Source: Dactylonectria macrodidyma
Taxonomy: Eukaryota > Ascomycota > Sordariomycetes > Hypocreales > Nectriaceae
Direction: 5' to 3'
NCBI GenBank assembly: GCA_020744425.1
Contig: JAGMUV010000031.1
Span: forward strand, 124,001 to 188,000
DNA: 64,000 nucleotides
The notes beneath the pieces are model-generated. The model searched no databases and was not told the origin of the DNA. It worked only from the letters and a program-made list of their open reading frames with translations. Shown here piece by piece: positions 1-64,000 of this stretch (position 1 is the first letter of the stretch; each line of letters begins with the position of its first letter). The position numbers were made by a program, and so were the translations under genes.

Positions 1-2733
1 AATGCTGTTATGTGCCTCAATAGGCACTTCCTTGACGCTGATTCCTGCAGCTCTTGCTGCCGCCTTGAATTCTGCGGCGTGGAAGTTGGTGCCGGCGTCG
101 CAAACGATCCAGTCAGGGGGTCCTTGGTAAACATCTATCCAGCATAGGCGCAGTGCGTCCCACGTGTCTTGTGCTGATAGACTGCGGAGGAAACGGGCTG
201 CCGTAAAGGATGTAGCTGTATCCACGACATGTAACACTTTGCCGTCGTCTAGGGTGACGACGTCAACCACAATCTCGTAGTTGAACTCGTAGTCGTCGCG
301 CAATGTGAATTTGAAGCGGTTAGGCGGTGTCCCGTGTAGCTGACATTGGCTGCAGATGTCCGTGAGGGCTCTAATAGCGTTGATTTCCACGTCGTGGCCT
401 GCTTTATATAGCAGGTCATATAGGCGTTGCACGGATGGATGGCCACATCGGCGGTGTACTCGACGTAGCTCGGCCTCTGTCAGGTGGTTGAACGCCAGTG
501 GTATCTCTGGCTGTAATAGCATCCATGGGTGGCCCCATTTGCGGATGACTGGTACAGTAAGTGCCCCTTTTCGAAGGACATTGGCTAGGTTATCAAATGT
601 GATGCCCATGCGGTCCATGTCTGCTAAGCAGAGCAGAAACGGCGTATCTGCTGGCACCACGTGAAACACCATCTGACCAAGCGGTGTAGGCACGTCGATC
701 GTGCCTGTGGAGTAGGTAGGGGGCCCGGCTCCGAAGGTGATCTTGGAGCCTGCTGCTGTCTGGTTCAATGCTAGGCTTGGGAGCTGTTTTTGCAGCGCTA
801 TGAACTGCTGGTTGCCAGCAGTAGAAAGACCGGAAGCTCCTGTGTCTGGCAATATCCCCTGAAAAATGTCTCTGTACCGGGCCTGCAGTGTAAATGCATA
901 TGCGGATTCCGTCGTATATGTGGGAGCAGTCGGGAGACGGCCTGTGAAGGCGTGGTACATTGCCTGATTAGCTAGTTGGTTAGCGAGGGCGGGGCCATCA
1001 ATCGTCGTTGTCGATGTGAAGTAGCTGGTGAAGAACTGTTGGGAGTCTTCCCACGCAGCATCCTCTTCGCTGCTAGGCTCGTTGTTCCTGCTGTCTGCGA
1101 GTTCCTGGAAGTACTGCTGTACGAGATCAGGGCTGCCGCTGCGTGACAGCGTTACAGTTGGTTCAGGGCCTTCGTGCCACGTTAAAAACGCCTTGTAGGA
1201 GGATTGCGAAGTGCTGGTGGCTGCCCTGTTGGTCCTGAATTTCCGGTAGGCCTGTGTTCGTTCGTCTGCTGTATGCCTTGTGGACCAGCAGTCGGGCTTG
1301 TTGCAGACGTAACACTTCTTGCTCTGGGAGCTGGGATTAGAGCCGCGGTTGCCGTACTTCGTATCTCTCCCTTGGCCACGGAACGTTCGGTCCGTCCAGT
1401 ACTGTACTGGGTTGCTGGTGGGTTCTTGAGGGAGCGTTGCAGCGGTATGGAAATGCTGCGTTGACGCTGCTAGCTTAATAGAACCGCGGACCTGTTGGAT
1501 AACGCCCTCGCAATCTACTGCAGGTCGGTATAGCGCGTTGGCGCACTCGGGTTGGCCGTAGCAGGCGTTGATGATTTGCTCCTTGAGAGCAATTCTGCTG
1601 CCACTGACCGTAGGTAGTGCGCTGTGGAGTAATGTTATCCTTTCCAGTAGTAACTCGAAGACTTCGCTCTTTGACTTTGCTGGGTGCTCGGTTATCATCT
1701 TCGCAAGTGTAATAGACCGCCACTCTGACAGGTACGTCTGCTGCATCTCTTCGGGCTCGAAGTGCTGTAACGTCTGTTGTACCATGTGTGTGAACTGCAT
1801 TACTGGGCGGGTCCGGGCGAGGTTCGAGAAGTAAAAGCGTAATGCCCGTCCCTTCAGCATCAGGGAGAATACATGTGAAAATTGCGTCTGCGGAATTGAA
1901 ACTTTACCGCAGAAGTCCCGGAAAATCAGCAGCTTGTTCTCTAACACGTCATATATGTCGCCACCGTATTTGTTGTCGTCGGTGTACATCTTAGAGAGGT
2001 CTGTCACCTGCCGTGAGGTAGGGACATCTGGCTCCGTGGGTGTGTCAGTTGCTGTTAACGGTGCTGTATGTCGTGGGGTGTCATACTGCAGCTGCTGCTG
2101 CTGCTGGTGATGTATAGCTGGGGCTGGAGGTGGAGTGGTATTCTCGGGGCTTGGCAACTGCAGTTGCAGTGGCCGTACTGGGGCTGTGACTGCTGCCTTC
2201 GCAAGGACTGCTGGGTCCTCCTTGAGGTGTTCCCTGAATCTGGGGATCTTGTCGAGGTTGTTGAGGAACCTGGGGTATTTGCTAGCAGTTTGTTCGATCT
2301 CTAGGTCTGTCCATACGTGGTACTGCTGTAAAGCGGTTGCCACGTTGATGGCGTGGGCCTGGCGGTTGGTGCCCATCCATATACCTTGTTCTAGCATGAA
2401 CGACCTTAGTATCTTGCAGGCTTTCTTGTTGACCCGGAAGTGCTGTTCTTCAAACTCTTCGAAGTCATCATAGGCTCGGGCCCATAGGTAACGGCCGTAC
2501 AAGCCCTGGCGCTTATAGGCTGTTACATTGAAGAGAATGAAGGAGCCGATGTGCTGTTCCGAAGGTGGGTTACTTTCATCGTCCAGATCTAGCAGGTTGA
2601 GTTTGCCCCAAAGTGCTGGATCAATGAAGTCCTGGTATTCCTCGGGAATAGGCGTTCCCCTTGACGTCCCCTTGAGGGTATCGCCACTGCTGTTGTCGCT
2701 GCTCTGGGAGCTGTCTGGCGTCTCTGATGTCAT
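1..2733 (-). CDS. Copia gag-pol polyprotein (N-terminal 911 codons, partial)
   Basis: The frame starts at an ATG at 2731-2733 and stays open to the window edge. The first ~400 residues are a Gag-like helical region with a Gln-rich patch. A CCHC-type knuckle follows near residue 475 (CYVC..., then CWSTRHT). The protease active site DTGAS lies near residue 630. A GAG-pre-integrase zinc finger comes next (VHRRCGHPS, later CSQCQLHG). The integrase core starts at VDVV, has its second Asp in CDAGTNF and its Glu in VPIEAHN, close to the edge. This gives copies of the element their structural proteins and the enzymes for cDNA insertion. The C-terminal RT/RNase H is off-window. No frame damage is seen. 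Confidence 0.85.
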   Translation of the reverse strand, partial: MTSETPDSSQSSDNSSGDTLKGTSRGTPIPEEYQDFIDPALWGKLNLLDLDDESNPPSEQHIGSFILFNVTAYKRQGLYGRYLWARAYDDFEEFEEQHFRVNKKACKILRSFMLEQGIWMGTNRQAHAINVATALQQYHVWTDLEIEQTASKYPRFLNNLDKIPRFREHLKEDPAVLAKAAVTAPVRPLQLQLPSPENTTPPPAPAIHHQQQQQLQYDTPRHTAPLTATDTPTEPDVPTSRQVTDLSKMYTDDNKYGGDIYDVLENKLLIFRDFCGKVSIPQTQFSHVFSLMLKGRALRFYFSNLARTRPVMQFTHMVQQTLQHFEPEEMQQTYLSEWRSITLAKMITEHPAKSKSEVFELLLERITLLHSALPTVSGSRIALKEQIINACYGQPECANALYRPAVDCEGVIQQVRGSIKLAASTQHFHTAATLPQEPTSNPVQYWTDRTFRGQGRDTKYGNRGSNPSSQSKKCYVCNKPDCWSTRHTADERTQAYRKFRTNRAATSTSQSSYKAFLTWHEGPEPTVTLSRSGSPDLVQQYFQELADSRNNEPSSEEDAAWEDSQQFFTSYFTSTTTIDGPALANQLANQAMYHAFTGRLPTAPTYTTESAYAFTLQARYRDIFQGILPDTGASGLSTAGNQQFIALQKQLPSLALNQTAAGSKITFGAGPPTYSTGTIDVPTPLGQMVFHVVPADTPFLLCLADMDRMGITFDNLANVLRKGALTVPVIRKWGHPWMLLQPEIPLAFNHLTEAELRRVHRRCGHPSVQRLYDLLYKAGHDVEINAIRALTDICSQCQLHGTPPNRFKFTLRDDYEFNYEIVVDVVTLDDGKVLHVVDTATSFTAARFLRSLSAQDTWDALRLCWIDVYQGPPDWIVCDAGTNFHAAEFKAAARAAGISVKEVPIEAHNSI

Positions 2734-2975
2734 CTTAGGTATTGCTTGCTAGCGTACCTTATGAAACCTTATGAAACTGATGATGTGATGGTGTGGCTGG
2801 CTAGCCCTGATCGGGCTAATGCTGCCCCTTATTGCTTTGTTGTCAGGGTCTCCGGGATTCCCACGTCCTTGGGTGACGATGGTACTCCGTAGTCTTGTCG
2901 ATTGTGATCGGGTGGCTGCTGTTGCTGTGGTTATATAACCGTTGAAGCAGCTGTTGTCGTGCGTGATGGACGCGC

Positions 2976-3047
2976 CTAGCTGGGCCTTGGAAGGGGAGCT
3001 AGGATGAGGGTGCCGGTGATCTAGCTGGGCCAGTGACGGGGAGCTAG
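2976..3047. repeat. Two 27-bp repeats in the Copia leader
   Basis: Two imperfect direct copies (2976-3002 and 3021-3047) each start CTAGCTGGGC and end GGGGAGCTAG. Each can fold as a hairpin through its CTAGCT/AGCTAG arms. They sit between the LTR and the gag start, where packaging or translation signals often lie; that role is inference. Confidence 0.6.
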
Positions 3048-3206
3048 ATGAACCGGTTTCCTGGTAGCACAGTAGCTACGATAGTGAGGGGCTGTTGGCG
3101 CGTAATGGGCCGAAGCCAGCTATATCGTAACTGCTGTCTCTTCTGATGAACCTTGCTGATCTGCGGTATTCTGAGTGGTGGACCTGGTAGGTTAACCACT
3201 GATCAG

Positions 3207-3467
3207 TGTTGGATAACTCAGGTATCCTGCTGTTATAGCAATTGCTCTTTCGGGCGGGTGAGACGTCAAAACCGTGATGGTTAACTTGGTGTTTTACTTG
3301 ATGTCTTAAGAACAGAATCTAGGCTAGGTAATAGGGCCACGAAGTGGCCCTATATCTAGCAGGGAGGCACCTGCACGTGCCCTTACAGCTGTTACTAGCT
3401 GTGGTCTACACACGTGGGTGCCTACGATCCTGGCGCTAGCCCTGGCGGTGTTAGTGATATTCCAACA
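3207..3467 (-). repeat. Candidate Copia 5' LTR
   Basis: This 261-bp block begins TGTTGGA at 3207 and ends TCCAACA at 3467, a perfect 7-bp TG...CA inverted terminus as expected for an LTR. It lies at the right distance upstream of the gag start. The partner LTR is outside the window, so the boundary is inferred from the inverted ends only. Confidence 0.6.
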
Positions 3468-3728
3468 CCTTTTGTCATCCTTTTTGTTTTAGATGTTAAT
3501 GAAAATATTTAAATAAATGTATAGAAATTAAAGTAGAGGAAAGCTTTTATCCCTGGCGTCTAGTGACTCTTCAGTAATATGTAACTTGCAATAGGTGTTG
3601 CCGACATTTGCAAGCAAACCCTCAATGTCAGCTCCAAATCCCTGCTTAGCCGATCATTCCAACCGCGTCGCTTGGTTTTTTAATGCACGGGGCACCTTTT
3701 CTTGTGAATGACGCATCGCGGAATGTAG

Positions 3729-3900
3729 ATATCACAGCACTGCTATCAGTTCAATTCAAGTAACACAAAAGCAAAAAAAGCGGCTATCTGATTGGAGAAC
3801 TTGAATTGGTTACCCAATTCAATTCAAGTTATCCAATTAAAATACAGGGTTTTTTGCTTTTTATTACTTGAATTGAATTGATAGCAGCGCTGAGATGTCA
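3729..3900. mobile_element. MITE-like inverted-repeat element (~170 bp)
   Basis: The two ~50-bp arms (about 3729-3778 and 3850-3900) are near-complementary. The left reads CAGCACTGCTATCAG then TTCAATTCAAGTAA, and the reverse of the right reads CAGCGCTGCTATCAA then the same 14-mer. The centre is AT-rich and contains further TTGAATTGG/AATTCAAG inverted pieces. There is no coding capacity. The exact ends and the target duplication are not resolved. Confidence 0.65.
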
Positions 3901-4344
3901 ATAGGATTGCCGCGGCCCGTTCGGGTGATAATGATGTTTCGTCAATATCTCTAGACATCCAAACTGTCAAATATTAGGGTGGAAAAATTGTGTATTGTCT
4001 CTTCTGTGCCCCTATGTCTTGAGGTTTCAGGGCAAGCTTTATATACCCTTTCTCTTCTGTATAGAATCAGCTAGAAGCTGATTGCTAAGCCTCGTGGCAA
4101 TAGGTGGCAATAGGTGGCAACTTTCGCCTCTGACATATCTGACACAAACCGACTGATAAACTGGCATACAAGAGCCCTCGCCAGCAGGGTTCCCCGCCAA
4201 TACCTCGAGCCTCAGAATGGTTAACGAGTTGGTATAGCTGGTTCGTCGCCGGAAAGTGCTTCTGGCAGGTGGCTTAGGATTTCAGAGTAAATGCCATACG
4301 GTAGTACGTGGCTGTGCCAGGTGCTGGAGACGCGGCAGCATGGT

Positions 4345-4470
4345 CGCCTCGGATTTCCCGGTGTAAACATCACATGCAACCACAATGGCCACTCTATCGG
4401 ATGATCCGAGAGACGCGGCTGTTCGGATACCACCGACCCCAGATTACGGGAGGGGCATATTCATGCCTTG
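4345..4470. promoter_or_regulatory. Copy 1 of a dispersed ~120-bp module with a CGG-N5-CCG site
   Basis: The block resembles 27966-28095 in order and spacing: CCTCGG-TTT-CCGGT, ATGCAAC, ATCGGATG-CCGAGAGA, GTTCGG, CCGACCCCAGATTAC. Most differences are C/T or G/A. It contains CGG-ATGAT-CCG at 4398-4408, the inverted-triplet spacing typical of Zn2Cys6 dimer sites. No gene starts directly downstream here, so this may be a relic promoter or a short repeat. Confidence 0.45.
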
Positions 4471-5450
4471 TCGTTCTCTGTGCGGGTTCAAGAGTGCCGT
4501 TCCTTCTCGTTCGTTTCCGCTGTGACCATTCACGCTTCCTGTCGCGCATTCGGCGCGTCTTGGTGTCCTTACAACAGAGCAGCCCAGAAGCACCCCAAGG
4601 GTGTCCTCTTCCACGGCCCATATGTTCATCGTTTGTAGGCTCGATTTCGCGGTCGCGTCTCGGGTGGTTTTTAAAGTGTTCCCTTGTTGCTTGTTGGGGT
4701 AGGGTTCGTGAGCCCTATCGCGCAACCACCGCCCAAACCAGCGGACAAGTGCTGGTTGGTGATGACTCTTCTTAGCTCTGCGAATGCCCCGGAGGCAAAA
4801 GGCATTCCCAGGTTCCCAGCCGGCACCACGAGGAGGTGAGAGTCGTCGCCGGCCAGTGGCAGACTAGCTCCGGCGAACGTGAAGGCAGAAGCCGAACGTG
4901 GAGGCTCGGCAACGGCTTAGTCATTCGGTGGAGACGGCCTTCCGTAGATGACCGGGTTGACCGTTGTCCGAGATCCGTCGTCCGTCATCACCCGGTCGGC
5001 CCCGTATGAGGCCGAAATCTCCGGACCGCCCCAAAGCACTAAGAACCAAGACGCTACCAATGAGCCACCATATCAAACCCTGGATAGCCACCAGTAGCTG
5101 TACAGTTAATGGAGGAGCTATTCTCCAATGGATATAAGAGTGCACGCGCATTTGCGGAGTGCACATTCTCCTTTGCTAGACCCAGGGGCGGAAAATGGAC
5201 AGAATTGGACCTCCACTAAAATGATGATTTCGGGGAACCGGTCTCATTGTACAGATTTACTTGGGCCTGAGCGCCTTCCAGATCGCCCAGATAGATCTGG
5301 ATTGGTTCAAAGCACCGGCTTTCACAGAAAGTCGGCGCTAAGCCGTTCCATCAGTCCTGCTCGTGCTTTTCATCCCCACTCCAACTCTTCACTTTCCTCA
5401 ATCTCCCTCCTTAGAAAACTCGCTACGAAAAGAGCCAGTGTGCTTTGAAG

Positions 5451-8407
5451 ATGACAGCCGAAAACTCACCGCAAATCGCGGGGTCTTCAAAGACTCCTTC
5501 GGTGAACGATGACGAGCGAAGTGAGGAACAGACATCCACGGCGGCAGCCGAGGCTACCGAGGCTGCCGAAGGAACCATTCGCAAAAGGAGCCACCACGAA
5601 AGGAGTGAAGACAAGCCTGGAAACCCCGCAGCATCACAGCGGGCTGTGAAGAAGATGAAGAGAGCCAAGTATATCTCTCGAGCATGGTACGAAGCCCCAC
5701 ACCAGTGGCGCCAGCTCCTTACAGGGTGCTAATCTTTTGTCCTCATTAGTACATTGTGTCAGCAACGAAAGATAAAAGTGAGTTTGAAAGACGGGGGACG
5801 CCTTCAATTCGCCACTGACGGTTCGCAGTGTGAAGGTGGGGAGCCATGCGCTCAGTGTGTCGCAAAAAACCGCCCTTGTGTATCGATCCCGAGAGCTACC
5901 AAGTTTGGGGATGATGAACGAGCCCAACCCTTTAGTTCGAGCGGTCAGGGATCTGGTATGAACTCGAGTACCAGGTAAAATAGTCTTGCTCATCTCACAG
6001 GCCAATATTGGATGCTAACACAATTGAAACACAAAGCAACATCTCCAGCCTTGAGGTGCTAACCCGCCTAGCTGAAGTCGAGCGCCAACTAAGGACAATG
6101 CCACAAGCCAACCAAGACTTCATCGTAGGCAAAAATCAAGGCCACCCAGTTACGGTTGAAGATCAGTCGACTCCCATCGCAATGGAGCTCCAGGATGTAT
6201 TGGAATGCGGCGGCCAGACATTTGCTGGCGAGATTTCCATGGGAACCAACTTCAAGCATATCGACGAGGGCGTAGACTCTGCAAGTGGCACCAACGTCAA
6301 CCTCGACTCGAACTTTTCTTCCACAACTCCTCCGCAATCCACGAATGCTCCAGGAGGTAGGACGACGCGCAAAGTACGCGCTTGGTTGGAGACTGTCCTA
6401 GATCAGTACGGCGTTGTTGCTGATGAAGCCGAATGGAGGCACCACCTGCAAATTTTCTTCGACGACATCCACATCCTATACCCTATACTCCATCCTCCAA
6501 CAATTTGGGAGACGTTTAACGAAGTATGGGAATACTCGGTATTATGGTCACTTGCAAGCGCGGCAGAACGAGAATATAAGCAAATGTCTGTGGCACTCTT
6601 ATGTTTCTGTCTCGCTTTGGGGCGCTGCAGTGCGTCTAGGAGAATGACGGATGCGAATGGAGTCCATTCAGCTGGCTGGTCTTTCTATAGAGTTGGCATC
6701 AGCCTCTTGCAGGACACGATCAAGATGAGCAACACGACCTACAAGTCGCTATTGACTTTGCAAGTCCTAGTTATGAGGGTTAGTGCATTGTTATGACTTT
6801 GTCACCATGTATCATGTAAGGGAGAGAAGCTGACATTCTTAGGTGTTGTACCTGTTCCGGCTTGACTCCACCGAGCGTGCGGCACGGCTCCTCGCTCTCA
6901 GCATCTCCAACGCCCATATTATCGGCTTGCATCGACAGAGCACCTACGATAAAATGCCGGTGTTCCAAAGTCAAATGTTCTGTCGGACATGGTGGGCCAT
7001 CTACGTGATGGACCGCCGTCTTGCCATCGAATCGGGTCGGCCTTACGTCATCCAAGACAACAACACTGATACTGGGTTTCCCTTGCAGCTTGGAAATGAA
7101 TGGATGAGCCGGTACCAGTCGCACCCCGGGACGACTTCAGGGCTAAGTGAAGAGATTTCGTTGGAGATATCAACAACCTCGATCACTCCGCTGTCATACT
7201 TCATAGCAATCGTGCGACTCTCTCGAGTCGTGGGAAAGGTATGGGAGGTCTTATACAGTGTCAAAGTGTCGGTCCAGACTTCCACCGTCATGATCGAATA
7301 CGCAGACACAGCCTTATGCAACTTGCTAGAGGCTTTACCAGACTCGCTCTCATATAACCCCGATCTGCCACCTGACGCCCAATTCAGGACCAGACCCACG
7401 TGGCAAGTCAAGCAAACGATGCTGCTGTTCATCGTAAGCAACCCAGCGCGAATTGGGGGTCGCTCTGGTGCTAACAAGCTGTTTAGCGCACAACATTTCT
7501 GCGGGTAATAATACGACGGCCCTTTTATTCGAGCGCAAAACCGTCTGGGTGTTCAGAAGATGATGAGCTTGAGTCATTAACGATATGTGCGAGCCTAGCT
7601 GCCAGGATTCTAGCCGCACACGAGATCATCCAACACAAGGGCGTCAAGAATACCTTCCCCTTCAGCCACTGTCTTACTAGCACCACTATGGTCATGATTG
7701 CGATCATCATGAGAGACCCAAGCCTCAAGAAAAGATACTGGAGCGTACCGTTGGCAGCAACTCGCTCCTTAAATTTGTACTGCCACAGCAACTGGGTCTC
7801 GGGCAAAATGATTCGACATGTCTCTAGGCTCGCTTCTCTCGCCCAGAGGCTTCTTGTGGAGACTGTGTCTGCCAATAGATGTCAGAAAAATGCCCAAGAC
7901 CTTGAGCAAGAGGCCCGATTGGACCACAGGCAGCAGGTTACATCCCAGTCAGATACCATTGAAATTGCTCAATCCACGGGGGGGACAAGTGGGCACGCTG
8001 ATGCGCCTCGAAATTTCCGCGGGACCGGTCGGCGAGACAGCATGTTTTCTCGGGGCAGTGACTGCAATACGTTGCCTCCCGGAGGGGCAAAGGAGAAGCC
8101 TAACATAGACGGTTCCACGTGGTGGGCGGAACGGCCTGATGCACCATGCGCCGAGATTCCCGACTGGGCCATGCCAGACTTCAACTTGGAGGCTGTCATT
8201 ACCGAGGAAGGCATGGGCTCTAATATGTTTCAAGTGGGAACGCCCGAGGATGGAAGATTGGGAATGCGTACTGGCGCGATGATTACTGGTCTAGACGTGG
8301 ATGGAGCAGATTCCGGGACCGTGGCTCCAAACAGGCTTTTTGGCCTCGACCTCGATGTAGAACAATCTATAATGAGCCTTTGTAACTGGATAGGCCCTAG
8401 CTTGTAG
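5451..8407 (+). CDS. Zn2Cys6 fungal transcription factor (883 aa)
   Basis: Six exons fit exactly: 5451-5686, 5750-5777, 5829-5974, 6049-6778, 6843-7433, 7487-8407, totalling 2652 nt. Two introns interrupt the zinc cluster itself. Once spliced the cluster is complete: Cys79, 82, 89, 95, 98 and 105, spacing C-X2-C-X6-C-X5-C-X2-C-X6-C, with the basic QQRKIK stretch. A short leucine-rich dimerisation helix (LEVLTRLAEVERQL) follows, and then a fungal-specific transcription factor domain over exons 4-6. The N-terminal ~75 residues are acidic and Ala/Glu/Ser-rich. All introns have GT-AG ends and CTAAT, CTGAC or CTAAC branch points. The start is the ATG at 5451. It would act in the nucleus on CGG-containing promoters; pathway-specific control of the neighbouring enzymes is inference. 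Confidence 0.88.
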
Positions 8408-8561
8408 GACTTAGGCAGTCGATGGATTACAGATCAGCCTTGTGTACGACAGCACCTGTTGAGAAGCAACATTCCATTACATGCTACCGGTACAATGAGG
8501 CTGGGAAGCAGTGAAGTAAATAGTGTGGCCGTAAATAAGACGACATCATATTCAATATCGT

Positions 8562-8601
8562 ATTGCCTGCACGGTATTTTTATACCGTGCAGTGCAAGCA
8601 A
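8562..8601. promoter_or_regulatory. Perfect hairpin in the esterase promoter
   Basis: An 11-bp perfect inverted repeat (CTGCACGGTAT, 8567-8577, and its complement 8582-8592) around a TTTT loop is extended by an outer ATTGC/GCAAT pair. It lies 151 bp before the hydrolase ATG, in the 344-bp gap after the regulator gene. It could be a dimeric protein-binding site or part of the upstream gene's 3' end; the sequence alone cannot decide. Confidence 0.5.
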
Positions 8602-8751
8602 TACCGGAAACCGTGGAACACAGTGCAAGCTCGTTAAAATATCGTATAAATATGGCATGACAAAGACGGAATTGTGACAGCGTCTCGTCTCAACCATACT
8701 CAGTCTACATCTCAAACTACACGGATTACACGAAAAGACTCGCAGTACACC

Positions 8752-9829
8752 ATGGCCGACCTCGACTCATTCCGCGGCGTGTACAAGGTCGTCGACGAGC
8801 AAGAAATTGACGCCGACATCTATCTTCCCCAGAATGAGAAGCACGGAAGTAGTGCCAAATACCCTGTCAGTATGTACATCATTTGCGAAAGTAGCCCGAA
8901 TTCAATTGACAGGTTACCTAGTCATTAATATCCATGGCGGTGCTTTCATGCTGGGGTATTCCAAAATGGTCAACATGGACCAGATTGAGGACTGTCTGAG
9001 CCGGAAATGGATCGTCGTTGTACCAAATCATCGCCTATGTCCTCAGGTCAATCTCCTCGAGGGGCCTATACAAGATTGTCGCGATCTTCTTGCTTGGATT
9101 TATGACGGTGGCTTGCAAGCTTCCATCGGCTCTCAGACAGACATTTCGTATGCGCTTGACCTGGATCACGTATTCGCGTTTGGAACATCATCCGGTGGCA
9201 CGCTAGCATTGAGTCTGGTGAGTACACTCCCATTTTCTCTTGGAATTTTAAGGATAACTGAAGTTGACCGGACTATGCAGGGTTTTGGCGTTCCTCGTCC
9301 AGTGGCTGGCATTTTCGACATGTACGGGCCGTGCAGCTTCTCGGATCCCTTCTGGAAATCAACATTGACGGAAGTGAAGTCCAAGCTGCCCACTGACTTA
9401 TCCCATGACTTCCTTAGCAAGGTCTTTAGTGAAGATCCTGTACCCATCAAGGGAGGCGTATCACTTGAAGGTCAACAAGTGGGAGGACCCAACTTTGATG
9501 ATCCCCGCGAAGCGTATGCTTTGACGCAAGTTGCGAACGGAAAAGTCATGGATGTGATTTTCCCGTCTGGGGATTGGGACACGGTTGATCCGATCAGAAA
9601 TATCTCCAGCTCCTTCCCGCCTACATTTATTGTTCATGGCGATGAGGATCGAATGGTGCCTCAATATCTTAGCAAGGGATTGCTCGAGAAGTTGACTGAC
9701 AATGGGGTCAAGTGTGGATTTAGGGGCATCCCTGATGAGGGGCACACATTTGCAGCAAAGATGAAAGTTGGTTCTCAGACGTGGAACCTGCAGCGGGAGG
9801 GATTCGACTTTTTAGAGAGTTTGATTTAG
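8752..9829 (+). CDS. Alpha/beta hydrolase, esterase/lipase type (323 aa)
   Basis: Exons 8752-8869, 8913-9217 and 9281-9829 sum to 972 nt. The first intron is only 43 bp (GTATGT...CAG). The second is 63 bp, in frame and free of stops, so its retention would merely add 21 residues. Motifs of the HSL-like alpha/beta hydrolase-3 group are present: HGGAF oxyanion hole, nucleophile elbow GTSSGG, acid in HGDEDRMVP and histidine in DEGHTF. There is no signal peptide, so the enzyme is probably intracellular. It would cleave carboxylic esters of small molecules. It sits between two regulator genes, next to transporter and oxidoreductase genes, so a role in a specialised pathway is plausible but unproven. 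Confidence 0.85.
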
Positions 9830-9913
9830 TTGTATCCAATGGCAATTTGCCATGTTCATGGCTGTTAGATATCTAACAATTGGAACTCTTCGCTCCTCTG
9901 AGACACGCTTAGC

Positions 9914-12900
9914 CAAGGCTCGAAACCACTACATCCACTCCACTTTTGGACCAAGTAGAGTGGATGGACCATTTTTAGGCAATTACAAAGTGGATGTAGC
10001 ACACTTTCGACCGGAGTGGAATGGATGTACACGTGGATTTATAAGTGGATTTTTGTAAGTGGACTTTTGAGGCTATTCACAACCTCGTCGACGCCTATTC
10101 AGCCTCACTTTCAGAGGTTGACACTAACTCTTCAGCCTCTTGCTGCTGTGATGAATCGTCAACCTCGCTGGCGCTGTCCTCGCCCTCGAATAGCCATTTT
10201 GACTCAGCAAGAGCCAGCTCGTCGTCGCTTAGAGTCCCACAGCCGGCATCCAGCTTACTTTCAACGTGTGACTTAAGCAATGGATCCAGGTCCTTGATAA
10301 GGCCAGCACGGGTACCAAGAGCGTAAGACCTGACAAATGGCGATAATCTCAGCATCTAGGTTCGTACGCAACCCCGAGACCATCTTGCCAGCAGCTGAAA
10401 ATAACCTCTCACACTCGGCTGACATCGGCTGGATCGTCAGGAAGTCCAAGGCCATCCTGGATAACCGAGGATATCTGCCTTGCTTAGTGATCCAGTAACC
10501 AATTGGATCACGAACGTTGCCGTCGCTGGCGTCACGATCCGTCTGCCACGCTTGGTACTCGTCACCAACAATAGCTGCTGCGTAGGCTGGTATTGAGCTT
10601 GGCAGACGACTGTTCTTCTCGAAGGGATTGAAAAACCGAGGTCTTTTGCTGGTGGCTCGTCGTCGCCTCTGCTGCTGCTGGTTCTAACCTCGAGATGAGC
10701 GTAATCGGACAGCCAGACGTCGGCAACCATCTCTTTTGCCTTTTCAACCCAGCTAGGCTTATGAGCCCACGTTTCATCAAACCAGTCCCAACGATAAGCT
10801 GGATGGAGCGCCATAGCCGTATAGTAGATGGGCGTCTCGTCCAGCCGCCGATAATATTCATCCAGCTTATCCCAAGCAAGGTTGATTCCGATGCGGAAGT
10901 GCTCTGGATCAGGAAAATCAGCAGCAAGCTGCTTATATTCTTCCAGTGTGTTAAGCAGCAACTCATAGCCAAGCACCACGTCCCAGATATTGCCATAGGA
11001 GCCAGTCCAGCCTTGCTTACGCCTGCGGATGTGTACATCACCCTCAAGCGTCTTTACCACGGTCTCAAAAACAGTCAGAATAGCCTCCAAATGGTAAAGA
11101 ACCTCCCAGTCTTTGTCCGTTAGCTGATTCTCGTCTCGGAGGATGCGTGGTTTTTTCGCCAACTTGGCTTGTGTCACTTGGCCAGTCTTTTTAGACCGAT
11201 TTTCGTCCTCCCATTGCGCCTTATACTTGATCAGTAGGAGTTCGATAGAGGTTTTCAACCGTAGAGCCCTGCGGATCATGTAGAGTTGTGACAGCCAACG
11301 CGTGTCGTTGTCGATAATTAGCTTGAGTGGTTTCTTCGATCGGAGTTTAAGGGTGGTGGCGCGATTAATTTCGTCCTGTTAGATATACCGAGTTAATATG
11401 AGACGAATAGGATTTAGTTAAACCGCTTACCCTCTGGACCTCCTTGAACAAGTAAATCAGCCGGTGGCTAATACGCACATCAACTACGATATTGTGTAAC
11501 TTGCCAACTGGTCCTTTTTTGCGCCATTGAGCGTATTCAGTATCAGATAACGCTTCTGCGCCTGACAATTGCTTCTCGAACGCGTCGGCGTTTTTGCCAA
11601 ATAAGAGCGCCTTGGCTGACAAGTTAATTGTGTGGCCAATACAGCGTCCTCGGCGCAGTCGGCCATCGAACCCAAGTTCAGCACCAATGACCTCCATGGC
11701 AGTATCGTTGTTTTCTGCATTGTCGAGCGTGAAATAGCCAACCTTCTCTGGACCCACGCCAAGAGTGTGTAGGACGTCGAGAACCTCCCCACCGATCGTT
11801 GAGCCGAAGTGACGATGAGCCTCTGGAACTCCAATCATGATTTTGCATGGCCGATTCTTCTCGTCTCTGCAAAAACAAGCAATACCGTAGAGGGCAAGCT
11901 TATTTCGAGACGTCCAGCCATCAAATGAAATATGAAGGGCTCCAGGGGAGTTCCTCAGCACCTCGATAACCGTCTGCTTGTGGCGGTTATACTCTTGAAT
12001 GATCTTATATCGGACAGCCGTGGCAGTCAAGTTGGCGTGTTGGATGGAAACGGAGGGACTCAAATGGTCGAAGATTTCTCGGAGGATGGGGTTCTCGGCG
12101 AAGGAAAATGACTGGTTGCTACTGACGATTAACTCGACTAGCATACGCTGAAAATGTTGCTTATCAAAGCGTGAGATGAAGCTATTCGCGATATTCTGTT
12201 CCGTAGGCTTGTTGACGTCCAGTTTCAAAACAGAGGCAATAGTCGGCTGGTTCGATTTCAGTGCGCCTTCGGATTTGAGCTGTGCTGTGCTCTTTTTCTC
12301 TCCCTCTGGTGCTGGTGTTTTGTGCTCACGCCATAGATGATTTGCCGCGTTCTGGAGACCTGAAGAGGTAAAACTCGCGATAATGGGACGATTTCCGAGG
12401 ATACAGTCCTTGCAAGCCCATTTGCGTAAGCCATGACGTTGAATATCATAGCCAAAGTCCCACAGCCAAGAGCTAGTATCACGAGCGCGTTCTGACCAAT
12501 TCCAGCCTCTGAAATGGCGAAAAAGACGGTCTTCGAGCTGCTGCTGTTGGCCTGGTTGGCCTGGCTGGTTGGCTGACATCAATTTTTTTTTTTGGCAAAA
12601 ACAAAGCAGGAAATCTGTAGAAAACGCACTCAATAGGGGTAGTTTCTCGTCAATATTATTAGATTAGCTGTAGGGGTGATCGACCTCGGCTAACTTGGGT
12701 CCAGGTACCTCGATTTAATGGGCAGTCATATACAAAAATAAGTACTATGAACCATACAGGGTCAGGGAATATCCCACTGTACCTAAATTCACCTAAATCC
12801 ACTCCATTACATCCACTTTCGTGTCCAAGTGTAGTGGATTATTACGTAATCTGAGCGCCGACAAGTGGATGTAATAGAGATGGGCCACTTATATGTGGTC

Positions 12901-12935
12901 CACGTGGATTTACAGTGTAGTGGGTTCGAGCCTTG
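9914..12935 (-). mobile_element. hAT transposon 1, full length (3022 bp)
   Basis: The ends are inverted: 9914 starts CAAGGCTCGAA and the reverse of 12935 starts the same. They are flanked by identical 8-bp target duplications CGCTTAGC at 9906-9913 and 12936-12943. Subterminal regions carry repeated GTGGATGTA/AAGTGGAT motifs that are likely transposase-binding sites. The single internal gene is a hAT transposase on the minus strand. Clean ends and duplications indicate an insertion that has not been rearranged. Confidence 0.93.
10273..12579 (-). pseudogene. hAT transposase with one frameshift
   Basis: Exon 1 runs from ATG 12579 to 11431. A 55-bp intron (11376-11430) follows, and exon 2 starts at 11375. 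A BED-like zinc finger region (CKDC...HLWREH) and the RNase H-type core (SFDGWTS, then LDNAENND) lie in exon 1. The hATC dimerisation block (MSAECERLFSAAGK) lies near the C-terminus. Around 10623-10626 the frame breaks: the hATC part continues in another frame, as if one base were missing. Reading to the terminal stop at 10273 needs that shift. The product is therefore probably inactive unless this is a sequence error. Confidence 0.85.
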
Positions 12936-12943
12936 CGCTTAGC

Positions 12944-13929
12944 CGACAGCGTATCGGCTACCCGAGACCATTTTCAAGCAGCCCTTTTCGTTCAACATTC
13001 CTCTCCCGTCTCTCTAGCCAAAAGATGACCGGTCTTGATATGACTCGTAGCCGTAAAGTACGGCGTCAAAAGTACCGAGGTGACCACGCCCCCCACTAGT
13101 CTCTGGCACCATGTCCGGAAGGGCCGAATATCGGCTTCCCGCTAAGATACAATAGCCAATTAGTTACTCAATGTCTGCTCCGTTTCAACTGACTAGGTTC
13201 ACGTGTTGAGCGCCTCCCCATGCCCTACCCCGCGTCTTCCCCGGTTTGAGATCTCTCGGCATCCAACAGGTGAGGACGCGATTGGCCATTTTCAACTCGA
13301 TGTCCCAAAGCTCGCGTCGCGGCCTCTTTCTGTGAGAATCCGGAAAAGCCGGACTGTGGGGATTTGTCCCGAGGCTTCCGAGACGAGCATGGGCCCTGGA
13401 TGTTTTGTCTACCCCGCAAACAAAGATGTCGGGGGCTGGCATCGGCTTGACGAGACGGATGGGATTTATTTAATGGATGGGTAAGAAGTTGGGGATGTGA
13501 TGTCTGGTTCGAGACTGGTTCTGCATTAAGCGGAGTGTTCGGCGAGGAGACCGGGTGGAAGATGATGGGTGTCAGGATGTGACAGTGTTGCTGTAGTGGG
13601 AAGAGGCGAGCAGTGAACGTTCAAGACACTAACTGAGGTTCCGTGAACCACACTTTGTGGCTACAGAACACGGTCATAACGCCTGTCTTCTAGAAGAGTT
13701 GGTATCTTAATGCAAAAGATCCCGATTCTGATCCATCATCTCTCTCGACATCATGAAATAGCCATCCGAACGAAACGAAGAATATGAATGCCGTCTTTCT
13801 TTCCCATCCATCCATCCTCTTCCAGTGACAAATTCCCATCCACTAATAACCCCGCAGTATCCACATTCTCCAGGGCGAGCTGAAGCCGCGTCGTTTCCCC
13901 GCATTGAGAATTGGCCACTGGTGTTGAGT
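12944..13929. other. Intergenic stretch, nothing recognised
   Basis: No gene or structured repeat is supported. Short overlapping frames on both strands lack domains and codon bias. Confidence 0.55.
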
Positions 13930-13937
13930 ACGCCCAC

Positions 13938-14838
13938 CAGTGTGTCCAATAGTCAGTTAACCATTTGGATAACGGACCAGTTAACGGCTTACGTAATACC
14001 AACCGTTAGGGACGTTATAAGTTCCTCATTTCAACCGTTAGGGACGTTATAAGGTTGTCAGTTAACTAGTTAACGGTTGGATTTAGAGGGGGGTTTCTAA
14101 AACCCTCCCAGATACCTATTAGTGGATCTCAACTCGATGTAAAGACCGAGTTTTTCCTATTCAGATCCTAGCCCAGAGACGGCGTCTCTTTGTTGAAATG
14201 AGGATAGAAATGAGGCAAGGAGTCCCGCAAGGATCACGATCATCGTGAATGACGACAACTAGTATCAGGCAGCAGCCTGCTGCCTATGATATCGTCAGAT
14301 TGAACATAGGTATAAGAGACCGACCTTCGTCGCTCTCTTAGATAGAAGAAGTAGCTCAATTTAATGTCTTCTGGCCACATCCTACGTTGCACCCCTTTAC
14401 TTGAGAGAATGGGCTAGCTGGATTATTGCTCACAGTGACGGCGGTATGACTGATACTGTGCTAGCAGAGGCTAGACTGGCAGAGTTATACCTGTGGGAGC
14501 TTGATAGCGGCGCTCTGCATACTGAGGCTCGATAGGCGGATTTTTTTTATAGATTGGACATTGTTCTTTATCAGAAGTTGAGAGAAAGATAAAACCTGAA
14601 TGAAACATGGGAATATACTGCTTGCAAAGCTTAATTTAGTGTAAATCCCCTTCAGCACCAACGAGTTTCTATCATAGGTTACCTATTTAGGAAATTCCAA
14701 CCGTTACCAGTTAGTTAACGTTTGACAAGCCGTTAACGGCTTATTTTCAACCGTTAGGGACGTTACAAAGTTGGAAATCCAACCGTTAGGTACGTTACAA
14801 CCTCCATTTTTCCCGTTACCTGACTATTGGACACACTG
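13938..14838. mobile_element. 901-bp non-autonomous hAT-like element in the promoter of the second regulator
   Basis: The termini share a 19-bp inverted repeat starting CAGTGTGTCCAATAG. They are flanked by identical 8-bp duplications ACGCCCAC (13930-13937 and 14839-14846). The subterminal regions hold four direct copies of AACCGTTAGGGACGTTA-type repeats (14001, 14033, 14749 and 14781) plus GTTAACGGTT motifs. There is no transposase; 8-bp duplications and CAG ends fit hAT. It ends 71 bp before the regulator ATG, so it now forms most of the near promoter. Its interior carries a block also found at 63.1 kb. Confidence 0.9.
14225..14345. repeat. Dispersed repeat, copy 1 (inside the 901-bp element)
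   Basis: From GCAAGGATCAC to TTAGATAG it matches 63073-63218, including a shared AGGTATAAGAGACCGAC core. Many differences are C/T or G/A, compatible with repeat-induced point mutation. Its parent element is not identified. Confidence 0.6.
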
Positions 14839-14909
14839 ACGCCCACGATAAATCTCTTGCGCTCCTCATTACCTGCAAGCGCACTTTCGCACCCTTTCTG
14901 CCATTCCGA

Positions 14910-17600
14910 ATGAATCCCTCCCCAGTACAGTCACGAAACCAGAGTCGAATTATGGACCGTCCCAACGAGATCCAGAAGCCGAGGCAGAAAACGCGCCGTC
15001 CTCGCGCTGTTCTGGCATGCGAGCTGTGTCGCACCAAGAAGAACAAATGCGACGAAGCCAATCCGTGCAGCTATTGCCGACGTAATGAGGTCCCTCCACA
15101 GCAATCGGGCTCACACGAAGCTGATCATTGACGTAGAGCGCAACGTGGAATGCACGTATCGAGGATCCAATGGCTCCATCCTCAATAAGCGACGGTTCAC
15201 TCCCGAGTAGGCGCCATCTTAACATCTTTTTCTCCTCATTATCGCCACTAACACTCTCATAGATATGTGCGACAACTTGAAGAACAGGTCAAGACACTCC
15301 GGTCTTCATCAGATGTGTCAAAATAAAAATGGATTACACCCCAGAAGACTGTTGAGACCTATATTCAACAAGATGCTCCCTCGGTCCTACCAGCGCCCAC
15401 GCCCGGCACCGTCTTGACTCCCGGTGCTTTTTCCGATCCAGCATCACCGAAAGCGACTCCAAGCGTCGACGCATCGTCTCTCCATGGATCGATCGGCCAG
15501 AACAGAGACTGGGGTTACCAGGTGCCCTCGCCCAGCTGCAGCTCCAAGCAGAGCGCCCAGGAAATCTCGTCGGTCAACATGCACACCAGGAGCGTCGAGT
15601 TTTATGGCAGCTCGTCGTCCGTCGCGCTTCTCTCGCGCGTCCAGAGGAATGAGGATCGCGAGATGTTTCTGCCCGCCAAAGAACAGGAAAGCGGATCCAT
15701 CGTCTCTAATCTTCACAACCCGCGATTCTCACCTAGCATGATGGACGGCATTCAACAGTCCATCAACGCCAACCCTACGCCTCCGACGCCTGGTGTGTCG
15801 AGACATTACCACAAATGCAGCGTCTTTCTCCACAGCTTCTTTTCTTCGAACCATTACATCCACCCGATCCTCGAGAAGCATCGACTCCTACAAAAATGCG
15901 AACAACTCTGGTCAGGCACCGATGCATCCCGAAGTAGCAGTTTCATCGCCCTCTACTACAGCATCTTGTCGCTTGGGGCCCTCATCAGTGTCCGAGAAGA
16001 GGAGCCAATCGACGGCATCACCAATCGGCAATGGAGTCGGAAGTTCTTTGACGAGTCGCTGAGTCATTGCTATCGCATGGGCATGGTGACTGACTTAGAA
16101 ATGGTCCAATGTTATTTCTTCCTGGTATGTCGCATTTTTGAATCTCAAGCCAGAATACTAACAGTTAGCAGGCCAAAATATGTCATAATGAGTTGAATCC
16201 GCATTGTAAGTCCCCTGTTACCTGGGAGTGCGTCTTGATTCCATGGCTAACAGACAGAGGGGCATACATGTACGTTGGGCAAGCTGTAAGGACAGCACTA
16301 GCCATCGGGATCAACCGCGAGCCTCCAGCGCATTTGCAAAGAGATGTCGAATCTGTCAAGGCCGAGTCACGAACATGGTGGTGAGTACCTCATTAAGATG
16401 ACGGATGCCAAAACTGACCTTGTGTGCTTACCAGGGGCCTCTATTCACTCGAAATGTAAAAACGCCCAACTCCCCTGGGATATCTAAGACTGACTGTCGT
16501 AGGGAAATGTCATTTGCCATGGGTAGGCCCGACACATTGGGCTCAGACCTCTATCATGACCGCCGACTCCCAGTCACATACGAGTCAATGGAGTCTGGCA
16601 CAGTCCCATACCAACCGGAATTATTGGAACCGCCACACTGCGCCATCATCAAGTACATGGTTGACTTTTCGCGGATAACGAGGGCTCTTTGCCTTGGCAT
16701 CTATCTTTCCGACCTCTCGCTTCCCGAACTGCTGGCGCGAGCGAACCAGCTTGAACAAGATCTCAACCGATGGGTAGACAGTGTTCCGGAAGCGATTCGC
16801 CCTTCTCGGATCTTTTCCCGCAAGACGTCGCTGAAGAGCGTCAAGGATGCACAGTACGCCAAGAGACAACGGCTCGTGATGACAATACGTGAGTCGAATT
16901 AGCCCCATGTTTCGTATCGTGGACTAAAAAACGCAGGATACCATAATTTGAGAATTATGATGTTCGGATCCCTGTTGATCAATTCATCGCCTGGAGATAG
17001 GGCTTCTGTGTCTTGCTCCGAGGGCATCCAAAAGTGTCTGGATTCGGCAAAGCAAACAATCGACATCATCTATCATGTGTATCAACACCACGATTTCTTT
17101 CGGACCTGGTATGTCTGCACTTGAACTTGACACCTGGTTCCGCTCTGTATTGCGAAACCCATTGACACATCTCCAGGTTTTACAACATCACATACATCTC
17201 GTTCGCCACATCCATCATCCTAGTCTACCTCGGCCAAGGCGCATCGGACAGTGAGGTGCAATCCCTGTCCGGGTTCATAGAGATGGCCGTTGAGATTCTC
17301 GACACGATGGACGAGTGCGTTGTTGCGACAAAGGGAGCCGCAATTATACAGCATGCCCTGGCTCAGGCGCAGGACAAATCTGCATCACGCATCAACGATG
17401 GCGCGAGACGCGACGGGGCGCTTCCGTTCAACCACCAATGGGGCCCGTTGACGCTGATTGATGAGGTGTTTGATGCAAATCTCATGTTTGATACGGGAGC
17501 TTGGGATGATATGGAGGCTTTACTGCGGTTTCTGGGAGGCCCGGTGTCTGGTGAGCTTATGGAGGATGAAAATGGTGAGGCGCAACTCGTTGGGCAATGA
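14910..17600 (+). CDS. Zn2Cys6 fungal transcription factor with an in-frame stop (753 codons)
   Basis: Nine exons fit: 14910-15081, 15137-15206, 15263-16124, 16172-16205, 16260-16380, 16435-16455, 16503-16888, 16937-17108, 17177-17600 (2262 nt). The zinc cluster Cys37, 40, 47, 53, 56, 63 is split by intron 1. A leucine-zipper-like YVRQLEEQVKTLR follows, then the fungal-specific TF domain (WAYMYVGQAVRTALAIGINR, later WWGLYSLEMEMSFAMGRP). One TAA at 15324-15326 interrupts exon 3 while the frame continues undisturbed on both sides. It may be a point mutation in a CA dinucleotide, making this a pseudogene. Alternatively a weak 57-bp in-frame intron (15288-15344, GTCAAG...CCAG) could remove it. 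The gene has a hAT-like insertion 71 bp upstream. Confidence 0.8.
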
Positions 17601-18799
17601 TGAACGCAGAAATGACGGATGTGATGACCCATTTTAGCGTCACTGACACTTCTACCGCGACCGTATGGGAAACCGAGACCCAATGGGAGACCGCTTCCGA
17701 AGACGCAACCACAACCGAAGAGACCACGAAGACCGAAGACTCGACGATCCGGGTCACAGTGTCCAACGTTGACACGGGAACGACAACAATCACAACGGCT
17801 ACGTATATCACGGATGCGGCAGCCCGACTAGCCAAACGAGCCAAGTTCGCCTACCCTACGAAGACGCAATGGCTCGAGCCTTTGGACGTAAACCCGACAA
17901 TGGCACCGACGCAGATCTTCAACATCAAGCCTGCCCAAAGCCTCAACGCCCTCGCAGAGGTGCTGCTTCGTCGCGGAGTTTGGATCGATCGGAGAGATAC
18001 GGCTACAGAGACCAACTGGGTCACAGACACCTCGACGACTACGGAGGTGGACACGACAACCCAGACGGAATGGCATACGGAGTATTCGACCGAGTTCGAG
18101 ACGGAAAAGATTACCCTTACCAACTATGTCGACGCTAAGGAGATGGTCACGGTGACGAAAACCGAGACTAAACACGTTGACAACTCGGACTCGAACCCCG
18201 AGAGCTCGACATCGGACTTAAACTCAGATTCTGCGACCGATTCTTCAACTTCGACATCGACTTCGGATCCCGATTCTTCGGCGCTGGGCAACTCAAACAA
18301 ATCGGACTCCAACAGCCTACCCATTGGAACCATTGTCGGCGCGGCTGTTGGTGGCTTTGCTGGCATCATCTTGATCCTAGTTGCCACATGGTGGTGCCGC
18401 CGTCGAAACCGCAACACTTATGGCCCGCCCCCTGTGGTAGCTGCTGGACACAACGACACCTACCACTTCCCACCTCCCGTTGCTGAGACGCAGAGCCCAA
18501 AGCCCCAAGTACCTGTGCCGCCAGTGCATACCCCTCCCGTAGGCTACGGGCACATTCCCCGCAATCACTATGAAGCCGATGGCGTTGGAGTGACGGCATG
18601 GACGCAGGAACAACGGCATAGAAGCACCAACTCATGGGGCTCGTCTCCACCCCCGACATACGCGAGGAACACACCGGGTGAACTATCTAGTACGCCGGCC
18701 CTCCATGGCCGGCATGCAGAGCTTGCCTCGTCGCCTCGTATGCATCCGTATGAGATGGCAGGCTCACAGGGGTATCATCAGCAAGAGTATGGAAGATAA
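17597..18799 (+). CDS. Thr/Ser-rich single-span membrane protein (400 aa)
   Basis: The frame opens at ATG 17597, overlapping the stop of the upstream regulator as ATGA. Residues 1-230 are rich in Thr, Glu and Ser with repeated TxTxW/TETxW patterns. A single hydrophobic span (about residues 238-260, GTIVGAAVGGFAGIILIL) is followed by a basic WWCRRRNRN stop-transfer and a Pro-rich cytosolic tail with PPP and PPPTY motifs. The layout resembles fungal Mid2/WSC-like wall-stress sensors. However, no signal peptide is visible, so the true 5' exon may be elsewhere or lost. Not assigned to a named family. Confidence 0.65.
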   Translation: MMNAEMTDVMTHFSVTDTSTATVWETETQWETASEDATTTEETTKTEDSTIRVTVSNVDTGTTTITTATYITDAAARLAKRAKFAYPTKTQWLEPLDVNPTMAPTQIFNIKPAQSLNALAEVLLRRGVWIDRRDTATETNWVTDTSTTTEVDTTTQTEWHTEYSTEFETEKITLTNYVDAKEMVTVTKTETKHVDNSDSNPESSTSDLNSDSATDSSTSTSTSDPDSSALGNSNKSDSNSLPIGTIVGAAVGGFAGIILILVATWWCRRRNRNTYGPPPVVAAGHNDTYHFPPPVAETQSPKPQVPVPPVHTPPVGYGHIPRNHYEADGVGVTAWTQEQRHRSTNSWGSSPPPTYARNTPGELSSTPALHGRHAELASSPRMHPYEMAGSQGYHQQEYGR

Positions 18800-19698
18800 T
18801 AGACTATCGGTGGATGAGATACTCGTAGAGCAAGGTTGAAGACTGACATAGGATATCAAATTCTTTTCACGCATTATTGTGTTTTGTGCAACCTGCCTTG
18901 GAGGCTTGTACCAAGTCTGTGATCGATGCAGCATGCATCCTGGGTCAGGCAATTAGTGTACCTTTGTCAACCTCTCTTTGTGCCCAATGTAAGTGATGCT
19001 ATCATTCCAAGCAGGTCGAAATCCGTGACTGAGATCGAGTGATCTTCAGGAGCCATGTTGAGAATATTATGAAAGACTGTTTCGTATTTCCAGGGCCTCT
19101 TCAAAAGAATTAGCCATCTTCCAGTCCGAGGAGAATGTTTGAGGTTACGATTCAAAGTATCATCAATCCAAGAATCTACCTCTATATACTATGTAGTTTG
19201 TCATCTATCCTAGGGAACGTTCATCAATGCAACGACGACAACAAGCGACACCAACGGACAGGCTTTAGGCCCGGAGCGCAAACTTGCTCTTAGCACCGTT
19301 ATACTAGCTGCTTCCTGAAGAAGTTGGTGGCCTCGTAGCACATATTCTTCCATCTTAAAGAAGCTAAAAAAGCTGAAATTTTGGCAAGCGTGGTAGCATT
19401 AGGTGTTTGAGATGCTTAACTTGTGAAGAGACTGTTTTTTTTTCTTTACATTATGCCAGCAACTCGTTCGACCTTGATGGAGCGGACAGATAAGTAAATA
19501 GTAGCACACATCCGGATGGAGGACCAAAGATAACTAGTAAAACCAAATGCAAAAGAAAACCGACAAGAGCAACAGTATGATGGGCCTAGAATCGAAGCCT
19601 AAGGCAACAGTGACTCAAAGAAACCACAGGTTCTACTACATGTTGCTCTCTTCCTGTCCCCAATAACTAACTAGTTACAGCTTACGACACTTGACTCG
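18800..19698. other. Convergent 3' intergenic region
   Basis: This lies between the plus-strand membrane protein and the minus-strand transporter and should hold both 3' ends. No gene or repeat is supported. Confidence 0.5.
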
Positions 19699-21261
19699 TT
19701 ACTCAGCGTCAAAGCCCCGGAGCCACACCTTGGTCTTAGTAGTGATCTTCGAACCCCAAACCCACAGCGCTACACCGCCCAAGAAGATGGCAAAGAGAAC
19801 AATCGCGAGGGTTACAAACATCAAGTACTCATCCTTGTACCACCAGTCCACTGTACTGTAAGAGACACCAAAGCCAATGGCGTTCTTAACGATGTTGACA
19901 ACGACGCCAATCTCAATAGCCTTCCTCGGATAGCTCTCAGTTGAATAGGAGATCATGACGTTGCTCCCACCAGTCAAGTTGGCGTTGATGACGGCCCAGA
20001 GAAATCCAATGATGGCCCAGTGCCACCCACGCTGAAGACCGACGCCGACGAGGGCGGTAGCGACCGGCGTTGTGATAGCGAAAGGCAACAGAATGGGCAG
20101 AATTGCCTCGGGCCTGAAGTAGCCTTTGCGCTTCAAGTCTCTGGCTGCAAGCCAATCCGCCATGAAGCCGCCAACGGGTATTCCGGCCAGCAAGCCGAGG
20201 AGGACAGAAATATTAAAGAGGCCAACGTCACCCGACGACCACAAAAACGGCGGTTGGGCGTAGGTGACGGAGACGAGGACGGAGACGCCAATGGTGATGG
20301 CGATTGTGACGCCAAAGAGTAGGACGGTGACGATGACGGCTGGGACAGCAAGCACTGTAAAGGGTTCCACAAGGAGGAACACGAAGCTCGAAACGGCGTG
20401 ATGATGCTTCACGGACCAAAAGAAAGACCGGCGGCGCCAGAGAGAAGCAGGCGCATCCGGGCCTTCCCTGACCACCAAAGAAGGCTGCATCTCGTGTTGT
20501 TCCGCTCGTCCATCCTCCTCAGAAGCAGCTTTAGTGTTGGTATCGTCCACCACTTCCAGGGCTGAGCTACCGCCTTCGGGAGTCGCCGAAAGTTCTGGGT
20601 CACCAGGAACTCGGATATTCATGATGGGCTCTGGGAACATGAGAACGGTGGCGATGAGGTTGAGGGCCGAGATACCGCCAAAGAGATAGTTGGGATACCG
20701 CCAGCTGCCCAGATTATCGATCATGTAGCCAGCAATGAGAGGTCCAAAAACAGTGCCCGCCCCCAAGGCCCATGTGTAGACGCTCATAGCCCGAGATATG
20801 AACTCGCGGGGAAACAGCAGCACCACCATGACGGGGCCAAGAGCTTCGACGACGCCGCCGCCCAGACCACCGACAACTCGTGCAGCGAGAAGCGAGTCGT
20901 ATGATTGAGCGGCGCCCTGCCAGAAGAAGCATGCAGTGAAGATGGCGAGACCGATTAAAATGGTATATCGGCTGCCGATGTAGGCGACGGTGGGCACCGC
21001 CCAGATGTTCTATGAGATGAATCTGAAAGTCAGCGTCGACGGGAACCTGGGAAGATAAATAGTGTCCAGGAGCGAACTTACCCCAAGGCCAACAGCAAGT
21101 GTGGCCCAGCTGGCCAGCTGAGACGCCTTGCTACTGTCGACATGCAGATCTTTCATGATGGGAACAATCATCGGAGGGATGGAAGCGCTGAGGAACTGGC
21201 CCATCATGACAAAGAAACAGAGAGACCCCAGCATTGTCAGCCGCCACCAGAGCGGCCATGT
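19699..21261 (-). CDS. MFS transporter lacking its 5' exon (496 aa visible)
   Basis: Two exons are clear: 21261-21082 and 21009-19699, joined across a 72-bp GTAAGT...TAG intron. The first visible residues TWPLWWRLTMLG are the usual lead-in to helix 1, and about 12 hydrophobic spans follow. The GSRYTILIG loop after helix 2 and a long central cytosolic loop rich in Glu/Ser (residues ~180-235) match drug-H+ antiporter-like proteins. A splice acceptor (GTTAG) precedes 21261, so at least one upstream exon with the start codon is missing. Only 56 bp further on the Helitron array starts. The transporter would export or import a small metabolite at the plasma membrane. Whether it is still expressed is doubtful. 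Confidence 0.8.
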
Positions 21262-21317
21262 CTAACAAGAAAAGGTCAGCACCTAAATGCGAACCTGGGA
21301 AGTTGAATGACGTTGAT

Positions 21318-22626
21318 TCAGCCGAAGGCTGACTCTACATTAATGCTTTGGTGCAGACAGGTCAAAAAGTTTCTCCAGCTCTGATTGGTCCAAATGGCCC
21401 CAAATCGTTCAACGATTGGACGTCTGCCGTTTTAAAGTGGGCCCCAGTTGTATGGGGCTCAAAAAGTTTCTCGGGCCTTTATTGGCCCAAATTTGTATGG
21501 ACGGCCGCAAAACGTGCAACAACTGGATGACGGCCTCAAAAAAGTGGGACCATACTTTAGCAGCTGGCATTACCCCTGGTTTGTTTACGTTGAATTTCAC
21601 ACACTCCCAGTTTATTTACTTTGGATTTCGTACCCAATGCTGCTTGATGTCTTGCTTTATTGCGCGCAATGAGTCCGAAGTCTACTCCTCAACAGCTACA
21701 AGATGACATAATTTCCATAAGAAACCGGCAGGTGACTTCGTTAGCAATAGGAAATCTGCGGGTAACATTAAGAATTGCCTGGAGTGCCGTAATTAGTGCA
21801 ATTCTCATGTCAGCTGTCTCCGCTCCGTAGGGCATTCAATGCTAACTAAATAAAGAATTCAGAGGCGCGATTCGACCGCCTCGGCCAGCCAGTCGTCCAG
21901 GTCAAAGCTAAGAACGTCGGCCCTGGTGCGGCTGCTGCCCCCGATGACAAGGCAGGGAACCTTGCAAAGCAGATTCCCATACATTAGCGCCCATCTAATG
22001 CTGACGTCCAACCTTTAGCAGCCAGTTGGCCTCTGCAACGGCGCTCGCGGTACGATTTACGACATCGGCTGGGCACCTGGGGCCGGCCCCATCCAAGACC
22101 CTCCCTGTGTTGTCATGATGGAGTTTGACAAATACAGCGGACCGGTATTCCTGACCACCGCTGAGAGCAGGAAGATTATGCCGATTCTCCCAGTAGAGAG
22201 GGACTTCCTTATCAGAGCCACTTTCTGCGCCTGCACGCAGTTTCCCCTGCTCGTATGCTACGCAATTACCATGCACAAGTCACAAAGTACTACCGAAGAC
22301 ATGATAGTTACAGATCTGTCCTGCCTGGACTTTCGGACTGGTTTAAGCTACGTGGCTATCTCTCGCGTGAAAATGGTCTACAGGTCTCCCCCAGATGGCA
22401 TGAAGATGAAGATGAAGATGAGGGATCAGGAGCTTCGGAAACGACAGGTGCTCACGCGGAATCTGTACATGTCACATAATGCCAAGAATGGCCATGGCAA
22501 TGGATCAGTAGGTAGATAATGCAGTAGTAGTAATAGCTTCCCGGCCCGCGGACACACAGCCTTCGGCTGAGGCTACCCCATGCACCCCATCGCCGCTCCA
22601 ATGTGCATGGGGTGATGTAGTATTTT
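21318..22626 (+). mobile_element. Helitron A, internally deleted (1.3 kb)
   Basis: It starts TCAGCCGAAGGCTGA and ends GTAGTATTTT. Before the end lie a subterminal CAGCCTTCGGCTGA (complement of the 5' tip) and a hairpin CCCCATGCAC...GTGCATGGGG. This pairing of a 5' tip with a subterminal 3' copy is the asymmetric inverted repeat of Helitron2-type elements. The interior keeps a relic of the N-terminal zinc region (CTCCTCAACAGCTACAAGATG area, 21669 on) and the helicase C-terminus at 22115-22519, including MMEFDKYSGPVFLT and LSYVAISRVK. Rep and most helicase motifs are deleted. It differs from Helitron B mostly by C-to-T and G-to-A changes. Confidence 0.88.
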
Positions 22627-22659
22627 TCAGCCGAAGGCTGTCTTTACATTAAGTCTTTT
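22627..22659 (+). repeat. Isolated 33-bp Helitron 5' tip between tandem copies
   Basis: The sequence TCAGCCGAAGGCTG plus 19 more bases repeats the 5' end of Helitron B exactly and is immediately followed by that end. It looks like the stub of a third element into which B inserted, or a slipped rolling-circle start. Confidence 0.85.
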
Positions 22660-23968
22660 TCAGCCGAAGGCTGTCTTTACATTAAGTCTTTGGTGCAGAC
22701 AGGTCAAAAAGTTTCTCCAGCTCTGATTGGTCCAAATGGCCCCAAATCGTTCAACGATTGGACGTCTGCCGTTTTAAAGTGGGCCCCAGTTTTATGGGGC
22801 TCAAAAAGTTTCTCGGGCCTTTATTGGCCCAAATTTGTATGGACGGCAGCAAAACGTGCAACAACTGGATGACGGCCTCAAAAAAGTGGGACCATACTTT
22901 AGCAGCTGGCATTACCCCTGGTTTGTTTACGTTGAATTTCACACACCCCCAGTTTATTTACTTTGGATTTCGTACCCAATGCTGCCTGATGTCTTGCTTT
23001 ATTGCGCGCAATGAGTCCGAAGTCTACTCCTCAACAGCTACAAGATGACATAATTTCCATGAGAAACCGGCAGGTGACTTCGTTAGCGATAGGAAATCTG
23101 CGGGTAACATTAAGAATTGCCTGGAGTGCCGTAATTAGTGCAATTCTCATGTCAGCTGTCTCCGCTCCGTAGGGCATTCAATGCTAACTAAACAAAGAAT
23201 TCAGAGGCGCGATTCGACCGCCTCGGCCAGCCAGTCGTCCAGGTCAAAGCTAAGAACGTCGGCCCTGGTGCGGCTGCTGCCCCCGATGACAAGGCAGGGA
23301 ACCTTGCAAAGCAGATTCCCATACATTAGCGCCCGTCTAATGCTGACGTCCAACCTTTAGCAGCCAGTTGGCCTCTGCAACGGCGCTCGCGGTACGATTT
23401 ACGACATCGGCTGGGCACCTGGGGCCGGCCCCATCCAAGACCCTCCCTGTGTTGTCATGATGGAGTTTGACAAATACAGCGGACCGGTATTCCTGACCAC
23501 CGCTGAGAGCAGGAAGATTATGCCGATTCTCCCAGTAGAGAGGGACTTCCTCATCAGAGCCACTCTCTGCGCCTGCACGCAGTTTCCCCTGCTCGTATGC
23601 TACGCAATTACCGTGCACAAGTCACAAAGTATCACCGAAGACATGATAGTTACAGATCTGTCCTGCCGGGACTTTCGGACTGGTTTAAGCTACGTGGCTA
23701 TCTCTCGCGTGAAAATGGTCTACAGGTCTCCCCCGGATGGCATGAAGATGAAGATGAATATGAGGGATCAGGAGCTTCGGAAACGACAGGTGCTCACACG
23801 GAATCTGTACATGTCACATAATGCCAAGAATGGTCATGGCAATGGATCAGTAGGTAGATAATGCAGTAGTAGTAATAGCTTCCCGGCCCGCGGACACACA
23901 GCCTTCGGCTGAGGCTACCCCATGCACCCCATCGCCGCTCCAATGTGCATGGGGTGACGTAGTATTTT
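22660..23968 (+). mobile_element. Helitron B, internally deleted (1.3 kb)
   Basis: It has the same structure as Helitron A and is nearly identical over its length. Tip TCAGCCGAAGGCTG is at 22660; the terminal hairpin and GTAGTATTTT end at 23968. The helicase C-terminal relic is at 23457-23861. Where A and B differ, B usually has C or G and A has T or A, so B is the less mutated copy. It is non-autonomous and depends on a full RepHel elsewhere in the genome. Confidence 0.88.
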
Positions 23969-24828
23969 AGAACATCAAGAAGAGGAGCTGTCGCGCCCGG
24001 GCTTGGCCGAAGGCACATGGGAAAGACAAGGATGGAGATGCAGATATGAATCATGATTGACTGACCATGGGGTTTTCCGGGCCGACATGGGTGTTAGATG
24101 AGAGGAGAAGAGGCATCGCGTACTGGCAAGCCACTGCTTGGCTTGCTTGTTCGATAGATGGATACCGACTAGCACGATGCTTTCAAAATTTTCGGGGAAC
24201 AATGAAACAAGGCCTGCAGGTATTTATGCTGAAATGGACGTTGACAAGTTGTAGAGATTTATCGAAAAAGCAGGCTGTTGAACGGCCAGTGCACGGGTTG
24301 ATGTCTCCAGGGTCAAAATGAGCAGATAAAGGAATTTAGTTAGTCTTATAGTCACAGGTCCGGAAGGGTATCGGATGAACCCCAGACAGCAGACATGGGG
24401 TAGCGAGGGGTAGAATAGCAGGAATAAGAACAGCCACTAAGGTCTAATCGAGCCAGCATCATAGATTCAAATGCCTAGCAAAAGCGCCAAGCTCCAACAC
24501 GTAGGTAGCATTGACTAAGATGGAGCTTCCTCTCGGCTGCGCCCATCCTGATTCCTATTCGTAAGCCGTCTCGGCAGTTCCGAAGCTCCAGTGCGGATAG
24601 CCCCAGACCCAACGAGTAGCTCGGGTCTCTTCCGAAACTTGATCCCGATGCTGAATAATTGAAACCACCTGCATGAGGGCTCTCGCGCTATTCGGCTCAA
24701 AGTGGCCTCGAGTACCCTACTTCATAAAACACATGGCTCTCACTACAAAACCAGCCCATGAGCATCCGCCCTCCTCTCTCTCTCTCGCCCGCAAGCAGCA
24801 ATCATCAAGAACACTCCAAAACCTCAAA
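23969..24828. other. Intergenic stretch after the Helitrons
   Basis: This should contain the original upstream region of the MFS gene (minus strand) and the promoter of the dehydratase-like gene (plus strand). I looked for the missing MFS exon here on the minus strand and could not identify it with a compatible frame. Confidence 0.45.
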
Positions 24829-25496
24829 ATGGTGCCCGCAAACTTGGAATTCGCTGGTGGGCATGCCTTGTTCCCTCTCGGAGAGACATGTCTTGGCTAA
24901 CCCAAGTTTTGTTAACCCAACCACAGACTATTTGGCGTTGTCGAACCTGACTTGCGACTACTTCCATAGTCTAGACACCAAGGTCAGCTCCTTGCCATGT
25001 TGTTTATCATTGTGTTCTTGCTGGCAAAGGGTCCCTGAAACATGGATTTCAATTAATAGTCTGCTTACTCTGGCCATAGGATTGGAAATTACTGAGAGCA
25101 CTCTTGGCACCGGCTCTGCGGGCAAGTCCAACATTCCAAAGCCTCGAACAACGGGCCGATGCTAACTCATGTCCTTTCCAGACTGACTACACTGATCTGG
25201 GAGGGCCAATTGACGAGGCCGTGCCAGCAGATGACTTTGTTGCCAAAGCCAGCAACGTCATGTTCGGCGACCCCTTACTGCGGACTCACCATCTCCTTGG
25301 GGCGTCCAAATGGTCGGTTGATGAGAACCTAAACGTCACAGGTCGGCACCAGGTGCGGTCCGAATCGAGAATTCTGGCCAGCGAACAATCCAATGAAGTT
25401 GTCAAGGAGTCGCATCGATGGGTTGTCGTCACGGTTAGCTATGCCAAGGTGGATGGAACATGGAAATTGTCTGGCATTGCACCGAAGAGTCTGTAG
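24829..25496 (+). CDS. Scytalone-dehydratase-like protein (146 aa)
   Basis: Four exons fit: 24829-24856, 24927-24982, 25080-25121, 25182-25496 (441 nt). The third intron (25122-25181) is of GC-AG type with a GCTAAC branch point. The spliced protein shows the cone-shaped SnoaL/scytalone dehydratase fold signature in order: FADYLALSNLTCDYFHSLD, KDWKLLRALLAPALR, TDYTD, VPADDFV, GDPLLRTHHLLGASKW, GRHQVR, then VDGTWKLSGIAPKS. The active-site-type Tyr, Asp and His positions (DYTD, THH, RHQ) are kept. Melanin scytalone dehydratases are about 170 aa and extend further at the C-terminus, so this is a shorter relative, perhaps acting on another polyketide. It neighbours a transporter and an FAD monooxygenase. 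Confidence 0.78.
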
Positions 25497-26012
25497 ACTG
25501 AGTGTAGACTGTGGAGCGTGGAACCGGCTGGTTGGCATTTTCTTGCCATTCATTTTTAGAATTCAGTTGATCATAATGAAGTCTGCTTCTGAGATATTTC
25601 TGGATATGCTGCTCCCCTGTCTGTTCTGCGAAGTAGCTAAACGAAATAGTGACATGCTACCACGTAGGACGCACAACTGGAGAACTACTGCACCAGGTGC
25701 TTGACCGACAAGTCTCCGCTAACCGAGCTGCAATTTCCCCCACCAGACCCGCGAATGACGATCTCTGATGCAAGCCACCGGGTAACGCGTCACGTACTGG
25801 GTTGAACAAGCAGAACGCCTCTGACAAGGTTGACGAGACCCTGTCGTCGTGAAAGGCCGCTTAGTCATTCTGACAACCTCCGAGTCTAACCTAGTTCCAC
25901 ACGAAGCTATACTGGAAACGAGGTAGTACGGTATTTATGTGGAAACCAGCTCGAAGTTTAATTCTAGTGGAGCCAACCAAAGGGAGTTTCTCCTAGAAAT
26001 ATTGTCCTTTTG
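25497..26012. other. Intergenic stretch before the pogo element
   Basis: Holds the 3' end of the dehydratase-like gene; no further gene or repeat is supported. Confidence 0.45.
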
Positions 26013-26014
26013 TA

Positions 26015-27873
26015 ACGTACATGATAAGCATGCGGATCAAACAAGCATGCGGATCAAAAATCCCTCAATCTCTCCTCTTTCCATCTGATCAATTGTTTCT
26101 CAACCACAAAACATGTCACGATTAAATAAAGAGGGAAATGTCCTTCTTGCTCTTCAAGCCCTTCAAAATAACCCAAAATTAAGCCTCCGACGAGCCGCAA
26201 AGATCTATGAAGTTACCTACACAATACTATGGCGCCGATATAATGGCATTCCTTCTCGAAGTGATTGGATTCCTAAATCACGCAAACTATCTGATCTAGA
26301 GGAGCAGATTATTGTTCAGTATGTTCTCGACCTAGATTCGCGAGGGTTTCCCCCGCGGCTTCGTGGTGTGGAAGAAATGGCCAACCGACTGCTCGCCGAC
26401 CGCGACGCGTCACCTGTCGGCAAGCGCTGGGCTTCAAACTTCGTCAAGCGGCACCTAGAGCTTAAGACGCGTTTTAATCGTAAATACGACTATCAGAGGG
26501 CCAAATGCGAAGATCCGACTATTATTCGCGATTGGTTTAGGCTTGTAGAGAACACAATCGCGAAATACGGCATCGCCCTCGCCGATATCTACAACTTTGA
26601 CGAGACTGGCTTTATGATGGGCATGATTGCAAGCGGAATAGTTGTCACAGGCGCAGAAAGGCGTGGAAGACCGAAATCAGTCCAACCTGGAAACCGGGAA
26701 TGGGTTACGGTCATCCAGGCGATCAACGCGGAAGGCTGGGCGGTCCAGCCGTTCATTGTGGTTGCGGGTCAATATCACCTCGCCAATTGGTATGAAGAAC
26801 GCAACATCCCGGGCGATTGGGCTATTGCGACGACTCAAAATGGGTGGACGGACAATGACACCGGTCTCGAGTGGCTGAAGCACTTTGATGAGCACACAAA
26901 GGCCCGATCAAATGGTCGATATCGCCTTCTGATCCTCGATGGGCATGAAAGCCACCACTCGGCCGACTTCGAGGCATATTGCGAGGAAAACAGCATCATC
27001 ACGCTTTGTATGCCACCTCATTCGTCTCATCTACTTCAGCCTCTTGACGTCGGGTGCTTTGGACCGCTCAAAACGGCCTACGGCCGAGAAATAGAGCATT
27101 TGATCAGATGCTCTATAACCCATATTTCGAAGACCGAGTTCTTCCCGGCCTTTTACTCTGCCTTTCAAGCCGCAATGACAAAAGGCAACATACAAGGAGG
27201 TTTTAGAGGAGCCGGGCTTGTTCCTCTCGACCCAGAAAATGTGCTTTCAAAGCTTGACGTGCAGCTACGGACTCCAACACCTGTCGAGGAGGAGGCTAGG
27301 CTTCCCGACCCTTGGGTGTCGAAGACGCCAAAGACCGTCCTTGAGGCTAGCTCTCAGTCTGAATACCTTAAAAGACGAGTTAGAAGACATCAGAGCAGCT
27401 CTCCAGCATCTATTTTAGAGGCTATTGAATCACTTTCTAAGGGAACAAAGGCAATGATGCATCAGATGGCGTTATTAAAGTCTGAGAACCAGATCCTTCG
27501 ACAGGCGAATGAGACCCTTAGCAGGCGGCGCAGAGCACAAAGAACGCGCTTGCGTAATGGAGGGAAAATGACTGTAGATGAGGGAAGGGGTGCAATTGAT
27601 CAGAAGGATGTTGATGCGCAGCTGGTGGCCGAATCATCGAGAAGTCGAGGTCGAGGAGGATCGGCGCGACCGAAGGAAAGGCGTTGTGGAAAGTGCGGCA
27701 AGACGGGCCATAACGCAAGAAGATGTCAGGTCACTACCGAGACGTCTGTAGAAAACATAGCAATTGATTTCAATTGATTAGATGCTTTGTTATGTTTTAA
27801 TCTTGGTTTTTATATTAGTGGTTGAGAAAAGTGATCCGCATGCTTGTTTGATCCGCATGCTTATCATGTACGT
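26015..27873 (+). mobile_element. pogo/Fot1-type element 1, intact (1859 bp)
   Basis: It has perfect 42-bp terminal inverted repeats, each containing AAGCATGCGGATCAAA twice in direct order. TA duplications flank it (26013-26014 and 27874-27875). It contains one uninterrupted transposase gene. Identical ends and an open frame suggest a recent, possibly active insertion between the dehydratase-like and monooxygenase genes. Confidence 0.95.
26113..27777 (+). CDS. pogo-family DDE transposase with C-terminal zinc knuckle (554 aa)
   Basis: An N-terminal psq-type helix-turn-helix (residues ~10-55) is followed by a CENP-B-type HTH (~60-125, GKRWASNFVKRH) and the DDE core. The catalytic triad is Asp163 (NFDETG), Asp276 (LILDGH) and Asp312 (QPLDVG), the DD35D spacing of Fot1-like enzymes. 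A coiled region (~440-480) and a C-terminal CCHC knuckle CGKCGKTGHNARRC follow. The enzyme binds the 42-bp ends and moves the element by cut-and-paste into TA sites. No frame damage is seen. The knuckle is an addition found in some fungal pogo proteins. Confidence 0.93.
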   Translation: MSRLNKEGNVLLALQALQNNPKLSLRRAAKIYEVTYTILWRRYNGIPSRSDWIPKSRKLSDLEEQIIVQYVLDLDSRGFPPRLRGVEEMANRLLADRDASPVGKRWASNFVKRHLELKTRFNRKYDYQRAKCEDPTIIRDWFRLVENTIAKYGIALADIYNFDETGFMMGMIASGIVVTGAERRGRPKSVQPGNREWVTVIQAINAEGWAVQPFIVVAGQYHLANWYEERNIPGDWAIATTQNGWTDNDTGLEWLKHFDEHTKARSNGRYRLLILDGHESHHSADFEAYCEENSIITLCMPPHSSHLLQPLDVGCFGPLKTAYGREIEHLIRCSITHISKTEFFPAFYSAFQAAMTKGNIQGGFRGAGLVPLDPENVLSKLDVQLRTPTPVEEEARLPDPWVSKTPKTVLEASSQSEYLKRRVRRHQSSSPASILEAIESLSKGTKAMMHQMALLKSENQILRQANETLSRRRRAQRTRLRNGGKMTVDEGRGAIDQKDVDAQLVAESSRSRGRGGSARPKERRCGKCGKTGHNARRCQVTTETSVENIAIDFN

Positions 27874-27965
27874 TACTCCGTAACGACACATGATCTCTTA
27901 GTTGAGATACTACTTCAGCGCTAGAAATCCGACGTAACCGTGATACTTTGAGACGCGACAGCATC

Positions 27966-28095
27966 GACACCTCGGGTTTTCCGGTCCCAGGGGTATGCAA
28001 CTTGGTTCTCATAATGATCGCCTCCATCGGATGGCCCGAGAGATGCCACCGTTCGGGTCCTTCCGACCCCAGATTACAAGAGAAGTATGCCCTGG
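27966..28095 (+). promoter_or_regulatory. Copy 2 of the CGG-N5-CCG module, upstream of the monooxygenase
   Basis: This matches 4345-4470. It contains CGG-ATGGC-CCG at 28028-28038 and a nearby CCG-TT-CGG. It ends about 125 bp before the monooxygenase ATG, a position fitting an upstream activating site for a Zn2Cys6 regulator. Which regulator binds is unknown; two are encoded in this window. Confidence 0.5.
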
Positions 28096-28218
28096 TGTAT
28101 CAACTTAAACGCGGGGAAGTAGGGGGCCTCGGTATTTCCTTCAGGAGATAAATACCGACCTTGACATGCTTAGTTTGTTGTGGAAGTAGTCAAAGCACAA
28201 GCTTACGCGCAACTCGTC

Positions 28219-30086
28219 ATGCCTTTCAAAATCATCATTATCGGCGGTGGCCTGACGGGCAGCTTGCTAGCTCTTGGTCTCATCCGTAATGACATTGATG
28301 TCCAGGTCTACGAGCGCTCAGAGCCTCACTCGACACGCGAAGGACTGCAAATTCGTCTTACGGCTCCAGCGCTACAAGGAATGAGAACATGCCTCACCCA
28401 GGAGCACCTTATGGCCATCGTCAAGAAGTTTGGCCCTGCCAGCGAGGCCAAGGCTGAGGCTCCACGCGTTTTCCACAAAGACGGCAGCGTCTTGATCGAC
28501 CTCAGCAAGTTCCCTGCCTACGGCAAAAACGCGCCCATCAACCGTGGCCTCTTGCGAGACTTGATGGCTGATCCCGTGTTTGATGCCGGTAAACTCAAGT
28601 ACAATCTTGCGTTCGATCGTTACGAAGTACTCAATCCTGGCATGGACAATGAGAGGATCAGAGTATGGCTAGCAGATGGTAGCCACGACGACTGTGATCT
28701 TCTCATCGGCGCCGATGGTAGCTACACAAAGGTGTGAACGGAAAATAACACTTGCATAGCCCCTTCATGCCACACTCGTATCCACGAACCGCGCTGACAT
28801 TAGGCTGCTAGGTCAATAAGCAGATTGGGCTGAACTCCATCGACTACATCCCTAGGCACGTTGCCATAACGGCCAAGTGCGATCTCCCAACATCAAGGTT
28901 TCTCAAGATGTCCAAGGAGCTTGTTGGCGGGCCGGTCATGACCTGGGCTGACAAGAAGTCTTTCTTTTTCGGAGGTACGTGAGGGACTGACCCTTTTCTC
29001 TTGCATCGTCATCCGGGCAAGAATTGGAGCACTTTCGACGTGGCCACCTTTCAAAATCCTGCCTGGGCGTTGATTGTGAACAAAGGGCTTGAAGCTAACG
29101 AAAAGCTGCATTTACAAAGTGTACCTCCCAAAGAAGGATGAACAAGACGGTAGCTCCGCAGCAGCCAAACCGAGCGGTCAAAAGTCATACGATGAAGGCA
29201 TTTCCTCGTGCATGATCAGCTTAAATGTTGAGCGCCACTTGCTACCAGAGGACCTTGACAAGCAGAGCCTCGATGCCCAATATGACTTTATGGCAAAGAG
29301 CATAGAAAGCTGGTCCCCTATGTTGTATGCTTCTCCCCTTTATGTTCTTCTAACGAAGATTTTCATTGTGGATTTGCCGTCTAATTGAGTTGAAACAGCC
29401 AGGAGATGGTTGAAGTCATGAGAGGCGCCCCCCTCCACATTTACAGACCTAGAACCGCAAAAAAGCCAGCCAAGGAATGGCGCAAGAAGGTTCAGAATAA
29501 AGACAAACCGGAGTTGGGCCACCCTCGAGTCTGGGTTATAGGCGATGCAATGCACGCTATGCTTCCTCCAAGGTAAGCAATCCAACGCCTTTGATGCATT
29601 ACGGGTCGTATCTTGATAAACCCCATCCGTCATGATTACGATTTCCGGGAAGTTCAGAAACGCTGATTATAACATAGGGGCATGGGTGGTAACATGGCCA
29701 TGCTAGATGCGGGTGAAGTCCTACCGTTCCTGGTCGATCTGGCCGCCAAGGACAAATTGGACAAGCGCGTGTCTAATGCTGAAATCGAGAAGGCACTTTA
29801 TGTTTTTGAAAACAAGATGATCACCCGGTCATTCGATTGGGTGAAGAAGAGTGGTGGCGATAATTTTGTTGTAAGTGGACATGGACCTTTCAGCTTATCA
29901 ATTCATTCGTGGGTTAAGACTGACAATATTATGTAGCCGTTGGATACCTCTACCATTTCTGGGAGGCTTTTCTTCATTCTCATGGGGCAGTGGTTGAATC
30001 TTGTCTGTTTCTGGACGAAAGTCACACAGCTGTTCAGCAACAAGCCGCTGGAGGACAAGACACCCGAGTTCAACATGTTATTGTAA
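28219..30086 (+). CDS. FAD-dependent monooxygenase (465 aa)
   Basis: Six exons fit: 28219-28731, 28812-28974, 29120-29324, 29399-29572, 29678-29870, 29937-30086 (1398 nt). The N-terminal dinucleotide fold IIIGGGLTGSLLALGL binds FAD. DLLIGADGSYTK is the second FAD/NADPH motif. WVIGDAMHAMLPPRGMGG is the GD motif contacting the flavin ribityl. This is the layout of class A (salicylate hydroxylase/UbiH-like) monooxygenases, which hydroxylate aromatic or polyketide substrates with NAD(P)H and oxygen. The C-terminus has a hydrophobic stretch (SGRLFFILMGQWLNLVCFW) that may anchor it to a membrane. The frame is intact. The pogo element ends 345 bp upstream. Confidence 0.87.
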
Positions 30087-30625
30087 CCCGATCATGTGCT
30101 CATATTTTGGTTCTGGACCTTCTTGTTCGATTCGTTTAATTACAGGGCACGAGAGCCGGGATATTTCACATGGTTTGGATGGTTTGGTTTGTACATCGAC
30201 AGATTAAAAGGATCTCCCAATCAATTAACTTTTGTTGTTTTACATCCGAAGCCCACATTTTCTCAACTGCGATACTGACTGAACTGGCTGCAACTTTGGC
30301 AGTTGAGGCTCAACTATTCTTGGATTGTAAGAAGTAGTAAATCCCGAGAGCCGGGATTGCCACAAAGAGTAGAGCAGCCCATCTTAATATTAAGCCTTAT
30401 GGAGCCGGTGCTATGAGCAAAGGTCTTGACTCCAACCTAGGTGTAGAACAGTTCCCTAGTGCAGTTGACGACGAGCGTACTGTTATCTAGTTTGTCTTGC
30501 ATGATTCGATACCTTTAAATATACAACATCACTCGGTAGACAGTTGACAGTATTCCGTACAATTAGAGACTTTTGACACGAAAACCAATCAACCCCCAGC
30601 ACTGCAGCCACTCCCAGGCAGACTT
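30087..30625. other. Intergenic stretch after the monooxygenase
   Basis: No gene seen. The outer end of hAT 2 probably lies in the last part, but no clear terminal inverted repeat or duplication was found. Confidence 0.4.
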
Positions 30626-30627
30626 GC

Positions 30628-30750
30628 CTATCCTGATATCATATCTGATATGATAAATTATCCTGATATCAGGATAACACACTATCCTGATATGATATCA
30701 GCTTAGCAGGATAGCATAGATGATATCAGGCTAGCAGCTTTAGCAGCTTT
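30628..30750. repeat. Palindromic subterminal repeats of hAT 2
   Basis: Repeated ATCCTGATATCAT / ATCCTGATATCAGGAT units occur in both orientations, followed by two CTAGCAGCTTTAGCAG-like units. They lie just outside the transposase stop codon. Such clusters commonly serve as transposase-binding sites in hAT elements; that role is inference. Confidence 0.65.
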
Positions 30751-30805
30751 AGCAGAGATGATATAACAATAGATGTAGGCTTAAAGGGCAATATTTCATT
30801 CCATT

Positions 30806-33800
30806 CTAATCTAGATCATCATCTGAATCAACCCGAATACTACCGTTTATTTCACCGTCCACAACGAGCCCTCTACCACCATGTGATGATGGTATAATAA
30901 GTCCTTCGCGCAACCAGTTGCCGATACATTCAACCTTCTCCAGATTAGTACATGACATCCTTTCGCGATCCCAGGATAAAGTACGTCTCCCTCCACTAAA
31001 TGCTGACTCGGCATCAGCAGAACCAGGGGGGACAGATAGTATATCGATGGCCATGCGACTGAGACGAGGATATGTCCGAGTCTGATCCCTCTGACACCAC
31101 CAGACAAGAGGAGAGCCTTCATTCTTTATCGGCTGGGTGCGGATAAAGTTTTCGAAGTCATCTACGTCCCTGGTTATGTCCTCAGCGACCATCATCTCGT
31201 CCAGAAGCCGATCAAGCTCGTTTGGCAGTCCCTGCTGCGGGCTAGACGCTTCGCTCGGCAGCTCGGCAGGTCCGAGGGCGGGCGCCATCTTGTATTCTTC
31301 CTCCCAGATTGTACGTGCGTGCTCAATGGCAGTCGCTGCCCATTCCTCCTTCCAGTGTATCTCAAGGTATCGCGCTCGCTTCGACGGATCGAGGAGGAGG
31401 GCAGTTGCATAGATAGGTGACTCCTCAGACATAGTATAGTACTTATCAAGTACGAACCAGCCCATATCAATCGAGTGCAGCATGAGAGGATCGTGTGTCC
31501 CCTCTGCTTCGTAGAGTTCCTATAGAGATAATTAGTAATTGGGCTAGTTAGATGAAAATATGAGATAATAAGTCGCCCACCCTAGTTTTGGCCCACCCCT
31601 GGCTTTGGCCCGCTCTATTTAGCCTACATCGCACAACTGGTACATCGACGTAACTAGGTCGCAACAAAGTCAAATTAAATGGTAAAAATACAAGGAAAAT
31701 CGCATTTGGCGCTCTTTAGTCGCTTTCTTCGTCTGCACTTGAATCTCGCTCCATATAGCGTTTTGTTGGTCGCCGATTGCGTCCCGACCGTCGAGCCAGT
31801 GCCGGCTCCTCTTCCGACTCAGAGCTACTCTCCCCCCCCACGATAATGACCTCTTGTACCGCATTTCTTGCCTTCCGAACACGTTGTTGAGGCTCTCGAT
31901 TAGCTTGTGCAAGTATCTGCGCAAGGCTTGCAAAGCGCTCGTTCGGATCTTGGACGATTTTGCGACGTTTAGGCGGTTTTGCCTGGGCGAGTTGCACCCG
32001 CAAGCGTTCGATCTCACGGTCCCTTAGTATAACCTCCATCGCAACCTTATCCAACGCCGCAGCGGCTTTTCGAATAGACAGTCGTGAAGTGGGAGAGCCG
32101 CTCTTCTCAGCAAATAGCTTTACGACGTCGCCGCCGCGTTTTGGTGTTGAAATATCCGAGGTGACACGTAGTGGTATAGCTGGCCGTTTAGCCACCACGA
32201 CCCATCGAGAATTTAGAGGTTTGGCTACGTTTTTAGGGTATAAGCCTGTCGCCTTCCACCCGGATTGAACGTTTTCCTTTCGAAGACCAATTTCTCGAGC
32301 TTTCGCATAAAATTCGAGAAAGTTTGCCTTTCCAACCTTTGTCGTATCTGTCAAAGCCGTATGCTCGCCAACTAGCCTACGATAGGCCGTTTTTAAACTG
32401 GAAAAGCAGCCGAGATCCAAGGGCTGGAGGACATGGGAAGTATGAGCAGGGAAAAAGAGTAAGTGAACGTTGTTTAGGTAACACATAGTCATAAATTCGT
32501 CCGAGGTATGACTGCCGTGACCGTCGACGATAAGTAGGCGACTATCGGCTGGGTTCTCAGGTTGCGTTTGGGGTAAAAACACCTTCCCTAGCCACTCGAC
32601 AGCAATATCATTGCTTGTCCACCCGTTTTCCGAAAAGGTAGCATGCCAGCCAGGATGCTTAGCTAGGAAATCCTTCTTGAACCATTGTTCTTGGATACTT
32701 TTGGCCTTGAAGATGACCAGGGGGTTCAAAGCGACCCCGAGCGCCGAGATGCACTCCACAATAGACGTCCAAGTCCGGGCATTTATCGTTTTGACTGGTA
32801 CCGCGTTAGGATTCTCCTGCGAGGAGCCGATAACAAGCCCGTTAATGCCTTGGCCCTCCATAATGCCGCCCTCGTCGGCGTTGTACCTCCGCCGGGGAGG
32901 GACCCAGCTCACAGTCTCGTATAGGTTGAACAAGTGCCTGATATTATCCGGAGTGGCCGCATTTATACGTTTCCAGTCAGTTCGACGGCCTAACTTTGTC
33001 TTGACGGCTAAATGGCGCTCCACGAAGTGACTGGACCACTTCCTCCCTAGGGGCTTGTGGTCACCTTGTTGTTTAAGCACGCTGCTAGCGATTGCTCGCA
33101 CTTGTGCGTGTGTTGGCGCGTAACCGAGGGCCTCCTGCCGCAAAATCCATTGCTTAAGATGTTCTTCCTGATTGGCTGTGAGCCGCTGCTGGTCGTCGTG
33201 TGCCGTACGTTGAGGTTGGGCACCATTAAGGCGGGCGCGAAGTGTCCCTCTTGGTACTCCATGGCGTGTGGCAGCGGTCCTGACGGCAACACCATTCCTG
33301 ACGTCCACGATGGCGTTTTGTAGGTCCTGCTCTGTATATTCAGGCATTTCGAACACGGAGAGGAAAATACAAAAGAAAGTAAGTCAATTGGTGAAAAATC
33401 CGATTTTTAACAATTTATTGTAGGTGGTAGCGCGGATCTGACGCGTGCGGCGGAGCGCGTTTTTGGGGTGGGCCAAAGCCAGGGGTGGGCCATAACTAGG
33501 GTGGGCGACTTACCTTCTTCTGCTCGTAATGGCGAAGTAGTATATCCATGATCATAAGGTTTTGCGAGAGCGTCGTCGTCGCGCCTTGAGCCCACAAAGT
33601 GGTAGATGTGAAAGGTTGGAGAAATGCGTGTGTTTTCTCTAGGTAATCCCAATCCGAAGAGGTGAGAAGATTATCACCTAGAGCATTGTCATAGTCAAGC
33701 AGGAACTGCTTTACTAGCTGCTTTTTCCTTATCAGATTGTCGATCATCCTGTACCATGAATTCCAGCGCGTATCATTATCAATACCGAGCCGTAATTTGA

Positions 33801-35180
33801 TGCGCTCGTCCCATGCATCACTGTGGATAGATGAGTTACGTAGCCACAGCCCGATCCGATGTAGTTTGCGCTGCGCTAGCATCATAATCCAGCCCTTCCT
33901 TCTGGTGGTGCCGTCTGACCTATTATCTGGTCTTGATGGAGGATTTCCCTTCTGAATGGAAGCCTTTTTGGATGCGACGCCGCCAGGATGCCTCGTCTGA
34001 GCTCCCATCTGATCTGGCTGGTTTGGTGTATCACCACCAGACGCGTCGTTCAGGATGAAGTTGAACCGTTCGTAGAGCTCATCCCCAGTGATATCGCTAG
34101 CGGCATCAAGGGCGGCTTGAAGTGCTTCACGTGAAGACGCGAAAAGAAAGGCTTGAAGGGATAAGTTGATAATATGAGGGATACAGCGGATACGGTGTCG
34201 TTTCGGATCCCAGTTGATCTACAATAGATTAGTCGACTAGCTAGGTAAAAGAATAAGGCAGGAGTATGACGTACCTGAAGATCCCGCTTCAGCCTGGTTG
34301 ACAAATGCTGCAAACACGTGTCGTTTGACGTCGCATTATCGCCAGTATGACAGCCGAGTTGATTCGTGATACCGTACAAGACAAGTGTTGAGAAGATAAG
34401 TCGAGATTGATGTTCGCCAGAATGGCTATGTCGAATCTCCAGTAGGCTCAGAAGTGCTCTCCTAGGCTGGTAATCCTTGTCGACCCATCGTGCACATACT
34501 GCGAGTACACCATGGCGATGTGGCGATGTCCAGAGATCAGATGAGATGTGGACCTTCGAAACGGCGCTCTGTAGCCTAGCCTTCAACTGCGACTGATATA
34601 GGCTAAAGTTTGCTGTAATATGACGCATTGCCTCGTGCCGTGATGTCATGAGAAGGTCCTCAATCGCGGGATTACAGGCTAGCATGATGTCCTGCATCTC
34701 ATCCCATGTAACTGCCGAAAAGGGTAGTCGACGACGTGTGAGAAGGGCCACCATACTCTCAGTATAGCGCTGGGGATCGAACACTCTGCGGAGGGCTGAT
34801 TCTGATGGGATTGTTGTATAATAATCGCCGAGCCTAGCCTGCTTTAATGGAGGACCAATGTCTGATGATCGGTCGGGTATCGTATTACCCGAAGAGTTAA
34901 TGGCATCGCTGTGTTTGCGCTTCGCATGGTATATCGCGTTGTCTCGTTTCGGATTTGACCAGGCCTGATCTGAGGAACAGAGAAGACATTCATAGACTAC
35001 TCCTCCCTTCGTTCTGCGTTTCCCTGATGGTCCTAACTGGCCCTTATTCGGATATTTCGCGCGGAATATGCAATCGAAGTTCAGGACTTCAGATGGTGTT
35101 GATTCTGCATCAACAGCAGGATCAATACTCGCCTGGGACTTTGAGGTGCCATCCGCAGGTTGCTGTGATGAAGAGGCCAT
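30806..35180 (-). CDS. hAT transposase 2 (774 aa), intron 2 carrying a Fot1-like element
   Basis: The exons are 35180-34275, 34218-33514 and 31519-30806, totalling 2325 nt. Intron 1 is 56 bp; intron 2 now spans 31520-33513 because a 1940-bp transposon sits in it. The N-terminus holds a BED-type zinc finger (CLLCSS...HAKRKH), the middle an RNase H-like core (SSDLWTS, TGDNATSND), and the C-terminus the hATC block (SADAESAFSGGRR). Without the insertion intron 2 would be about 50 bp with a TACTAA-type branch point. The coding frame is fully open, so the gene could still work if the enlarged intron is spliced. A Helitron lies 22 bp upstream of the ATG. Confidence 0.85.
31571..33510 (-). mobile_element. 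Fot1-like element 2 nested in a hAT intron (1940 bp)
   Basis: Inverted repeats of about 41 bp begin AGTCGCCCACCCTAGTT and contain the internal repeat TGGCCCACCCC/TGGCTTTGGCCC. TA duplications flank it (31569-31570 and 33511-33512). It lies in the same orientation as the host hAT gene. The transposase frame is open. Confidence 0.93.
31716..33356 (-). CDS. Fot1-like DDE transposase (546 aa)
   Basis: A psq HTH (residues ~8-45) and a CENP-B HTH (~60-120, GRKWSSHFVERH) precede the DDE core. The triad is Asp161 (YNADEGG), Asp278 (LIVDGHGSH) and Asp314 (QPLDLG), again DD35D. The C-terminal third has a coiled region (REIERLRVQLAQ) and an acidic/basic tail. There are no stops or shifts. It would mobilise the 1940-bp element. 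It is distinct in sequence from the 26-kb pogo protein but close to the decayed copy at 54 kb. Confidence 0.92.
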   Translation of the reverse strand: MFEMPEYTEQDLQNAIVDVRNGVAVRTAATRHGVPRGTLRARLNGAQPQRTAHDDQQRLTANQEEHLKQWILRQEALGYAPTHAQVRAIASSVLKQQGDHKPLGRKWSSHFVERHLAVKTKLGRRTDWKRINAATPDNIRHLFNLYETVSWVPPRRRYNADEGGIMEGQGINGLVIGSSQENPNAVPVKTINARTWTSIVECISALGVALNPLVIFKAKSIQEQWFKKDFLAKHPGWHATFSENGWTSNDIAVEWLGKVFLPQTQPENPADSRLLIVDGHGSHTSDEFMTMCYLNNVHLLFFPAHTSHVLQPLDLGCFSSLKTAYRRLVGEHTALTDTTKVGKANFLEFYAKAREIGLRKENVQSGWKATGLYPKNVAKPLNSRWVVVAKRPAIPLRVTSDISTPKRGGDVVKLFAEKSGSPTSRLSIRKAAAALDKVAMEVILRDREIERLRVQLAQAKPPKRRKIVQDPNERFASLAQILAQANREPQQRVRKARNAVQEVIIVGGESSSESEEEPALARRSGRNRRPTKRYMERDSSADEESD

Positions 35181-35309
35181 AATTGAGGAGTAGAGGCTCG
35201 AAAAAATACTACGTCACCCCATGCACATTGGAGCGGCGATGGGGTGCATGGGGTAGCCTCAGCCGAAGGCTGTTTGTCCGCGGGCCGGGAAGCTAGTACT
35301 ACTACTGCA

Positions 35310-35990
35310 TTATCTACGTACTGATCCATTGCCATGGCCATTCTTGGTATTATGTGACATGTACGGATTCCGTGTGAGCACCTGTCGTTTCCTAAGCTCC
35401 TGATCCCTCATCTTCATCTTCATGCCATCCGCGCCGGGGCCGACGTTCTTAGCCATGACCTGGATGACTGGCCGGCTGAGGCGGTCGAGGTGATAGTGGT
35501 TATATTCGTTCACCCTATCTTTAGTGGCATATACTCGTAAGGCGTTGACAAACCTTGCGACCTCTTGATCGTCTAGTTTTGCCTGTACGCGGCTGGAAAG
35601 GAGCTTCCAGGACTCCACAGATAGTTGAAGCAGCCGCAATTCCCCGAGAGCTAGGCGGAATGCCTCCTGATCGTCGCCACGCTGCCGCTGGACAACTTTC
35701 AAGAAGACCGATTTATCGAATCGCCTATATGCGTTTCTGCCCTTAATCTCTACTCCCTGAACCTCTTTATCGTAATAAAGCGGCTTCTGCAGCACAGGGG
35801 GAAGCTGAAAGAAGTCACCAACCAACAGGATGTTCAGGCCGCCAAAGAACTCTTCGTTCTTATTCGGGAACGCCTCTCGGAGACGGTCATCGATCCAAGA
35901 TAGCTGACGCAGTCCTAGCATGCTCTTCTCGTCAATGATTAGATACTTGATATCTTTAAGCTTCTTCTCGCGGTCGATCTTGGCTGGCAT
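35310..35990 (-). pseudogene. Helitron Pif1-type helicase fragment
   Basis: The open frame of 226 codons begins inside the helicase. It carries motif II (YLIIDEKSMLG) and the following GGLNILLVGDFFQLPPV block, typical of Pif1-like Helitron helicases. It then jumps to the C-terminal KMKMRDQELRKRQVL tail. The Walker A region and the Rep nuclease are absent, and the conserved LSYVAISRVK block is deleted. It is a remnant of an autonomous RepHel. Confidence 0.8.
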
Positions 35991-36136
35991 CTACATTCTG
36001 TGGTTAGCCCGAAGTACTGCGACCATTAAGTAAGAATATCTGCCCCAGGCCCCTCCGAACCTTTAAACGCGCCGAGTTGAGATATTGAGGGAGTTAGTGA
36101 CATAGTCTCCCCTGCACGGCGTCGTGAACGATCGCC

Positions 36137-36805
36137 TCACTGGATAGCAGCCCGCTTGGCCCTTGCGCCAGCCATGGAGGAATTGTCCTGTGAGTCTCTC
36201 CCGCACTGGAGGAATCTAGGAGCCAAGTCAGAGTGACCTATATGAGACGTGCTGCTTCGGATAGTAGACGGATCAGAATGTGAGGCGGTTAGTAGTGTCG
36301 GCTGCACAGGAGGTGAGGGAGCTATTGTACGGAAGAGCCGCGAGCTTTGTTGGGTTGGTGGAATTGGCGTCCCCAACACTACACGCGGCTGGCTAATCGA
36401 CGCCCCGGATAACGTCTTCGCTATATGACATTGCCGTAGCCTCTCTGGCGACGTAGGCTGGGTTCCGAGTCTGTCATTAAGAGGCGATAGGCCAGCATCT
36501 TCTTCAGTTCTTTTCGGAGCGGGACTCTCAGTTGAAGAAGGACCGACGGCGAGGTTTCTTAATGTCAGGATCGCGCCTTTGGATCTGGAACGCTTCACTT
36601 AGTTAGTATTGAATGTCTTGCGGAGTGGGGAGACAGGGCTGACATGAGAATTGCACCGACTACGACATTCCAGGCAGTTCTTGGTGTTCCCAGCAGATTT
36701 CCGTTTGCTGACGAAGTCACCAGCCGGTTTCTTCTCGCCACAGCGGGCACAGACAATGGACACTAAGTCATCTTGAAGCCCTTGAGGAGTAGACTTCGGA
36801 TGCAT
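36137..36805 (-). pseudogene. Helitron RepHel N-terminal fragment
   Basis: Two consecutive frames separated by a stop at 36599-36601. The first (36805-36602) has a four-cysteine zinc motif (CARCGEKK...NCLEC). The second (36598-36137) is Ser/Pro-rich with no known domain. The same pair with the same stop position occurs in Helitron D (45372-44566). An ACTAAC sequence at that point could be a branch site, so a real intron may span it. Confidence 0.65.
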
Positions 36806-37486
36806 TACTCAATGACGCAAGACATGAAGATGCGTTGAGTGAACGAAGTTTCCATGCCAAGCGAATGCCAAGCGAAATTCCGAGTAAACAAGCCAGGGGG
36901 ACTGCTAGCTGGCAAGCTAGGCCCACTTTTTATGAGCCGTCGTCCAGTTGCTCCTCGTTTTGTGGCCGTCCATACAAAATTTAAACCAATCAGAGACCGA
37001 GAAACTTATTAATCCCTGTCCGCACCAAACCCTCATTATTGGGAAAACTTAAACTTATGGATTAATGTACTGTAGAAGGGGATTCGGGCGCTGGATTGCA
37101 AATTTTGAAGTGCAGGGTGACCACGGACCACCGGTCCCATGTTACCAGCTGACCTTAAAAAAAATAAACTCTAGCCATTTCTTTATACGTTGAAGGCGAC
37201 GGCTTGCGAATAGGTTCAAGAATGACTGAAATCTATGTAAGTGAACTTGGTGAGTTTTGTATGGAAAGGCCATTTTTTTGGTTACCGAAAGGGGTGTTAC
37301 AGAAAGGGGGGGGTGCATGGTACTACCGTAGAAACTCAGTTATCTCGCCCAACTAGCGTGCCCCGCTGGGATGCAGATCCTGCCGCCCGCGAAATTTAGC
37401 CGAGAGCCAGTTCCAACTTCCGAACCCAACCTTCGGCTGCGTCACAACGCCGCCAACGCGTCACGGCGTCGCCCTTGACGATAAAA

Positions 37487-37917
37487 ATGACTGCTGCCGG
37501 CTTCTTGGATGTAATATGTGTGTTTTTGGTGTTGCAAATCATCTATTGAGGCTCTGCACTAACCAATCAGATGTCACAGACGATTTCGAGACCGCTGCCT
37601 GCTTCGAGCTCGGACAGACCTACCGCCTTGTGTACCGGCAGCCCTCGACGCCAGATCAGAATACCGGTATTTCCCTTACAAAAGATGGCTCTCATTATGC
37701 TTGGGTCAGGGAGGCCAGTCGGCCCTTAGTCGAGGATGTCCTGCAGGCCGGGAAGTTGGTGTTTTGCCGGCCTGAGCGCTACGGAAAGAGGTGGAAGAAG
37801 ATGGACTGGCGTCTAGGGATTGAGAGGGAATGGCAGGAGGGAAATGCATTCTTTTGGCAAGATAATGATGACACTATATCTCCTGAGGATGCTGATCATC
37901 CTAGCCGCAATAGATAG
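37487..37917 (+). CDS. Accessory ORF inside pogo-like element 3 (~125 aa)
   Basis: The preferred model has exon 1 at 37487-37517 and exon 2 at 37571-37917, joined over a 53-bp intron (GTGTGT, CTAAC branch, CAG). An unspliced ATG at 37516 is the alternative. The protein has a folded-looking centre (FELGQTYRLVYRQ, GSHYAWVREASRPLVED, RYGKRWKKMDWRLGIEREW) and an acidic tail. I do not recognise the family. It lies wholly inside the element and converges on the transposase, so it is either a captured host gene or an accessory factor. Confidence 0.6.
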
Positions 37918-39616
37918 TCTCCCTGACCTCTGATGCTCGAGATCTCTGCGAGTCATGCTCCTGGAGCCGTCTCACGAGTTCTGCCTTCTTCCCTGACACC
38001 TTGAGACCTCGAGTCTTTAGCTTCGTCTGCAGATCCTTGACACGCTGCTGATGGTATCTTCTCATCGTTAACAGGTCATCGTCATCCATCGCAATCATCT
38101 CCTCATCGTCAAGGAAAGGATCTACCTCATCCTCTAGCTGGACTATAATTTCCTCCGCCACCTCCCACCCGGTGAAGTCAATCTCTTCCGCCGGGATATC
38201 CTTAATCCTAATAAAGGTATCCTCGAGACCGTCTGGCCGTACACTTATTCCGGTGTTCAGGAACGCCTTTTTCACCATCTCTGCCTTGGCGATGAGCCGT
38301 TGAGTAGCTGCTGCCACGATGTGCGTTGTCATAATCCGTTTATCGCTGACAGACCACGTAAAATCCGGCCCTTCCTCGCTCTCTTTGCGTTCCACATACT
38401 CATCAGTTGCCTCCTCAAGCCACTGCTTATACGGCTTATTAATTGCGGTATCGAGAGGTTGCACAAGACTTGTACAACCTCCTGGGATAAGCGCTAACGT
38501 GATATTCTGTTCCCTAAGTTTTCTCTTGATCTCCTCGGTGTTATGGAACGTGGCTGCATCCATAACCAAGAGCGTATCTTCATTATCTTCCGATGCCAAG
38601 GGCGTAAGCTCCTCTTCAATCCATTGTAAGAGAAGCTCCTCGTTATTATACGCGGTTTTGTTGAACTCCACAGTGACGTCAGGATGGTAGTGATGCGATT
38701 CCTTTTCGTAAATTTGACCGCCTTCCTCGGTAGGTACGCCATGGAAAATGAGTTTGGGTTTAAGTCTGTGAATTCCGTCTGCAAAAATGTACAACACTAA
38801 GGTTGCTTGTCTTTTGTTCCATCCACTGCGGTCAGTGTGGCCAGAAACAGTCTTCGAACCCTGTATCTCCCACGTTGATCCGTCAAGAAATTCGAAAGGA
38901 ATTGGGGTCTCGTCGAGGTTAAGTATAAGGCGTTTACGGAATCGTCTTTTTGGCGAGTGTAACATCACTGTAAAGGCGCGATGTTGGGATCCAACTGATG
39001 AGACGCGTCTGATGAATCGTAAGAACTTATTCACTATATTGATATAGTCTTCTGGGCGCTTGGTTGACTGCTTCGTAATCCGACGCTTTACGATATTGTG
39101 ACGCCGGAGAAAGCCGCGATACCAACCAACGGAGAATGTAAATTGGTTGGGAAAACTCGGGTATAATTCCTTAAAAATTGACCGTGACTTCATACGGAAC
39201 CACGAGGTCGTCACAACCTTAGATTTTGACCTGCGCTCTCGGAATAGCTTATACAGCTCTCCCTCAAGCCCTGGCCATTGGGGGGCATAACCACGGGTTC
39301 TATCTTCAACGTGAGACTCACTGTAAGCCACCTTCCATCCATGGATCGTACGATGCGGGATTTTAAAGTAAGCTTCAGCATCCCTTGCCGTGGGCGTAAC
39401 CAACGTGCCTCGGACCAAGAGACGATGATGAATTAGCCACATGACGACCTCCTCTTTTTTCCTCTTCGTGTACGAGCGTTGCTGACGCCGAGCCGGCTTC
39501 GTGACCTTATACTGACGATCCTTGAGCGGCGTTGGCTTGGGACCACGCGTCTTGGGCCTGGCCAAAATATCCCAAGTTGGGATATTAGGATCAATCTCCT
39601 GAAGGGGCGGCATCAT
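37901..39616 (-). CDS. DDE transposase with C-terminal SAP domain (571 aa)
   Basis: The N-terminal ~200 residues are basic, with HTH-like segments (KRKKEEVVMWLIHHRLL and HRTIHGWKVAYSE). The DDE core has Asp235 (LNLDETP), Asp353 (LVMDAATFHN) and Asp389 (LVQPLDTA), giving DD35D. An acidic stretch (~480-510) precedes a SAP-type motif near residues 525-555 (LQTKLKTRGLKVSGKKAELV), a DNA/chromatin-binding helix pair. It moves the surrounding element by cut-and-paste at TA. No frame damage is seen. Confidence 0.9.
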   Translation of the reverse strand: MMPPLQEIDPNIPTWDILARPKTRGPKPTPLKDRQYKVTKPARRQQRSYTKRKKEEVVMWLIHHRLLVRGTLVTPTARDAEAYFKIPHRTIHGWKVAYSESHVEDRTRGYAPQWPGLEGELYKLFRERRSKSKVVTTSWFRMKSRSIFKELYPSFPNQFTFSVGWYRGFLRRHNIVKRRITKQSTKRPEDYINIVNKFLRFIRRVSSVGSQHRAFTVMLHSPKRRFRKRLILNLDETPIPFEFLDGSTWEIQGSKTVSGHTDRSGWNKRQATLVLYIFADGIHRLKPKLIFHGVPTEEGGQIYEKESHHYHPDVTVEFNKTAYNNEELLLQWIEEELTPLASEDNEDTLLVMDAATFHNTEEIKRKLREQNITLALIPGGCTSLVQPLDTAINKPYKQWLEEATDEYVERKESEEGPDFTWSVSDKRIMTTHIVAAATQRLIAKAEMVKKAFLNTGISVRPDGLEDTFIRIKDIPAEEIDFTGWEVAEEIIVQLEDEVDPFLDDEEMIAMDDDDLLTMRRYHQQRVKDLQTKLKTRGLKVSGKKAELVRRLQEHDSQRSRASEVRETIYCG

Positions 39617-39833
39617 GCGAAAAAACGGCTTAATTTGAGCTTCAATTGAGGAAGAATGTCAGGAAACAAAAAGTGTGGGAATTATCCCAATGGAGACCCC
39701 AGAACTTTTTGATATCCTACCCCTCAGTTCTAGCCCTCACACTAATTGTATGAGGAATAGATCTGCATTACAGTGGGGCGCCAAGTCTTTTAGTCTCACG
39801 CTACTTGGGCGAGATAACTGAGTTTCTACGGTA

Positions 39834-40106
39834 CTTCCTCCCTCAAGGCACAACTACTTTGTTGACCCATACCCACGTTCGCCCCGTGATACCCCCATTT
39901 GAATACACGTCACGATAGCCACGCTGGCAAGTTCACAAATACCGACCCAGCCTTAGCCTATAAAACCGGGTTGCCTGCTCTCTGCCGCCAGGTAAAAGCA
40001 TCAGATTGTCCGATAGCCATTTATCTGCTCAACCGTTCTGGCTGGCACAGCTTGCCCTTGGACACCCATAAATAAGAGCACAAGGTCGGGCAAGACCGCA
40101 CAAGAA
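39834..40106 (+). promoter_or_regulatory. Presumed promoter of the ankyrin gene
   Basis: A TATAAAA box at 39959-39965 lies 148 bp before the ATG. The reading frame of the gene is closed upstream by a TAG at 40014, which supports the chosen start. Nothing else is seen in this stretch. Confidence 0.5.
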
Positions 40107-41579
40107 ATGCTCTATCAAGCATCGGCCGAAGGAAACGAAAGCGTCGTTCAGCTGCTCTTGGACCAGAATGTCGACCCCAACGCTCAGGGCGAAGGAGAGG
40201 ATGCAACGCCGTTGCAAGCAGCATCGGCTGCCGGGAATGAGAAGATTGTGCGGCTACTGCTCGAGAAGAACGCCGACGTTAATGCACCTGCTGGGGAATA
40301 TGGGACAGCGTTAGAAGCAGCATCGGATGGAGGTCACGAAAACATCGTCCAAATACTCCTCGATGAGGATGCCGACGTTAACGCACCTACTGAGTTCTAT
40401 GGAACAGCATTACGGGCAGCATCGGGTGGAGGCCACGAGCGGATTGTCCGACTACTCCTCGACAACAATGCCGACGTTAATGCACCTACTGGGGAATGTG
40501 GAACAGCATTGCAAGCAGCATCAGGTCGCGGCCACGAGCGGATTGTCCGGCTCCTGCTTGATAAGAACGCCGACGTGAACGCGCAATGTGGGCGTTACGG
40601 AACAGCACTTGTGGCAGCATCACACGGAGGTTGGGAGAAGGTAGTCCAGTTACTACTCGATAAGGGTGCCGACGTTAATATTGTGCCACCTACGATCTAC
40701 GGGCCAGCATTAGAACAGGCGTCTCTTAGAGGCCAACTGGGGATTGTCCAACTGCTCCTCGATAGGAGCGCCAATGTCAATTTGCGAGGCGGACGCCACG
40801 GGACAGCCTTAAACGCGGCGTCCTTTGGGAACCAGGAGGTGATAGTACGGCTCCTTCTCGATAGGAATGCCGACATCAATGCTCAAGCGGGCGAGCACGG
40901 CACAGCACTACAGGCAGCGGCATCTGGCAGGGGCGATAAGAAGATTGCACAATTACTGCTCGATAAGAACATCGATGTTAACGCACAATGTGGACTATAC
41001 GGAACAGCATTGCAGGCAGCGTCCGCTCGAGGGAAATTGGACATGGTCCAATTGTTGCTCGACAAGCACGCCGACGTTAATTTGCAAGGTGGCGTCTTCT
41101 TAACACCGCTCCAAGCAGCGTCTTCTGAATCTACTGAAGGCATTGTGCGACTCCTGCTCGATAACAAGGCCGATATAAATTCGCGAGGTGGACTCAATGG
41201 AACGGCATTACAGGCAGCGGCTGGTCGAGGCAATGAGCGGCTTGTGCGACTGCTGCTCGATAACAATGCCGATGTCAATATACAAGGTGGACGGTGTGGA
41301 ACGGCGTTGCAGGCGGCAGCGCATATGGGGCGTGAGATGATCGCACGGCTCTTAATCGATAACCGTGCCGATGTAAATGCGCAAGGAGGACCTGATGGAA
41401 CTGCCTTACAGGCGGCATCGCGTATGGGGCATGAGAATATCGTGCAACTCCTGCTCGACAACCATGCCGACGTTCTTGTTCGAGGTGGTGAGTTCGGAAC
41501 AGCGCTGCGGGCCGCGTCAGCTGGAAGTCACCTGAAGATCGTCAAATTACTCGAAGACGCTGCGGCCGACCATATCTAG
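40107..41579 (+). CDS. Ankyrin-repeat protein, 15 repeats (490 aa)
   Basis: The whole protein is ankyrin repeats of 33 residues, each with the pattern GTALQAAS.GHE.IVRLLLD.NADVNA. Fifteen units are countable and two have one extra residue. There is no signal peptide, membrane span, NACHT or kinase domain, and the frame is intact. Such domains bind other proteins. In fungi similar repeat tracts usually form the C-terminus of NACHT/NLR-like proteins, so this could be a free-standing relative or the surviving tail of one; its own TATA box favours the first. It is the only apparently host-type gene between 30 and 57 kb. Confidence 0.85.
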   Translation: MLYQASAEGNESVVQLLLDQNVDPNAQGEGEDATPLQAASAAGNEKIVRLLLEKNADVNAPAGEYGTALEAASDGGHENIVQILLDEDADVNAPTEFYGTALRAASGGGHERIVRLLLDNNADVNAPTGECGTALQAASGRGHERIVRLLLDKNADVNAQCGRYGTALVAASHGGWEKVVQLLLDKGADVNIVPPTIYGPALEQASLRGQLGIVQLLLDRSANVNLRGGRHGTALNAASFGNQEVIVRLLLDRNADINAQAGEHGTALQAAASGRGDKKIAQLLLDKNIDVNAQCGLYGTALQAASARGKLDMVQLLLDKHADVNLQGGVFLTPLQAASSESTEGIVRLLLDNKADINSRGGLNGTALQAAAGRGNERLVRLLLDNNADVNIQGGRCGTALQAAAHMGREMIARLLIDNRADVNAQGGPDGTALQAASRMGHENIVQLLLDNHADVLVRGGEFGTALRAASAGSHLKIVKLLEDAAADHI

Positions 41580-41673
41580 TCGACACTCTTTACACTCTTT
41601 ACACTCTTTACCCTCTTTACAATCTTCTAGGCGAAAGAACGGGTTGGCGCTGCCGTGAGCGTGGCACCGGGAG

Positions 41674-42300
41674 ATGGACGCGACCGCCGAGGAGATCATG
41701 GTCGCGGGTGGGGATTCGGTGACCGCGACGCGTCGCTCGTCGAGACCCGTGAAACCAACCGCGAAAGCCCAAAAGTTTTGGCAAGTAGCCTCAAGCCAGG
41801 CCGGGACATCCAAGAATGCCGGCACAAAGCAAGTGGCAGCAGGCGACAACGACTGGGACAATGCGGACGAGGGACTGCAGGCTGTGGATGGCGCGGCCCG
41901 CAGCAATTCATCGCTAATGCAGATGATGCTCCAGACGACGCTCCAGACGATGCTCCAGGAAACGTCGAGCCATCTCATGAGCAAGCAGAAACAATGCTGG
42001 AGAGACTCTGGGATGCTTTGATGGAGAACCAGCAGACAGCGACAAAGGTGTTGAGCGATCAGGTGGAGATGATCCGACAACTCCAGAAGGAGATGCGCAC
42101 AACCAGAGAAGGAGATGCGCACAACCAGAGCCGAGGCAGCCGAGGAGCGGAAGAGGACAGACGAGCTTAGGCGTATGCACGAACAAACGGCCGATCAGCT
42201 CAGGGCCATGCGAGAACAGGGAGCGGAAGATCACAAGCAGGTAACCGAGCAGATAACTGAGCAGATGAACGGTCGAATCAGGCCACCCCGGAAAAAACAA
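41674..42300 (+). pseudogene. Chromovirus gag remnant
   Basis: The frame opens MDATAEEIMVAGG and shifts after ~110 codons. A perfect 22-bp tandem duplication (42087-42108 and 42109-42130) and 12-bp repeats of ATGCTCCAGACG type near 41925-41960 explain part of the frame loss. No zinc knuckle remains. Near 42298 the sequence jumps directly to the integrase zinc finger. Confidence 0.65.
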
Positions 42301-43305
42301 GCTATACGAACTCATCTCACGCTCCTATTGGTGGCCAAGACTTAACGCCGATACGAAACAATTCACACGTAATTGCCACGGATGTCTGAGAAACAAGACC
42401 TCCCAGTTGCGGTACCAGGGGACGCTGAAACCTCTCCCAATTCCCCTGCAGAGATGGAGAGACCTATCTGTTTACTTCATTGGCGCCTTTTAGCCTACGG
42501 CCCGTGGATTCAACGCAATCATGGTCGTAGTTGATAGGCTGTCAAAGGACAGGCATTTCACGCCTTGCAGGACCGACATGAAAGCACACGACTTGGCAAT
42601 GCTCTTCGTACGAGACGTGTGGAAACTCCATGGACTACCTGACTCAATTGTCTCCGATAGAGGACCACTCTTCGTCTCGGAATTCTGGAAAGCAGTGTGC
42701 CACCGTTTACAGACCAACATTAGCCTTTCTACAGCCTATCACCCGGAAACCGACGGCCAGACGGAAATTGCTAACTCATTCCCTTGAGCAATATCTCCGC
42801 CAGTACGTCAGCTTCGCTCAGGACGATTGGGACGAGTGGCTCCCATTGGCCGAATTCGCAGCCCGTAATGTTGTCAACGACTCAACGGGAATGTCCCCAT
42901 TTTTTGCGAACACAGGCTACCACCCTCGAATGAGCTTTGGCCCCCCTCGAGCAATACCACGCGCAGCATCCAAAGACCTCGCAGAACGCTGCAACGAGGG
43001 CAACAACTTCGCCGCCAAGATGCAAGAGATCACTGATCTACTCCGGACAAACCTGCTCTCAGCTCAAGCCTCACAAGAGCAATTCGCCAACGCAAATAGA
43101 TCACCAGCGCCGGCGTATCGGGTTGGAGACATGGTGCTACTTAGCACACGCAATATCAACTCAGCCAGACCCATTCCCAAACTGGATCACAAGTTCATTG
43201 GCCCTTTTCGAATCGAGCGCGTAATCAACGCGCACTCCTACCAACTAAAATTGCCACACGAATTAGATCCAATTCACAATTCATTCCATACCAACCTCCT
43301 GCGAC
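42298..43305 (+). pseudogene. Chromovirus integrase remnant
   Basis: This begins with the HHCC finger (KLYELISRSYWWPRL...NCHGCLRNK). The core keeps the second Asp (VSDRGPLF) and the Glu region (TAYHPETDGQTE), but the first catalytic Asp position reads Tyr (SVYFIGAF), and a TAG follows at once. A one-base insertion at about 42781-42786 shifts the frame before LEQYLRQYV. The C-terminal GPY-type region (GPFRIERVINAHSYQL) is present. The integrase is inactive. Confidence 0.8.
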
Positions 43306-43863
43306 CAGTGATGTTATTGGATTGGAGGCAATTTGGATTGGATTGGATTTGTCGGAAAATGGCTGGACTGGATTTGGGTTTCTCGAAGATTTGGACTGGA
43401 TTGGATTGATTGGCAACCAGCTCCTGGAGCTCCAATGGTCTAACCTGATAAGGCAAGAGCTAAGCCTAATTGAGTGGTCATTAGGAGTCTCCCGTCGTAG
43501 CTCCCGTCGCAGACCACGACACGACGCGCGAACTATCGTTCCGCTATTGGGTTAACATCCAACACGCGCAGATTGCTGCGGTATTAAAAGCATGGAGGCA
43601 AACGCGTCGCTCGCGACTTCAGCAGTCCTTCTACTGTGGCAGACGTGTCTGAACAGTTCACTCACCAGCTACACCATGGCCACTATCTCCAGCTATTTCG
43701 GTGCTGCCAGCGGTCGCCGTCCTGATTCTGACAGAGTTATTCTTGCTCCATCATATAAAATACTACGTCACCCCATGCACATTGGAGCGGCGATGTGGTG
43801 CATGGGGTAGCCTCAGCCGAAGGCTGTGTGTCCGCGGGCCGGGAAGCTATTACTACTACTGCA

Positions 43864-44499
43864 TCACCTACGTACTGATCCATTGCCATGGCCATTCTTA
43901 GTATTATATATCATGTAAGGACTCCGTGTGAGAACTTGTCGTTTCCTAAGCTCCTGATCCTTCATCTTCATCTTCATGCCATCCGGGGGAGACCGGTAGA
44001 CCAGGTGATTACGATCAAATGGCGCATCCAACATCAAACCCTCAAGCGTTTTCACGCGAGAGACAGCCACGTAGCTTAAGCCGGTCTGAAAGTCCCGACA
44101 GGAGAGGTCCGTAACGATCATATCTTCTGTGATGCTTTGTGACTTGTGCACGGTAATGGCGTAGCATACGATCAGGGGAAACTGGGTGCGAGCGCAGAGA
44201 GTGGCTCCGATGAGAAAGTCCCTCTCAACTGGGCGAATCGGGACAATCTTTTTGCCATCGGGGGTGGTCAGGAACACCGGTCCGTTGTACTTGTCAAACT
44301 CCATCATGATAACACAAGGAGGATCTTGGATGGGGTCAGCCCCGGGCGCCAAGCCGATGTCGTAAACAGTACCGCGAGCGCCGTTGCAGAGGCCAACTGG
44401 CTGCCAAAGGTTGGATGTCAGCATCAGACGGGCGCCAATGCATATGAGAATCTGCTTCGCAAGGTTGCCCGCCTTATCATCGGGGGGCAGCAGCCGCAC
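43864..44499 (-). pseudogene. Helitron helicase C-terminal fragment
   Basis: The 211-codon frame contains the late Pif1-type blocks: LMLTSNLWQPVGLCNGARG, MMEFDKYNGPVFL, CYAITVHKSQSITEDMIV and FQTGLSYVAVSRVKTLEGL. It ends with the KDQELRKRQVL tail shared by all four Helitrons. It is the longest such fragment here. Rep and motifs I-III are missing. Confidence 0.82.
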
Positions 44500-44565
44500 C
44501 AGGGCCGACGTTCTTAACCTTGATCTGGACGACTGGCCGGCCGAGGCGATCGGCTCATCCAGTGG

Positions 44566-45372
44566 TTAGCCTGCACAACGACGACGATCACCGCCAGGGA
44601 TACCTTCTCCAGGCTCATCAGGAACTGCAGAGACGCCCAGTTGAGATATCGAGGGAGTCAGGGAGACAGTCTCCCCCGCACGGCGCCGTGAACGATGGTC
44701 GCGCTGTATAGCCACCTGCCTTGCCTTCGCCTCAGCCTTGGAGGCATCATCTTGTGAGTCTTTCCCGCCCTTATGGAACCTAGAAGCCAAGTAAGAGTAC
44801 TCAGCATCGGTTGTGCTGCTTGAGACAGTAGATGGATCAGAATGTGACGCGATTTGATCTGTCGTTGGCTGTACGGTCGGTGAGGGAGCAAGAGTCCGGA
44901 AGTTGCGCAAGCTTTGTTGGGTTGGTGGGATTGGCGTCCCCAGCACCACCTGCGGCTGGCTCATTGGCTCTTCAAATAACCCCCTCGCCGCGTGAAGTTG
45001 CCGTAGCCTCTCTGGCGAAGTAGGCTGGGTTCCGGATCTCCCGTTCGGAGGCGAAAGGCCGGCATCACCGTCGGTTCTCTTTGGGGCACGTCTCTCAGCT
45101 GACGAAGGACGGACAGCGAGACTCCTCAATGTCATGATCGCGCCTCTAGATCTGGAGTACTTCAGTTAGTTAGTACTCAACGTTTCACGGAATGGGGAGA
45201 CACAGCTGACATGAGAATTGTTCTGAGTACGACAATCCAGGCAGTTCTTCGTGTTCCCAGCAGATTTCACTTTGCTGACAAAGTCACCCGCTGGCTTCTC
45301 CTCGCCACAGCGGGCACAGACGATGGAAATTAAGTCATCCTGAAGCCTTTGAGGAGCAGGCTTAGGATTCAT
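44566..45372 (-). pseudogene. Helitron RepHel N-terminal fragment
   Basis: Homologous to 36137-36805: a four-cysteine motif (CARCGEEKPAGD...NCLDC) in the first frame (45372-45169), a stop, then a Ser/Pro-rich second frame (45135-44566). The conserved position of the stop in two separate copies suggests it was present in their common source or is spliced out. Confidence 0.65.
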
Positions 45373-48274
45373 TGCTTAATTCTGCAAAACATCAAGAAGC
45401 GTTGCGAACAAAATGGAGATCGTGTCAAGCGAAAAACTCCAAAGTAAACAAACCGGGGGTAATGCCAGCGGTAAAAACTAAGGCCCACTTTTTAAGGGCC
45501 GTCATCCAGTTGCCGAACGTTTTGCGGCCATCCATACAAATTGTTGGCCAATCAGAACCTGGGAAACTTATTGACCCCTGTCTGCACCAAACCCTCATAT
45601 TCGGAAAACTTAAGAACTGATGTAGAGTCAGCCTTCGGCTGAATTAGTCCTCGCCCAAACGACCTCGACGGAATCCTGATCGAACCCGACGAATTCAAGC
45701 TGAATGGGAAGCAATTTGTACGCTACTCTGTTGTGGCAAAGTCCCAAAATCACACCAAGAAAAGGACATCAGTCGTCTGGCAGTATGGTGAAGACATACA
45801 ACTCAAGCAGGACCCGACGAAGAGGTTCTGGTACTGTTTTCTGTGCGAACAGCAGCAGCGCCAACAGGGACTTCCTATTTCCGGCAAGGGCAATTGCACT
45901 GCCTTAGACCACCTGGAATCGAAACACCAAATCGATAGGGAGACTGGTGAGCACAGACATGCAAAGCGCCACCCATCGCAGCCATCAATTGTCGACTTCA
46001 ACAACATATCCACCCTTGTATTCAAACGCCGATTTGACGAGTTCAAGGAACTTCTTATTCGATGGATCGTCTATTGTCACATCGCCTTCTTTCAAATCAA
46101 GAACCTCTACTTTCGCGAACTCCTCTTCTATGTTTTCCCTGGCCTGACAACACTCCTTCCAAAGGCGAGACTAGTGATTCGCAGATGGATAATAGAGGCC
46201 TTTGGGGCACGAAAGGACAGACTGCGTCAAGAAATGCAAGCGGCCCACAGCAATATATCGATATCGTTCGATTTATGGACGTCACCGAACTATCAGGCTA
46301 TCCTTGGATGTGTCGCGCACTTTATCAACAGAAGTGGCAAGAGAAGAACGGTTGTTCTGGCTCTTCGTGAACTGGTTGGCGAACATTCAGGTGAGAATAT
46401 GGCAGATGTCCTCCTGCAAATGTTTGACGACTACGGATAAGTGGCCGGATTGGTTATTTCATGGCAGACAATGCAAGTTCGAATGATGCATGCATCGACC
46501 TGGTCCTGCGGGCTCTTTATCCGAACATGAGCAGGAAACATCGCGTACGACGACGCCTTCGGTGTTTCGGCCATATCGTCAATCTCTGTGCCCAGGCGTT
46601 TATTATGGGAAAGGATGCTGCGAAGACCTGCAAGGATCTGGACTCTGCGTATCGAGAAGGGGACTACACACGGATTCGTGAGCTGTGGAAGAAGCGTGGT
46701 GCAATTGGGAGGCTCCATAATATCGTACGATATATTAGAGCTAGCCCTCAACGGCGCCAATTCTTCAGATCAATTCAAATTGGCGGCGATCTGGCTGCGT
46801 TTGACGGATTGGAGGTAAGCTCCCCTTGTACGCGTCGCAAGGTAGTCGCGGCGCCCTACACTTACGGTTTCAGTACTGACGTTGGAGTTTGTTGCAGCTT
46901 ATCCAAAGTCAGTCTACGCGCTGGAATTCTTATTTCTTATCAATTGGACGCGCTCTTAATGTCAAGGAACGTATCCAGCTCTTCTGCGATCAATATGAGC
47001 CTCCACAAAGTGACAGAGACATCCTGGACCAACGCCTCAGCCCATGGCAATGGGATGAACTCGGACACCTCCACGACCAACTTGAGACATTCTACGAGGC
47101 CACAGTAATGAACGAAGGCAGACAGTGGACTCTTGCAGATCATTTTCAATCGCTGGACTGGCTTATGGACGAAATCCACCTTGCTCGGCGAAAGTTTGAA
47201 CAGCTCGCTGAAGACGCCCTGCGGAAGCGTGGCCCGAATAGACAGGATAAGCAGAACGAATTCGACGACTATAACTGGCTTGCTGCGGCTGCAGAAGTTG
47301 CCTGGCAGAAATGCGAGAAGTACTATAACAAGGCCGATGAGTCGCCCGCTTACTACGCCGCCATATCGTTGAATCCAAGCCTTAAGAACCAATGGTACTA
47401 TCAGGTTTGGAATGGCAGTGATGATAAGCGTGCCTGGATCCAAGCTGCCGTTGGAGCAGTTAAGGAGCTCTGGGTTGACGAATACAAAGGCAGGTTCGCG
47501 CACGGCGCGCTAGTTCCTACCCACGTCTTTAAGGCCCCAGAACCGAAAGAGAAATCGTTTACTTCAGTGAGAAACCACAAGCGTCTCAAACTACGCCACC
47601 TCGACCCTAATTCAAGCCCCGAACTGCCCTCAACCGATCACTACGATGAGTTTATCACCAGTGACGTTATCGGCCTTAATGATGACGAGGAATTCGACCC
47701 CATCCAGTACTGGAATGAGCGTTACCACTCGCAGACGGACCTAGCTCGTATGGCGCTGGACGTTTTAGCCCTGCCTCCCATGTCGGATGAGTGTGAGCGC
47801 CTTTTTAGCAGCGCCAAGCTCCTCCTTACAGATCATCGCTCACGGCTCCGGATGGACGTCATTGAGGCCAGCGAGTGCTTACGAGCTTGGTATGGTCGCC
47901 CGGAGCAGAAGGCATTTGATGACTCTGCCATCGGTTTGATGGAGGGTGAGGCACGGAGTACAGTTAGGGCGGATGGGCCGGGTGAGGGAGAGGAAGGCGG
48001 CGAAGATGATGGAAGTGAGAAGTCGAACATACTGGAGACGCAAGTTGCTATAGAACATGAGCTCCGTAGTTAGGTGGTGTCATAACCCAAGGACAAGAAC
48101 AGTTCTACTCCAAGTCTGCTTATTCAGCGGCTCATTGATTGTCCCAAAAGGGTAAAAATACGAACTGGATCGGTTCTGGATATCCTGGAGGCTGCCCGTC
48201 CCCACGTCTGGACTGGATTGGATCGGGGCTCGGATCCAGCTCCAATCCAATCCAATAACATCACTGCCTGCGAC

Positions 48275-48603
48275 CATCACCAAACGACCCACTCCCCGGC
48301 CAATACAACCCACCACCCCCACCAATCACGCTAGATGCAAAGGGGGAGAAACTCTGGGCGATTGAAACAATACTGGACTCGAAACGCACAAAACAGAAAG
48401 GCTTCCAGTACCATATACTATGGAGAGGCTTTGACCTCGAGGAAGCAACATGGGAGCCACTGCACAACGTCGTCAACGCTCACATAGCCATCAAAGAGTT
48501 CGAGAAGCGCCACAAAAACAAACCCAGACCAACGAAACAAGAAATGCAAAGTGCTCGACTCCAGGCTAAGCAGGACGTGGAAGAATCAGAAGCGATGGAG
48601 TAA
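48275..48603 (+). pseudogene. Chromovirus C-terminal chromodomain
   Basis: This continues the integrase tail across the hAT 3 insertion: the frame resumes after the duplicated CCTGCGAC. It encodes a chromodomain (LWAIETILDSKR, FQYHILWRGF, EATWEPLHNV), which targets chromovirus integration to modified chromatin, and ends at a TAA in 48601-48603. It is separated from its integrase by 5 kb. Confidence 0.82.
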
Positions 48604-48659
48604 GGGGGGACCATATGTGAGGGAACGATCATGTGACTTTCATACTTTATGAATAGTCT

Positions 48660-48800
48660 TACCTCAGCAAGCTCAGACCCTCTGCTCGGGCGGCGGCTAT
48701 GCGCGCTTACTAAAGCACGCTAACCCGAACGGGTAACACCTTCACAGAGGGCCTGAGCCCAATTTCCACATTTTTGGTGGCGTTGTCGTTCGCCGCTTTG
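48660..48800 (+). repeat. Left 141-bp terminal inverted repeat of the RecQ element
   Basis: Exact reverse complement of 53814-53954. It contains GC-rich internal symmetry (CTCTGCTCGGGCGGCGG) and ends CGCCGCTTTG. It lies about 95 bp from the DUF6589 start and may include its promoter. Confidence 0.95.
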
Positions 48801-48893
48801 GAAGCTCTGTACGAAACAGAAACAGCTTAGTGCAACGGCCCTCTGGGGTGTCCCCCCGGGGAGAATAAAAACCTACCTACCTACCTTGTAATC

Positions 48894-51499
48894 ATGCGCG
48901 TTCGTTCTTGCTCAACAGAAAACTTGCATGCGTTTGCAGTCAATTGTCAATTTGTGCCACCATTAATACATCTGCATACCACTCTAGATATGACATTCGA
49001 AGCTTCGTCCACTACGGCCACACCAGAAGGCAGCACGTCTGGCTCTTCGCTGCTGCCACCCGTCAACAACCACCGCAGACGATCACCCCGCTCAGATGCT
49101 GAGAAGCTCGATATTGTATGCAATTTTATGCGAAATGAGCTCCGTTGGGGTGTTGCCGACCTTGTCACGGCATTAGCTTCCTCTGAAGGTTCTAATAATA
49201 CTCGTCGAAAGGCTGCATTCGTAGCAGCGGCCTACAAGGACTCTGAGGTCCTGAAGTCCTACTTTCGCGATGCGGATCAACTGTGGGGTGACGGCAGGCA
49301 GTCTATCATCGAGGCGTTGGATCTGGGCGACAATGAGCTACGGAGAGAGGTGGAAAACCTAGGAACTATACCACCATTTAACAAGTTCGATCCAACCTCC
49401 AAGAATGGAGACTTCGACGCGCTCGACATGGACCAAACCCTAAATACGATACACAATGAGGCACCTCTGTTACTACAGCTTATCAGAGGCATCATGGCTC
49501 CTGAATCCCGGCGGAAGTATCAGCGCCAAAAAGAACCAGCTGCTCGAATTGTCGCCATCATATCAATCCTCTGCTTCTCGCAGCGCCAAAACACCTGTAC
49601 CGGCTTTCAGACGAACCTAGGCCTCTACCTCCATTCTCAAGGTGTGAAGCGTCAACAGCTAGAGCTCCTCGGTCAACTCGGACTTGTCGTCAGTTACAAC
49701 ACCGTCATCCGAGCCATCAAAGAACAATCAACTCGGGCTGCGGCACGAGTAGAGGGTATGGGGCAGAGTGACGAGGCCGTGACGTCGTACGATAATTTCG
49801 AGGTAATGGAAGGCGTCAAGGAGCAGCGGGTTGATCATCAAGGTACCTTCCATTCTGTGACGACGGGCCAGGTCATTCAAGGCATTGAAATACCGCCTGG
49901 TGGACTGCGACAAGATATGCTTGATTCTCAGGCGGAAATATGCGCCAGTGACGTCTTCCTGGCCCCCGGGAATCGGGATGACGGTATTAATCGTCAGGTA
50001 TGTATTGATCCATCATGCCCATGGCTTGGTGTTGAACCGTCTCGCAGTAGATATCACGATACTTTTCCTACGAAGCTATCAACACGATCTTCTCGAACGC
50101 CATCCCGGACGCTGCAAAGAAGCAACGTCCAGCAATGCCCGTTGTCGATGTTCTCGAACCTGTCAAGACTGTCCATTGCTCCCTTGGTCCTATTCCTCAT
50201 GACGAGAGCAGTAATGCTGGCAATATCCTGATTCTTGAGAATATCTTTCAACATCAATATCACCTACCCGATTCCGCCTTTGAGCATCGTTTATTCCTCA
50301 TCTACGGTGACCAGAAGACCACGCAGCGGATTCGTTCGATCAAGCAACGCAGGGAAGAAGCTCAGCGGCCTTGCGACAGGCTACAATGGGCGCTGCCAGT
50401 ACCGGCGCTCTTCCACCTCCGTATGAACTACCTCTACATGATATCCAGACTCCACTTTGGCGGTCCTGGCAGCGATCAATCCACGTTATATGACGCCATG
50501 AACTTCTGGACAAGGAAAAGGATCTGCAAATCCAGCGCTGATTTCTACGCCCTAGAGCAGCTGATCATCCATAGTTTCCAGGCTAGAGTGTGCGCTTTGC
50601 TCTGGAATATGCTTGCTCAGTCTGGGCAGGGGATTGGCCTCGAGTTCGAAGACATCGCTCGAATGCTGGCTATTCACGATGCTGGAACCTTCTCACAACT
50701 CTTGGATAGGATCGTCGATTCTTACGGCAAGTATGCCCGCTCGACTGATGACGAGGAGCTTCGGAACCACATCCTGTTCTTGCAGCACACTCAGACCTAC
50801 CTGCTTCTGAAGTATTCAATCAAGCATGCCGATCTCGGCCTCTTGCGCCGAGCCATTGACCGCTGTTGTGTGTATTTCCATGGCTCAGGGCAATCGAGAT
50901 ATGCGTTTGAGATGCTGTACCTTCAGCGTCTCACGTCAACGCGTGCTGCCACCCCGGAATTACAACGCGCGATACTTGCAAACGGGCTTGTAAATCGCCA
51001 GGGCAAGGCGGATAGCTGGTATGAGACAGACAGGCTCGTGGAATTCCACAATGGCACTCTCAGGAAGCTACTCAACGCCAAACGTGGATCTTCTCTTACG
51101 CTGGATTATCTCTTCGAGCACTGTGCTCTAAATACCGACTTCTTTGCCACTCTTGCCAAGCAGACAGAATCCTTTTACGGCATTCATCGGAGTAGCAAAC
51201 ATCCAGAGAAATCAGCGGAACGTGACATTAGGGTGATGGCTCAACGCTTATCGCACAGCGGGTCAATTGCTCTGCACAGTGGACGGACGGTTAAGCATAA
51301 AGCTACTGATGTGTTGGCAGAAGGGGCAATGTGCATTGCCGGCAAATCGATAGCCAAGTTCAACAGAATGGCATGCAGCGTCGACTATGATTACTTGGAA
51401 GGAGACGAAGATGAACTGGGCGATGGACAGGAAGACGAAGATGAAATCGACGAGGAACTTGGCCATTTTTTTGCAGTTTATCATGCCGATGAGGAGTAG
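48894..51499 (+). CDS. DUF6589-type protein, candidate recombinase of the RecQ element (850 aa)
   Basis: Exon 1 (48894-49997) and exon 2 (50051-51499) join over a 53-bp intron ending in CAGTAG; the sum is 2553 nt. ATG 48990 is an alternative start. Residues ~60-300 are helical with no known motif. Then come SYDNFEVMEGVKEQRVD (~300), a GDQKTTQRIRS block (~453), a helical region with FHLRMNYLYMISRLHFGG, and a C-terminal part with EHCALNTDFFATLAKQTESFYG. The tail is strongly acidic. These blocks recall the fungal DUF6589 family, recognised by eye. The paired Asp motifs would fit an RNase H-like nuclease, but that is inference. The frame is intact. Confidence 0.75.
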
Positions 51500-51709
51500 A
51501 AGGGACTGATGTCTCCTGATTTATCTATCGAGTTTGAGCTTTCGGAGCGTTGCTTGAAGGCATGCGTCCTGTGTCACCTCGAGGACCTCCTTGCCGTACG
51601 CAGCTAGATCACCCCATTCCCCGTTGACTGCGTGTGCTAATGAACCAATAGAAGTAACCGCTGCACCCGTTCTTGATATCATGTTTACAGCTTTATCTGG
51701 AAGGATAAG

Positions 51710-53484
51710 CTAAGCTGGTGCAGCTGTGATAAAGGTCGGAAATAAGGTGCATGCCGCCTTTGCATCTCGCCACTCGACCAAAGCCAACTTCACCGCTTCG
51801 GTGATGTGCTTTTGAGATTGAACGATCCTGACAGGCCTCCCAGCCTTGCTGGAAGGTATCTTGACGTCGTCCCCTGCGCATTTGCTACAGCAAGAAACTG
51901 CCTCTGTCGGACGAGTGCATAATGCGCGGTTTTCGCCGAAGAACCTGAGTATGCCTCGCCGGATGCAAGTTGAACGATTGATTAATTCCCATATGCCTCG
52001 TGGTAAGACGGATCGCTTCTCGCGCTCCGTCATCCCCTTTTTGAAGGATCGAAGCGGCAAGTGTTCCATACTCTCCCCAAAACACCAGGCAGGAACTAAC
52101 CAGACGAACTTACCGCAGATTGCCTTACCCCGTGCAGCTCGGCCGGCACGCTGCAATAAAGCCCCCATGCTGGGTGGGACCCCCCACTGAACGACGAGTC
52201 GGATATCTGGATTATCAATACCCATTCCCATGGCATCTGTGGCGACGATGATGCGATGCATTGAGCTATCCAAGGCGCTCTCTGTGTCAGGCTTTTCGAA
52301 CTCTGTGGATATACGCCTCTTATCAGGTTCTGCAAGCTGTGAATGATATGCCTGGACGGCATTGATGGCTGCCGTCTTTGAACAGCCTGCCCGAACGAGT
52401 AGCGTTCTCAGTGCCCCGACCACCTTCATGATCCGCGTTATCGAGTCGACATAGACTATGGTCTTCTGAATTGTCTTGCAACAGGCACGACTGTCAGATC
52501 CTGCTCCCATCCGTTGATGTCGAGTCCTTGTTAAGAGTGCTTGAGCAGCAGCTATACCGGCGCTTTTGAATGCCTCTCTTGCCATGCTCTCCCTTCTCTC
52601 CTTAACAGCCTGCTCAATTGCCGCCTGCACCGGTTTAACAAGGAACTCTAGATCGCGGAAACCGTCCATCCGATACTGAAATGCCTGAATTTCGAATGTT
52701 ATGTTGGGTCTGTCAATGGAGGTTCGTTGAATGCGAACGGAAGGGTCGAATCCGCTGAGATCTCGAACCTCAGCCAGCGTAACTGGATCAAGCGTCGCAG
52801 AACATCCCAGCCAAGGCACAGACCTACTGATCAGATCTCGCAGCAAAGCCAATCCGCTGTATGAACTCCTCCAACGCAGACCCCACTCGCTGACCACGTG
52901 TAATTCGTCGATAGCCACCAATACGAGATGATCTTGAAAGGCCTGGTCGTATAGGACCTCCGTCTTGAACCTCTCTGACAATGCAATTTCTGGACTCAAA
53001 AGCACTGGGCCCCTCTGTTCAGCCGTGATGTTCGGTTGGCAACTGTCGACATGGAAGTCCTACCGTGCGTGTATTTGCCGATTCGGATCTCATTAAGCAA
53101 CGCGGCTTTATTTGACTGGCCGTTTAATACGCAAGGCCTGCAGTTGGGTATTCGAGCAATGGACTTGGCCTGCGGTGAAGATCAGTTATTTCATTGTTTT
53201 CCCATAATTGTCTATGTGTCTCGCCACCGACTAACCTGGTCCTCTTCAAGCAGATTCAAGGGCATAATCATGAGACAAATGCCGCCTCGCAAGGCCGGAA
53301 TAGCTTGGAATACGGCACTCTTGCCCCATCCGGTAGGTGCAATCAGGATTAGGTCCTGCTGGTCGACAGCGAGTCTTCGTATTGCTTCTACCTGGCCGTC
53401 CCGGGGAGGGAAGTTGAGGAGGTTTGCCAATGTCGAGGGCAATGACTCAGGATCAGGGCAACACAATGGGGTATGTAGCATCAC
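51710..53484 (-). CDS. RecQ-family DNA helicase of the two-gene element (549 aa)
   Basis: The exons are 53484-53236, 53169-53064 and 53004-51710 (1650 nt). Motifs are in order: motif I TGWGKS (residues 51-56), motif II DELHVVSEWG (151-160), motif III GCSAT, motif V DAMGMGIDNPDI, motif VI QRAGRAARG. A RecQ-type zinc-binding segment follows (CIRRGILRFFGE...CCSKC). Motif II is DELH rather than the usual DEAH. HRDC and N-terminal extensions are absent, so it is compact. It would unwind DNA 3'-5' and could prepare or resolve transposition intermediates. It converges on the DUF6589 gene and has no frame damage. Confidence 0.87.
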
Positions 53485-53813
53485 GATCAGTAGCGGAGAT
53501 TTCTATGTATCCCCAACTATAATTTTCAAGAATAATTGAGGGCATCTTTGCTGTTGTCATGGAACGGGCTGGGCCGTTGATATATATTCGGCTAATGTCG
53601 ATACCCTCGACGCCACTAAATGAAGGCAAAGCTCTGCGCAACCCCTGAGCTCGAGTATGTAGCTAGGTAGGCAGCTCCACGCGAGCAACTTGTTGGTTTC
53701 CAAGCACGCTTCTGGCTGAATAAGCCCCGTGCCCCTTTCATGTCAGGCGTACGAGTAATCAGTCGATGAAACAGATGTTGAAGATGGCGAATGATACTGC
53801 GTTTCGCAAATTA

Positions 53814-53954
53814 CAAAGCGGCGAACGACAACGCCACCAAAAATGTGGAAATTGGGCTCAGGCCCTCTGTGAAGGTGTTACCCGTTCGGGTTAGCGTGCT
53901 TTAGTAAGCGCGCATAGCCGCCGCCCGAGCAGAGGGTCTGAGCTTGCTGAGGTA
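53814..53954 (-). repeat. Right 141-bp terminal inverted repeat of the RecQ element
   Basis: Exact reverse complement of 48660-48800, followed directly by the target duplication. It lies about 330 bp upstream of the helicase ATG. Confidence 0.95.
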
Positions 53955-54048
53955 ATGAATAGTCTCATTTAACTTATGAACATTTGTGTAAATAGCTTAA
54001 GTCAGAGTTTTCCTTAGGAATCTCTTTCTCTCCTCGTAAACAATCATT

Positions 54049-56149
54049 TTGCCCAAGTCGCACTCGACCTCGTTCGCGCTCTTGTCCCGTCACAGAGTGC
54101 CTGGGTGGACCATTTCTAGACGACTGTCCGGTCATGCGAGCAGGAATGAACGTATCCAGGCCCACCAGCGCATTTCAAAGACCCAGGAGGAGACCCTCGT
54201 TCGTTGGGTGCTGCGACAAGAGTCTCTGGGCTATGCTCTCTCGCACAGCCAGCTCCACGCCTGTGTCGAGGCCATCCTTCAACAACAGGGCGATAACAAG
54301 CCTCTGGGCAAGCACTGGACCACCAGGTTCGTCAAACGTCACCAACAACTATCTACATAGCTTGGAAAACGTCAGGAAGCCGCCAGATTTGACGGGTTTA
54401 CACCAAAGGCGGTCAATTGGTACTTCGATATCCGGGAAAACGAGTACGGCTGGATCAAGCCTGAGAACACGGTTAACGTGGACGAGGGCGGCATAATGGC
54501 GGGTTTCGGTAAGTCCTCTACAAGTTCTCTACGGGTTTTTATAGGGTATAACTAATTGGTTGTCCATAAGGCTTGGACAGTCTCGTAATCGGGAGCTCCG
54601 ACCCGAAGAAGAAGGCGTTGTTAAAAGGCGTCCAGTCGCGTAACTGGACCTCGTTTATTGAGGCTGTCACCACAACTGGCCGTGCTTTGAAACCGGGAAT
54701 TATCTTTAAAGGAAAAGAGCTGCAGAAGCAGTGGTTTCTTAACGAATTCGAATTGATAGCAGACTGGCACTACATCACATCCCCGAACGGCTGGACCGAC
54801 AACCATATAGCTCTCGAGTGGTTGAAGGACGTTTATCTACCTCAAACGGAGCCTCGTGATACATCGGATGCGAGACTTATTATCCTTGACGGTCACGGGA
54901 GCCATGCGCAGGTGAGCCTTTCGGTGTTTCCGCCGCGGAGTCACCCGCTATAGGGTCGCTAACGAGCAGTCAGGACGAGTGGATGGCGATGTGCTTTCTG
55001 AACAATGTCTACTGCTGTTACCTACCAGCACATTGTTCCCATGGTTTGCAACCGTTAGATAATAGAATTTTTATTGTCCTTAAAGGCGCGTATCGGAAAG
55101 AACTCCAAAAGCTAGCTAGTTTGACCGATTCTACGCCGGTTGACAAAGCCAACTTTATTCGAGCATACGCGAAAGCCAGGGAAGCGGGCATGAGGAAGGA
55201 TACTATCTTATCCGGCTGGAGGTTTACTGGAAATTGGCCTATCAACCGTCACAAAGCTCTAACACATCCGGAAATTCAACCGGACAAAGAAAAAATACTG
55301 GAACGGTTCCAGACGCCGAGCCCTCCTCAACTGCACTCAGGTGATACGCCGAAAACGAGCCGCCAGGTGAGAGATATGGCCAAAAATAGAAGTCGTCCGA
55401 CCAGGCGGAAGTACAGTAAGATCGCGAAGGGGCTGGAAGCTTTAGAGATGAAGGTCGCCGTTCAGAACAGTGTGGCTAACAGACCGACCGTCTGACAGAC
55501 CGTCTGACAGACCATCTTCAGACCGCAGACCGACCGACCGGCAATTGTCATCAGACCGACAGACCGGAGCTGCTGGTCTGAGTTGGTCTGGGTTAGGGGT
55601 TTCCAGGGCTCCCATTGGCCGACTCAGCCTTAACGCACCCGTACCACCCCCACTCTTTTTGCGGGTGCGAGTTCGTAGTGGCAAATTAAGTGGGGCATGG
55701 CAAGGGTAGCCAATGAGGGCATCAGATAATCAGACCTAGACCGACCAGGTTGCTAACCCAGACAGACCTAGACCGGGAGCCTCGACAAACCCAGACCGAC
55801 AGACCGAAGGGGCCGGTCTGGGTCGGTCGGTCTGTTAGCCACACTGGTTCAGAATGCGCGGATTACTGGCCTCGAGGAGCAGATGGCCCATCTGCGGCGA
55901 GGGAAGAAAAGAAAGGCGGTACCAAACCCGAACCGACGATTCATGGCTCTAGCTGAGACTCTAGCGGCTGGAGAAGCTCTTCCAAACTCAAAGGAGGCTG
56001 AAATAGAGGTGGACGTGGATGAGGAGGTCGAGTCGGTGATTGAGGTGGGTGTCAGGTCAGAGGACGAAAGTGAGGACTTTATGGTGGTAACAAAGCACTG
56101 CCAGCGCACACGCAGCGGTCGGGAGGTCAAAAAACCACGCAGAGAGTAA
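54049..56149 (+). pseudogene. Decayed Fot1-like transposase, split by a MITE
   Basis: Related to the 31.7-33.4 kb protein. The N-terminal ~20 residues are missing at the chromovirus junction. It has HTH regions (RHRVPGWTISRRLSG, GKHWTTRFVKRH), then a TAG at 54358-54360, then VNVDEGGIMAG, an intron (about 54509-54569), LIILDGHGSHAQ, a second intron (about 54912-54970), and GLQPLDNRIF. At 55468 a 379-bp MITE interrupts the C-terminal coil, and the frame resumes at 55855 and ends at 56149. The internal stop and missing start make it non-functional. The right end of its element probably lies near 56265-56300 (repeated GTGCATTAGGTGG); the left end is lost. Confidence 0.8.
55468..55846. mobile_element. 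379-bp MITE rich in CAGACCGACC repeats
   Basis: The ends are inverted (CAGTGTGGCTAACAGACC) and flanked by identical 8-bp duplications GTTCAGAA (55460-55467 and 55847-55854), as for hAT. Both halves carry irregular arrays of AGACCGAC/GTCTGACAG units, in opposite orientation on the two sides. Its insertion in the transposase is precise: one duplication copy plus the element accounts for the whole interruption. Confidence 0.92.
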
Positions 56150-56291
56150 AATTTGAACAATTTTCTAGGAACTGTCTCCAAAGCTTCCGTTTTAAAGTGT
56201 CAATGTGGCCTGTTTTTGCAAGCAGCAAAATTTGGATTTTGTATGGGAGGATCGAAATTTTGGTTGTGCATTAGGTGGGGGTGTGCATTAG

Positions 56292-57407
56292 GTGGTCCTG
56301 GATGGTACTACGCGCCATGGCTCTGTCGGTGGACAAGCTGCGATCCGGGGGGAGTTCGTAGATGGCGGAAACCTCTACATTTACGCGACAAACAATCCGG
56401 TGACGATGGTCGACACAGACGGAATGCAAAGCAAGCCGGCGGAAGTGTACAAAGGGCCCACAATTGACGTGGACCACAACTACTACCGTCGAAGGAGATG
56501 GAAAGAAAGATGGAGAACCTCCGAACCGCAACATCGTCTCCGTTGGTAGCAATATTCTTTATTCTACGGCATCGCGAGCTTCTTCACCAACAACGAGAAC
56601 AAGCGAGTGGCTTGGATGGGCCTAGGTGTGAACTTAGAAGCGATGGCAGTTGTAGGGGGTGGCATCGGGGCGGGTAGAGCCAACAATCGCAGTGTAGCCG
56701 AACAGGCCCCATCTCAAAGGACGACAACGGCAGAAGTGAGGCCAGCAAATCCCATGAATCCAACCGCCGAAACGCCACCGCCGTCTCAGCCTCCGGCACC
56801 TGCGCCGGTGAATCCCCCGGCTCCTCCGGTCGCTCCAGTGTCGACCCCAAAAGTCGCTCCTCCAACGCTTCCTCCCGCACCAGCCCCCAAGCCTGCGGCA
56901 GCTCCCAAGGCTACCACCAACCCGTGGCTTCAGGCCGCAAACACCGTCCTCGGGAAGAACATCAGCGCATCTGCCGACCTCTTGCGGATATGGAACGCGA
57001 CCGCAAACCCTAAGGCCACCGGCAAACCCCGCGATATCTTCACAGCGCATGCGCGCCGTTTCTGGAACGCGGTAAACCGGGACCACGCCGCTCGCCTGAT
57101 CTTCGCCCTGGCTGGATCAGTTTTCCCGAAAGACCCGCGAGCGGCGCCTTACTTCACTGTCACCGGCCGTGGTGTGACGGGTACAGTCAGTATTGATCAC
57201 ATCGTGCCGCTGAAGAGGGATGGGAGCCCGACGGATCCGAATAATCTGAGATTCCTAGTCACTGGTGATAACACGAGCATTCACAACATTAACAAGCACG
57301 CTATTCGGATCCAGGAGAAAACAGAGACTAAAGGTTGGGAGGAAAATACGAGGCTCGGCGATGTTGAAAATACCATACGGCAGTGGGAGGAACAAAACAA
57401 GAAGTAA
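56292..57407 (+). pseudogene. Bacterial-type Rhs-like C-terminal fragment with nuclease-like domain
   Basis: The frame shows the Rhs core end signature NLYIYATNNPVTMVDTDGM, as in bacterial polymorphic-toxin Rhs proteins. It is interrupted by a TAG at 56547-56549 and continues in the same frame. A Gly-rich hydrophobic segment (GVNLEAMAVVGGGIGAG), a long Pro/Ala-rich linker (about 56750-56920) and a C-terminal HNH-like domain with SIDHIVPLKRDGSPTDPNN follow. The long N-terminal Rhs shell is absent and the 5' side abuts the decayed pogo element. Rhs C-termini act as toxins, here presumably a nuclease; activity is unlikely in this broken, truncated form. Acquisition from bacteria is inferred from the family distribution. 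Confidence 0.7.
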
Positions 57408-57659
57408 TGTGTTGCTAGTGGAACTGAATATATAGGCGGGCAGATAATGCTACTACCTACTACTACTTTCTACTGTACAAAGGGTGGCCCGGGGTTTATG
57501 ACTAAATACCTAGTCCGCAGAATCAACATTAACTCAGAAAACCAAAGGTTCTGCCCCAAGCTCGTCATCTATATTTTCGGTGCTAGCTGTGCTGTGCCTA
57601 TAGGAGTGTTATTTCTATTCACAGAAAGCACACATTTGCTCAATAGTACATACTGGCCA

Positions 57660-59521
57660 CTAATATGCCGCAGCAATAATCTTTTGCGCCGCCGCCTCCG
57701 CGATGCCGTACACGGCTGTCTGAATATGACCAGACAACTGAATGGGGATAATACTAGCATCAACCACACGCAGGTTCTTCGTGCCGTACACCTTCAGGTT
57801 CGAGTCGACGACGCCACCATCCTTCTTAGGCAGCATTGCGCAGGTGCCGACGGGGTGGTAGAAGCTGTTGACCGTCTTGACGGCGAAGTCGCGGAACTGT
57901 TCATCTGTCGTCACGTCTGGGCCCGGCTCCGTCTCGACTTCCCACACGGATCGCAGGGGCTCCGTTTCGGCGACCTTACGGGCAAACTTGGCGCCTTCCA
58001 TGACGGCGCGCACGTCGTACTCGTTGTTGAAATAGTTGAGATCAATAACCGGCTTACCGCTCGGAGCGTCCGGGTTGATGTGAACACTGCCGCGGCTCAT
58101 GGGATGCATGACGCTAGAGAAGACGGTGATGAACTTGCCGCCGGGATAACCTGCCGCGCCGACGTAGTTGGCTTCTAGGAGGAGCTCGAGCTGGGGAACA
58201 GAAGCATCACTCAGGTACTCGAGCTTCTTCTTGTCTACGACGGTGCCATTGCTGGCGAAGCCGTCCTTGGCAAGGCCGATGAGATCCTTCTCTGTCTCAT
58301 TGCTGATCTGGGCCCAGTTGAGAAAGCCGTAGGCGCTGGTGGTGTAGTCATACCACGAAACCTTGTTTTGAAGCCACAGGTTGAACTGCTCCGTCGCCAA
58401 GGCGCCGCCACTCTCGAAGATCATGGGATCGAAGGATTCGTAGCCTTCCTTTAGTCGGTACGTGTTGGAGGTACGAAGATGGTCCTGGTAATTCTCGCCG
58501 ACACCGGGGAGATTAAGCAGTTGCTTGACACCCGCCTTCGCGAGGACAGCAGCCTGGCCAATGCCGGACAGCTCGAGCAGCCCCGGGCTCTGGATGGAAC
58601 CTGCCGAGAGGATAACCTCTTTGCGGGCCAGGATTTTAGAGCCATCTTCGAGGGCCACGCCGGTGGCAACCAGGCCGTTGCTCTGGGAGAATAGGACCTT
58701 GACGGCGTGGGCGTTCGTCTTCACCGAGAGATTGGGTCCAGCCTTGGGCAGGTAGCTGCTGGCGCTGTATGACCGGGTGTAGTTGGTCACGTCAATGTTC
58801 GTGGGCTGGAGCATGACTCCGACAGGGTCCCCTCCCAGGGAACCTCCGTCATTAATGGGGACGCCGAGCTTACTGACTGTCGACTGCCATGGCTTCAACA
58901 CATCAGGGAAGACGCGATTGTAGGTGGACTTGATGGGACCAGAGCGACCGTGGACGTCGCCGTCGTTGCCGGTGAAGTTCTCCGACTTCGTCATGCCATG
59001 GATCATGGTGTCCCAGTTCCACCCGGGGCTGCCGAGCTCACCCCAAGCGTCGTACTCGCAGGACGCGGCGCGATCATAGCACAAGAAATTCATGGCGGAC
59101 GAGCCGCCGAGGACCTTGCCGCGGTTGACGCTGATGGAGCGCCCATCGAGGCCGGGTTGGGCGATGGAAGAGAAGTTCCAATCGTACGAGGTTCCCAAGA
59201 TCGAACCTCGCATCCCGGGGACATTGATGCGCACCTCATCGAGAGCTGCTGGGCCTGCTTCCAGGAGAAGGATCTTGAGCTTGGGAAGGCCGAGGCTCAG
59301 TCGGGTGGCGAGGGCCGCTCCGGCGGTGCCACCTCCGACGATGACCTGTGTACCGACAAGGCTTAGCAGCGTGAAGATAAATGGATTGCAAATGCATTGA
59401 GTGTTGTGGTATGTTTTCTTTTTTCCACAAGGGAGAGAAGACTCACATAATCGTAGGTTCCTGTCACAGCGGCGGCCGATGCACTGGCCGCCAAGCTTAA
59501 CATGGCCCAGAAGAGCTGCAT
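57660..59521 (-). CDS. Secreted GMC-type FAD oxidoreductase (586 aa)
   Basis: Exon 1 (59521-59447) encodes a signal peptide (MQLFWAMLSLAASASAAA, cleavage near residue 18) and ends TYDY. After a 101-bp intron, exon 2 (59345-57660) starts VIVGGGTAGAALATRL, the FAD-binding fold at residues 26-41. GKVLGGSSAMN is the GMC signature 1, and ILSAGSIQSPGLLELSGIG is signature 2. The catalytic pair is His522 (HPVGTCAM) and His565 (SGHIQTAVYG). This matches aryl-alcohol/glucose/choline oxidase-like enzymes, which oxidise alcohols outside the cell and give hydrogen peroxide; the substrate cannot be read from sequence. The frame is intact. It is transcribed divergently from the PTH11-like gene. Confidence 0.88.
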
Positions 59522-61067
59522 GATACGCAGAAGAGCTCAATGGCAGAATGCACCACGAGGTTGAGGTTGAATCTGGTGAGAAATAGAGCTGAGCGTCACG
59601 ACATGGCAATAGATGGGAGATATGTAAGCCATTTGGGACCTGCAGTCTGCAGACCCTGGCTACATAATGTAAGTAGTATTTCATGCCACTCTAGCGTGCT
59701 GGTGTTCTTGGGACCCAGCCACAATCTAGCGATGAATACCACTGCAGAAAGAACCCCGTCTGGCCTAAACTCACCGAAGATTATGTAGGGATTAGGGATT
59801 ACCACCCGCGCCAATGATTCGCAGTCGCCCATCGGCCCTAGGAACCTCTCATGTTGGTCAAGAAGCAAGCCTTCGGTACTACCTACGTAGATAGCAGCTC
59901 ATGCCACGGGAAAAGCGAAAAGCAAGGGGGGGGGCTGGGGATTACGAGCTGTATCGTTTCCAAACCCACACCCAATATCCTTGCTATCGGAAAGCTTCAA
60001 CGGAACCGTTGGTTTAATGGCATAGCTCTGAGCGACATGTGGGATCGAACTTAGTTATCATCGTCGCATGGAACCTGGCCAACACTTGTGAGGGTTACAT
60101 ACATATTATGGACCAACGCATTAACTATTTGTGAAGACACTCATTTCGCATTGTTAACCGACCTGACATATATGCCTCAGTTCTAACCCAGGAGGGAACT
60201 CGTGGCCGACGATCCCAATGTCATTGGTGATATCATCGCTGTGACATGTCGGGGTGACAGGTACCGCCAATGTACCATCACTAAGGTGTTCTCGTCCAGG
60301 GTCGGCGATGGTGAAGTCGGTTAGACGGTCATTTCGGAACTACTCGTCTTACCGAAGCAGGAGGCTTTGGGATATGGTCTGATTTCTCGGGAGTGGTAAC
60401 CAATGCGGGGGGAAGGCGGGGGAGAGGCGGGGGAAATCGATCCCCTGCACCAGGAATCCTCTCCCAAGATGCCCGGGCCGCCCTCCGCGAACCAGGGGCC
60501 CCAGGGTCATCGCTACACATAGACTAGCTGCCACGGAAGACGACACGTTAGAGGCTTAGCTGCATCGTACGCGACGCAGACGAGGGAGCCGCACTGCGAC
60601 TGTACACGGACGAGTGTTGGTTGAACCCTACCTCCTCAGATAATAGCTACAAGGGAGGGGGGAGGGCAGAAAAACTCTATTCCTGACTGTGCCGTTGCCA
60701 ATTCCAAACTGAGCCAAGCGATCCCAGCGTGGTTTTGGCGTGTCTTCCACAAAGACTTCAAGTTGGTTGCGGTGTTATCTACCACCCTGCTTATACTGTG
60801 CCTCCTCCTTATACGAATAGTGACTCCTAGTCATGCCCTCTTGCGCCTGTAATGTCTCAAACTTCTGCATGGCACGTCACCTTATTCCAATCAATATGAT
60901 AAGATGGCGCACCCGCACCAGACCCGTCGTCACACTTCTGCGAGTTGATGCTCCTCCCAAACCATCCATCTCCATCGATCCATTGACAACTCCTACTGGT
61001 GTTGGGATCTCACGCCAAGATTTACCATCCTCGCCCGCTCGCCACCTGGGGGCTGAGGAGACTAGCC
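59522..61067. other. Divergent intergenic region (1.5 kb)
   Basis: It contains the promoters of the GMC gene (minus) and the PTH11-like gene (plus). A G-rich run (about 60410-60435, GGGGGGAAGGCGGGGG) is the only notable feature. No gene is supported. Confidence 0.5.
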
Positions 61068-62477
61068 ATGACAGACCCCGTCATCCGCACTGAGTCACAG
61101 GGTTCCCTTGTTGTTGGCATCGCGGTCGGCTTCATCGTTGCCTCAGGCGCCATTATACTGCTACGGCTTTACACGCGACTAGTGCTTCTAAAGATGGCGG
61201 GTCCAGATGACTGGACTATTCTGGCGTCAATGGTGCGGCTAGTCCCCTTTCCTTCACATGGTTCTCCCAAACCAGCGCTCTCAGATAAAAATATTGAAGC
61301 TAACGAGACCCAAAGGCCTTTGCCATCGTTCAGGCGGTGTCGACCCGATTGGGTAGGTCGTTCCAATGTCCAATGCTGCTGCGTTTTCCTCGGGCTAATG
61401 ATGCTTTTCTTTTTCAGAGGCGAAATACGGCCTGGGCAGACATAAGGAAGCCGTCTCCGCGCAGGAAACTATGGAACAGCTGAAGGTACGACCGGTTCTT
61501 GTGTCTGGGAACTCTCCATAAGCTGAACAGGGCTAACGAGTGTGCAGTACTTGTACGTCTGTGTTATCCTCTACAATGTGGGCATGAACTTGGTCAAGAT
61601 CTCGTTCCTATTTCAATACCGCCGCATCTTCCAATCGACCAGGGTTCACAAGATCTGCTTCTGGGCCATGATCGGCGTCATCTTCTGGGCTTGTCTCCAA
61701 GCCACTCTCCTCGGCATCTCGTGTCTCCCCATCTCCTTCCTGGTGCCCAGCACCGCTGGTTGGTGCCTGGACACGCTGCCTATCTGGTTCTTCTCATCAG
61801 CCATGAGCCTAGCGACAGATATTCTCATCTTTTGTATTCCGCTCCCGTCGGTCTTGAAGCTCCAACTACCGATCAAGCAGAAGATCATGGTCGCACTCAT
61901 CTTCTGCTTGGGTTTCTTGTCAGTACATACCCGCACGCCTTGCCGCTCTCCTGTTTGTTCTTGTAATTAACCGTACCACTTCCATCACAGTGTTTGCATT
62001 ATCTCCGTCTATCGCATGACCACCCTCCGTGAGGCCGTTTCAAGCGATGATCCACCCTGGGACAACGTCGGTGCCGCCATCTGGTCCGTCATCGAACTGA
62101 ACTGCGCCATCATCTGCGCCTCCTTGCCCACCTTACGCCCCTTGGTAGCTAAGGTCGTCCCTGGCATGTCATCTAACCACAGCAACTATGCCAGCTACGA
62201 ACGATACGGGTCCCAGTATGCTACCGGCTCCAGCTCGCAAATCCGCGCCCGCCCCACTGTCAAAGGCTCCAAGAGCAGTCCGCGAAGCATCAGCACCGAG
62301 GAGCTGGCCCTCAATGACATGGACTCGAGCTTGCAGAGCGGCATGCCCACTGTGTATGTGAAAAGCAGCGGCCGGCATACAAGGCACGACTATCCCAGGC
62401 ATATCATGGTGACAACAGAGACATCGGTGAACAAGCACGAGGAAATAGACAAACTATCTGTGCCGTGCGTCAAATGA
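61068..62477 (+). CDS. PTH11-like/rhodopsin-domain integral membrane protein (375 aa)
   Basis: Five exons fit: 61068-61232, 61316-61352, 61418-61485, 61548-61918, 61991-62477 (1128 nt). Seven hydrophobic helices are visible. The first is GSLVVGIAVGFIVASGAIILL, followed by RLYTRLVLLKMAGPDDWTI. YNVGMNLVKISFLFQYRRIF in helix 4 is the signature of the fungal rhodopsin-like/PTH11 family. The ~110-residue C-tail is Ser-rich and cytosolic. No N-terminal CFEM domain is present. Family members act in surface or nutrient sensing at the plasma membrane. A LINE remnant begins right after the stop codon. Confidence 0.85.
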
Positions 62478-62516
62478 GTCTATAAGAACGGCGACCGCGT
62501 TCTTAATTTGCTTGCA

Positions 62517-64000
62517 CTAGGATTTTTTATTAATAGCTCTCTGGGCCTGTCTCTTCGCCTTAGGTCCCAAAGGGAAATCGTCGTTCTGCGATGGTACCCA
62601 GATCATCTTGACCCTGCTGTTGCCTTTTCTCAGCCGTCGGATGTGGTTGTAGATCTCCCGGATGGTGCACTGTCCCGATTGTTGTCGCGGTCGCGCGATC
62701 GCCTTCAGCGCTGACTGGCCGCTTGACAGTATGTTAAGTTTTCGGTCCCGTAGTCCGTCAGGCATGCATCGCAATGCCATCGCTATCGCCCCCAGCTCGG
62801 CCGTGTAGGGGTTCTGGTCGTCTCGCGAGCCGAGAGTGACCGAGTACCTGGCCACGACCCTATTCTCTTGCCCTGCTGCTTTGTGGCTGATGATGCCTCC
62901 CATGCCCACCATTCCTCCTCTGTCCGAAGCGCTGGTCGTGATAGTGATATCTTCGGCACTATTGGCTGCTGCTATCGCCATCTTCCGCTCTACCTCGCAC
63001 ACCAACGACACGCGGGCGTGCCACGTGTCAAGCTCCGGAGACCTTCGCTTACTGTTGGAAGATTTCAAGGGCAAGGATCACAACCACCGTGAATAGCTTC
63101 ACGGTCAGCGTGAACGCTACACCATCACTAACGACAGGCAACAGCCTGGTGCCTATGAGATCGGCAGACTGAACACAGGTATAAGAGACCGACTTTCGTC
63201 GCTCCTTTTAGATAGGGAGGCTAAGGCTTTTAGTCCTCAATCTACACTGATCTTTTGTTCAATGTCTGCATTTGTGTATCGGTGCTAGGTTGACACCACG
63301 GCGGTGCTGCGTAGGCTTCAATTGTCTCCATCCGGCCGATTCCGTTCTTGCCGTGGGTCAGCGCCAATCTCTTCATCGGCGAGATGTACCTTCGACTCGT
63401 CGACACCTTGAGTGTCGCGAGCGGATGCTTCTTTGGCAGTGTGTGCACATTGATGTACAACTTCATTCCGGCCAGGGCATGTCGCTCGCGTACTGTTTGG
63501 ATGTTGGCTTCCGCTTCAGCTACTGCCCTCGCCACCATCTGGAAGGCTCCCGTGATGGCCCGCGCTCCTATTTTCTGTGCCCTGTTGAACTCTTTCAATT
63601 CCCTTTAGCCGCGCGCATGCGACCACACGACAGACGCGTAATCCATGGCTGGCGCCACGGTCGCGACGAAGAGTTGTCTGGCAGTCTGCGGCGGCAGCAT
63701 CCTGAGTTTTCTTAGACACATGGCTGCCGAGAGACCTTTAGTGGCGGCCTTGGCCATGTGTTCCTTGAACCTGAGCTTCGTGTCCATGGCCACGCCCAGG
63801 AGCTTGGCCTTCGCCTTCGGCTTGACTTCCTCACCATTGATCATGAATGGCACCTCGCTGGTACGTTCAGCTACGCGCGTGAAGTGGACAATTGTTGTCT
63901 TGTCATGCTCAAATGTCGCTCCACTGCGTTTCCCCCAGGCCAGTGCCCGGTCGATGATGGCCTGTATGCTGTCCCTGTTCGCCTCCGCCGTCGGCCCCGT
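62517..64000 (-). pseudogene. LINE ORF2 remnant (RT C-terminus, RNase H)
   Basis: The parts, read leftwards, are 64000-63605 (RT C-terminus, ends at an in-frame TAA), 63598-63242 (connecting region) and 63074-62517 (RNase H). The RNase H keeps the first Asp (SASDRGG) and the Glu (YTAELGA). The middle position reads SSGQSAL, where many fungal relatives have SSN or SDN. The protein cannot be made in one piece. The endonuclease and most of the RT are off-window. Confidence 0.8.
63073..63218. repeat. Dispersed repeat, copy 2 (inside the LINE remnant)
   Basis: Matches 14225-14345 and sits exactly where the LINE coding frame is interrupted, so it is foreign to the LINE. It contains GGCAACAGCCTGGTGCC and AGGTATAAGAGACCGAC. 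Inverted ends are not evident, so its class is unknown. Confidence 0.55.

What the first reader, a model, noticed from the sequence alone, without database searches (positions are those of the whole stretch)
48649..53965. A DNA transposon-like unit made only of a DUF6589 protein and a RecQ helicase
The unit has perfectly identical 141-bp inverted repeats, a 9-11 bp target duplication (TGAATAGTC or ATGAATAGTCT depending on one ambiguous base per end), and two intact convergent genes. No classical transposase is encoded. Long inverted repeats plus a 9-bp-class duplication recall Mutator, but no MULE transposase motifs are visible. The parsimonious reading is that the DUF6589 protein is the recombinase, with conserved YDN and GDQ blocks as possible acidic catalytic sites, and that RecQ assists. 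A helicase-assisted cut-and-paste or replicative element of this composition would be a new kind of eukaryotic mobile element.
Basis: partly seen in the sequence, partly recalled or inferred. Interest (0 to 1): 0.96.

Follow-up and report, generated by a model that had tools for sequence, protein, structure and literature searches.

The report
AcademH-like transposon with DUF6589 transposase
This 5.3-kb stretch of fungal DNA is a transposon with 142-bp inverted ends and a 9-bp target duplication; its DUF6589 protein is predicted to be a DDE transposase, a RecQ helicase gene lies beside it, and it is likely a member of the already described AcademH kind rather than a new kind of mobile element.

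Summary
The unit runs from 48659 (TTACC) to 53955 (GGTAA), 5297 bp, with 142 bp of perfect terminal inverted repeat and TGAATAGTC on both sides. A paralogous copy of the flanks holds that 9-mer once (empty site). The genome (77 Mb, fungal; closest named protein from Ilyonectria destructans) holds a second copy with one difference in 5297 bases and its own 9-bp duplication, older relatives, and short copies without genes. Of 17 units whose ends I paired, 14 have exact 8- or 9-bp duplications. All 14 near-complete DUF6589 loci found carry a convergent RecQ. But it looks like a classical RNase H-fold transposase, and a helicase-carrying, 9/10-bp-duplicating DNA transposon of fungi and animals is already described: AcademH (passage of PMC10045372). 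The AcademH paper and sequences were not held, so homology to Academ was not tested. RecQ in this copy ends 63 codons early. Verdict: new member of a known kind.

The parts
48650..48658 (.). left copy of the 9-bp target site duplication TGAATAGTC
   Evidence: single copy in the empty site L059
48659..48800 (+). left terminal inverted repeat, 142 bp perfect, starts TTACCTCAG
48672..48757 (.). subterminal inverted repeat inside the left end: outer box CTCAGACCCTCTG at 48672-48684, inner inverted box CAGAGGGCCTGAG at 48745-48757; mirrored in the right end
   Evidence: outer and inner boxes co-vary across 13 distinct ends, 0 of 5000 permutations reach the observed score
48990..49997 (+). DUF6589 gene, predicted exon 1 (with YDN, D268)
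   Evidence: gene model by comparison with P0001
49998..50050 (+). predicted intron of the DUF6589 gene, GTATGT...TAG
   Evidence: splice agrees with the annotated protein P0001
50051..51499 (+). DUF6589 gene, predicted exon 2 (GDQ, D423; ETDRLVEFHN, E667), stop included
   Evidence: Pfam PF20231 238 bits
51710..53004 (-). RecQ gene, last predicted exon; frame ends early in this copy
53064..53169 (-). RecQ gene, middle predicted exon
53236..53481 (-). RecQ gene, first predicted exon (Walker A APTGWGKS)
   Evidence: Pfam DEAD; start codon not certain
53814..53955 (-). right terminal inverted repeat, 142 bp perfect, ends CTGAGGTAA
53956..53964 (.). right copy of the target site duplication TGAATAGTC

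Best explanation
The unit is a DNA transposon of 5297 bp, likely of the AcademH kind, whose DUF6589 protein is predicted to be a DDE transposase that would cut the element out at its TTACC...GGTAA ends and join it to staggered cuts 8-9 bp apart in the target. Shown: the ends, the duplications, an empty site, the near-identical second copy, short copies with the same ends, and RecQ beside every near-complete DUF6589 locus found in this genome. Predicted: the RNase H fold and the D268-D423-E667 active site of DUF6589. Inferred: that transposition is cut-and-paste, that the inverted CTCAGGCC boxes inside each end are transposase binding sites, and that RecQ helps by unwinding the ends or the gap-repair intermediates.
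Confidence: 0.8

Rival explanations
1. A separate, undescribed DDE superfamily: DUF6589 transposons with a steady RecQ partner that resemble AcademH in plan only (convergent gain of a helicase).
For: No paper in the library holds 'DUF6589' and the only 'PF20231' hit is unrelated; 8-bp duplications in 6 of 14 units fall outside the reported 9/10; helicases are reported in more than one DNA transposon lineage (KolobokH; AcademH).
Against: Helicase, fungal host, DDE-type enzyme and 9-bp-class duplication all coincide with AcademH; Pfam names need not appear in papers on transposon families.
Confidence: 0.12
2. A KolobokH element (fungal Kolobok lineage with RecQ).
For: KolobokH carries RecQ and is reported only from fungi (passage of PMC9587614); in Cladobotryum mycophilum, elements called KolobokH hold RecQ-like genes and an uncharacterised gene near telomeres (passage of PMC10989895).
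Against: Kolobok makes TTAA duplications and has 5'-RR / YY-3' termini (passage of PMC9587614); here duplications are 8-9 bp of varied sequence and termini are TT...AA. The two invariant histidines of DUF6589, in ALFH and LRNH, do not lie in the C/DxxH motif that the same passage gives for Kolobok, hAT, P, MuDR and Dada.
Confidence: 0.03
3. A passive composite: DUF6589 and RecQ are passengers moved by another element's transposase that recognises these ends.
For: Short copies without genes have the same ends and duplications, so trans-mobilisation is likely in the family.
Against: Each of the 14 near-complete DUF6589 loci has the pair, both genes are under purifying selection, no other transposase was found inside the unit, and DUF6589 has a predicted transposase fold.
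Confidence: 0.05

Closest known systems
AcademH (Academ superfamily; Kojima 2020, Mob DNA 11:15, not held here; known to me from passages in PMC10045372 and PMC10799480, its title in reference lists, and recall)
   Same: DNA transposon found in fungi, with a helicase beside the transposase and 9-bp-class target duplications.
   Different: Duplications here are 8 or 9 bp rather than 9 or 10; sequence relation to Academ not tested; gene order and helicase type of AcademH were not checked.
KolobokH
   Same: Fungal DNA transposon with a RecQ helicase (PMC9587614, passages).
   Different: Kolobok makes TTAA duplications and has 5'-RR termini (PMC9587614, passages); here 8-9 bp and TTACC.
P element and hAT (Hermes) transposases
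   Same: [quoted passage not shown] 8-bp duplications (recalled).
   Different: About 12% identity or lower in the structural alignments; no Pfam hAT domain; no helicase gene in those elements (recalled).
Mutator-like elements
   Same: Long inverted repeats and 8-11-bp duplications (recalled).
   Different: No MULE domain reported by Pfam for the unit's proteins.

Membership tests
AcademH | encodes a helicase beside the transposase | tested here: met
   DEAD + Helicase_C, RecQ-family matches in PDB sequence search, 14 of 14 near-complete DUF6589 loci
AcademH | DDE-type transposase | tested here: met
   by prediction only: AF2 models and structural matches, D-D-E conservation
AcademH | 9- or 10-bp target duplications | tested here: inconclusive
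   this unit 9 bp; of 14 units with an exact duplication 8 have 9 bp and 6 have 8 bp, none 10
AcademH | sequence homology to Academ transposases | not testable with these tools
   no Academ sequences held; paper not held
AcademH | occurs in fungi | tested here: met
   77-Mb genome; closest named DUF6589 protein is from Ilyonectria destructans, 98%
KolobokH | TTAA target duplication | tested here: not met
   rule from PMC9587614; here 8-9-bp duplications of varied sequence
KolobokH | 5'-RR and YY-3' termini | tested here: not met
   rule from PMC9587614; here TTACC...GGTAA
[quoted passage not shown]
   RecQ lies 3' of DUF6589 but as a separate gene on the other strand
Mutator (MULE) | MULE transposase domain | tested here: not met
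   Pfam scans list no MULE domain for the unit's frames or for homologues P0001, P0105, P0114
Mutator (MULE) | long inverted repeats with 9-bp-class duplication (recalled) | tested here: met
   142-bp repeats, 9-bp duplication
hAT | hAT C-terminal dimerisation domain | tested here: not met
   found in the neighbouring hAT at 46889-48073 but not in the DUF6589 proteins

The most novel reading that the evidence does not exclude
DUF6589 transposons are a DDE superfamily of their own in which a two-component machine, a P-element-like transposase and a RecQ helicase, acts on ends that each carry two inverted, co-varying recognition boxes, so that helicase action on the ends is an obligatory step of transposition.
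Probability: 0.12. Interest if true: 0.7.

Novelty: new member of a known kind. Interest (0 to 1): 0.36.

Why it matters
It gives a Pfam family of unknown function a predicted job: an RNase H-fold DDE transposase, whose first catalytic D lies outside the Pfam model. It also supplies a family with signs of recent movement (two copies one base apart, an empty site) in which the role of a transposon-borne RecQ helicase could be tested directly.

Tried and rejected
Mutator: rejected, no MULE domain. KolobokH: rejected on duplications and termini. Chance repeat or assembly artefact: rejected by other copies and the empty site. RIP-degraded fossil: not favoured; TA/AT is 0.53-0.63 and (CA+TG)/(AC+GT) 1.28-1.53 in the seven gene-bearing units computed, not RIP-like by the usual thresholds (recalled), and the exons used for dN/dS have no stops inside. 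DUF6589 by sequence against solved structures: no relative (best E 1.8). Viral structure library: nothing significant. Literature: 'DUF6589' 0 papers; 'PF20231' 1 unrelated paper; RecQ plus transposon searches and passages of three of those papers showed subtelomeric or telomere-linked RecQ genes, not this element; searches for Academ terms gave no held paper with Academ sequences or catalytic motif that I saw. In one search the window's RecQ was read out of frame; those rows were discarded and redone. Pairs with saturated synonymous change (window against L050 and L053) were not used. Eight partial DUF6589 matches (L042-L049) were not followed to wider flanks; no RecQ hit lies within the 1.5 kb or so fetched around them. 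Ends that I could not pair (in L011-L013, L016, L017, L019, L021, L023, L026, L052, L055, L056, and extra ends in L014, L022 and L053) are outside the count of 17.
Full report
What is there. The window is C25:124001-188000 of a 77.3-Mb genome in 77 contigs. The closest named DUF6589 protein, 98% identical, is from Ilyonectria destructans, so the host is most likely that fungus or a near relative (inference). The unit starts at 48659 with TTACCTCAG and ends at 53955 with CTGAGGTAA. Its two ends are identical over 142 bp (145 nt at 99%). TGAATAGTC stands at 48650-48658 and again at 53956-53964.

Target site. The flanks are repeated in the genome and probably belong to the end of the neighbouring hAT element (inference). 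Locus L059 carries the same flanks uninterrupted, with TGAATAGTC once...CTTTATGAATAGTCTCATTT.... A short insertion inside the truncated copy at C28 shows the same uninterrupted sequence. For this site alone the duplication could be read as 9 to 11 bp. The other copies settle it, because their exact duplications abut TTAC[CG]TCAG...CTGAGGTAA.

The family. The end sequence has 33 matches in the genome, a lower bound. I fetched 19 stretches around them and further DUF6589 loci. I paired ends into 17 units: 14 have an exact duplication of 9 bp (8 units) or 8 bp (6 units); one (the outer unit of L025) has 8 bp with one mismatch; two (L054, L018) have none. Of the 14, six carry both genes (window, L010, L009, L050, L051, L053) and eight are short units of 173 to 481 bp without them. 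L009 and the short unit beside it share one duplication copy, so they are not fully independent. Ends without a partner in the fetched DNA are not counted. The second copy at C25:327051-332347 differs from this one at one base in 5297 and sits at GGTGAAAAG. The relatives at C25:22398 and C25:278561 are about 83% identical over the gene part.

DUF6589 and RecQ together. PF20231 has 22 matches in the genome, a lower bound. Fourteen span at least 350 of 410 profile positions. In 14 of 14 a RecQ relative lies beside it in convergent orientation. The other eight are partial; none has a RecQ hit within the roughly 1.5 kb fetched on each side, and they were not followed further. Both genes are under purifying selection over the exons compared: window against L009, L013 and L051 gives dN/dS 0.13-0.15 for DUF6589 and 0.20-0.32 for RecQ; L009-L051 0.15 and 0.21, L050-L052 0.10 and 0.14, L053-L054 0.09 and 0.11. 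The close pair L009-L013 gives 0.46 for RecQ from few changes and no usable value for DUF6589; window against L050 and L053 is saturated. So RecQ is unlikely to be a chance passenger.

The genes of this copy. The DUF6589 gene model has one 53-bp intron and 818 codons. Its splice agrees with the annotated protein P0001. The RecQ model has three exons and 548 codons; its start is uncertain. Its frame ends 63 codons earlier than in L010, the near-identical copy, by a one-base difference; L009, L013 and L051 continue past that point with similar sequence, and L050 and L052 also read on. So RecQ of this particular copy is probably truncated at its C-terminus.

The ends. Inside each end a box like CTCAGRCC stands near base 14 and again, inverted, ending at base 74-104. 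I tested 24 ends of 12 of the 15 units listed (L010, L015 and L020 were left out); in 23 both boxes were found, 13 of them distinct, some only slightly. The bases next to the boxes change together: observed mean match score 4.38 against 2.32 (sd 0.38) for permuted partners, 0 of 5000 permutations reaching it. Relatedness of the ends inflates this test. I read the boxes as paired binding sites that track the specificity of each transposase; a hairpin is the alternative.

Mechanism. Shown: copies at different sites, end sequence, target duplication, empty site and partner gene. Predicted: DDE chemistry by DUF6589. Inferred: cut-and-paste, since excision was not seen; the helicase would unwind ends or repair intermediates.

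Comparison with the known. A passage of PMC10045372 states that AcademH makes 9- or 10-bp duplications and AcademX 3 or 4, seemingly related to their helicase and nuclease. A passage of PMC10799480 states that AcademH occurs as low-copy elements in Basidiomycota, Ascomycota and Mucoromycota. The title of the source paper (Kojima 2020), seen in reference lists, says helicase, animals and fungi; the paper itself was not held. Passages of PMC9587614 describe KolobokH with RecQ in fungi and Kolobok with TTAA duplications and 5'-RR termini. The plan of the present unit fits AcademH in the features I could test, except that duplications are 8 or 9 rather than 9 or 10 bp. Homology to Academ transposases could not be tested. 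I therefore call it a likely AcademH member, not a proven one.

Verdict. It is most likely a member of a kind described in 2020. What is added here is the predicted DDE fold and active site of DUF6589, the link to RecQ across one genome, and the co-varying boxes in the ends.

Noticed in passing
46461-48073: A hAT transposase gene (Dimer_Tnp_hAT) lies just left of the unit; the unit probably sits inside the repeated terminal part of this hAT element, since its flanks recur in the genome.
   Followed up: partly
54049-55495: A pogo/Fot1-like transposase (HTH_Tnp_Tc5 and DDE_1, split over three open frames) lies just right of the unit.
   Followed up: no
L012:1768-2850 (C28:561567 onward): A truncated copy of the unit is itself interrupted by a short insertion that holds the same sequence as the window unit's flanks, so the two element families have inserted into each other.
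   Followed up: partly
L009:1899-7624: A full unit and a short unit stand side by side with three copies of GATCAAGT, as if the second inserted into the duplication of the first.
   Followed up: partly
L014:1092-1534 and L015:987-1429: Short units whose two ends come from two different subfamilies of ends, hinting that mixed ends can be mobilised.
   Followed up: no
51710-53004: RecQ frame of this copy ends 63 codons before that of the near-identical second copy.
   Followed up: yes
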